Virus record (IMG/VR): IMGVR_UViG_3300025165_000143
Span: 1-31,318 of that record
From: a virus
Strand: one strand, 5' to 3'
Length of the DNA: 31,318 nucleotides
The position numbers and the translations under genes were made by a program. Below, piece by piece: positions 1 through 31,318 of this stretch. The stretch's first letter is position 1; each line of letters begins with the position of its first letter. A model generated the notes under the pieces. The model did no database searches. It had not been told where the DNA came from and was given only the letters and a program-made list of their open reading frames with translations.

Positions 1-138
1 ATGGAATCGCGGAACAAGCTTGACATAGACGCCACGAACAAGGAAGTGCACAACGATGCTGGGGTGGTCATTGCCAAGAAGGCCCTCAGTGACGATGGGA
101 CGACTTACAGCGAAGCGGAGATGGTTGCGGGGCCGTAA
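1..138 (+). CDS. 3' end of an unidentified virion-region gene (partial)
   Basis: An open frame runs from the first base to a TAA at 136-138, encoding 45 residues that end in a short acidic tail (SDDGTTYSEAEMVAGP). An ATG sits exactly at base 1, but no upstream sequence is available, so the gene may be complete or, more likely, cut by the window edge. The stop overlaps the next ATG (TAATG), as in many phage structural operons. No family is recognised. Its place in front of small virion-associated genes and a neck adaptor suggests a virion role, which is inference. Confidence 0.5.
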   Translation: MESRNKLDIDATNKEVHNDAGVVIAKKALSDDGTTYSEAEMVAGP

Positions 139-344
139 TGGCAATTGACAGCGCGCTGAAACGCAAAAGCATATCCGGCATTGGGGGTGGCATTCCAGGC
201 GTGACACCGAACGCTGCAAAGCCGCAGGCGTGGCGGCAGGCGTCGGGGTGGTCATATGTGGGTATCCTCGCCGGCGGGGGACCGGCTGTGGTCGAAGAGT
301 CGAAGCGAGGCACGTTCTGGCGCCGCTCGTCGTCGGTGCCGTAG
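138..344 (+). CDS. small phage hypothetical protein (68 aa)
   Basis: The start overlaps the preceding stop (TAATG), giving a 68-residue product. The N terminus (MAIDSALKRKSISGIG followed by PGVTPN and WRQASGWSY) resembles a short protein type that is common in environmental podovirus-like genomes, where it lies among head and neck genes; that resemblance is from memory and untested. It is basic with no clear domain or membrane segment. Another frame (230-496) is open across the same stretch, but this one has the coupled start and fits the tiling of the neighbours. Confidence 0.6.
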   Translation: MAIDSALKRKSISGIGGGIPGVTPNAAKPQAWRQASGWSYVGILAGGGPAVVEESKRGTFWRRSSSVP

Positions 345-353
345 GAGGATGGC

Positions 354-647
354 ATGGCGAACAATTTGGCGGGCAACCCGTGGATTGTGGACACCGCTGC
401 CGCGACGGATTTGACGGTTACGGCTTTCGGGCAGTCCACGCGAATCAAGATCAAGTCAATTCGGTGGTCAGCGGAGGGCGCGGCGGCGGGGAATAACGCC
501 ATCGTGCAGGATGCGGCTGGGCGCAAGATATGGGAGGGAACGGCGACTGGGTCGAACTACAGCGAGTCAGAGATGGTGGAGCATTGGGTCTCTGGCCTCG
601 TGGTGCCGACGCTGGATGCTGGGACGGTGTTCATCACGTTGGAGTAG
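354..647 (+). CDS. small virion-associated hypothetical protein (97 aa)
   Basis: A strong Shine-Dalgarno (AGGAGG) precedes the ATG. The 97-residue product is rich in Thr, Ala and hydrophobic beta-type runs (RIKIKSIRWS, GTVFITLE) and has no membrane segment, which suggests a compact beta-sandwich. It shares an idea of layout, not sequence, with the short protein encoded at 4660-5058. No family name can be assigned. A role as a minor head or tail component is inferred from its place between early virion genes and the adaptor. Confidence 0.65.
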   Translation: MANNLAGNPWIVDTAAATDLTVTAFGQSTRIKIKSIRWSAEGAAAGNNAIVQDAAGRKIWEGTATGSNYSESEMVEHWVSGLVVPTLDAGTVFITLE

Positions 648-652
648 GGTCG

Positions 653-874
653 ATGCCACGTCAAGCGGGGAACCAGCGATGGGAGCGGTGGTTTGAATGC
701 GCCCGGTGCGGATTCGACTATCCTAAGAGTGCGTTGACGCGACAGGACGGGCTCCTTGTCTGCCGACAGCATTGTTTGTTGGAGCAGGGGCACGGGTACT
801 ACGTGAGCAAGAAGACGTTGCCAGAGGGCGAGGGATACCAAGATGAGCCGCAGGGCGATGAGGCGCTGATATAA
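653..874 (+). CDS. small zinc-ribbon protein of the virion block
   Basis: The ATG at 653 follows GGAGTAGGG at a suitable distance; the same frame is open further upstream but overlaps the previous gene. The 73-residue product has a CARC pair, then a CRQHC cluster about 20 residues later, a typical CxxC...CxxHC zinc ribbon. Short proteins of this kind are frequent in environmental tailed phages among head/neck genes; their role is not established. The stop overlaps the start of the homing endonuclease gene (TAATG). Confidence 0.7.
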   Translation: MPRQAGNQRWERWFECARCGFDYPKSALTRQDGLLVCRQHCLLEQGHGYYVSKKTLPEGEGYQDEPQGDEALI

Positions 875-1317
875 TGGATGAAAGAGTTTTAGCCTACGCA
901 GCGGGGATCGTTGATGGTGAGGGGAGCATTTTCGTACACTGGCCGTCCGGTTCGTGTCAAAGTATCGCTCTTACCGTAGCCACACTCAGCTACGATTTGG
1001 CCGAATGGCTCCATCGTCACTTTGGTGGAAGGATTGGCGTTGTAAACCGAAAGGGTTTCAATAAAGTCGGTGAGCCGCTTAGGCCAGTTCACCGATGGCG
1101 AGTGAACGGGGTCGATGCTGAGCGGGTTATAGAGTTAATTAGGCCGTTCTTAGTAATTAAGCAGAAACAAGCGGCGCTTGCCCTAGTTTTTCGTAGTCTT
1201 GGCGGAGCGGGGCACAAAGTTAGTGATGAACTGTTCAAGAATCGGGCAACAGTCGCCGCGGCGATAAGCGAATTGAACGCTTCGGGGGGTTGTGGCAGTC
1301 TGGTTGGGGAGGGCTAA
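874..1317 (+). CDS. LAGLIDADG homing endonuclease
   Basis: The 147-residue product begins with an unmistakable LAGLIDADG-type helix (AAGIVDGEGSIFV, about residues 9-21), in which the glutamate of DGEG takes the place of the metal-binding acidic residue. A single motif implies a homodimer, although the protein is at the short end for this class. Such enzymes cut DNA site-specifically and spread their own gene. The gene is more AT-rich than its neighbours (for example around 1130-1160), has no strong Shine-Dalgarno, and separates the zinc-ribbon and adaptor genes, all consistent with a recent arrival. No intron splice structure was evident, so it seems free-standing. Confidence 0.85.
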   Translation: MDERVLAYAAGIVDGEGSIFVHWPSGSCQSIALTVATLSYDLAEWLHRHFGGRIGVVNRKGFNKVGEPLRPVHRWRVNGVDAERVIELIRPFLVIKQKQAALALVFRSLGGAGHKVSDELFKNRATVAAAISELNASGGCGSLVGEG

Positions 1318-1319
1318 AT

Positions 1320-1973
1320 TTGTCGAATATGACATACGCACGGCTGGCTGCCAACGTCAAGCGGACCATTGGCAACCGTGATGACATGGACACGGAAGTG
1401 CAGGAGGCCATTGACCAAGGTTACCTTCGTGCCGCGGCCACGCGGGGGGTCACGTTTCACGAACTGGACCAGTTGCCGGCGACGTTCAACACCGCCTCCG
1501 GAACTCGGCGGTACAACTTCGACACGACCATCCTCGCAGCCGGCTCCGGTCGTAACATCCTGGCGGTGTTTTCGCCCCTTCGGGATACGACCAACAAGCG
1601 GCCAATTCACGCCCACAGCGTCGGCCACTTCGACATGATGGATCAGTCGGTGAACGGGAAGCCGGTCTGGTTCGCCCACTGGGGCAATGCAATCGAGTTC
1701 CACCCAACACCGGATGGGACGTATGCGATACAGATACGCTATCGGTTGCGCCCGACGAGGCTGGCTGGCAACGGGAGCATCGTATTGCCGGAGGAGTGGG
1801 ATTGGGCGGTTATCTGGGAGGCGGCGTACATCCTCAATGCCGAGACTGGGAACCTTACGAAAGCAGCGTTCTATCGTGATATGCGGGCGGACGTGGTACG
1901 AAGCTTGGTCACAACGTCGGAGGTTGAAGACGAGTACTTGGATATGGCGCTTGCGCCCGATCTCACGAGGTGA
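1320..1973 (+). CDS. phage neck adaptor / head-tail connector protein
   Basis: The product is about 218 residues: an alpha-helical N terminus (YARLAANVKRTIGNRDDMDTE), a beta-rich middle and a helical C terminus ending in LDMALAPDL. This layout matches the adaptor (gp6/gp4-like) family of podovirus-type necks that bind the portal ring and connect it to the tail. I chose TTG at 1320, 7 bases after GGGGAGGG; ATG at 1329 and an upstream ATG at 1290 inside the endonuclease gene are alternatives. The family call rests on pattern and context, not on a search. Confidence 0.7.
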   Translation: MSNMTYARLAANVKRTIGNRDDMDTEVQEAIDQGYLRAAATRGVTFHELDQLPATFNTASGTRRYNFDTTILAAGSGRNILAVFSPLRDTTNKRPIHAHSVGHFDMMDQSVNGKPVWFAHWGNAIEFHPTPDGTYAIQIRYRLRPTRLAGNGSIVLPEEWDWAVIWEAAYILNAETGNLTKAAFYRDMRADVVRSLVTTSEVEDEYLDMALAPDLTR

Positions 1974-1979
1974 GGCGAA

Positions 1980-2144
1980 ATGGACAAGTGGACGATGTGG
2001 CTGCTACGCATTGGGGCGAGTGTCTTGATCCTGTACTTTGGGTGGATGTGGGTGGAGAAAGCGGTGCTGTTTCCGTACCAGCAGATGCAACGCGCGGCTC
2101 AAGTGGAAGCGGCGTTGGCACAGTGTAAAGGAGGTCAGAAATGA
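1980..2144 (+). CDS. small membrane protein (54 aa)
   Basis: A short gene between the adaptor and the next tail gene. The ATG lies 6 bases after the adaptor stop. The product has one membrane-spanning stretch near its N terminus (WLLRIGASVLILYFGWMWV) followed by a charged helical tail. Its 3' end contains the AAAGGAGGT Shine-Dalgarno of the next gene, and the two genes overlap by ATGA. Short one-helix proteins of this kind are common in tailed phages but no function can be named. Confidence 0.65.
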   Translation: MDKWTMWLLRIGASVLILYFGWMWVEKAVLFPYQQMQRAAQVEAALAQCKGGQK

Positions 2145-3088
2145 GAAGGTGGCGTGGGTGGATTGGTGCGTGGACACTGGCGGCAATTCTGGCTGCCGCG
2201 TCGGGGTTGGCCGCGTTCACGAATACGTGGGACGAAACGGCGCCGGCTGGCTCGGCATTGGCTTCCACGATTGATGACCACATACGTCAGCTCAAGCTGG
2301 ATGTGCGGGAGCGATTGGCCGCGTCATCCGCCGCGTGGAACACAGGCAATATTACGTTGGCGCCGACTGCGGTCACGTCGCCGGCCCTAACAATCACGGG
2401 CGGCACGTACACAACCGACATCAACGTGGTGTCTGTGACCAATACTTGGAACGCCGCTGGGGTGACGTTTACCGGGTTGGAATGGAATACAACAAACACG
2501 GCGTCTGCAGCGAACTCGCTCCTCTTCGACTTCCAAGTTGGCGGGTCGAGTAAAGGCAAACTTGATAAGGATGGCGACCTCACGATTGCGGGTAACTTAG
2601 TTGTTTCCGGCGCTGGCCCCCACGCCATCGGTGCGGCAGCCAACGCAGACTTTCAACTGCTCATTCAGGGGACCCTCGTGGGGAGCACGGGTGCGACCGG
2701 GATTGGCCTTTCGAATACCTTGACGGTTCCTGCGGGTCAGCTTGGGCGCGGCCTCCTCATCGCCCCAACATTAGAAGAGGCCAGTTCTGGGGTTCACGTG
2801 CTTATGACGGGTGCCACTATTAGCCCAATTTTTCAAGGCGGATCGGCCACCATGACCGATGCAGTTGGCCTGTATGTCTTTGTCTCGGGGGTTCCGGCGG
2901 GGACAACCAATGGTTCGACCTTGAAGATTGCTGGCCCTCCTTCCGGCGCGTCGAATAACTACTCGCTCTGGAGCGTCAGTGGCGGCGTTCGCTTTGGGAG
3001 CCTCGGGGCGTTCGTCGCTAGTGACAAGTACGTGGTCATCGACTCAAATGGCAATCTACACGTTTCCGCGCTCGGCCCGGCGTCATAA
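2141..3088 (+). CDS. putative tail fibre/tail appendage protein
   Basis: The 315-residue product has a hydrophobic N-terminal stretch (residues about 7-26), then a segment ETAPAGSALASTIDDHIRQL that resembles the start of many phage tail or appendage proteins. The rest is Gly/Ser/Thr-rich and beta-strand-like, ending in SDKYVVIDSNGNLHVSALG, a style seen in tail-fibre or spike tips. The start has a near-perfect Shine-Dalgarno (AAAGGAGGT) and overlaps the preceding stop (ATGA). A receptor-contacting or tip-decorating role is inferred. The signal-like N terminus is odd for a virion protein and may be a membrane-anchoring helix. Confidence 0.55.
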   Translation: MRRWRGWIGAWTLAAILAAASGLAAFTNTWDETAPAGSALASTIDDHIRQLKLDVRERLAASSAAWNTGNITLAPTAVTSPALTITGGTYTTDINVVSVTNTWNAAGVTFTGLEWNTTNTASAANSLLFDFQVGGSSKGKLDKDGDLTIAGNLVVSGAGPHAIGAAANADFQLLIQGTLVGSTGATGIGLSNTLTVPAGQLGRGLLIAPTLEEASSGVHVLMTGATISPIFQGGSATMTDAVGLYVFVSGVPAGTTNGSTLKIAGPPSGASNNYSLWSVSGGVRFGSLGAFVASDKYVVIDSNGNLHVSALGPAS

Positions 3089-4660
3089 ATGGCAAAGCCT
3101 GAACTCCCCACGCCAAACGAAGTTGCCGTCAAGCCTGGCGAAGCCATGCTCGTGCGGGACGTGCCACCCACCGAGCTTCCAGATCACGCTTCACCGTACA
3201 TGCGAAACTTCTCTTGGAAGGATGGTAAGCTTGACAAGCGGCCGGGGGTGGCCAAGCTCGGCACCGCGCTGCTAAATGGCATCCCCATTGGTGGGGCTCG
3301 TATTCGTTGGACCAATGGCTCGTCGCTAACGGTTGCGCTGACAGCGAGCAAGATGTATAAGTATGACACCGGGACCAGTGACTGGGTTGAGATCACCGCT
3401 GGCGCTGGTGCGGGGTTGACAGGGGCCGCGACGCAGCCGTTTGGCTTCGCGGTGTGGCCGGAGTCGGATCGCTTCTGCTTCTCGCAGGGAGTGGACCAAG
3501 TACAATATACAGATGTGACGGCGACAAATTACAATGACTTGAATGCGAACGCGCCGCCGTGCTTCCAGATGGACATTATCAATCGCCGCCTCGTGTTGAT
3601 AAAGACCGTGGAAGGCGGAGCGACCAAGGGTGTTCGCGTCCGTTGGTCCGTCAATGGGGACATTACAGACTGGACCGGGGTCGGTAGCGGCTTCCGTGAC
3701 CTATCCGCCTTGGACGACTACGTTATCACAGGGAAGCGGCTCGGCGGGTCGCTATACCTTTACAAGTCAAACTCCATCGTCCGGGCCACTCCGACCGGGA
3801 TCGCAACCGCGCCGTTCCAGTTCGACGAGTCGTGGGTTGTCGGCCGCGGGCTGATTTCAGGGCGTTCGCTGGCAACGCGCGGAACGCTGCATTATGGCCT
3901 CTTCAACGATGGCGTGTTCGCGTACAGCGGGGCGCAGTTTGTGCCCATTGGGGACAAGCGGGTCAACCAAGCTATTCTTGACACGGTGAACCCGAACCGG
4001 CTGGAGATGTGCCGCGGGTTCTTCAACTATGCGCGGCGCGAGTACTATCTGGCCACCTCGACTGGCTCGGCTGATCGCGCCGTCGAGGTTTGGGTCTACA
4101 ACGAGCTGGCGGACAAGTGGTCCTATTGGGTTTTCTCGCAGGACCTTGGGGAGATGTTCGAGTACCTCGCGTCGTCGACCACGACGATTGATGCACTGAC
4201 GGGGACGATTGACGAGCAGACGTGGATTCTCGACGCGGCGTTCAACCTTATCGGCTCGGGGATTGTCCTAATCGGCCTCCTCGACGGAACGGTTGCCCAA
4301 CTCGACGTGGGCGTTTACAACGACCTTGGCACCGCCATTCGGATAGAGTGGCAATCGAAGGACTTCCGCATGGAAGCTCCGAGGCGGATGACCTCGATGG
4401 TTGGCCTCGGCATTGAGTATGAGGACCTCGGCGCAGCCGCGTTAGCGGTGGAAACCTCAACGGACGGTGGGCAGAACTGGGGCAACACGACCAACATCAC
4501 CATCGGCTCGGCAAATGACAGCTCGGTCAAATTTGCCTGGGCGTGGTTCATGGTGACTGGGAACAAGGTCCGCTTCCGCATCGTCAATCAGACGTTGAGT
4601 CAGCGAGTTCGAGTCATCAATATGTATCCGATTGTCGCCGACGGTGGAGATGTGTACTAA
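3089..4660 (+). CDS. tail/stabilisation protein, probable beta-propeller
   Basis: A 523-residue protein, beta-rich throughout, with repeated Trp/Tyr-containing strands (for example VWPESDRFCFSQGVDQVQY and VEVWVYNELADKWSYWVF). Its N terminus (SPYMRNFSWKDGKLDKRPG) resembles tail-tubular or P22 gp10-like stabilisation proteins that bind below the neck adaptor. The adaptor lies two genes upstream, which fits a podovirus-type tail. The ATG directly follows the previous stop and no clear Shine-Dalgarno is visible, so translation is probably coupled. The exact family is not certain. Confidence 0.6.
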   Translation: MAKPELPTPNEVAVKPGEAMLVRDVPPTELPDHASPYMRNFSWKDGKLDKRPGVAKLGTALLNGIPIGGARIRWTNGSSLTVALTASKMYKYDTGTSDWVEITAGAGAGLTGAATQPFGFAVWPESDRFCFSQGVDQVQYTDVTATNYNDLNANAPPCFQMDIINRRLVLIKTVEGGATKGVRVRWSVNGDITDWTGVGSGFRDLSALDDYVITGKRLGGSLYLYKSNSIVRATPTGIATAPFQFDESWVVGRGLISGRSLATRGTLHYGLFNDGVFAYSGAQFVPIGDKRVNQAILDTVNPNRLEMCRGFFNYARREYYLATSTGSADRAVEVWVYNELADKWSYWVFSQDLGEMFEYLASSTTTIDALTGTIDEQTWILDAAFNLIGSGIVLIGLLDGTVAQLDVGVYNDLGTAIRIEWQSKDFRMEAPRRMTSMVGLGIEYEDLGAAALAVETSTDGGQNWGNTTNITIGSANDSSVKFAWAWFMVTGNKVRFRIVNQTLSQRVRVINMYPIVADGGDVY

Positions 4661-5058
4661 TGGCCATCATCCCAACGCCGAACATCATTGTTGCCCCAGC
4701 GTCGTACTCTGACTGGCGACAGTGGGCCGAGGATTTCATCCGGCTGTTCGCAGTCGAGCAGGCGGTCCTTCGAGCAGTCGTCAACGGCGCGCTGACGTTT
4801 GGTGATGCGACGGACCCGGGGAACTTTGCGATAGCGTGGCTGAAGGATCAGGTGACGAATGCCACACCGGACACGGATACAACGTACAACCACAACATTG
4901 GCCGCGCGCCGTTTGGCGTGTTGCTGGTTTTGCAGGATAAAGCCGCTTCCATATACAAAGGAGCTGGCGCATGGTCGACGACGACACTGACGTTGAAGGC
5001 GAACGTGGCGAGCGTGACGTTCACGGGGATGGTGCTGGCGGCGCCGGGGGACCAGTAG
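4660..5058 (+). CDS. phage tail-region hypothetical protein (132 aa)
   Basis: The start overlaps the preceding stop (TAATG), with GGTGGAG about 10 bases upstream. The 132-residue product has a helical N terminus containing WAEDFIRLFAVEQAVL and a beta-rich C terminus. Proteins with a helical stalk followed by a small beta domain are common near tail genes of environmental podovirus-like phages. The last 88 bases also encode the start of the GNAT-like gene in another frame. No firm function. Confidence 0.6.
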   Translation: MAIIPTPNIIVAPASYSDWRQWAEDFIRLFAVEQAVLRAVVNGALTFGDATDPGNFAIAWLKDQVTNATPDTDTTYNHNIGRAPFGVLLVLQDKAASIYKGAGAWSTTTLTLKANVASVTFTGMVLAAPGDQ

Positions 5059-5558
5059 CCGCATCGGCAGTCACTTATGACCTGGTTCCGTTGGAGCTAT
5101 CGCGGCACAAGATTGACTGGCTGTGGGGGAAGGTTAGCTCGTTTCCACAGGCGTGGGATGATTACCACGCTGGTAACCGCGAAGCGTTCTCGACCGTCCT
5201 CGCCAACCGAAACAACGTCTTCGTGGAAGTGTACCGACGGGGCGAACTCGAACCCGTGGGGATGTTCAGCGCAACCAATATCGTCCCGAAGCACATGGCG
5301 GAGGTTCATGTGGTCTTTTGGGATCGGTCGTTCAAGGGCCGCGAGGTGGTCGCTCACGACCTCCTCCGCCGCTTCGTGGCCGAATTCGGCCTCCAACGCA
5401 TCGCTGCATTCGTGCCGGAGACAAATCGGCCCGCTTGCAAGTTCGCCCTCCGCATTGGAATGCGCCAAGAAGGGACCCTTCGGCGCGCTGCGTTGTACCA
5501 GGGCCAATACGTTAGTATGATGGCCTTTGGAATGGTGAGGGAGGAGGTCAGTGTCTAA
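4971..5558 (+). CDS. GNAT-family N-acetyltransferase-like protein
   Basis: The start at 4971 is 7 bases after AAAGGAG, a strong site, although it lies 88 bases inside the upstream gene. The product (195 residues) starts with an acidic, Gly-rich leader of about 30 residues, then shows the GNAT order: a central strand (AEVHVVFWDRSFKGREVVAHDLL), a helix-strand unit (FGLQRIAAFVPETNRPACKFALRIGM) and a C-terminal strand EGTLRRAALYQGQYV. The acetyl-CoA loop is degenerate (KGREVV where Q/RxxGxG/A is expected), so activity is uncertain. GNAT-like proteins do occur in phage virion blocks, where their role is not well established. Confidence 0.7.
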   Translation: MVDDDTDVEGERGERDVHGDGAGGAGGPVAASAVTYDLVPLELSRHKIDWLWGKVSSFPQAWDDYHAGNREAFSTVLANRNNVFVEVYRRGELEPVGMFSATNIVPKHMAEVHVVFWDRSFKGREVVAHDLLRRFVAEFGLQRIAAFVPETNRPACKFALRIGMRQEGTLRRAALYQGQYVSMMAFGMVREEVSV

Positions 5559-7134
5559 CTTTTTTACATCCCCATCGGCAGGGCCACCCCAGTTTGGCTT
5601 CGCGCCAGGCATCGCTGGTCCACGGGAGAACTTCCTTAGCCAGCTTACGCAGGCGACGAGTGGGGGGGTCACTCAGGGACCGACGCAGTTGCAGCAGTCT
5701 GGCGCGAAGGCGTTGGAGGGCATGCTCGGTACGGCGCCAGAATTCAACACGGCTGCGAACCCGGATAGTGCCATTCCCTTCCTCCAGGAGCTTGGCCCGT
5801 ACGCTCCATATATCCAAGCGATAGAGTCACGGATAAAGCAGCGGCTTCCTACGGAGCTGGCGCAGGTTGGGGAGAAGTATGCGGGGGGGTACGGCGGAAC
5901 GTCAGACTGGCTGCGGTCGCTGCAGGAGACCCAGGCCAAGGGCGAAACGGACATTGCCGCAGCGGTCGCGCCAGCGGTCCTCCAGGCGCAGCAGCTTGGG
6001 GCGAATACGGCACTTGGCTCAGTGTATGCCGGGTCATACATGAAGCCAACCTTGTCACCGGAGGCGCAATCGTTGCAGAGCCTGATCTCGGGGGGGACGG
6101 CGTCCGCGCCGCAGGCGTATGGGCCGAGCACGGGGGAGCAGGTGCTGAACGCGATGGCGCAACTGCTACCGTGGCTGTTCAGTGGGGGTGGAGGCGGGTT
6201 CGGATCGCCCAGTGGCGGGGGTGGTTCGAGTGCGTCGGGCATCTTGGACTTTCTCACCGGAGCGAAGAACCTTCCCGAGCTCGGAGGCAAAATCACTGAT
6301 TGGCTTGGCGGGCTTGGAGGCGGGGGCGGCGCCGCTGGCGGACTTGGCCCGATGAGCGCAGCGGAGTGGACCAACATTGTCAACCAGCTGGGGCCGATTA
6401 GTGATGTCGGCGACTTGATGTCAGGAGGGTTCTTCCCTTTAGCTGGTAGCCCCGCTCTGGCCGGGGCGGATGTCGGGGCGAGTCTGACGCCATCGGTCGT
6501 TCAAGCTATGACTGGACTCTCTACGGCGGCTCCTGCCGCGGTTGGAGCGGGGACGGGAGCACTGGCTGGCGGTGTTGCGGGTGGTATGGGCGGGGCCGCT
6601 GGTGCCGAACTCGGTGGCATGGCGGCTGGATCGTTCGCTCCGGCCCTTGGATCACTTGGACCCATCGCGGCTCTACTGGCCCCTCTTGCGGTCGGGATGG
6701 GCGTCCAGTCCATGAGCCTCGGGGGCAACTTCAAGCCAGAGTATGACACGGCGGCGAACAGCCTCGTGCCGAAGCTGGCGACGTATGAGCCCGCACAACT
6801 TGGGAGGGAGATTCCGGCACTGCCCGTGATGGATCAGCTCGCGGCTACGGATGCGATTGCGGCTAAGATTGGGTTTGGGCGGGATGCCTATCAGGCCGCG
6901 CAGGTGGTTGGTCAGCAGGTGCCAGGGTATACCAACGTCAGGCCCCAGATCGCCGCGAAGTTGGCAGAGATCATGGTGCGGGAGAATCGGTACCCGACGC
7001 AGCAGGAGTTTATCAGTATTGCGAAGCAAGCTATCAACGCACAAGCTATGTCCCAATGGGAAGCGACGGTGATGGCCCAGGCAAGCGAGGGAAAGTCCAC
7101 GATTGACGCGACGCAGCCACCCCGGCTGTTGTGA
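5551..7134 (+). CDS. Gly/Ala-rich probable internal virion protein
   Basis: The GTG start at 5551 follows GGAGGAGG and overlaps the GNAT-like gene by eight bases. The 527-residue product has an N-terminal helical region (to about 170), a Gly/Ser-rich low-complexity stretch (around 210-260), a Gly/Ala-rich stretch (around 330-390) that could insert in membranes, and a helical C terminus ending in ATQPPRLL. First of three consecutive large genes between the tail and lysis genes, it matches the place where podovirus-type genomes encode ejection proteins. That role is inference. Confidence 0.6.
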   Translation: MSNFFTSPSAGPPQFGFAPGIAGPRENFLSQLTQATSGGVTQGPTQLQQSGAKALEGMLGTAPEFNTAANPDSAIPFLQELGPYAPYIQAIESRIKQRLPTELAQVGEKYAGGYGGTSDWLRSLQETQAKGETDIAAAVAPAVLQAQQLGANTALGSVYAGSYMKPTLSPEAQSLQSLISGGTASAPQAYGPSTGEQVLNAMAQLLPWLFSGGGGGFGSPSGGGGSSASGILDFLTGAKNLPELGGKITDWLGGLGGGGGAAGGLGPMSAAEWTNIVNQLGPISDVGDLMSGGFFPLAGSPALAGADVGASLTPSVVQAMTGLSTAAPAAVGAGTGALAGGVAGGMGGAAGAELGGMAAGSFAPALGSLGPIAALLAPLAVGMGVQSMSLGGNFKPEYDTAANSLVPKLATYEPAQLGREIPALPVMDQLAATDAIAAKIGFGRDAYQAAQVVGQQVPGYTNVRPQIAAKLAEIMVRENRYPTQQEFISIAKQAINAQAMSQWEATVMAQASEGKSTIDATQPPRLL

Positions 7135-7148
7135 GGTAGGAGGCCACG

Positions 7149-8471
7149 ATGGCGGAATTCTGGTCCGACGTGCCTACATCAACGCCATACCCCCGCGGTG
7201 CTGGCTACGCCACCGGCAGCGCGCTGAACTCCTTCGTGCGCAGCTTCATTGCGCAGCGGATGTACGCGGCGGAGGCGGAGCGGCGGAAGCGGGAGGAGGC
7301 GCTGCAGCGCCTGTCGGTCATTGGGAAGTTCGGGCCGGGGGCTGTGAGGCAGGCCGCCCCGGGGCTTGGCTTCCCCGAGATCGGCAACATCCCCGTGCAG
7401 CCACAGGAGCGTGGAGCGGAGATTCTCAACCAGATGCTCGCAGGGCAGGGGAGGAAGTTGGAGGACCTCAGCGACGCGGAGTTGATGGCGTTGGAGACGG
7501 TCAACCCGCAGCTGGGGCAGGATATACGGGAGCGGCGGCGGATGCGCGAGGCGTGGGATAGGTTTGGTGAGATGGGCGGGGTTGGGTCGGAGCCGCCGTC
7601 TGACCTCACGCCGCCAAGCATGGGGGGCCGGGCGCCTGCGGCTATTGCTCCCCCAGCGGCGTCAATGGGCGCCTTGGGTGGCGGTCGAACGACTAAGAAG
7701 GTGACGCGGGGCATTTCTCCGACCGGCTACCCAACCATCTCCGCCGAGGAAACGACCGCGCCGGAGTCGATAGAGGAGCGAACGACACGAGAGGTCGAGG
7801 AGCTGAGGCCGCAGTTGGAGGCGCAAGTGAGGGAGCAGATGGCCGCGGGCCGCTTCGCCATGCCGGACATAGCCAAGCGGGGTGGGGTGTCGCCGGATGA
7901 CTGGGTGGCAGCCATCGTCAACTCAGAGTTGCAGAACCGCTTCCCAACGCGGGAGATCAAGGGGCTGAAGCGCTCGGACCTCGTTACACAAGCGCAGAAG
8001 ACGCTGCAGCAGCGGTCGGCGGATGAAAGGGCGGAGCGGGCGGAGGAAGCGTTGACGCAGGGGTGGGCGCGAATTGATGCGCTGATGCAGCGCATGACGC
8101 AGGAGGCGAAGCGGGGGAATCAGGCGGCGGAGCAGCGCGACAAGGCCATGGCCATCCAGGGGCTGCAGAGCCACATCAATTCGTTGCGGTTCAACCTCGC
8201 TCAGCGGATGACGCTGCTGCGGTCGCTGTTCCCGGAATCGGCGGAGACGGTAGATAAGGACGAGTACGTGCAGGGGTGGCAGAAGGACCTTGCGGAAGCG
8301 CAAGATCGGATGAATCAGTTGAGTGGGGTGAAGGCACGCTCGCCGGGCGTTTCGCCAACAATTCCCGTGCCGCCGGCGTGGTTGAAGAGGAAGGATGGTG
8401 CAGGGCGCCAGCCGGCAAAGCGACCAACGCAATCGCAAGCTGACCTCGAAGATGCGGGGTTCACTCCGTGA
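7149..8471 (+). CDS. coiled-coil probable internal/ejection protein
   Basis: The ATG follows TAGGAGG. The 440-residue product is dominated by charged helices (residues 35-60 and about 215-385, rich in Gln, Glu, Arg and Ala), interrupted by a Pro/Gly-rich linker around 150-200. This is a typical look for phage ejection or scaffold-like components. It overlaps the next gene by GTGA. No enzymatic motif was seen. A scaffold would be expected next to the capsid gene instead, so an internal virion role is the more likely reading. Confidence 0.6.
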   Translation: MAEFWSDVPTSTPYPRGAGYATGSALNSFVRSFIAQRMYAAEAERRKREEALQRLSVIGKFGPGAVRQAAPGLGFPEIGNIPVQPQERGAEILNQMLAGQGRKLEDLSDAELMALETVNPQLGQDIRERRRMREAWDRFGEMGGVGSEPPSDLTPPSMGGRAPAAIAPPAASMGALGGGRTTKKVTRGISPTGYPTISAEETTAPESIEERTTREVEELRPQLEAQVREQMAAGRFAMPDIAKRGGVSPDDWVAAIVNSELQNRFPTREIKGLKRSDLVTQAQKTLQQRSADERAERAEEALTQGWARIDALMQRMTQEAKRGNQAAEQRDKAMAIQGLQSHINSLRFNLAQRMTLLRSLFPESAETVDKDEYVQGWQKDLAEAQDRMNQLSGVKARSPGVSPTIPVPPAWLKRKDGAGRQPAKRPTQSQADLEDAGFTP

Positions 8472-11400
8472 ACATCACCGAGTTCTACCGCAACGCGGCG
8501 GAATTGAAGAAGGCGTTCGACGCCGGGCAGGTCGCGCTGGAGGACCTGTCCGACGAGGGCAAGACTGCCCTGGCGATCGCTCGGCGGCAGATCAGTGTCA
8601 ACGATCTGTCGAATGAGGGGCGCGAAGCGCTTGGCCTTGAAGCGTTGCCAGCGGGGCCGGGTGTTGGAGAGCGTCTGCTGCACGGCGCCGGTGATGTTAT
8701 CGAGGCGACTGGCCTGGGGGAGTTTGGCCGCCGCGTTGGAGAGCAATACGCCGGGGCGACGGAGACGGTCCGCGAAGCGCCGGGTCAGATTCTGCAGTCG
8801 TTGATGGAGGCTGGGCGCGAGACTGGGCGTGGGCGGCTTGGCGAGGCGGCTACAGAGGTTCTCGGTGCCGTCGGTCACGCGGGTCGGCTAGCTACAGCAC
8901 CGTTTGCACCTATACTTTCACTTGGAGCGGTGCCTGGAGGGATGGTCACCGAGGAGATTGGCCGCGCGGCTGGTATTCCACCAGAACAGCCACTGACGCC
9001 GGAGTGGTTGACCGGCGCGGCGACACCGGAGTTCACAGCCCGCGGCGTTGGCGAGCTGCTCGGCTCATTGTTGGTGCCGGGGATGGAGATGGGCGCGAGG
9101 ATGCCGAGGCCGCCTCGCGGCCCATTTGGGCCCGTGCGTGGAGAGCCAATTCCAGAAGGGGCAGCTCTTCCGCGGCAGGGTAAAGGCCCATTTCCAATGC
9201 CGTCGGAAGCGGCAGAGCGAATGGCTGGGGAACCGTGGGCGGCCCCGCCAGCTGGTCAAAGCCCTCTGCGCCAGGTTAGCGAAATTGACCCGTTATATGA
9301 AGAGTTGGTGGCAGAGGCTCAGCGCCGTGCATACACCGGGCCAGAGGCGCGGCCAACACCAGAGGAGCTGGCGCGTCCAACGGACCCTCGCGTTGCACGG
9401 CGGCTGGAGGTTATTGACTCGGAGGTGGAGTTGCGGCGACGCGAGGCGAAGCGGGCGGCTACGCCAGAGGAACGTCTGGCGATTAGTGGCCGCTTGCGTG
9501 TGCTTCGCAAGGAGCGTGCCGAGTCGGTCAAGATGCTTCGCCCGGACATCCCCGCACCGGGGCGGGCGCCGAAGGGGCCGAGGCCAACGGCTCCGGTGGC
9601 CCCCACGCCAACGTCACCTTACGAGCAGTTCTTCGGCGAGTATCAGGAGCAGGTGCCGCCAGCGCCAGAGAGCGGCCAGCGAACGGCGTACGGCCCAACG
9701 CCCGGGTTCACGCAGACGGGGGAGTTTGTGCCGCCAGTGGAGGAGCTGGTTGGCCTCGAGCCGACGCAACGCCTTTCAGAAGCGCAGCGAGTTGGGGGGG
9801 AGTTCTACCCTGGAGTGCGCGAGCTGCGAGAGGAGGAGCTGGCGCAAGCGCTGGACACAACAAGTCCGCAGGCGCAGGCGGTTGCCCGGGAGGTTGCGCA
9901 GCCGGTGGTCGTCCCAACCGATGCGGCCATTTTGGAACATTCACAGATCGCCGTCGAGAACGACCTTGCGTCAGCGGCGTCGGATCGCATCGTCGCCGAA
10001 GCGGCGAAGCCTCCAGTCGCCGCCGTTAGCCCGACGGCCCCGAACTGGTTCCAACGCGCTTGGACTGGCGAAACGCGGGAGGTGCCTTTCGAGGGGCCGA
10101 AGCCAATGCCGGTTGAAGGGGCCGGCGGACCTACGGCTACACAGCCACCGCAGACTCCGCCACCTCCAGCGCAGCCGGTCCGTATGCACCGGCAGACGCT
10201 GGAGCGGCTGACGAAGATGGGGTTCAGCGAAGCGGAGGCACAGCGGGTCTGGGGTGCCGCTGCAGCAGTCCCGAAGGGGCGGCGGCTGTTGATGAAGATG
10301 GCCAAGGAGGGTGTCACGGCGGATGTGATGCGCGAGCGCTGGCTGGCGCAGGGCCGCACGTCGCTACCCGAGCTATATGAGGGTGGTGGAACGAAGTCCG
10401 CCGAGGGGATGTTGATTGCGGACCTCAAAGCGGCGGGGCACGGAGTCACCGTCGGCGAGTCGCTGACGCCCTTTGGTGAGACCGGGAAGCGCATCATGCG
10501 CGCGGCGGCGAAAGGGGCGGAAGTCACCGACTCCATGCTCGAAGCCCTTGCAGAGTCGAAGGGGTATAAGGTTGAGTGGGTGACTGTGGCCGAAGGCCAG
10601 AAGACGTTTCGGGCACCCGAGCTGGTTGGCCCCGCAGGCCGGATGAGAATACATGACCGAGCGGAGATGGCCCGCTTCTTGTCCGTTGAGGGCCCGGGGG
10701 CTGCGCCGGTCGGTTACGAAGGCGTTGTGCCTCCGGCCTACTTCGCTGACGATCTGATCGCTGCGTTGGGGGACGACAGGATTCGCGTGGTTAGCAAGTT
10801 CCATCCACTTATGAAGCGGATGAACAACTATGGCCCGGGAGTGGATGTGGCCCATCTGGCGAACATTGGCACCGTCACTGCCAAAGCCGTGATGGCGACT
10901 GACCCGGCCGCCCACCTTTTCAACCAGCGTGGGATTGAGCTGTGGACTCATACAAAGCGCACCATTGGCCGCCTTCGGGATAAGGTCGATAAGTTCACGG
11001 ACAAATACGGCCTCGGGGGCAATAAGACAGAGTCGAACAATCTCTTCGCCGCTATTGACATTCTGAACCGTGGCAACATGGACGAAATCGCTCAGCTTCG
11101 TCAGCGGGTCCGTCCTGAGCTGCTTGATGCTGCGATTGTCGAACATCGCGTGCTCGTAAATGCAGCGGCGGAGTTGATGGAATCCATTCGCTCTGACTTC
11201 CGCCGCGTTTCGGGAACGTACATCACCCATTGGCCGTTGGAGCAAGAGTTGCTGAATGTCGAGGCAAACTTTCGGCGCTACAGCGATCTAGCGAAGCAGT
11301 TCCCTGACCAAGCGGTTTACTCGGCGGAGGCTCAACGGCTCGGCGGTTTGGTTGAAGAGGTTCGGCGGACCAATACCGACGCGAAGTTGAAGCGGGCGAC

Positions 11401-12976
11401 GTGGCTACCGGAGCAGGGATACTTCGGTCCGATTGACGAGAGTCGGACGTGGAATTTGGCTTACGAAACTTCTGACTATCGTGGGGTGATGCACAAATAT
11501 CTGGACGGCGTTGAGAGGATATTCTTCACTGATCGCTTCTTGCCTGAGGCGAGAACGATTCTCAAGGCGGAGTCATTGAAGGACAAGCCGCTTCTTGTTC
11601 GGCTGATGCACGAGCATATTGGCGCGTTGATGGGCGGTGCTGGAGCCCGAAGCCGAGTTGCAACGTATAACTTGGCAATGCGGATTACGAAGAACCCCAT
11701 GAAGGCGATGAGTGTGGCGGGAGACGTTGACCTCGGAGTCAACATTTACAACAACTTCATGGTTATGAAGGCGATGGGTCTCAAAGCCAGCAACCTCATC
11801 GCTAACGCGCTAAACCCGTTCATGACGGGGTGGGCGGAGGTCGGGTCACGGGCGTGGCTGCATGGGTTGAAGTCGGCATTCACCGTAGACGGCTGGCGAC
11901 TAGCGGAAGCGGTTGGGACAGCGACGCCGGTTGGCAAGCCGCTTCGCTTCACGCCATACTCTCGGGCGGAAATAGCTGAAGGTTTGTCATCGAGCCTGAG
12001 AGGTGGTCACATTACGTTGAAGGTCCTCGACGCCGTGACGGGAAAGTTGGCGCAAAAGACGATGGCGGCCCACACCTTCATTGAGAAGTTTAACCACGTT
12101 CATATGACCAACGCCGGAGCGTGGAAAGGGCGAAACATTCTCGGGTATCACCCCGTTCAAGCGGCGAGATACGGCGCAGCCGTATCCCGTGGCACGAACT
12201 GGCTGTATGGAATGATAGACAAACCTGCATTGTTTACTGGACCGGCTGGTCGCGCTGTGGGTCTTTTCAAGACGTGGGTTGTCAACTACGTGGAGAAGAT
12301 GGTGGACTATGGCCGGATGGCCGTTCAGGATGGGAACTCCGCTCCGCTAATACGCAGTGTAGTCGCGTTGATGCTGACTGCCGGCACTGCGGGGATTCCG
12401 ATGTACCGTGAGGCGAAGCAGCAGATTATCAAGCGGACGGGGAAGGACATCCTGCCGGAGATCAACCCGGTGGAGTGGCTGACATGGATGGCCGGCCTCG
12501 GCTCGGGGTGGACGATTGAAGGGGCGTTGAGCCCGTTCAACCTCCCGCAGACGCCGGGTGGCCTGGCCGACACTATTGCCCCACTCAGCACCCTTCGGGA
12601 GCTTGGGACGGACCCGCTCAAAGCGGTTACACCGTTAGCTGTCAGCGGAGCCATCGAAGCGCTAAAGGAAACGGCAGCTGGCCAGGCGTTGCACCCAAAG
12701 ACAGGGAAGCCGATTGCACGGCGCGGAGCGGCAGACGTAGCCGCAACGGCCTTTCGACTTCGGCAGCCAGCGCAGGCTCTGCGGGCACGAGCGCTGTCGG
12801 AGATCGCCAACGCATTTCAGGGGGGCAACGCAGCGTTGGTCCGGAGGATTGTTGCCGACGCGAGGCGGCAGGGACTGTTGATTGACCAGGGGACGATAGC
12901 GGCAATACGGAGGAGGGTGGAGGTGGAACGGCGAGCGCCGTCGGCCGCGGCCATCCTTGGGAGGGGGCTGGATTGA
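8468..12976 (+). CDS. very large internal virion / DNA-ejection protein (1502 aa)
   Basis: The largest gene of the window. GTG at 8468 overlaps the upstream stop (GTGA). The N terminus carries two short direct repeats (DLSDEGKTAL and DLSNEGREAL), then Pro-rich disordered stretches to about residue 580 and a long mostly helical region. The C-terminal third has hydrophobic or amphipathic segments (for example FMVMKAMGLKASNLIANALN and SVVALMLTAGTAGIPMY) that could form a membrane channel. Size, position between tail and lysis genes, and helical content match the large ejection proteins of podovirus-type phages. I see no clear lytic transglycosylase motif. Relation to large polyvalent phage proteins is possible. 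Confidence 0.65.
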   Translation: MNITEFYRNAAELKKAFDAGQVALEDLSDEGKTALAIARRQISVNDLSNEGREALGLEALPAGPGVGERLLHGAGDVIEATGLGEFGRRVGEQYAGATETVREAPGQILQSLMEAGRETGRGRLGEAATEVLGAVGHAGRLATAPFAPILSLGAVPGGMVTEEIGRAAGIPPEQPLTPEWLTGAATPEFTARGVGELLGSLLVPGMEMGARMPRPPRGPFGPVRGEPIPEGAALPRQGKGPFPMPSEAAERMAGEPWAAPPAGQSPLRQVSEIDPLYEELVAEAQRRAYTGPEARPTPEELARPTDPRVARRLEVIDSEVELRRREAKRAATPEERLAISGRLRVLRKERAESVKMLRPDIPAPGRAPKGPRPTAPVAPTPTSPYEQFFGEYQEQVPPAPESGQRTAYGPTPGFTQTGEFVPPVEELVGLEPTQRLSEAQRVGGEFYPGVRELREEELAQALDTTSPQAQAVAREVAQPVVVPTDAAILEHSQIAVENDLASAASDRIVAEAAKPPVAAVSPTAPNWFQRAWTGETREVPFEGPKPMPVEGAGGPTATQPPQTPPPPAQPVRMHRQTLERLTKMGFSEAEAQRVWGAAAAVPKGRRLLMKMAKEGVTADVMRERWLAQGRTSLPELYEGGGTKSAEGMLIADLKAAGHGVTVGESLTPFGETGKRIMRAAAKGAEVTDSMLEALAESKGYKVEWVTVAEGQKTFRAPELVGPAGRMRIHDRAEMARFLSVEGPGAAPVGYEGVVPPAYFADDLIAALGDDRIRVVSKFHPLMKRMNNYGPGVDVAHLANIGTVTAKAVMATDPAAHLFNQRGIELWTHTKRTIGRLRDKVDKFTDKYGLGGNKTESNNLFAAIDILNRGNMDEIAQLRQRVRPELLDAAIVEHRVLVNAAAELMESIRSDFRRVSGTYITHWPLEQELLNVEANFRRYSDLAKQFPDQAVYSAEAQRLGGLVEEVRRTNTDAKLKRATWLPEQGYFGPIDESRTWNLAYETSDYRGVMHKYLDGVERIFFTDRFLPEARTILKAESLKDKPLLVRLMHEHIGALMGGAGARSRVATYNLAMRITKNPMKAMSVAGDVDLGVNIYNNFMVMKAMGLKASNLIANALNPFMTGWAEVGSRAWLHGLKSAFTVDGWRLAEAVGTATPVGKPLRFTPYSRAEIAEGLSSSLRGGHITLKVLDAVTGKLAQKTMAAHTFIEKFNHVHMTNAGAWKGRNILGYHPVQAARYGAAVSRGTNWLYGMIDKPALFTGPAGRAVGLFKTWVVNYVEKMVDYGRMAVQDGNSAPLIRSVVALMLTAGTAGIPMYREAKQQIIKRTGKDILPEINPVEWLTWMAGLGSGWTIEGALSPFNLPQTPGGLADTIAPLSTLRELGTDPLKAVTPLAVSGAIEALKETAAGQALHPKTGKPIARRGAADVAATAFRLRQPAQALRARALSEIANAFQGGNAALVRRIVADARRQGLLIDQGTIAAIRRRVEVERRAPSAAAILGRGLD

Positions 12977-13170
12977 GTGAAGGCAATTCGCATAACGTGC
13001 CGTGGAAGTGGGTGGCGGGCATTCTTGTCGCCATGGTTTTGGCCATGAGCGCCGCTTGGGCAAGGGACATCACCACCCGCGTGGCGGTGGTTGAGAGCAA
13101 CATGGTGACGAAGGAGCAGTTCGTCCGCCTGGAGGACAAGATTGATCAACTGTTGATGAGGCGGCGATGA
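12973..13170 (+). CDS. small membrane protein with coiled-coil tail, holin-like
   Basis: TTG at 12973 overlaps the previous stop (TTGA) and follows a GGGAGGGGG run. The 65-residue product has one membrane helix (VAGILVAMVLAMSAAWA, residues about 14-30), then a coiled coil with heptad spacing (VAVVESNMVTKEQFVRLEDKI). It directly precedes and overlaps the endolysin gene (ATGA), where phages often place a holin or a small accessory membrane protein. Holin function is inferred from position only. Confidence 0.6.
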   Translation: MSEGNSHNVPWKWVAGILVAMVLAMSAAWARDITTRVAVVESNMVTKEQFVRLEDKIDQLLMRRR

Positions 13171-13613
13171 TTGGTGAACTGTTGGAGCAACTTCGCTGGC
13201 TTGCGTACACGGTCTATATGGAGGCCGAGGGCGAGCCTTATGAAGGCAAGCTCGGCGTGGCTTACGCCATCTGTAACCGCGCACGTTCAAAGAAGCGGAG
13301 CGTGTCGGATGTGGTGTTCCAAGGGTGGCAGTTTAGCGCGTGGAACACGGAGAGTCCGACGCGGCTCAAGCTTGATGAGATTTCGGCGGGGCTGTGGTCG
13401 GATTGCTACAAGGCATCCGCTGCCGCTTACTTCGAGCTTAGCGACGATCCAACGAGTGGTGCAACGCACTATCTCAACGTTGAGGCGACGAAGGCGGCGC
13501 GTCAGGGGACGTTGCCGAAGTGGGCGGCGGACCCGAACGATGCAACGCGGGTCAACGAGGTGTTGGTGGCCGTGCGGCTTGGCCGCCACACGTTCCTGCG
13601 GGACCCTTCGTAG
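13167..13613 (+). CDS. cell-wall hydrolase, SleB family (endolysin)
   Basis: The 148-residue product matches the Hydrolase_2/SleB pattern: TVYMEAEGEPYEGKLGVAYA at residues 15-34 with the conserved catalytic-type glutamate at position 19, then ICNRA, SVSDVVFQGWQFSAWN and a DPTSGATHYLN block. These enzymes cleave peptidoglycan glycan strands. There is no signal peptide, so it needs a holin-type partner, and several small membrane proteins flank it. Its size is typical for phage single-domain members of the family. Start: ATG overlapping the preceding stop, with GATGAGGCGG upstream. Confidence 0.88.
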   Translation: MIGELLEQLRWLAYTVYMEAEGEPYEGKLGVAYAICNRARSKKRSVSDVVFQGWQFSAWNTESPTRLKLDEISAGLWSDCYKASAAAYFELSDDPTSGATHYLNVEATKAARQGTLPKWAADPNDATRVNEVLVAVRLGRHTFLRDPS

Positions 13614-13653
13614 TGGATGAGTGGTGGGAGTACAACCTCTGGAGGACAGCCTG

Positions 13654-14016
13654 ATGTCACTCATTTCCATTATTGACTTCTGGGGTGGCCTGGATAAGTG
13701 GGTGAAGCGCCTCGTCGTTGTGGGTGGGGCGATCACTCTCCTGAGCCAATTCTCCGGCGCGATTCTGAGTATCACTCTGGACAACCACTATGTCCTAGCC
13801 GCCGAAGCCAAGGCCTATGTAACCACCGTCGAGTTGAACCGCCAGATCGGGGACGTGAAGAAAATTCAACTGGAGTCAGAACGACGGCGGCTACGGGATG
13901 AACTCTATAAACTCAAGAGCATGAACCGCCCCCAGGACCGGCAACGCATCCTGCAACTCGAAGACGACATTAAGGACATTGACCGTCAGTTGCGACGACT
14001 CGAACAAGGGAGGTAG
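13654..14016 (+). CDS. membrane-anchored coiled-coil protein, candidate i-spanin/holin
   Basis: The ATG at 13654 is 8 bases after GGAGG, which rules against the longer open frame from 13621. The 120-residue product has a membrane segment (RLVVVGGAITLLSQFSGAIL, residues about 19-38), then a periplasm-like domain ending in a long charged coiled coil (residues 70-118). One N-terminal membrane helix plus a coiled coil is the usual i-spanin form; holin-type alternatives are possible. It follows the endolysin directly. Confidence 0.6.
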   Translation: MSLISIIDFWGGLDKWVKRLVVVGGAITLLSQFSGAILSITLDNHYVLAAEAKAYVTTVELNRQIGDVKKIQLESERRRLRDELYKLKSMNRPQDRQRILQLEDDIKDIDRQLRRLEQGR

Positions 14017-14019
14017 AAC

Positions 14020-14178
14020 ATGAGTGGATGGAAGACGTGGGCAGCGGCAGCGATTGTGGCCGGAGGGGCCATCTTGGAGTTTCTAGGTTACGGGGAACTA
14101 GCCAAGCTCCTTTATGGAGCGGGCGGGGCCATTGGGCTCGTTGGCCTCGGTCACAAGATTGAGAAGTCTGGGGGGTAG
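14020..14178 (+). CDS. small hydrophobic protein, holin candidate (52 aa)
   Basis: An excellent Shine-Dalgarno (GGGAGGT) overlapping the previous stop leads to ATG at 14020. The 52-residue product has two Gly/Ala-rich hydrophobic segments (AAAAIVAGGAILEFLG and KLLYGAGGAIGLVGLG) and a short charged end, a shape compatible with a small two-helix holin. TAG is followed directly by the next ATG. The function is inferred from size, hydrophobicity and position. Confidence 0.6.
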   Translation: MSGWKTWAAAAIVAGGAILEFLGYGELAKLLYGAGGAIGLVGLGHKIEKSGG

Positions 14179-14445
14179 ATGGGTGCCCTGGGCGATCTTA
14201 TTGCCGCTATCGCCCTGAAATTCATTCAGGCGTGGCTGGCCCGGGCGGACCTTCAGCAGAAGGCCAAGCTTGAGCTGGCGCTGGACATTGAAAGGGTGGG
14301 AAATGAAGCGGCGCGTCGGGCGTTGGAATGGAAGGCTGATGCTGCTAGTCGTTCCGATGGTGGCGCTGGCCTTCGGGTGCGTGAGGGCGCAGGCGGGATC
14401 GCCCTACCGGGTGAGGATTCCGGTCCTTCGGGCGGAGCCAACTGA
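14179..14445 (+). CDS. small helical protein of the lysis cassette (88 aa)
   Basis: ATG follows the preceding stop with no gap, preceded by a GGGGGG run. The first half is an amphipathic or weakly hydrophobic helix (GALGDLIAAIALKFIQAWLA) followed by charged helix; the second half is Gly/Ala-rich. The last 143 bases overlap, in another frame, the next gene, a nested layout reminiscent of i-spanin/o-spanin pairs. The C-terminal half may therefore be shaped by the other frame. Function not assigned. Confidence 0.55.
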   Translation: MGALGDLIAAIALKFIQAWLARADLQQKAKLELALDIERVGNEAARRALEWKADAASRSDGGAGLRVREGAGGIALPGEDSGPSGGAN

Positions 14446-14581
14446 GATTCCTTGCATAATTGCTGAGGGGCGGGCTACCTGCGTTCTGGTGGACAGGGGT
14501 GACTGGCAGGCGGTCGTTCGGGAGTTGAAGGCCGCTTGCCTAGCAAATGGTCAGACGCCAAAGGAGTGCCAGACGGATTAG
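14303..14581 (+). CDS. exported small Cys-containing protein, possible o-spanin-like
   Basis: ATG at 14303 follows AAGGGTGG inside the preceding gene. The 92-residue product has a basic start (MKRRVGRWNGR), a hydrophobic core (LMLLVVPMVALAFGC) and a Cys at its end, so it has a signal peptide; the sequence before the Cys (AFG) is a weak lipobox. The mature part has three further Cys and no proline-rich stretch, unlike classical Rz1. Its nested start and the end-of-cassette position support a lysis role, which remains a guess. It is the last + strand gene and overlaps the convergent gene by four bases. Confidence 0.5.
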   Translation: MKRRVGRWNGRLMLLVVPMVALAFGCVRAQAGSPYRVRIPVLRAEPTEIPCIIAEGRATCVLVDRGDWQAVVRELKAACLANGQTPKECQTD

Positions 14582-14835
14582 GGCAGACTATACATAACCG
14601 CCGTTCGACGCCGCCTCCGCCCTGCGATGATTGCATGGTGGAGGCGGCGTTCCTCATCCGTGACAGGGGTTCCGTCATCATGGCACAAGGGGATGGCGCC
14701 CTTGCCTCCCGGCTTCCATGGCTCGTTACCCTGAAACTCTCGCATTGCCAGCCTAGCCGCGATTCCACACCGCTTGCAGTGAATGGAGAAGATTTCGGTG
14801 GGGCGATTGCAATGAATGCAGTGGCGGTCGCTCAT
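14578..14835 (-). CDS. small zinc-binding protein (85 aa)
   Basis: A near-perfect Shine-Dalgarno (GGAGGT) precedes the ATG at 14835. Near the N terminus is a four-Cys zinc ribbon (HCIHC then HCKRCG, residues about 6-23), followed by a basic C terminus. It is the last gene of the early block and its 3' end runs four bases into the late block. The ribbon is similar in style to DksA/TraR-type C4 fingers, but the characteristic helices of that family are not evident. A nucleic-acid or RNA polymerase contact is possible but unproven. Confidence 0.7.
   Translation of the reverse strand: MSDRHCIHCNRPTEIFSIHCKRCGIAARLAMREFQGNEPWKPGGKGAIPLCHDDGTPVTDEERRLHHAIIAGRRRRRTAVMYSLP
14608..14650. terminator. 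GC-rich hairpin at the convergence of late and early blocks
   Basis: Perfect 11-base arms ACGCCGCCTCC (14608-14618) and GGAGGCGGCGT (14640-14650) flank a 21-base loop. It lies 27 bases beyond the last + strand stop and inside the 3' part of the convergent - strand gene. No T-tract follows on either strand, so it is not a canonical intrinsic terminator. It may pause or stop opposing polymerases, or protect mRNA ends. Confidence 0.4.
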
Positions 14836-14838
14836 TGG

Positions 14839-15045
14839 CTACCTCCTATTCGGCCCGCCCCTTGGGCGCGGCTTCACCCCGAACCGCTTCAGCAGATGGT
14901 ACGCTCCGCTTCGCGTCAGCCCCAACTTCTCCCCAATCTGCTTCGCTGACATTCCTGAGTCGTACAACTTGTCAAGCCACTCCCTTGCGGAGTCGGAGCC
15001 TTCGGCTTGCGCCTCGCGGCGCCATGCAGCAATGTCTTTGCCCAT
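14839..15045 (-). CDS. small helix-turn-helix DNA-binding protein
   Basis: I chose ATG at 15045 because it follows GGGGGAGG; an earlier ATG at 15084 lies inside the palindrome and lacks a ribosome site. The 68-residue product has a helical lead (AAWRREAQAEGSDSAREWLD) and a clear HTH of the resolvase/Cro type (SAKQIGEKLGLTRSGAYHLL), then a basic tail RPRGGPNRR. A 28-bp palindrome lies 16 bases upstream of this start, and related sites recur at 26365 and 29932. The obvious inference is an autoregulated phage repressor or activator. Confidence 0.75.
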   Translation of the reverse strand: MGKDIAAWRREAQAEGSDSAREWLDKLYDSGMSAKQIGEKLGLTRSGAYHLLKRFGVKPRPRGGPNRR

Positions 15046-15060
15046 TGAGCGGCCTCCCCC

Positions 15061-15088
15061 AACATTGTGCCAGAATTGACACAATGTT
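15061..15088. promoter_or_regulatory. 28-bp palindromic operator-like site, copy 1
   Basis: Perfect nine-base arms AACATTGTG (15061-15069) and CACAATGTT (15080-15088) surround a ten-base centre CCAGAATTGA. The inner part also pairs, with one mismatch. It fills the gap between the helicase-like gene and the HTH gene, just ahead of the HTH ribosome site. Copy 2 (29932-29959) matches it at 24 of 28 positions and copy 3 (26365-26392, read on the other strand) at 23 of 28. Confidence 0.7.
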
Positions 15089-16563
15089 CAGCGCTTCGTT
15101 AACATATAAAAGTGCACCCGCCTCGTGGTGTCACGAACTTCCTTGACAACCCCCGCCTGCTCCAGCGTAGGGATTATCTTATTGCTGAGGAGGTCAGCGT
15201 TCACGCCGTACCTGTATACCCGTTTTAGCAGCGCACTGTGATCAATCTTCCCGCCAGCCTTCGTGATGGCCTCCACCACGACTTCGTAATGCCGCCCCTG
15301 CTCCGTTACGTCCACGATGCTAAATGCCTCCGGCATGTACCGCTGAGTCAATTCGAGAAGGGCGAGGGCTCGTTGGAGGGTGTTCTCTGACAACTCCATC
15401 GGCAGCTCTTCGCTGATGGTGAGGATGAGTGCGAGCCGGATGAGATGGTCCGGCTTGCGCTCGAAGTAGCCGGACAACTGAAGGCTGTCATGCTGCTCCT
15501 GCCGCGAGGTGGCGTACCACGCTTCGTACCACTCCTCCGCCTTCGGAGTCATCATGACCGCACCGCTGAGATTGGAGTATGAGACTAGCTTTGCCTGCAG
15601 CCACGCTCGGAGGGTCGCGTCTGCCGGCTTCGGCAGGGCGAATATGCGTGGAGTGTCCGCCTGGACAACAAAGACGAAGCGGCTGATGGTCCCACCGAGG
15701 AAGGCGGATTGGGGGATGGAGTGGGCGAGGCCATCTGGCGTGATGCCGCCGAGCAAGTGGACAGCGGGTGACTGCAGCGTCAGCCGGCCCTTCGTTCGGG
15801 TCACGTAGTCGAAGGGGCCTTCGCGGCAATCGGCGATGGATGTCAACATAAGCACAAGCCCCTCGTTGAACTCCTGCTTGCCCATGAAGACGCCGAGCTC
15901 AGGCGCATGGATAAAGAGGGACGGGTTCGCGGTGGAGATGGACGTGCCACCTACGGACGCCTTCGCGGTGACCTGCCGTGCCATCACGTCGAGGATGCCT
16001 TCGGGGGTGCCCTTCTCGCTGAGGATTTCAATGACGTTGGAGTCACGGAGGAGGCCGACGGCGATGTTCAACGAAGTGGACTTCTTGCATTTGCCCGTCG
16101 GGGCGACGAGGACGATGTAGTGGTTCGGGTACACACGGTAATAGTGTTTCTCGAAGAAGACGCGGCGCGAGAGTGCAGCGCCAACCACCGACACTCCATT
16201 CCAGAAGTGGAAGAGGATGGGAGCTTCGTGACCGCGAGTAAACTCGGCGTAGCGCCCAAGCCACCCACCCTTTGGGAACAGTTCTTCGAGCGAAGGGCGA
16301 AGCTCGGGCGGCGTCAGCGCGTCTTCCAGCTTCGCCGGGTCTTCACAGCCAATAGCAAAGGCGAATGACGCTGGAGAGAGTCCAAACCGTGTACGGATCG
16401 CTTCTGCCAGTTCGTCCCGCTGCGTCGGGGCCACGAATTGCCCGAAGGAGCGGAGGAAGTGGATGGCGTTCGTTCGCATTTCGACGTTCGCCCAGTTTAT
16501 TGAGGGACTTTTTAGCAGGTTGCACAGCCGGTCTAGCTGTTCCCCGATGACTTTGTCGTGCAT
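15088..16563 (-). CDS. DUF3987-type helicase-like ATPase
   Basis: The 491-residue product has a P-loop (APTGKCKKST, residues 154-163) preceded by the strand YIVLVAP, then FIHAPELGVFMG and LLGGITPDGL blocks typical of the DUF3987 group, which is found in phage replication modules and related to the C-terminal ATPase part of primase-helicases. It probably unwinds DNA at the fork with the nearby polymerase. The C-terminal 70 residues resemble a winged helix (KAGGKIDHSALLKRVYRYGV). I see no primase domain in it or beside it. Two copies of zinc or HTH small genes follow and precede it. Confidence 0.75.
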   Translation of the reverse strand: MHDKVIGEQLDRLCNLLKSPSINWANVEMRTNAIHFLRSFGQFVAPTQRDELAEAIRTRFGLSPASFAFAIGCEDPAKLEDALTPPELRPSLEELFPKGGWLGRYAEFTRGHEAPILFHFWNGVSVVGAALSRRVFFEKHYYRVYPNHYIVLVAPTGKCKKSTSLNIAVGLLRDSNVIEILSEKGTPEGILDVMARQVTAKASVGGTSISTANPSLFIHAPELGVFMGKQEFNEGLVLMLTSIADCREGPFDYVTRTKGRLTLQSPAVHLLGGITPDGLAHSIPQSAFLGGTISRFVFVVQADTPRIFALPKPADATLRAWLQAKLVSYSNLSGAVMMTPKAEEWYEAWYATSRQEQHDSLQLSGYFERKPDHLIRLALILTISEELPMELSENTLQRALALLELTQRYMPEAFSIVDVTEQGRHYEVVVEAITKAGGKIDHSALLKRVYRYGVNADLLSNKIIPTLEQAGVVKEVRDTTRRVHFYMLTKR

Positions 16564-16572
16564 TGGCCGCCC

Positions 16573-16737
16573 TCATCGTGCCAATACCTCCGCGGGTTTG
16601 CGATAGCCTCCAGGGCACCACGTGCGCCCAGATTTGTGCCCGCAGGTTAAGTAGTTAAAATCGCCGATGTTCCACAGCCGAACCGGCTTGCGGCACACCG
16701 GGCATATGCCTAAGATAGGCTTTCCATTTCTCCCCAA
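16573..16737 (-). CDS. small zinc-ribbon protein (54 aa)
   Basis: A short gene filling the gap between polymerase and helicase-like genes. The TTG start at 16737 follows GAGGTGAGAG and overlaps the 3' end of the polymerase gene by 28 bases. The product has CPVC at residues 12-15 and CGHKSGRTWC at 32-41, a CxxC...CxH...C zinc-ribbon pattern, within an otherwise well-formed 54-residue frame. Its place inside the replication genes suggests a DNA- or protein-binding accessory, but nothing more can be said. Confidence 0.6.
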   Translation of the reverse strand: MGRNGKPILGICPVCRKPVRLWNIGDFNYLTCGHKSGRTWCPGGYRKPAEVLAR

Positions 16738-18134
16738 CTCTCACCTCTCGTCAGGTCCATCTTTATGGCGACCTCTTTCCCTTCGATGATCGCTCTGTGC
16801 GCGTATGCGTCACGAATTTCGTCGGCGACTTTATTACGGTCCTCACGACGGCAGAGGGCGAGTACTGAGTCATGCACTTGATTAACGAGCGGACAACCGC
16901 GTTTATGGAGCGTGAGAAACCCAAAGTTGATGAAGTGGGCTCCGGTAGACTGGATGGGGTCGTTGACGCTAATGCCTCGAAGCTTGTCCTTCGGCTCGAA
17001 CAGGCGGCGCAGGCGTGTGCTCCCGTCAGGGAGGGTTGACCGGATTTCTCGGGTGGCGAGAGCGGATTTATATTGACGATCACGCCAAGTTGGTATTTCG
17101 GGAAGGAAGCTTCGATACGAAGCCATAGTTGCTTCGAGATGGGACAGTGGTATAAGGATACGCGCTTCGGTAAGAAGCTGCTCCTGGATAGTTGGGACTT
17201 CGGCCCAGTAGTTGTCCGCGAATACAAACTTCTTGATAGTGACGTAGCGACGGTGGCACTTTTCGTGGGTGGGGCAGTTTGTGTCCGACGCCTTGCGGGC
17301 ATGGGCGGCTTCCTCCTCCGTGGTGTGCATGACGTTGACCATATTGACAATGTGAATGCTCTTGCCGGCGGCGATAGCGTCGAGCCAAACGCGGACACCA
17401 GCTGCGTTGGCCATGAGGACCAGTTCGAGCTGTGCCGCGTCGGCCTGGATGAATTCGTATCCGGGTGGAGCGCAATAAATGCGTCGGATGTCGTCGGGGA
17501 TGTTCTGAAATTCAGGGCCAACGCCCCATGGCGTAGTCCACTTACGGCTTTGCAGGCGGCCTGTTCGCGTGGTGACGAGGAAGCGGGTGCGGATGCGGCC
17601 GTCCGACCATGGACGAATGTGGAGCCACGGCTTCGCCTTCGGCCCAGCGAGAAAGGTGCCGTAGTCCTTTGACTCTCCACGATACTCCGCAATGTTGGCG
17701 AAGACGGCTTCCACCGGCGTCCCCGCCGTCTTCAGCAGCGCGGTGACGATTTCCATCTTGTCAGCCTTCGGGGCGCCTTTGTCAGTTTCCCGACCACTAT
17801 GGAAGCCAAACTCGCGGAGGAGCTTCGCGGTTTGCGGGTTGCTGTTCGGGTTGTAATCAGGCTCGTTGATAATTGCTGCGCAGCCGCGAAGGGACTCTCG
17901 CAAGCGGCCCATCTTCGCCAGGCGTTCACGCTTCGCTTCCTCCATGCGGCCAAGATCAACCGGCATTCCACGCATTTGCATGGCGTAGACCGCTGAGGCG
18001 AGCGGTTGGAGGTAGCCAAAGTAGTAATGCTTCAGCCCGAACTCGCCGAGCTCGAACCAAAGGTCCTGCTTGCTTTCGTAGGTAACGGCTACGTCGCAAC
18101 CATTGTAAGTAGTCAAAACTGGACTGAGCTTCAC
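16710..18134 (-). CDS. family A DNA polymerase, polymerase domain with the end of the exonuclease domain
   Basis: The GTG at 18134 follows GGAGGA. The 474-residue product contains the family A signatures: TTRTGRLQS...EFQNIP (residues 188-213), motif A ADAAQLEL with Asp232 and Glu237, an O-helix K-x3-F-x3-Y (301, 305, 309) and motif C VHDS with Asp422, where Ser replaces the usual Glu. Residues 10-14 (YNGCD) fit the ExoIII motif Y-x3-D, which normally lies inside the 3'-5' exonuclease domain; ExoI and ExoII are on the gene at 18635-19723. The polymerase is thus split within its proofreading domain. It replicates the phage genome. Confidence 0.88.
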   Translation of the reverse strand: MKLSPVLTTYNGCDVAVTYESKQDLWFELGEFGLKHYYFGYLQPLASAVYAMQMRGMPVDLGRMEEAKRERLAKMGRLRESLRGCAAIINEPDYNPNSNPQTAKLLREFGFHSGRETDKGAPKADKMEIVTALLKTAGTPVEAVFANIAEYRGESKDYGTFLAGPKAKPWLHIRPWSDGRIRTRFLVTTRTGRLQSRKWTTPWGVGPEFQNIPDDIRRIYCAPPGYEFIQADAAQLELVLMANAAGVRVWLDAIAAGKSIHIVNMVNVMHTTEEEAAHARKASDTNCPTHEKCHRRYVTIKKFVFADNYWAEVPTIQEQLLTEARILIPLSHLEATMASYRSFLPEIPTWRDRQYKSALATREIRSTLPDGSTRLRRLFEPKDKLRGISVNDPIQSTGAHFINFGFLTLHKRGCPLVNQVHDSVLALCRREDRNKVADEIRDAYAHRAIIEGKEVAIKMDLTRGESWGEMESLS

Positions 18135-18149
18135 GAATGGTCCTCCGCT

Positions 18150-18215
18150 CTATGACAAGCTGGGCAAAGCCGCTGTTTCAATTTCTGTTCCACAGTGAAG
18201 GCACGGCACTTTCAT
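18150..18215 (-). CDS. possible 21-residue mini-protein with CxxC
   Basis: A short frame just upstream of the polymerase start: ATG at 18215, stop TAG at 18150, with a CLHCGTEI pair near the N terminus and AATGGTGAAAC before it. It might be a tiny zinc-binding protein, a leader peptide or the remnant of a longer zinc-ribbon gene. Evidence is limited to the CxxC motif and the gap it fills. Confidence 0.3.
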   Translation of the reverse strand: MKVPCLHCGTEIETAALPSLS

Positions 18216-18234
18216 GTTTCACCATTGGATTGAA

Positions 18235-18492
18235 CTAAGTCGCATGATCCGGCCTCATTGCGTCTTCCATGTCTTCCGCGAGGTGCTTGTACCCACAGGC
18301 GCGGAGGACCGCACCGATGCCGTATACGGGACCGTCTCGATCGGGGTCATAGGTCGCCTTGGCCGGCCGTGAGAGGATGGACTGGTTGTGCGGGCACGCC
18401 AGCGGGTTCCCTTCGAGAATCCATTGTTGGCAGTCGCGGCACCAGAAATACAAATCCGGCAGGCCGGCCTTCCAGCGGATGAAATTGTTCAT
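18235..18492 (-). CDS. small zinc-binding protein inserted between polymerase halves
   Basis: I chose ATG at 18492, which overlaps the stop of the preceding small membrane gene (ATGA) and follows GGATGGTGA; the same frame is open further upstream but that stretch encodes the membrane protein in another frame. The 85-residue product has Cys pairs WCRDC and LACPHN (residues about 17-35), a likely zinc site, and a helical C terminus (YGIGAVLRACGYKHLAEDME). It is one of the genes that separate the exonuclease and polymerase parts. No family is recognised. Confidence 0.6.
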   Translation of the reverse strand: MNNFIRWKAGLPDLYFWCRDCQQWILEGNPLACPHNQSILSRPAKATYDPDRDGPVYGIGAVLRACGYKHLAEDMEDAMRPDHAT

Positions 18493-18638
18493 CGAGTCAC
18501 CATCCATAGGCAAAAGAGCCATGAGAATCCAGCCTGGCGACATTCGATCAAGATGCTGGCCAAAGCAATGCAGATGGTAATAATGATGCCAATAACTACA
18601 GCAGCGGAGATTATGATTAGCAGCGGCCTTGCGATCAT
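18489..18638 (-). CDS. small membrane protein (49 aa)
   Basis: ATG at 18638 overlaps the stop of the UDG-exonuclease gene (ATGA) and follows AAGGTGAGGA. The product begins with a long hydrophobic helix (PLLIIISAAVVIGIIITICI) and has a short C-terminal part with Cys and Trp. A membrane protein in the middle of a replication operon is unusual; it could tether replication to the membrane, or serve in superinfection exclusion. Both ideas are untested. Confidence 0.6.
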   Translation of the reverse strand: MIARPLLIIISAAVVIGIIITICIALASILIECRQAGFSWLFCLWMVTR

Positions 18639-19723
18639 TTGTCCTCACCTTCTTGCTCTTTAGTCCACGACGGTATCAACGACTTCCACTCCCTTCGTAG
18701 CGTGTGCACCGAGCCAACGAAGCCGAGGCCGTGCGGCAGCGGCGGGTACAGAATGGCGTGCATTACGTGAGTGTCCCACCAGCGCCCGGCGCACTCGAAG
18801 CCGTACTGCTCCAACCAGAAGCGGTCATGCTGCTCGAAGTGAACGATTTTGTCCACCTCGGGGTTGGCGAGGAGTCGGTAGATGGCTTGGATGACGCGAA
18901 GCTCGTCTGGCTCGCGCCAGTACCGCTCGCCTTCGTTGTTGATGAACGGGACGACCAGGGCGACGCCGCCCGCCAGGCCGAAGCCGATGATCGTCAGCAC
19001 GTCCTGCGGGTTCTCGATGTCAACTGAGACCTCCACCTTGACCTCTTCGACCGCCGCTAGAAACTGCTCGACCTCATCGGGGGTCGTCGGCACGAGGAAC
19101 TCCTCTGGGGGGGCGACGTAGCCATCCTTCGCCAGCGTAGCCGCACGGCGGAGGTCGGCGACGACCACCTGCCACATGGATTGGTCGTACATTAGCGCAG
19201 CGGGATGGATCGTTGGCACGATGAGGAAGTCGTAGATGGGTGACTGGTATGGGAAGCCACGGAAGCCATATATGCCCTGCCCAGCCTGCGGTTTTCCTCG
19301 TGCATCCCTCGAGCAGCGCTCCGTTAGCACCCAGTTGGCCCAGCCCCCGAGCGGGACGACCGCGTGGGGCTGGATTTCCTTGAGGCGGGGTTCGAGGAAG
19401 TGCTCGGCGCAATGCCGCGCCGCCTCCTCCATGCCTGCGAACTCGTCCGCGTCATCATTCGGGATGCGGCAGCAGACGACGTTTTCGATGCGGACGCTGG
19501 AGCGGGGGATGGCTGCGCCAGCTAGCAGAGCGGTGAGGACGCGGCCTGCGCCGCCGGAGAAGGGTCGGCCGAAGGCAATCTCCTGCCCAGCGGGGCCTTC
19601 GCCAACGACGACCAAGGCCGCGTCTGGCGGGCCGTCGCCCCAGACGGGGCCCGGTTCGTCCCACAAGGGGCAGCCGGCGCACTCCGGCGGCTTCCGGGAG
19701 GACCAGGTGGGCGCGTCTGTCAT
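18635..19723 (-). CDS. uracil-DNA glycosylase fused to a partial DnaQ-type 3'-5' exonuclease
   Basis: ATG at 19723 follows AAGGAG and overlaps the previous stop (ATGA). Residues 10-205 are a family 4-like uracil-DNA glycosylase: Cys15, Cys18, Cys84 or 85 and Cys105 fit a 4Fe-4S cluster, GEGPAGQE (41-48) is motif 1 and HPAA (173-176) is the second motif. Residues 215-362 are an exonuclease fold: VDIE (Asp235, Glu237) is ExoI and HFEQHD...WDT (295-318) is ExoII. ExoIII is missing here and begins the polymerase gene downstream. The pair probably forms one replicase with uracil-sensing and proofreading. UDG fused to phage polymerases is known; the split place is the odd part. Confidence 0.82.
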   Translation of the reverse strand: MTDAPTWSSRKPPECAGCPLWDEPGPVWGDGPPDAALVVVGEGPAGQEIAFGRPFSGGAGRVLTALLAGAAIPRSSVRIENVVCCRIPNDDADEFAGMEEAARHCAEHFLEPRLKEIQPHAVVPLGGWANWVLTERCSRDARGKPQAGQGIYGFRGFPYQSPIYDFLIVPTIHPAALMYDQSMWQVVVADLRRAATLAKDGYVAPPEEFLVPTTPDEVEQFLAAVEEVKVEVSVDIENPQDVLTIIGFGLAGGVALVVPFINNEGERYWREPDELRVIQAIYRLLANPEVDKIVHFEQHDRFWLEQYGFECAGRWWDTHVMHAILYPPLPHGLGFVGSVHTLRREWKSLIPSWTKEQEGEDK

Positions 19724-20067
19724 TCCCACTCCTTCGTCAGCACCGACTCCAGCATCTTGACCTGTTCCAGCACGGTCGCCGTCAGCGTCCGGATGGCCGC
19801 GAGGTGGACACGGTGCGCGGCGGCGAGAACCGCCTCGTCGTAGGAGAAGGCTGTCGTCTTGCGACCAAGCTCTAGCTCAACGGCAACCTTCCACTCACCT
19901 GGGTCGATCAGCAGCTCCTTGCTCACGGCGGCCTCCTTCCTTCGTCGAAAGACTCGGCGAACGCGGCCATCATAGTCGTCCCACGGCCACTTCCACCATG
20001 CCACGCATTTCCACGTCTCGTCTACGGCGACGCGGGGGTTGATCCACCAGAACGTGCTCGGAGCCAA
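19720..20067 (-). CDS. hypothetical early protein, helical C terminus
   Basis: The frame is open from TTG at 20067 (after GAGGTGG) to a stop overlapping the UDG gene (ATGA). A second good start is GTG at 19926, after AAGGAGG, giving only 68 residues. The longer version has a Trp-rich N terminus (TWKCVAWWKWPWDDY) that reads like real protein, so I give the long form. The C-terminal part is a charged helix (VHLAAIRTLTATVLEQVKMLE). No domain recognised. Confidence 0.5.
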   Translation of the reverse strand: MAPSTFWWINPRVAVDETWKCVAWWKWPWDDYDGRVRRVFRRRKEAAVSKELLIDPGEWKVAVELELGRKTTAFSYDEAVLAAAHRVHLAAIRTLTATVLEQVKMLESVLTKEWE

Positions 20068-20255
20068 TCTGCCACCTCTTCCACCGCGCAGCGTGCGCCG
20101 CAGAGGCGGCGCTTGCCGCCGAAGCCGACGGGTTCGTCCAGCGCTCGCTCGACGGTCAGTTTATACCCATCGTCAACAAGGTCCCACCACCCATCCTTGC
20201 GGCCGTCGCTACGTGAGCTGCAGCGATCGCAAGTGAAGATGACTTCAGTCCCCAT
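20022..20255 (-). CDS. small zinc-binding protein (77 aa)
   Basis: ATG at 20255 follows GGAGGAGG and overlaps the end of the methyltransferase gene. The 77-residue product has CDRC near residue 9 and CGARC near residue 52, with a helix after the second pair (CAVEEVADWLRARSG). This CxxC...CxxxC layout is typical of small phage zinc ribbons. It belongs to the group of short Cys-pair proteins spread over this block. No function can be given. Confidence 0.65.
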   Translation of the reverse strand: MGTEVIFTCDRCSSRSDGRKDGWWDLVDDGYKLTVERALDEPVGFGGKRRLCGARCAVEEVADWLRARSGGSTPASP

Positions 20256-21528
20256 CCGGGACCTCCTCCGCCGCCGGCTTGGCGAAGATGATGAGGTCGC
20301 CAACAAGCGGCAGTATACGCCGATCCTCCTTCGCCTTCTCCACATGAAACGCCTGCCAAATCGACGTCGGCCACGGGCATGCGATGCGGTCGAGGCTGAA
20401 TAGGCCGGCTTCGCAGAAATAGCGATACCACACGAAGGGCCAGTCCATGAACGGAAGGCCCTCCGGCAGGCGGAACTTCTGTTTCATCATAATGGCGGCG
20501 ACCGTGCCACCGGGCGGCAAGGCCGCGGCGGTGTCTTTGGCCAGCTTACGAAGGAAGCTGATGAACCCGGGGAAGTCCAACGCCGAAGCGGACTCTTCAA
20601 CGTAGTCCTCGGCGACCATGTTCCAATATGGCGGGTCGAGGAAGATGAGATTGGGGCGTTGCTCATAAGGCGGGTAGCCTTGTGTAACGTCCCATTGGAA
20701 GATGTCATCTCGCGTCGGGGCGATATCCGAAGCGTAGCACGTGCGGCCCATCGCCCGGCACACGTCCACTGTAATCCCGCCGCCAGCAAATGGGTCCGCG
20801 ATTATGTCGCCGTCGTGGGACCAGTAGTGAATGATGTTCTCGATGAAGTCGCCGGGGAGGCCGCCCGGGTGCGGCTTCCCATACTTCGGGTTCAGCCCCC
20901 CGAAGGACCACATATCATAGACCTTTGGCTCAAAGTCCGAAGGGGTCTTGTTCAGCTGGCCGACCAGCCTGAACACAGAGTCGATGGACGACTCGCCACG
21001 GTCCAACGCCTCCACCTTCAGCTTGATGAGTTCGGACCGCTCGGCGGCGGACCATATGGCCTTCATCTTGTGGTAGGTGCCGTGGCTGAGGCCAACTGTC
21101 GCGGCGGCGATGTCTCGGGCTTTGCCTGGGATGGATGTGTGCTCGTGACCGAGGTCCGTCCGACGCCCCTGGCGCGTGTTGGCTTGGACGGCCTCGATCT
21201 CCTCAAGGCGGCGCGCCTCGCGCATGATCTCGGTGTATGTCTTGCGGCGGTAGCGGTTGTGCTCAATGACCAGCCGTTCCAGCGCCAGCGGATCGGTCTC
21301 CGCTTCGACCTCGCAGTCGAGTTCTTCGAGGCCGATGGCCTGAGCAGCCGTCCACCGTCGGTGGCCAGAGATGATCGTCCCGTCGTCGGTGATCTTGAGC
21401 GGGACCAGTTGGCCGAGCTCTTTGAATACAGCCTTGAACTCCTCAAACTCAGGGCCGCCTGGCGGAGCGTACAGCCTTGAGTTCAGCGGATGCGGTTTGA
21501 GGTCACTGGTTCGGCGTTTCTCGGACAT
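20245..21528 (-). CDS. ParB-like domain fused to a DNA methyltransferase
   Basis: ATG at 21528 is four bases after GGAGGT; ATG at 21531 is too close. The 427-residue product has an N-terminal ParB/Srx-type domain (VPLKITDDGTIISGHRRWTA with the GHRR box at residues 55-58), a helical KorB-like middle, and a C-terminal methyltransferase: motif I DPFAGGG (245-251) and motif IV DPPYW (298-302), which indicates amino methylation of adenine or cytosine. Motif I precedes motif IV, unlike the common beta class. ParB-methylase fusions are known in phages and are thought to mask host restriction sites. No cognate restriction gene is nearby. Confidence 0.82.
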   Translation of the reverse strand: MSEKRRTSDLKPHPLNSRLYAPPGGPEFEEFKAVFKELGQLVPLKITDDGTIISGHRRWTAAQAIGLEELDCEVEAETDPLALERLVIEHNRYRRKTYTEIMREARRLEEIEAVQANTRQGRRTDLGHEHTSIPGKARDIAAATVGLSHGTYHKMKAIWSAAERSELIKLKVEALDRGESSIDSVFRLVGQLNKTPSDFEPKVYDMWSFGGLNPKYGKPHPGGLPGDFIENIIHYWSHDGDIIADPFAGGGITVDVCRAMGRTCYASDIAPTRDDIFQWDVTQGYPPYEQRPNLIFLDPPYWNMVAEDYVEESASALDFPGFISFLRKLAKDTAAALPPGGTVAAIMMKQKFRLPEGLPFMDWPFVWYRYFCEAGLFSLDRIACPWPTSIWQAFHVEKAKEDRRILPLVGDLIIFAKPAAEEVPDGD

Positions 21529-22165
21529 CATTACCTCCAGCAGGGATGGCTTCCTGTCCAGTTGTGAGAGCGGCGACCGCTACGCGAGCTAGTTCAAGAA
21601 ATGCGTTGGGGAGGTCAATAGCGTCACCGAGGCGGAAGAACTTGCCTCCGGTGCGATTGGCGATCCACTTCAGCAACTCTTCGTCGGCGCCCGGTCCACA
21701 GGCAATGGTGTGGATGACCTTTGAGGCGGCGACGGATTCGACCGCCGCGCGGACGCTTCGCGGGTCGTCCGGGCGCCCGTCAGACATGAGAATGGCATGG
21801 CTGCCAGCTGATGCTAAGGCGAACTCGTAGATGGCGAGGTGCATGGGAGTACCACCGCAGGCTTCGAGCTTGGGCAGGGCCTTGACGGGGACGCGGAGGA
21901 CTCTGCGCTCGTTCACGGTGCCGAACAGCACGGCGGACATCTCAACCCGAGAGGAGTATTCGGCAATGGTTGCCCGCGCAGCGTCTTCGAGTTCTTCAAT
22001 GGCGGCGCGGCCGCTGCTGCACCGGACGCCCATGCTGCTACTCACGTCCAGCAAGAGATCGAGACGGCGGTTGGATGGTAGCAGCGGAGCGGACGCCGCC
22101 TTCTTCAGCGAGTCAAATGGGTTGCGCTTCGGCGCGTCGTCGCCAGACCGTTTAACAAGGCTCAT
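21503..22165 (-). CDS. von Willebrand factor A domain protein
   Basis: The 220-residue product is nearly all one vWA domain: DVSSSM (residues 40-45) supplies the DxSxS metal site, GGTPM (Thr106) the second and MSDGRPDD (Asp129) the third metal-site element. The MIDAS site is thus complete, implying Mg-dependent ligand binding. ATG at 22165 follows GAGGAG. There is no signal peptide or membrane segment, so it acts in the cytoplasm. The stop overlaps the methyltransferase gene by about 26 bases. Partner unknown; MoxR-type AAA ATPases that often accompany vWA proteins are not seen in the window. Confidence 0.8.
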   Translation of the reverse strand: MSLVKRSGDDAPKRNPFDSLKKAASAPLLPSNRRLDLLLDVSSSMGVRCSSGRAAIEELEDAARATIAEYSSRVEMSAVLFGTVNERRVLRVPVKALPKLEACGGTPMHLAIYEFALASAGSHAILMSDGRPDDPRSVRAAVESVAASKVIHTIACGPGADEELLKWIANRTGGKFFRLGDAIDLPNAFLELARVAVAALTTGQEAIPAGGNDVRETPNQ

Positions 22166-22469
22166 CGCTTCGCTCCTCTATTAGCAGGCCGCTGCGTTCG
22201 TTCGTTAAGCGGTACGTGATAATGTTGCGTTCGTAGTCATGAGTGCGGCTGACTTTGAAATCATCAGGGCGGCTCATTAACTCACTTGGCGTTAGCTCTA
22301 TCTTCCCGCCGAGTTTGCGGAGGATGGCGATGAAGAGTATCTTTGAGGAGGCTACCTCAACACGAAGCTCGGATTCGTTAGCGTCGTAGCCGGGGCCGCC
22401 GAGACGAAGCTGACGGGTGAGCTCCGATTCTAGCCAGAGTCGTAGAGCGTCAGCCGCTTCCTCGCTCAC
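22152..22469 (-). CDS. hypothetical protein (105 aa)
   Basis: GTG at 22469 overlaps the preceding stop (GTGA) with GGAGGCAAGG upstream, and its stop overlaps the vWA gene. The product starts with a helix (ADALRLWLESELTRQLRL) and continues as an alternating strand/helix region with RPDDFKVSRTHDYERN. No motif or membrane segment. It sits between a J-domain protein and the vWA protein in a tightly coupled chain and may act with them; that is inference from gene order. Confidence 0.6.
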   Translation of the reverse strand: MSEEAADALRLWLESELTRQLRLGGPGYDANESELRVEVASSKILFIAILRKLGGKIELTPSELMSRPDDFKVSRTHDYERNIITYRLTNERSGLLIEERSDEPC

Positions 22470-22879
22470 TTTCCTTGCCTCCTCTCAATCCTCCCCCACG
22501 CCAGGTTAACCTTCTTCATCAACTCCGGGTCGCCCCCTTGGTCAGGATGGCACGCTAGTGCGATCACGCGGTATATCTGCTTCAGCACATTCGACGGCAG
22601 CCCCTCCAGTAGCGCGTGGTACGGGCTGTCGCTACCGCTGGCCGCGGTGGTTTCGTGTGGCAGTGTGCCATCTTCGACGCGGTAGTCGAGGGTGGCGAGG
22701 AGCTTTTCCAGCTCGGCCATGAATCCTTGGTCAATGAGCCATATCTTCCGCGCCCCATCCCACCGGCGTGACGCCCCGGGGATGACCGTTTTGATGCTGG
22801 CCACGAGGAAGTGGTCATATGGCGTGCGGAGCGCGATCATGCGTGTGTCGGGGTCAATCCAGACGGTTGCCGTCTTCAC
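22466..22879 (-). CDS. J-domain protein with HARP-like N-terminal domain
   Basis: GTG at 22879 overlaps the previous stop (GTGA). Residues 88-134 form a J-domain: YHALLEG, then a helix QIYRVIALACHPDQGGD with the invariant HPD at 111-113, and VNLAWGRI as helix III. J-domains stimulate Hsp70 ATPases. Residues 1-62 (PYDHFLVASIKTVIPG, then RRWDGARKIWLI) resemble the HARP/SMARCAL1 type module that binds branched DNA in helicases. A phage protein joining the two could recruit host DnaK to DNA or to a replication complex. The HARP likeness is by eye. Confidence 0.7.
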   Translation of the reverse strand: MKTATVWIDPDTRMIALRTPYDHFLVASIKTVIPGASRRWDGARKIWLIDQGFMAELEKLLATLDYRVEDGTLPHETTAASGSDSPYHALLEGLPSNVLKQIYRVIALACHPDQGGDPELMKKVNLAWGRIERRQGK

Positions 22880-23052
22880 GCTTCGCGCTTCGCTTCGAAT
22901 TCACGCCAGAGGATGATCCAGCATTCGCCGAGTTCAAGGTCATGAGTGGGGTGTCGCTGTGCGGCCCACGCAATGGCCCGATGGCCCTCCTCAGCAGTGT
23001 GGGAAGTGCCGTGGAGGCACACAAATTGTGCCCGCCGTTTGGTGAGTGTCAT
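22876..23052 (-). CDS. small hypothetical protein (58 aa)
   Basis: ATG at 23052 follows GGGGGAG; the stop overlaps the J-domain gene start (GTGA). The product (TKRRAQFVCLHGTSHTAEEG then ELGECWIILWREFEAKREA) has an HxG loop and a Trp-rich strand, a small alpha/beta look. A compact domain of unknown use. The frame lies in a region where + strand frames are also open, but its coupled start and strong ribosome site favour it. Confidence 0.6.
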   Translation of the reverse strand: MTLTKRRAQFVCLHGTSHTAEEGHRAIAWAAQRHPTHDLELGECWIILWREFEAKREA

Positions 23053-23071
23053 GGTGTCTCCCCCTTCGCCT

Positions 23072-23098
23072 CCCCCACTGGCTCTGGCGTGGTGGGGG
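23072..23098 (-). promoter_or_regulatory. short intergenic hairpin
   Basis: Seven-base arms CCCCCAC (23072-23078) and GTGGGGG (23092-23098) surround a 13-base loop in the 49-base gap between two coupled small genes. It sits 20 bases upstream of the ATG at 23052 and may tune its translation or stabilise the mRNA. No T-tract follows. Confidence 0.35.
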
Positions 23099-23101
23099 TA
23101 A

Positions 23102-23257
23102 CTAATCGGGCAATTCTATATGGATTCTTTGGCCGCAGGCTGCGCACTTGAATACCTCACACACACCGTCATCGTGGTCTTCATCACCGATATAATTCCA
23201 GTTGTCTGCACCGCACTTGCATTGTTTTAATTTCGTACCATCCCAGGTTTTAGTCAT
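23102..23257 (-). CDS. small zinc-ribbon protein (51 aa)
   Basis: ATG at 23257 overlaps the preceding stop (ATGA). The 51-residue product has CKCG (residues 13-16) and CAACG (38-42) separated by an acidic stretch (DEDHDDG), a textbook C4 zinc ribbon. The coupled start and the intact motif make it a convincing gene despite its size. It is followed by a 49-base gap holding a small hairpin. The function is unknown; phage proteins of this kind often bind RNA polymerase or nucleic acid. Confidence 0.65.
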   Translation of the reverse strand: MTKTWDGTKLKQCKCGADNWNYIGDEDHDDGVCEVFKCAACGQRIHIELPD

Positions 23258-23709
23258 GTCGTATACCCCGCCGTGGTGGGAGTGGGGTGGGTGAGGGCGG
23301 CATCAACTTTTGGCAACACTCTCTGCCACCAAATGGCACCCAAGTAATGACTACGAACAGGAAAAGAGCGGTCCTCAAAATAATCAGCCACCTCTTTCAA
23401 CGCCTCCACCACACGCCTCAGGTCGGCGCGGAGGGTATCGGCTTCCATCGCCTTCTTGACGATACAACTCACGCATCCAGGCTGAAAGGCGTTATGAATC
23501 GTACAAGGTTCTAGCTTTGCGGAGACCATGATCTTCAGGGCTTCATTCCGCTCCCGCTCCGCCGCCTCCGCACGCTGTTGGGCGGCGGCTAGGGCCCGCG
23601 CCCGTTCGCGCATCGTGTCGGATAAGGTATCAAGCAACGAGGTAATCGTCTGCCCGCATTCACAGGCAGGAAACGAATGGACATGCGGAGCACCTGCGTG
23701 TTCGCTCAT
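23254..23709 (-). CDS. coiled-coil protein with Cys pairs (151 aa)
   Basis: ATG at 23709 overlaps the previous stop (ATGA) and follows AAGGTGGGG. The N terminus has HVHSFPACECG, then a long coiled coil (residues 30-65), a Cys cluster (CTIHNAFQPGCVSCIVKK, about 73-90) and a second helix ending in DYFEDRSFPV. The CxxC next to further Cys and His residues suggests zinc binding. No family known. It tiles with the next coiled-coil gene, so the two may form a complex. Confidence 0.6.
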   Translation of the reverse strand: MSEHAGAPHVHSFPACECGQTITSLLDTLSDTMRERARALAAAQQRAEAAERERNEALKIMVSAKLEPCTIHNAFQPGCVSCIVKKAMEADTLRADLRRVVEALKEVADYFEDRSFPVRSHYLGAIWWQRVLPKVDAALTHPTPTTAGYTT

Positions 23710-23978
23710 TTCCCCACCTTCTTCATCGCCGAGTGGAAGCGGGTAGCGAGTAAACTTGCTTTGTCAGAATGCAACGTGTATTGGCATTTAGTCGTTAGTA
23801 GTTTCGCCATATCACCCGCCACGGCCAGGGCGGCCCGCAATGTGGTAACCTCCGCGTCTGCCTCCTCCAGCAACTTCTGCCGGTTGTCCCGCTCGGTCAC
23901 GAGAGTGCGAAGCTGAGTAATTTCGGCCTCCAGGGAACGAATAACTGCTTCACAATACTCGTGCCACGGTCTATCCAT
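23706..23978 (-). CDS. coiled-coil protein (90 aa)
   Basis: ATG at 23978 follows GAGGCTACGC and overlaps the preceding stop. Residues 5-60 are a continuous coiled coil (AVIRSLEAEITQLRTLVTER), followed by a basic C terminus. No other feature. It lies in a chain of overlapped genes and could be a partner of the neighbouring coiled-coil protein, although that is only suggested by order. Confidence 0.55.
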   Translation of the reverse strand: MDRPWHEYCEAVIRSLEAEITQLRTLVTERDNRQKLLEEADAEVTTLRAALAVAGDMAKLLTTKCQYTLHSDKASLLATRFHSAMKKVGK

Positions 23979-24435
23979 GCGTAGCCTCGTATTGATTACA
24001 ATGACCCGACAAATTCAGATGCCGCTGAATCGGACAGCCGAACATCACCCCGGGGACAACGTGTCGGCAGCCATGACACGTCTTGAACACCGCCCATAGG
24101 TGGTTGTTTTCTTCTTGCACTCTCGTAAGTTCAGCTTCATGGCCGCAGCCTGGACATCCAGGATCATAGCCATCTTCGCGGTAGCACCCGTTACAATGGA
24201 TCATGGCCGCGTGAAGGAAGGTCGGCTCAACACCTCCGGGCCTGCCCCGTGGGGTCTTACGCCCAGGACGTGTGCACATGTTGAGCCGCCCATCGAAGTG
24301 CTGGCGGGCCGAACCAACTAGCGCGGGACTCTTGCGCGGTTCAACTGTCCGCTCGACCGCACCCGCTTGGCCCATGTTCTCGCCGCCCGCCAGCACGCTC
24401 AACTTCCCTTCCGCCCCCGCCGTCGCGCTAACCAC
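23971..24435 (-). CDS. Cys-rich zinc protein (154 aa or shorter)
   Basis: GTG at 24435 follows AGAGGTAG and overlaps the small membrane gene before it; ATG at 24279 or 24204 would give a shorter form. The C-terminal half is Cys-rich: CNGCYREDGYDPGCPGCGHE, then CHGCRHVVPG and a further CPIQRH, enough for two zinc sites. The first 50 residues are low-complexity and basic and may not be translated. No family recognised. One of the zinc proteins of the early block. Confidence 0.5.
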   Translation of the reverse strand: MVSATAGAEGKLSVLAGGENMGQAGAVERTVEPRKSPALVGSARQHFDGRLNMCTRPGRKTPRGRPGGVEPTFLHAAMIHCNGCYREDGYDPGCPGCGHEAELTRVQEENNHLWAVFKTCHGCRHVVPGVMFGCPIQRHLNLSGHCNQYEATHG

Positions 24436-24512
24436 GCAGCCACTACCTCTGGAAGGAGGGTGGCCGCAATGGCAAACGTGACCAGCAGGAGGATCAACAC
24501 CGTGAAGGACAT
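24399..24512 (-). CDS. small membrane protein (37 aa)
   Basis: ATG at 24512 is nine bases after the stop of the SSB-like gene. The 37-residue product is one hydrophobic helix (SFTVLILLLVTFAIAATLLP) with a short amphipathic stretch and a strongly basic end (ARRRGRKGS), an inside-positive single-span protein. The Shine-Dalgarno is weak, so it may be translated by coupling. Function unknown. Confidence 0.5.
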   Translation of the reverse strand: MSFTVLILLLVTFAIAATLLPEVVAAWLARRRGRKGS

Positions 24513-24520
24513 GGCCGCGC

Positions 24521-24976
24521 CTACGGCTTCGTGTACGACTCGACCTGGTTCATAATGCGGCCACCAACCTTCGGGCTCCCGTCGGAGTTGCGCTCCGGGC
24601 CGACGCTGACGAGGACCAGCACGTCGCGGCCGTCGAAGTCGACCGTGTCCCATTCGAGGGTGAACTTCTTCTCACCGAGTTCCTTCTTGTGGTAGTTGAC
24701 CCCGACCACGCCGCCTGCAGCAATGAGGAACTCTTCGAGCTTCCACCCGGCCTGCGGCGCGAGGCTAATGAAGTCGACGAGGGGGTAGGAGCCGTCGGCG
24801 AGGGCCTTCGCCGCCTGGTCCGCGGGGAGGCGCAACGAGAGGTCCACACGGATAGACTGCCACTGTTTCCCCGGCTTCAGCGGCTGCAGGGCGATCTTCT
24901 TCACCTTGCCGTGGTACGGGCCTTCGCTGACGGCTTCGATACTCGTGTCCTGGTAGTCGGAGGTGATGCGGGCCAT
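24521..24976 (-). CDS. SSB-like / DUF669-type phage protein
   Basis: ATG at 24976 is seven bases after AAAGGAG; an ATG two codons earlier is too close to it. The 151-residue product is beta-rich with SIRVDLSLRLPADQ, DFISLAP, GGVVGVNYHKKEL and VLVLVSVGPER in an order reminiscent of OB-fold single-strand DNA-binding-like phage proteins of the DUF669 kind, which often sit near Sak4-type ATPases. The Sak4-like gene lies four genes upstream here. A DNA-binding role in recombination is likely but by analogy. Confidence 0.55.
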   Translation of the reverse strand: MARITSDYQDTSIEAVSEGPYHGKVKKIALQPLKPGKQWQSIRVDLSLRLPADQAAKALADGSYPLVDFISLAPQAGWKLEEFLIAAGGVVGVNYHKKELGEKKFTLEWDTVDFDGRDVLVLVSVGPERNSDGSPKVGGRIMNQVESYTKP

Positions 24977-25004
24977 GTTCATTCTCCTTTCAAGAGTTGA
25001 AGAA

Positions 25005-25080
25005 GTCCGACCGGGCCGGGCTGGCGCCGAAGCGGAAACCGGGGGGAGACCACTCGGGCCCCCTTGCGACCCGGTCGGAC
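25005..25080 (-). ncRNA. structured leader or small RNA element
   Basis: Perfect 11-base arms GTCCGACCGGG (25005-25015) and CCCGGTCGGAC (25070-25080) enclose a second hairpin at 25041-25063, with GGGGG pairing CCCCC and an inner GAG-ACCA-CTC. On the - strand the element ends 29 bases before the ribosome start region of the SSB-like gene. It fills the longest non-coding gap inside the early block. It could be a translational operator, a terminator for the upstream genes or an independent RNA; TTCTTC follows on the - strand but no clear T-tract. Confidence 0.45.
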
Positions 25081-25115
25081 GGGTTGGCGGCCACGCGGCC
25101 GCAGGCTACGCCGAG

Positions 25116-25334
25116 CTAGAGCAAATGTAGTGTTCGTAGCGCCTTGCGAAGCCCGGTCTCGATGTGGCCGGCGCGTCGGCCCGGCACGTTGACCTCCGGC
25201 AAGGCGTAGAATGAGACGAGTTTGTAAGCGAGCCAGGCGGCTGCGACGCCGATGGCCGCACCGATGATGAGGTATTCCACCGGCTCGCCGCAGCGGAAGG
25301 CGTCTTGCAGGTCCTGAGCGAGTTGTGGGTTCAT
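25116..25334 (-). CDS. small membrane protein (72 aa)
   Basis: ATG at 25334 overlaps the preceding stop (ATGA) with GAGGAGGT upstream. The N terminus is polar (NPQLAQDLQDAFRCG), then one membrane helix (EYLIIGAAIGVAAAWLAYKL), then a basic tail. A single-pass protein encoded between DNA metabolism genes. Nothing links it to a family. It is followed by the structured non-coding element at 25005-25080. Confidence 0.6.
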   Translation of the reverse strand: MNPQLAQDLQDAFRCGEPVEYLIIGAAIGVAAAWLAYKLVSFYALPEVNVPGRRAGHIETGLRKALRTLHLL

Positions 25335-25567
25335 CCCGACCTCCTCTGCGTGACTGGGAGCAGTGCTTCGAGCGCTCCGCTCTCGGCTGGTGGTGTTGAT
25401 GGGTCAAGCTGTCCGTCGTTTACCAGTTCGTCGATCGCCTGGGCGAGGCCGAGAAGCCGTGCGGCTATCGGGAAGTTTCCCTGCTCGGTCTCCTCTACAA
25501 TCGCTTTGCTGAGATGGTCGATTGCCTGTTGGCCGTGTTGGACCGCGGCTTCATTCATGGGTTTCAT
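25331..25567 (-). CDS. helical hypothetical protein (78 aa)
   Basis: ATG at 25567 follows AAGGAG and overlaps the preceding stop. The product is mostly helical (QHGQQAIDHLSKAIVEETEQ then LLGLAQAIDELVND) with a Pro-rich linker, in the style of small dimerising phage proteins. It is coupled to the RING-like gene before it and the membrane gene after it. No function is visible. Confidence 0.6.
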   Translation of the reverse strand: MKPMNEAAVQHGQQAIDHLSKAIVEETEQGNFPIAARLLGLAQAIDELVNDGQLDPSTPPAESGALEALLPVTQRRSG

Positions 25568-25857
25568 CCCGAATCTCCTTGAGTGTCACACTCAGGGCAG
25601 AAGGTGATCCACTCGACTTCGTCCTGGCCGTGGGTTTCCATCCGGTCGCGCAACGCAGCGCCACAGGTGTTGCAGTAGTTGGCCGCGTCGGGGTCGAAGG
25701 CGTCCGCCGCCGCGTCGAGGCACTGAACGCACCGATTGGGTTCGCCGTCCACGCCGCCCGCAAAGCAGTCAGGGCAGATGAAGTGACCACAGTCGGGAAC
25801 TTCTTGAAGCCCCTCCTTCTGGCACAGTTCGCAAATGAAGTAGGCCGTCTGCGTCAC
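25564..25857 (-). CDS. RING-like double zinc-finger protein
   Basis: GTG at 25857 overlaps the Sak4-like gene stop (GTGA) and follows GGAGGTG. The 97-residue product carries Cys9, Cys12, Cys23, His25, Cys28, Cys31, Cys43 and Cys46, which fits the C3HC4 RING spacing (CELC, CGHFICPDC, CVQC). A second C4 site follows: Cys62, Cys65, Cys87, Cys90. RING fingers are E3 ligase modules in eukaryotes; in a phage a structural zinc site or DNA/protein binding is just as likely. The fit is by spacing only; a double zinc ribbon is the alternative. Confidence 0.7.
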   Translation of the reverse strand: MTQTAYFICELCQKEGLQEVPDCGHFICPDCFAGGVDGEPNRCVQCLDAAADAFDPDAANYCNTCGAALRDRMETHGQDEVEWITFCPECDTQGDSG

Positions 25858-26630
25858 TTGATGCACCTCCGGACCAGGTCGTACGCCTTGGGGCGGCCAT
25901 CCTGCCCATCTGCGCCGGTGATGTCGAGGAACGGGGGCATCCCCCGCTGTGCGAAGCGCGTGGCACCGGGAAAGATGCCGTCGGAAACGGTGCAAAGCGT
26001 GAACTTGCGCTTGTTGCCGGCGGCGACCTCCGTCCGGATGCGCCAGAGCTCGTCGCAGCCGAGGGGCAAGAGGTTCGCAAGCTGCCCCGGGAGCCAGACT
26101 TGCGCCATCACGCGCTCGAGGTTTGCGTCTTTGATGATCTCGAAGTGGGCGCAGATGACCACGTTGACGAAGGGCTTCAGCCCGTCAATCATCTCCGTCA
26201 GGCGCTGTGACGCGAGGCCCCAGTCCTGGATGGCGGGGATGCTGCGCCGGCCAAGAGCCATCGCGGACTCCAGGAAGCGGCGATGGCCCTTCGTAATCGA
26301 GTCGAAGACGATGGTCCGGACGGGCACTTCGGTGTCAACCGGCGTCGACACGCCTTCGCCAGTCAACTTTATGCCAATACTGGCACAAGGTTGACCGCCC
26401 CGTTGCACGGCTAGCATAACCTCGAGCATGGTCTCATAGTTCGGGTTCGATATGTAGGGATACGAAGTGCCCATCAGGCTATTCACCCCTCCATCGAAGT
26501 CGAAGAACAAGGGATCGGGGAAGGTGGACGCAAGCGTGGTCTTGCCGTCGCCTTTCATCGAGGCGATGATGGCGCTGATGAGCAGGTCTTGGTTCGGTTT
26601 GATGTCGGCTGTGTTCTTCAGCTCGATCAC
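25854..26630 (-). CDS. Sak4-like RecA-fold ATPase
   Basis: GTG at 26630 follows AAAGGAG. The 258-residue product has a Walker A (SMKGDGKTT, residues 24-32, with Ser in place of the first Gly), DFDGGVNSL after the next strand and a Walker B IVFDSIT (107-113), then VICAHFE, all in the order of AAA_24/Sak4-type phage ATPases. These promote single-strand annealing or strand exchange, usually with a phage SSB, here possibly the protein at 24521-24976. A degenerate copy of the repeated palindrome lies within the gene. Confidence 0.78.
   Translation of the reverse strand: MIELKNTADIKPNQDLLISAIIASMKGDGKTTLASTFPDPLFFDFDGGVNSLMGTSYPYISNPNYETMLEVMLAVQRGGQPCASIGIKLTGEGVSTPVDTEVPVRTIVFDSITKGHRRFLESAMALGRRSIPAIQDWGLASQRLTEMIDGLKPFVNVVICAHFEIIKDANLERVMAQVWLPGQLANLLPLGCDELWRIRTEVAAGNKRKFTLCTVSDGIFPGATRFAQRGMPPFLDITGADGQDGRPKAYDLVRRCIK
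26365..26392. promoter_or_regulatory. 28-bp palindromic site, degenerate copy 3, inside a gene
   Basis: Reads AACTTTATGCC at one end and CTGGCACAAGGTT at the other. Read on this strand it matches the reverse complement of copy 1 at 23 of 28 positions and keeps the TGCCA...TGGCA core. It lies within the Sak4-like coding region, so it may be an intragenic operator or a chance match. Confidence 0.4.
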
Positions 26631-26652
26631 GGCTGCGCTCCTTTCCCTTGGG

Positions 26653-27570
26653 TCACTCGCCTTCCATCTCTATATTCACGCCAGTCTTGAACTGGCTCAC
26701 GACTTCCTGCCGCAACCCGTACTTGCACAGCGGTTTGTACACACAAATCTTGCGGTACTTGTCCAGGCATTGCTGGTCGTCTTGGATCGGCAGGCGGCGG
26801 CGCTGTGTAACCTCATTCATCTGCTTCAGCAAGGACATGGTCTTGTCCGCCCATCGCTCCAACTCCCGCGGGCTGCGTTGAGTGATGTGGACATCGAAGT
26901 CGAACTTCAGCGGCTCGGGCCACTCCTTCGTCTTCGGGTTCTTACGGGGCTTCCTCGCGGCGATAATGGCCACGTTGACGTGCTCGAACCCGAAGCGTTG
27001 CTTCGCGCCGTACACATAGGCCGTACACTTGCTATCCATGTCGAACTGTTGGAAGTAGTAGGCCAGGTCATCGGCGGTGGTCTTGTAATCGACGACGGTG
27101 GGGACCCCTTGCCAGAAGCAGACGAGGTCGACTCGGGCGGTCAACAGTTGCTGATCTGGTAGGATGATGTCGAACTGCTGTTCCACCAGCTTCGTGCCAT
27201 CGGGGAGGATGTACGGGTCGAGTTCGCGGTTGTCGCCAAACTTGAGGGCGTACTGGGATATGAGTTCGCAGAGGAAGTCGCGTAGCTTGGCCGCGTCGGG
27301 GGCCAAGTTGTTGTAGGTGGCGCAGAGGAAATCGAGTGCCTCCGAGGCGGCAACGACGGAGTCTTCGAAGGAGCCTCCTCGGTTGCGTGCTCGCATGGCC
27401 TCATGGAAGCAGGTTCCGATGGCGATGTAATCGTGGCACGTCGGGGCGGCGAGGGGGCCGACGCCGAGCTCGGGAACTCCATTGGTCTCATAGTCCCACA
27501 GTTGTTCGCAGCGTTGAAACTCCCACACGCGGCTGTATCCACGTGGGGATGGGCCGGTTCGGATGCTCAC
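26653..27570 (-). CDS. PD-(D/E)XK nuclease, RecB/Cas4-like
   Basis: GTG at 27570 follows GAGGTGAGAC. The 305-residue product shows the RecB-family layout: GTCFHEAM with His56, the active-site pair ARVDLV (Asp148) and VVDYKT (Asp161, Lys163), and a C-terminal Cys set (Cys268, Cys276, Cys282) which with Cys21 could hold a 4Fe-4S cluster, as in Cas4/AddB-type nucleases. It probably resects DNA ends to feed the Sak4-like ATPase encoded directly downstream. Length fits stand-alone phage PDDEXK_1 proteins. Confidence 0.8.
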   Translation of the reverse strand: MSIRTGPSPRGYSRVWEFQRCEQLWDYETNGVPELGVGPLAAPTCHDYIAIGTCFHEAMRARNRGGSFEDSVVAASEALDFLCATYNNLAPDAAKLRDFLCELISQYALKFGDNRELDPYILPDGTKLVEQQFDIILPDQQLLTARVDLVCFWQGVPTVVDYKTTADDLAYYFQQFDMDSKCTAYVYGAKQRFGFEHVNVAIIAARKPRKNPKTKEWPEPLKFDFDVHITQRSPRELERWADKTMSLLKQMNEVTQRRRLPIQDDQQCLDKYRKICVYKPLCKYGLRQEVVSQFKTGVNIEMEGE

Positions 27571-27578
27571 GTCTCACC

Positions 27579-27830
27579 TCACAATCGGTACTTCAATCTC
27601 TCCAACTGCCCACCGGGAAAGTGCGCACAAGCCTCTTCAAAGCTAATCTTATCGCCAAACTTAGCAACAAGAAACGGGTCCTCCCCGAGGCCGACGTAGC
27701 AAGCGTAGTCGCCGATCTCACCAGCGACTAGGACGGCGAGGAAATATTCGCCATCTCCATTTGTGGCAGCGCCGAGCGGGGTGAGCCGACCGAACCACCT
27801 TTTGTCAATTCCCAATATTATGGGGTGCAC
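27579..27830 (-). CDS. hypothetical protein (83 aa)
   Basis: GTG at 27830 follows AGGGAGAG and its ribosome site lies across the previous stop. The product alternates strands (EYFLAVLVAGEIGDYACYVG) with a short helix, resembling a small alpha/beta domain; it starts with a hydrophobic IILGIDKRWFG segment. The stop is eight bases before the nuclease start. No family recognised. Confidence 0.6.
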   Translation of the reverse strand: MHPIILGIDKRWFGRLTPLGAATNGDGEYFLAVLVAGEIGDYACYVGLGEDPFLVAKFGDKISFEEACAHFPGGQLERLKYRL

Positions 27831-27831
27831 G

Positions 27832-28083
27832 TCACTCTCCCTTTGGGCTCACCCGTACAGCCGCGATGGCTGCGACCGCGATGATGGTTGGGGCGGTTTG
27901 CAAATCGTGGAGGAGTTCGATGTATTCCACTGGTGGCTGTCCGAAGCTGAGTTCGCTGTTCGTCTGTGAAGGCGGCATCATCGGCGCCAGCGTGCCGGCG
28001 AATGGCTGCCCCGAGCCATCCGCGATCCACACTTCCACCCAGCGGCCGACGAGCTCGGCGAGCTTCGCCCTTAGACTTCCCAC
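27832..28083 (-). CDS. LSm/SH3-barrel-like small protein (83 aa)
   Basis: GTG at 28083 follows AAGGAGGCGG in the 3' end of the upstream gene. The product has an N-terminal helix (RAKLAELVG) then strands WVEVWIADG, FAGTLAPM, VEYIELLHD and IIAVAAIAAVRVS. A helix followed by four or five strands with a G-x-F-x-G-x-L turn is like the LSm/Hfq fold, which binds RNA. The likeness is structural and by eye; no conserved Hfq residues were confirmed. Confidence 0.5.
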   Translation of the reverse strand: MGSLRAKLAELVGRWVEVWIADGSGQPFAGTLAPMMPPSQTNSELSFGQPPVEYIELLHDLQTAPTIIAVAAIAAVRVSPKGE

Positions 28084-28343
28084 AACCCCGCCTCCTTCAA
28101 CAGCCGGATGGCCTCACGCTCCGCCGGCGTCAGCTTCGCCGCCCGTCTCGATGGCCCCGATCTCGTGGCCGCCTTGCGCGGCGCCGGCGCTGAAGGCCGT
28201 TGCGAGCGCAGCCGGCTTAATATCCACGCCGTCCGCGACTCGAAATCCCACGAGCGCAGCGCCACAGCGGTCGCAGGCAAAACCGGCTCCATCGGCGCCG
28301 GAGGCGGCGAAGAACCCACCATCTCGCTGGTGATGTAGGACAC
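28071..28343 (-). CDS. basic hypothetical protein (90 aa), overlapping another frame
   Basis: GTG at 28343 follows AAAGGAG at eight bases. The product has a Pro-rich N-terminal part, a basic middle and a confident helical end (AKLTPAEREAIRLLKEAGLW) which makes this frame coding at least at its 3' end. It overlaps the next gene by 13 bases. For 230 bases it shares DNA with the frame 28114-28428, which has its own strong ribosome site. DNA or RNA binding is possible from the charge. Confidence 0.55.
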   Translation of the reverse strand: MSYITSEMVGSSPPPAPMEPVLPATAVALRSWDFESRTAWILSRLRSQRPSAPAPRKAATRSGPSRRAAKLTPAEREAIRLLKEAGLWEV

Positions 28344-28428
28344 GGGGAACGCTCCTTTCAGCGCCGGTTGAGGCGAAGAGGATATGCGGGGCGCCATGCC
28401 GTGCGGGGCGGCCAATCCAAAGCCTCAT
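28114..28428 (-). CDS. CxxC protein overlapping another gene (104 aa)
   Basis: ATG at 28428 has an excellent site (GGGAGGTG, six bases). The product starts MRLWIGRPARHG and contains ACDRCGAALVGF with a zinc-like CxxC, followed by GVDIKPAALATAFS, which looks protein-like. Most of it overlaps the 28071-28343 frame. Either both frames are translated (overprinting) or an ancestral gene was frameshifted in this area. A perfect hairpin lies just upstream (28452-28491). Confidence 0.45.
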   Translation of the reverse strand: MRLWIGRPARHGAPHILFASTGAERSVPRVLHHQRDGGFFAASGADGAGFACDRCGAALVGFRVADGVDIKPAALATAFSAGAAQGGHEIGAIETGGEADAGGA

Positions 28429-28451
28429 GGCTGCACCTCCCTTGGGGAGCC

Positions 28452-28491
28452 CCGCTGCGCCAACGCAACCCGCGTCCCGTTGGCGCAGCGG
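28452..28491 (-). promoter_or_regulatory. perfect 14-bp-stem hairpin in a leader
   Basis: Arms CCGCTGCGCCAACG (28452-28465) and CGTTGGCGCAGCGG (28478-28491) are exact reverse complements around a 12-base loop. On the - strand it falls in the 85-base gap between two early genes, 24 bases upstream of the ATG at 28428. No T-tract follows, so termination is less likely than RNA processing, translational control or a protein-binding site. Confidence 0.55.
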
Positions 28492-28513
28492 ACTTTCCCA
28501 CCTGCGTTGCGTG

Positions 28514-28738
28514 CTACGTGCCCACCTGCAGCCCGGCCGACTTGAGAATCTCGGCCACGCGAGGGTCCGACTTCGCCTTCGAGAGAAGGTTGGCCAGTCC
28601 CTGCCGCTGCGCCTGTGCCTTGTTGTGGGCATCCTTGCTGCGCTTCTTCTGATTCTCGTAGTTGGTGAACGCAGCCTCCACCGCATCCTCGCCATACTTG
28701 GCGACGAATGCCTTCAAAGCCCCGTCATACGATGCCAT
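28514..28738 (-). CDS. small charged helical protein (74 aa)
   Basis: ATG at 28738 follows GGGAGGTG. The 74-residue product is helical and charged (ALKAFVAKYGEDAVEAAFTN then KDAHNKAQAQRQGLANLLS) with a short C-terminal helix RVAEILKSAGLQVG. Its shape suggests a small DNA- or protein-binding helix bundle. The hairpin at 28452-28491 lies just downstream. No known family. Confidence 0.65.
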   Translation of the reverse strand: MASYDGALKAFVAKYGEDAVEAAFTNYENQKKRSKDAHNKAQAQRQGLANLLSKAKSDPRVAEILKSAGLQVGT

Positions 28739-28772
28739 GTGGTATCACCTCCCTTCGGGGGTGTGACGTGTT

Positions 28773-29000
28773 TCACCGGGTCCGAGTCGTAGCGTCGTGC
28801 AAGCGAAGCATGACGTGCTCGGCTTCGACGGTGTTGAGTTCAGGGTCGGAGGAGCCGAGTAGTACCTGCCCGGTCGTTAAGACAAGGACGCCGGTGACTG
28901 CCGCCAAGCGGACCTGTACCGCAGCCGCGAAGGCGGCAGCGTGTGCCTTCGACGTGAAGCGGGGGAGGTAGAAGGCGAAGCTAGCCTTCGGGGCCGCCAA
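28773..29000 (-). CDS. hypothetical protein (75 aa)
   Basis: TTG at 29000 follows GAGGAG at seven bases and lies inside the 3' end of the preceding gene; the frame is also open upstream. The product starts with strands (KASFAFYLPRF), an Ala-rich helix (HAAAFAAAVQVRLAAVTG) and further strands (VLVLTTGQVLLG). A small alpha/beta protein without recognised family. Confidence 0.6.
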   Translation of the reverse strand: MAAPKASFAFYLPRFTSKAHAAAFAAAVQVRLAAVTGVLVLTTGQVLLGSSDPELNTVEAEHVMLRLHDATTRTR

Positions 29001-29205
29001 GTAAAAACTCCTCGGTTCCACGGATGTCCCTTGCCACAACGAGATAGGCAGCCCGCTTCATCTTCATATGTTTGGCCACTCGTTCCGTACCGGGTATGGT
29101 TTCCATCTGCTTGATAAGGCCCTCACTTGTGGCCGCCTCGAACTCCAGCCAAAAGGCGAAGCGATTGCGCTCCTCGGTTGATAGTAGAAGATGTGGGTTG
29201 TTCAC
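28981..29205 (-). CDS. small helical protein (74 aa)
   Basis: GTG at 29205 follows GGAGGAGGT. The product is helical (TEERNRFAFWLEFEAATSEG, IKQMETIPGTERVAKHMKMK and AYLVVARDIRGTEEFL) without Cys or membrane segments. Its stop overlaps the next TTG-started gene by 20 bases. Proteins of this look are frequent among short phage early genes; no function assigned. Confidence 0.65.
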   Translation of the reverse strand: MNNPHLLLSTEERNRFAFWLEFEAATSEGLIKQMETIPGTERVAKHMKMKRAAYLVVARDIRGTEEFLLGGPEG

Positions 29206-29250
29206 GGCTTCACCTCCTCCACGACGGTGGGGTTGCGCGGCGCCATTGTA

Positions 29251-29787
29251 CTATACTTCCATATCCAACCGCTTTGCTTCCCCAACAACGGCGGTGATCA
29301 CCGTACGCTCCTCGTCTGTTAGAGGCGCCGTTGTGACTTCGCCGTTGGGTTCCACCGTCGCCTCCGCGGCCTCCGGCGGGCTGCACACTACCTTGTAGGA
29401 GGTCTCTTCGTGTTCGGGCACCAGCCGGGTGACGGGCTCGATGTGGCACTCCTGCGGGACGAAGTCTTCAAACGCCACGTTCGGGTCACCAGGCTCGTAG
29501 GAAGCGGCGGCGAACGTGCCTCTACACTCCCTGAATTCCTTCTTCAGTCGGATTCCAGTGGCCTTGACGAAGGCGCGGAGGAGGCGGGATGCTTCGGCGG
29601 GTTCGATGCCCAGTACGAAGTATATCTTAGTCTGAAAGCCCGGGAAGACGTAGCCGAATTGGTCGCCGGGGATGTGGTCGAGTTCGAAGCTCAAATCTTC
29701 CAGGCGGTTGCACCGTGTCAGCATGCTCAGCGCACACTGGCGTTCCGTCGCCGTGGCTTCGCGGATTTTGTCGCCAAGAGTGCCCAT
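29251..29787 (-). CDS. hypothetical early protein (178 aa), first gene after the second promoter
   Basis: ATG at 29787 follows GGGGGAG and lies 28 bases downstream of the -10 element of the promoter at 29816-29844; the longer frame to 29895 would start upstream of the promoter and is rejected. The product has a helical start (DKIREATATERQCALSML), a region QFGYVFPGFQTKIYFVLGIE, a basic helix RLLRAFVKATGIRLKKEFRE and an acidic, Pro-rich tail. No family recognised. As the first gene of this transcript it is probably made early and in quantity. Confidence 0.65.
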   Translation of the reverse strand: MGTLGDKIREATATERQCALSMLTRCNRLEDLSFELDHIPGDQFGYVFPGFQTKIYFVLGIEPAEASRLLRAFVKATGIRLKKEFRECRGTFAAASYEPGDPNVAFEDFVPQECHIEPVTRLVPEHEETSYKVVCSPPEAAEATVEPNGEVTTAPLTDEERTVITAVVGEAKRLDMEV

Positions 29788-29815
29788 GTGTCTCCCCCTT
29801 TCTGATAGTGAGCGC

Positions 29816-29844
29816 ATTGTATCACGTCGATTTCCCCATGTCAA
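29816..29844 (-). promoter_or_regulatory. sigma70-type promoter with extended -10
   Basis: On the - strand: TTGACA (29844-29839), a 17-base spacer and TACAAT (29821-29816), with TG one base before the -10. This is close to the optimum. Seven-base arms TCCCCAT (29833-29839) and ATGGGGA (29855-29861) flank the -35 and may be an operator. Transcription would start near 29809 and serve 29251-29787 and the genes beyond. Confidence 0.75.
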
Positions 29845-29883
29845 GACAATTCTGATGGGGATTGACGATTTATGGCGCTCGGA

Positions 29884-29895
29884 TTGCATATGCAA
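29884..29895. promoter_or_regulatory. 12-bp perfect palindrome upstream of the promoter
   Basis: TTGCATATGCAA is a perfect palindrome in the 180-base non-coding stretch between the genes at 29787 and 29970. It lies 40 bases upstream of the -35. It could bind a dimeric regulator, but one short palindrome can occur by chance. Confidence 0.3.
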
Positions 29896-29931
29896 GGAAC
29901 GTGCCAGTCAGCGCTGCGAAGCGGGCGAAGC

Positions 29932-29959
29932 GACTTTGTGCCAGCTTTGACACAATGTT
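29932..29959. promoter_or_regulatory. 28-bp palindromic operator-like site, copy 2
   Basis: Starts GACTTTGTGCC and ends TTGACACAATGTT, identical to copy 1 at 24 of 28 positions. It lies in the intergenic region about 88 bases upstream of the -35 at 29839-29844. A further GTGCCAG half-site at 29901-29907 lies nearby. Probably recognised by the protein that recognises copy 1, plausibly the HTH protein. Confidence 0.65.
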
Positions 29960-29969
29960 GGCCGCTTTG

Positions 29970-30152
29970 CTACCACTCCAATAGAACTGTGATGCTCTGC
30001 GGTGGCTCAGGCGGCAAGCTGTACTTACTGATGTAGAGAGTTGTGGCGGCCAGCGCTCCTTCACCGACGGTTCGCGGTTCGGCTTCATACACCCGTGTAT
30101 GCTTGGTCGACTTCTTGTACTTCATCACGACGAGAGTCCGGTCGGTTGCCAT
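29970..30152 (-). CDS. small basic protein (60 aa)
   Basis: ATG at 30152 follows AAAGGGGTG. The longer open frame to 30326 is out of keeping with the neighbours and codes for a low-complexity Arg-rich run, so it was not used. The product (TLVVMKYKKSTKHTRVYEAE then TLYISKYSLPPEPPQSITVL) is a beta-rich small domain. Such proteins are common among early phage genes. Function unknown. Confidence 0.65.
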   Translation of the reverse strand: MATDRTLVVMKYKKSTKHTRVYEAEPRTVGEGALAATTLYISKYSLPPEPPQSITVLLEW

Positions 30153-30181
30153 AGCTGCACCCCTTTCTTTGTGGGTTGCGT

Positions 30182-30406
30182 TCACTCCGCGTTGGTGCCC
30201 CCGACCTTCTCGGAGCAGTCGCGCTTGGCGTGGCCGTCGCTGCCACAGCCGGAGCAGGATTCGACGGCGTCGGCGTTTCTCGCCGCCCATACCAGCACAG
30301 CCATCTCCGGCGTGACGAACTTGCACTTCCCTTTGTGAAACTCAAACTCCCAGCACTCCAGGAACGTGCCTAGGACCTTTTTGGTCGCCATGCATCGGTT
30401 CGGCAT
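30182..30406 (-). CDS. CCHC zinc-knuckle protein (74 aa)
   Basis: ATG at 30406 has GAGGGGGTG upstream; GTG at 30415 is too close to it. The 74-residue product ends in Cys51-x2-Cys54-x4-His59-x4-Cys64, the exact spacing of a retroviral-type CCHC knuckle, and its N-terminal half has extra Cys (5, 18, 28). CCHC knuckles bind single-stranded RNA or DNA and are uncommon in phages. The pattern, including GH before the last spacer, is strong, but a single knuckle can arise by chance. Confidence 0.65.
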   Translation of the reverse strand: MPNRCMATKKVLGTFLECWEFEFHKGKCKFVTPEMAVLVWAARNADAVESCSGCGSDGHAKRDCSEKVGGTNAE

Positions 30407-30421
30407 CGGGTTCACCCCCTC

Positions 30422-30877
30422 TCACTTTGTGCCATACTTCTGGCGCAGCCGTTCCACCTCCACCGGGTCGACGCCGCCACCTCTGAGTCTGTCTTGCTTG
30501 GCAGCCTGCTGCACAGCAGCCGCGCCCTTCCTCAGCCGGGGCGGCGGCGCGACCGGCCCCCCGTGTGGGCACCGACCGAGTCGGAACTTGGCGATGTTGC
30601 AGTTGAAGCACAGAACCTGGAACGCGCCCTTTGGGAAGCGGTTGCGGGCGATCCAGGAGTACAGTGCCGGTCCACGCAGCGGACGGCGACCTATCTTCCC
30701 CTTGACCGAAGGTGCAAAGGGGCCGCTTGCCGCTCCGTATACGTGGTCAATCGTAAGCATGACTTCGTGCTGAACGCCGCAGCAGATGCACTTCGGCTCC
30801 GAGCCTGGCGGGTGCGAGTATTCCGCCATGACGCGAAGGCGGAGCGGTACTAGGTTGGCGGAGCGCGGTTGCCGCAT
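30422..30877 (-). CDS. HNH endonuclease
   Basis: ATG at 30877 follows a GGGGGAAA run. The 151-residue product has the Cys-HNH layout: Cys30/Cys33 (CICC), LTIDHVYG (Asp44, His45), then RFPKGAFQVLCFNCNIAKF with Cys90/Cys93 and Asn94, and CPH (His105). The two Cys pairs hold zinc and the His-Asn-His set binds the catalytic metal. It may be a homing enzyme or a nuclease assisting genome packaging; phage HNH genes often lie next to the terminase, which would be just beyond the right edge. First gene after the first promoter. Confidence 0.82.
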   Translation of the reverse strand: MRQPRSANLVPLRLRVMAEYSHPPGSEPKCICCGVQHEVMLTIDHVYGAASGPFAPSVKGKIGRRPLRGPALYSWIARNRFPKGAFQVLCFNCNIAKFRLGRCPHGGPVAPPPRLRKGAAAVQQAAKQDRLRGGGVDPVEVERLRQKYGTK

Positions 30878-30925
30878 AGATTTCCCCCTTTCTCAACGTG
30901 ACGTAAGTCCTTAATTTCATTATGC

Positions 30926-30939
30926 GGGGAAAGTTCCCC
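30926..30939. promoter_or_regulatory. palindrome at the transcription start of the first promoter
   Basis: GGGGAAAGTTCCCC has six-base arms around AG. It lies 13-26 bases downstream of the -10 (30952-30957), just beyond the expected start site, a good operator position. Short GGGGAAA runs also occur in the nearby inverted repeat and in the second promoter. Confidence 0.45.
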
Positions 30940-30951
30940 TAACCACAAATG

Positions 30952-30980
30952 ACTGTAACATGTTGAAAACACAATGTCAA
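30952..30980 (-). promoter_or_regulatory. sigma70-type early promoter
   Basis: On the - strand: TTGACA (30980-30975), a 17-base spacer and TACAGT (30957-30952), with TG just before the -10. The start would be near 30945, about 68 bases upstream of the HNH gene. It shares CTTGACAT and a TGnTACA core with the second promoter. Adjacent to the large dyad element. Confidence 0.7.
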
Positions 30981-30990
30981 GGGGAGATCC

Positions 30991-31130
30991 TTCTACGTTT
31001 CCCCTTCTACCTGCCCCGGGGGCTTACCGTGGTCCTAGCCATATATGTATCTATATAGATACACTACTATAGGACCGCTGCCTTTTCGAGCACGGGCTGG
31101 GGGCGGGGATGTAGAAGGGGAAACGTAGAA
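30991..31130. repeat. nested dyad, candidate origin or recombination/packaging site
   Basis: A perfect 20-base inverted repeat (left arm 30991-31010, right arm 31111-31130, starting TTCTACGTTT and ending AAACGTAGAA) surrounds a 100-base core. Inside are GGTCCTA (31031-31037) facing TAGGACC (31070-31076) and a perfect 16-base palindrome (31047-31062) in an AT-rich stretch that contrasts with the GC-rich flanks. No gene overlaps it. This suits a replication origin, a site-specific recombination or resolution site, or a packaging/regulatory site; the sequence cannot decide. Confidence 0.6.
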
Positions 31131-31168
31131 CTATGCACGGGGGAATCAATGAAATCGTGTGTTTGCAG

Positions 31169-31318
31169 TCAAATGAGACTTGGAGAATCATTCAACTGTG
31201 CGATTCCATTGGGGGAAATCTCAAGTGACCCTCCGGCACAAGAACTGCATACGTCCAGTCGGTGCTCAGCGCGCCACGCGCCCCCCTTCCCACAACCTCC
31301 GCCCCGCAAGGGCAATCG
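31169..31318 (-). CDS. 3' end of a possible small zinc-binding protein (partial)
   Basis: The frame is open to the window edge and ends with TGA at 31169-31171. The 49 visible residues have GCGKGGAWRAEHRLDVCSSC, with a CG and a CxxC in a pattern like other small phage zinc proteins. A + strand frame (from ATG 31149) is also open here but reads like non-coding, low-complexity Pro-rich sequence. Its start is outside the window. Confidence 0.35.
   Translation of the reverse strand, partial: RLPLRGGGCGKGGAWRAEHRLDVCSSCAGGSLEISPNGIAQLNDSPSLI

Follow-up and report, generated by a model that had tools for sequence, protein, structure and literature searches.

An inverted iteron element around an AT-rich core as a candidate replication origin in a group of podovirus-like phages

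Results

Anatomy of the element

The window, the whole stretch of DNA analysed here, is the entire IMG/VR record IMGVR_UViG_3300025165_000143 (31,318 bases). No direct or inverted end repeats were found in it, and no terminase, portal or capsid genes were seen; we therefore treat it as a fragment. Structural genes point rightward over about 1-14 kb, and replication genes point leftward over about 30.9-14.5 kb. The 140-bp element described here is upstream of the first leftward gene (HNH, start 30877), in a non-coding gap; on its other side, a putative open frame starts at 31150 and is incomplete at the window end (Table 1).

Table 1. Features of the element, its surroundings and the replication arm, in window coordinates
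Feature	Position	Strand	Remarks
Left arm	30991-31016	+	two direct TTCTAC iterons (30991-30996, 31005-31010), 14-bp period, then a C-rich stretch
Right arm	31105-31130	-	two inverted GTAGAA iterons (31111-31116, 31125-31130), 14-bp period
AT-rich core, putative DNA unwinding element	31036-31071	.	9 G/C in 36; 6 in 30
Perfect 18-bp palindrome TGTATCTATATAGATACA	31046-31063	.	inside the core
Inner arms GGTCCTA (31031-31037) and TAGGACC (31070-31076)	31031-31076	.	read from the sequence and seen in the fold
Sigma70-like early promoter, TTGACA-N17-TACAGT	30952-30980	-	leftward; TG before the second hexamer
B repeat (second repeat type), CGTAAGTCCTTAATTT	30902-30917	+	opposite strand matches the IHF consensus at all but one base
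J-domain-like protein with HPD motif	22466-22879	-	replication arm; kept in relatives
ParB-N domain and N6/N4 DNA methyltransferase	20245-21531	-	marker gene for finding relatives
DUF3987 AAA+-type ATPase (PHROG 'DNA primase')	15088-16563	-	candidate initiator helicase

The outer arms contain a perfect 20-bp inverted repeat (30991-31010 and 31111-31130) with a gap of 100 bp, as a preliminary description of the sequence had reported, and they reach 26 bp if two mismatches are allowed. Perfect arms of at least 20 bp with a gap of at most 150 bp have a chance expectation of 1e-5 in the window sequence, and the longest arm in five base shuffles of the window was 10-13 bp, which bears out the earlier judgement that a chance origin is very unlikely. 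Both arms are internally repetitive, with two iterons at a 14-bp period (TTCTAC-N8-TTCTAC), and the symmetry also extends perfectly through the 8 bp that separate the iterons. Between the arms lies the most AT-rich stretch of 30-36 bp in the fragment; this core and the repeat within the arms had both been overlooked. The palindrome inside the core is perfect and central, as first described, but 18 bp long rather than 16. The inner GGTCCTA/TAGGACC arms were also recovered. The inner and outer dyads are not concentric, their centres lying near 31054 and 31060.5 (an offset of 6-7 bp).

Related viruses carry the same layout

A DNA search of the element against phages gave no match, the exact 20-bp arm had no match in viral contigs, and single-protein searches of viral contigs with the polymerase, Sak4 and DUF3987 gave none either. 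A search with DUF3987 ('primase') led to MW202554.1 (Manatee Spring podovirus, L005), in which the ParB-methyltransferase, split polymerase and DUF3987 genes follow the window order and the early region contains a perfect dyad with arms of 18 bp separated by 101 bp. The same record has an annotated large terminase (32887-34542) that contains an insert showing intein-like features. Alignment of the methyltransferase led to IMG/VR contigs, four of which (G001, G002, G003 and G004) carry the DUF3987 gene. G001 is syntenic with the window over 15-28.7 kb, with 54-59% protein identity (polymerase, methyltransferase, DUF3987). A 7-member DUF3987 alignment and alignments of TerL were too divergent to help.

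In three of these contigs, inverted iteron clusters surround an AT-rich core: GTTCTAC/GTAGAAC in G001, TTCTACA/TGTAGAA in G002 and TTCTGCA/TGCAGAA in G003. They have more iterons per side than the two in the window, and the clusters of G001 and G002 are unequal and irregularly spaced. In the light of these clusters, the perfect arms of the window can be read as a minimal array of two iterons per side. The same layout, with other words, is found in MW202554.1 and in the more distant DUF3987 phages vir526, Mel-JY34, OP947158.1 and MW202489.1. Mel-JY34 is a Microcystis phage and has its AT core at 44.2 kb of the record. Altogether it recurs in at least nine related viruses, in a non-coding gap at the early genes, some having the same motif and others a different one. 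The preliminary description had proposed that absence of the repeat from relatives with the same gene order would count against its interpretation; the layout is present in G001, G002, G003, G022 (see below) and MW202554.1.

At each position we compared the two flanks for inverted 6-mer matches, blind to dyads. The site ranked first in G001, G002, G003, MW202554.1, MW202489.1, OP947158.1, vir526, Mel-JY34 and MW202524.1, and also in G022/G021. In the window its iteron score was second, tied, and only the perfect arms and AT core single the site out. The site also holds the most AT-rich 60 bp of the record in G001, G002, G003, MW202554.1, vir526, Mel-JY34, MW202489.1, OP947158.1 and G022/G021; the window fails this test at 60 bp and passes it at 30-36 bp. 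No such coincidence of an inverted-repeat cluster with the AT minimum was present in T7 or LUZ24. At 10 of the 11 sites tested, the two flanks had far more inverted 6-mers in common than shuffled flanks did (0/1000 each), an excess much smaller for direct 6-mers; these sites had been chosen beforehand by their repeats, so the values are biased and the unguided scan is the fair test. A dyad in a Vibrio phage (L007:40672-40790) was dropped as low-complexity AT sequence that failed the flank test, and the lack of an AT core led us to discard MW202489.1:26586-26700 and several inverted repeats in coding sequence.

The pattern TTCTAC-N2-16-TTCTAC-N85-115-GTAGAA-N8-GTAGAA was then searched blindly in 2.9 million viral contigs. 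It retrieved one locus, on two contigs, where about 0.1 chance matches are expected by a rough estimate. The longer contig, G022, encodes DUF3987 and the methyltransferase at 44% and 45% identity, respectively. In this search the pattern was restricted to this phage group.

Dense inverted iterons (TGTTACG; TACCCTCA) also occur in three methyltransferase-bearing viral contigs, L032 (6971-7237), L049 (4954-5148) and L047 (6758-6912), in which the window DUF3987 protein had no match. These arrays are possibly further iteron origins.

Flanking repeats

The best match to the B motif lies at the element both in the window (30902) and in G001 (16888). In G022, three close copies of a CGTAAGTCCTTGATTC-like repeat surround the element and occur nowhere else in the contig. 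The B repeats of G022 and G002 are exact IHF consensus sites in the same place, the window copy having one mismatch (counted by eye). Five of the eight IHF-consensus sites in the G002 contig lie within 300 bp of the core, and three of the four in G022 are near the element. From these sequences, IHF binding at the B repeats seems plausible. MW202554.1 has one DnaA box within its core, and OP947158.1 has one some 200 bp away from its core.

The replication arm and a candidate initiator

The DUF3987 gene lies about 14.5 kb from the dyad site. The family has been described as predicted AAA+ helicases of mobile genetic elements, with a winged-helix domain that might recognise origins (PMC5862659). 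The last ~70 residues of the window protein are predicted to form a winged helix (C-terminal 82 residues modelled, pLDDT 82). Foldseek placed winged-helix proteins on top for this model, with E-values of 0.002 and above, so the match is at the level of the fold only. The full-length model is of low confidence, and the sequence had no match among solved structures, Rep included. On the strength of the modelled domain, the DUF3987 ATPase is a plausible iteron binder and the likely candidate for the initiator.

The small HPD-motif protein, with its motif near the end, is conserved in G001 and G002, a similar one occurs in G003, and it is a possible accessory factor. The family-A DNA polymerase is divided between two genes (18635-19729 and 16710-18134, both on the minus strand), a split common to the window, G001 and MW202554.1; in the upstream piece, a uracil-DNA glycosylase domain is fused with the 3'-5' exonuclease domain. 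Elsewhere in the window, a 14-bp perfect hairpin (CCGCTGCGCCAACG/CGTTGGCGCAGCGG, 12-base loop) at 28452-28491 may be a terminator or a piece of structured coding sequence.

Discussion

The element as a probable iteron-type origin

The element combines repeated short putative initiator sites with an adjacent AT-rich element, as iteron origins do. We propose, with a probability of about 0.78, that it is the phage's iteron-type replication origin, the DUF3987 ATPase being the most likely binder and IHF a possible aid. An origin of replication was among the functions suggested at the outset, and comparison with relatives supports it. We infer the following sequence of events. An origin-binding protein, most likely DUF3987 through its C-terminal winged helix, would bind both inverted clusters (TTCTAC/GTAGAA), and the two oppositely oriented complexes would melt the AT-rich core between them. 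The complexes would then act as, or load, a helicase, and replication would proceed in both directions, possibly with the help of IHF or another DNA-bending protein at the flanking B repeats.

Several observations weigh against this proposal. The DUF3987 phages L007 (Vibrio), PaP2 and Tiera have no such top site, nor does contig G004, a fragment that carries the DUF3987 gene. The distance between gene and site is unlike that in phage-inducible chromosomal islands (PICIs), the window site does not have the top iteron score of the fragment, and the window contains no exact IHF or DnaA sites. In MW202524.1 (L013), a RepA-like AAA_25 gene is directly followed by inverted AGTACCA iterons (34100-35345), and no DUF3987 match was found even though the iteron site is present; this would fit an exchange of the initiator under a constant layout. 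The GC skew check proposed earlier gave a divided answer: in MW202554.1 and vir526 the cumulative minimum falls close to the site, in MW202489.1 and Mel-JY34 it does not, and the measure is confounded by divergent transcription.

Alternative explanations

The symmetric iteron spacer is more than iterons alone require, and would be expected if the dyad worked as a cruciform or single-strand hairpin, its symmetry acting by fold-back to allow priming or loading on single-stranded DNA. Folding both strands, as had been suggested, placed them far below shuffles in the window and in MW202554.1, and the one strand tested in G001 and G002 behaved likewise (all computed with RNA parameters). However, close relatives keep the iteron words and not the stem, the G001 and G002 clusters are unequal and irregular in spacing, and some relatives have a weak inner palindrome or none. 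We consider a purely structural function unlikely; given the strong folding and the symmetric 8-bp spacer, a structural role of the dyad stays a rival or an addition to origin function.

The neighbourhood would also suit a transcriptional operator, at which a phage regulator on the inverted sites represses or loops the early promoter. That promoter had been noted before and is indeed there, about 10 bp from the left arm, in a gap that adjoins the early genes. An operator does not require the AT minimum of the genome, though, and the several iterons per side and IHF-like sites of the relatives fit origins better. Moreover, the fragment contains a better operator candidate, the palindrome TTGTGYCA-N4-TGRCACAA, with copies at 15065-15084 and 29936-29955 and a degenerate one near 26370-26388; one copy overlaps the beginning of a gene for a small HTH protein (14839-15084), which suggests an autoregulated operator. 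For the element itself we think this function quite unlikely.

The closest relatives keep the ParB-N methyltransferase, whose ParB-N domain might bind the element as a partition-like or methyltransferase-control site; in P1 parS, too, repeats occur together with an IHF site. Such a function is improbable: ParA was not seen, and the element is present where no such methyltransferase is annotated, for example in vir526.

An origin also accounts for the element better than packaging, telomere, mobile-element or RNA readings do. Neither the packaging region nor the resolution or recombination site suggested at first was supported by comparison with relatives. A pac or cos site bound by the small terminase subunit is very improbable: the element lies about 0.7-3.5 kb from the terminase genes in several relatives, but early genes lie between them in MW202554.1, such sites need no AT minimum, and the blind-search match has the ATPase in common with the window. 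Hairpin telomeres had already been rejected, and we agree, as the inner sequences of relatives are not palindromic in the same way and no protelomerase is visible among the genes scanned in this incomplete fragment. An Rfam match to a microRNA-precursor hairpin was spurious and below its cut-off. Terminal repeats of a miniature transposon are hardly credible despite the size of 140 bp and the inverted ends of about 26 bp, given that there is no target duplication (flanks GATCC and CTATG), the arm sequence varies between relatives while the location is kept, and phage records contain no match.

Comparison with known replication origins

To our knowledge, the origins of most lytic phages are unknown, and we found no description of the present layout in lytic phages in the open-access literature. 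The present results give a sequence rule that points to one candidate origin in each genome of a diverse set of phages, and they name a candidate initiator from a little-characterised ATPase family, DUF3987. Whether podovirus-like phages widely share an origin class in which inverted iteron clusters enclose the AT minimum of the genome, some members have IHF-like sites and self-loading DUF3987 helicases serve as initiators is in our view evenly balanced.

The lambda origin has O iterons beside an AT-rich element, on one side only and inside the initiator gene. The window element likewise has iterons beside an AT-rich element, but on both sides, inverted, and in a non-coding gap. The origins of SV40 and papillomaviruses are compact, with inverted initiator sites and an AT-rich element, and follow a double-hexamer logic. 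The window shares the inverted sites, the AT-rich element and, in the proposed scheme, this logic; it differs in its spacing of about 100 bp and in its putative initiator protein. SaPI Rep has been compared with these viral systems (PMC7581432).

The SCCmec proteins Cch2 and CCPol place an AAA+ helicase, which binds repeats, and a family-A polymerase in one replication module, and the putative origin consists of three direct-repeat iterons downstream of the helicase gene (PMC7581432). The phage module has the same two kinds of enzyme, with repeats that the candidate helicase would bind, but its iterons are inverted rather than three direct repeats downstream of the helicase gene.

The closest parallel in layout is found in PICI and SaPI origins, where two iteron sets surround an AT-rich melting region directly 3' of rep and the iterons are recognised by the C-terminal domain of the initiator helicase (PMC6092414, PMC7581432). 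In the window, too, two iteron sets flank an AT-rich region, a likeness that covers the placing of the two sets around the core. Unlike in the islands, the site is not directly 3' of the candidate gene, and the group consists of phages with a full structural gene arm. DUF3987 has no sequence match to solved Rep, and its full-length model is too weak to compare. With its matching layout, the element would work like a PICI origin, but given its different position and the lack of a sequence match to Rep we do not file it as one. If our reading is correct, a layout until now reported only for phage-inducible islands extends to phages with full structural genes, which would suggest that phages and their parasitic islands either inherited it from a common source or arrived at it by convergence.
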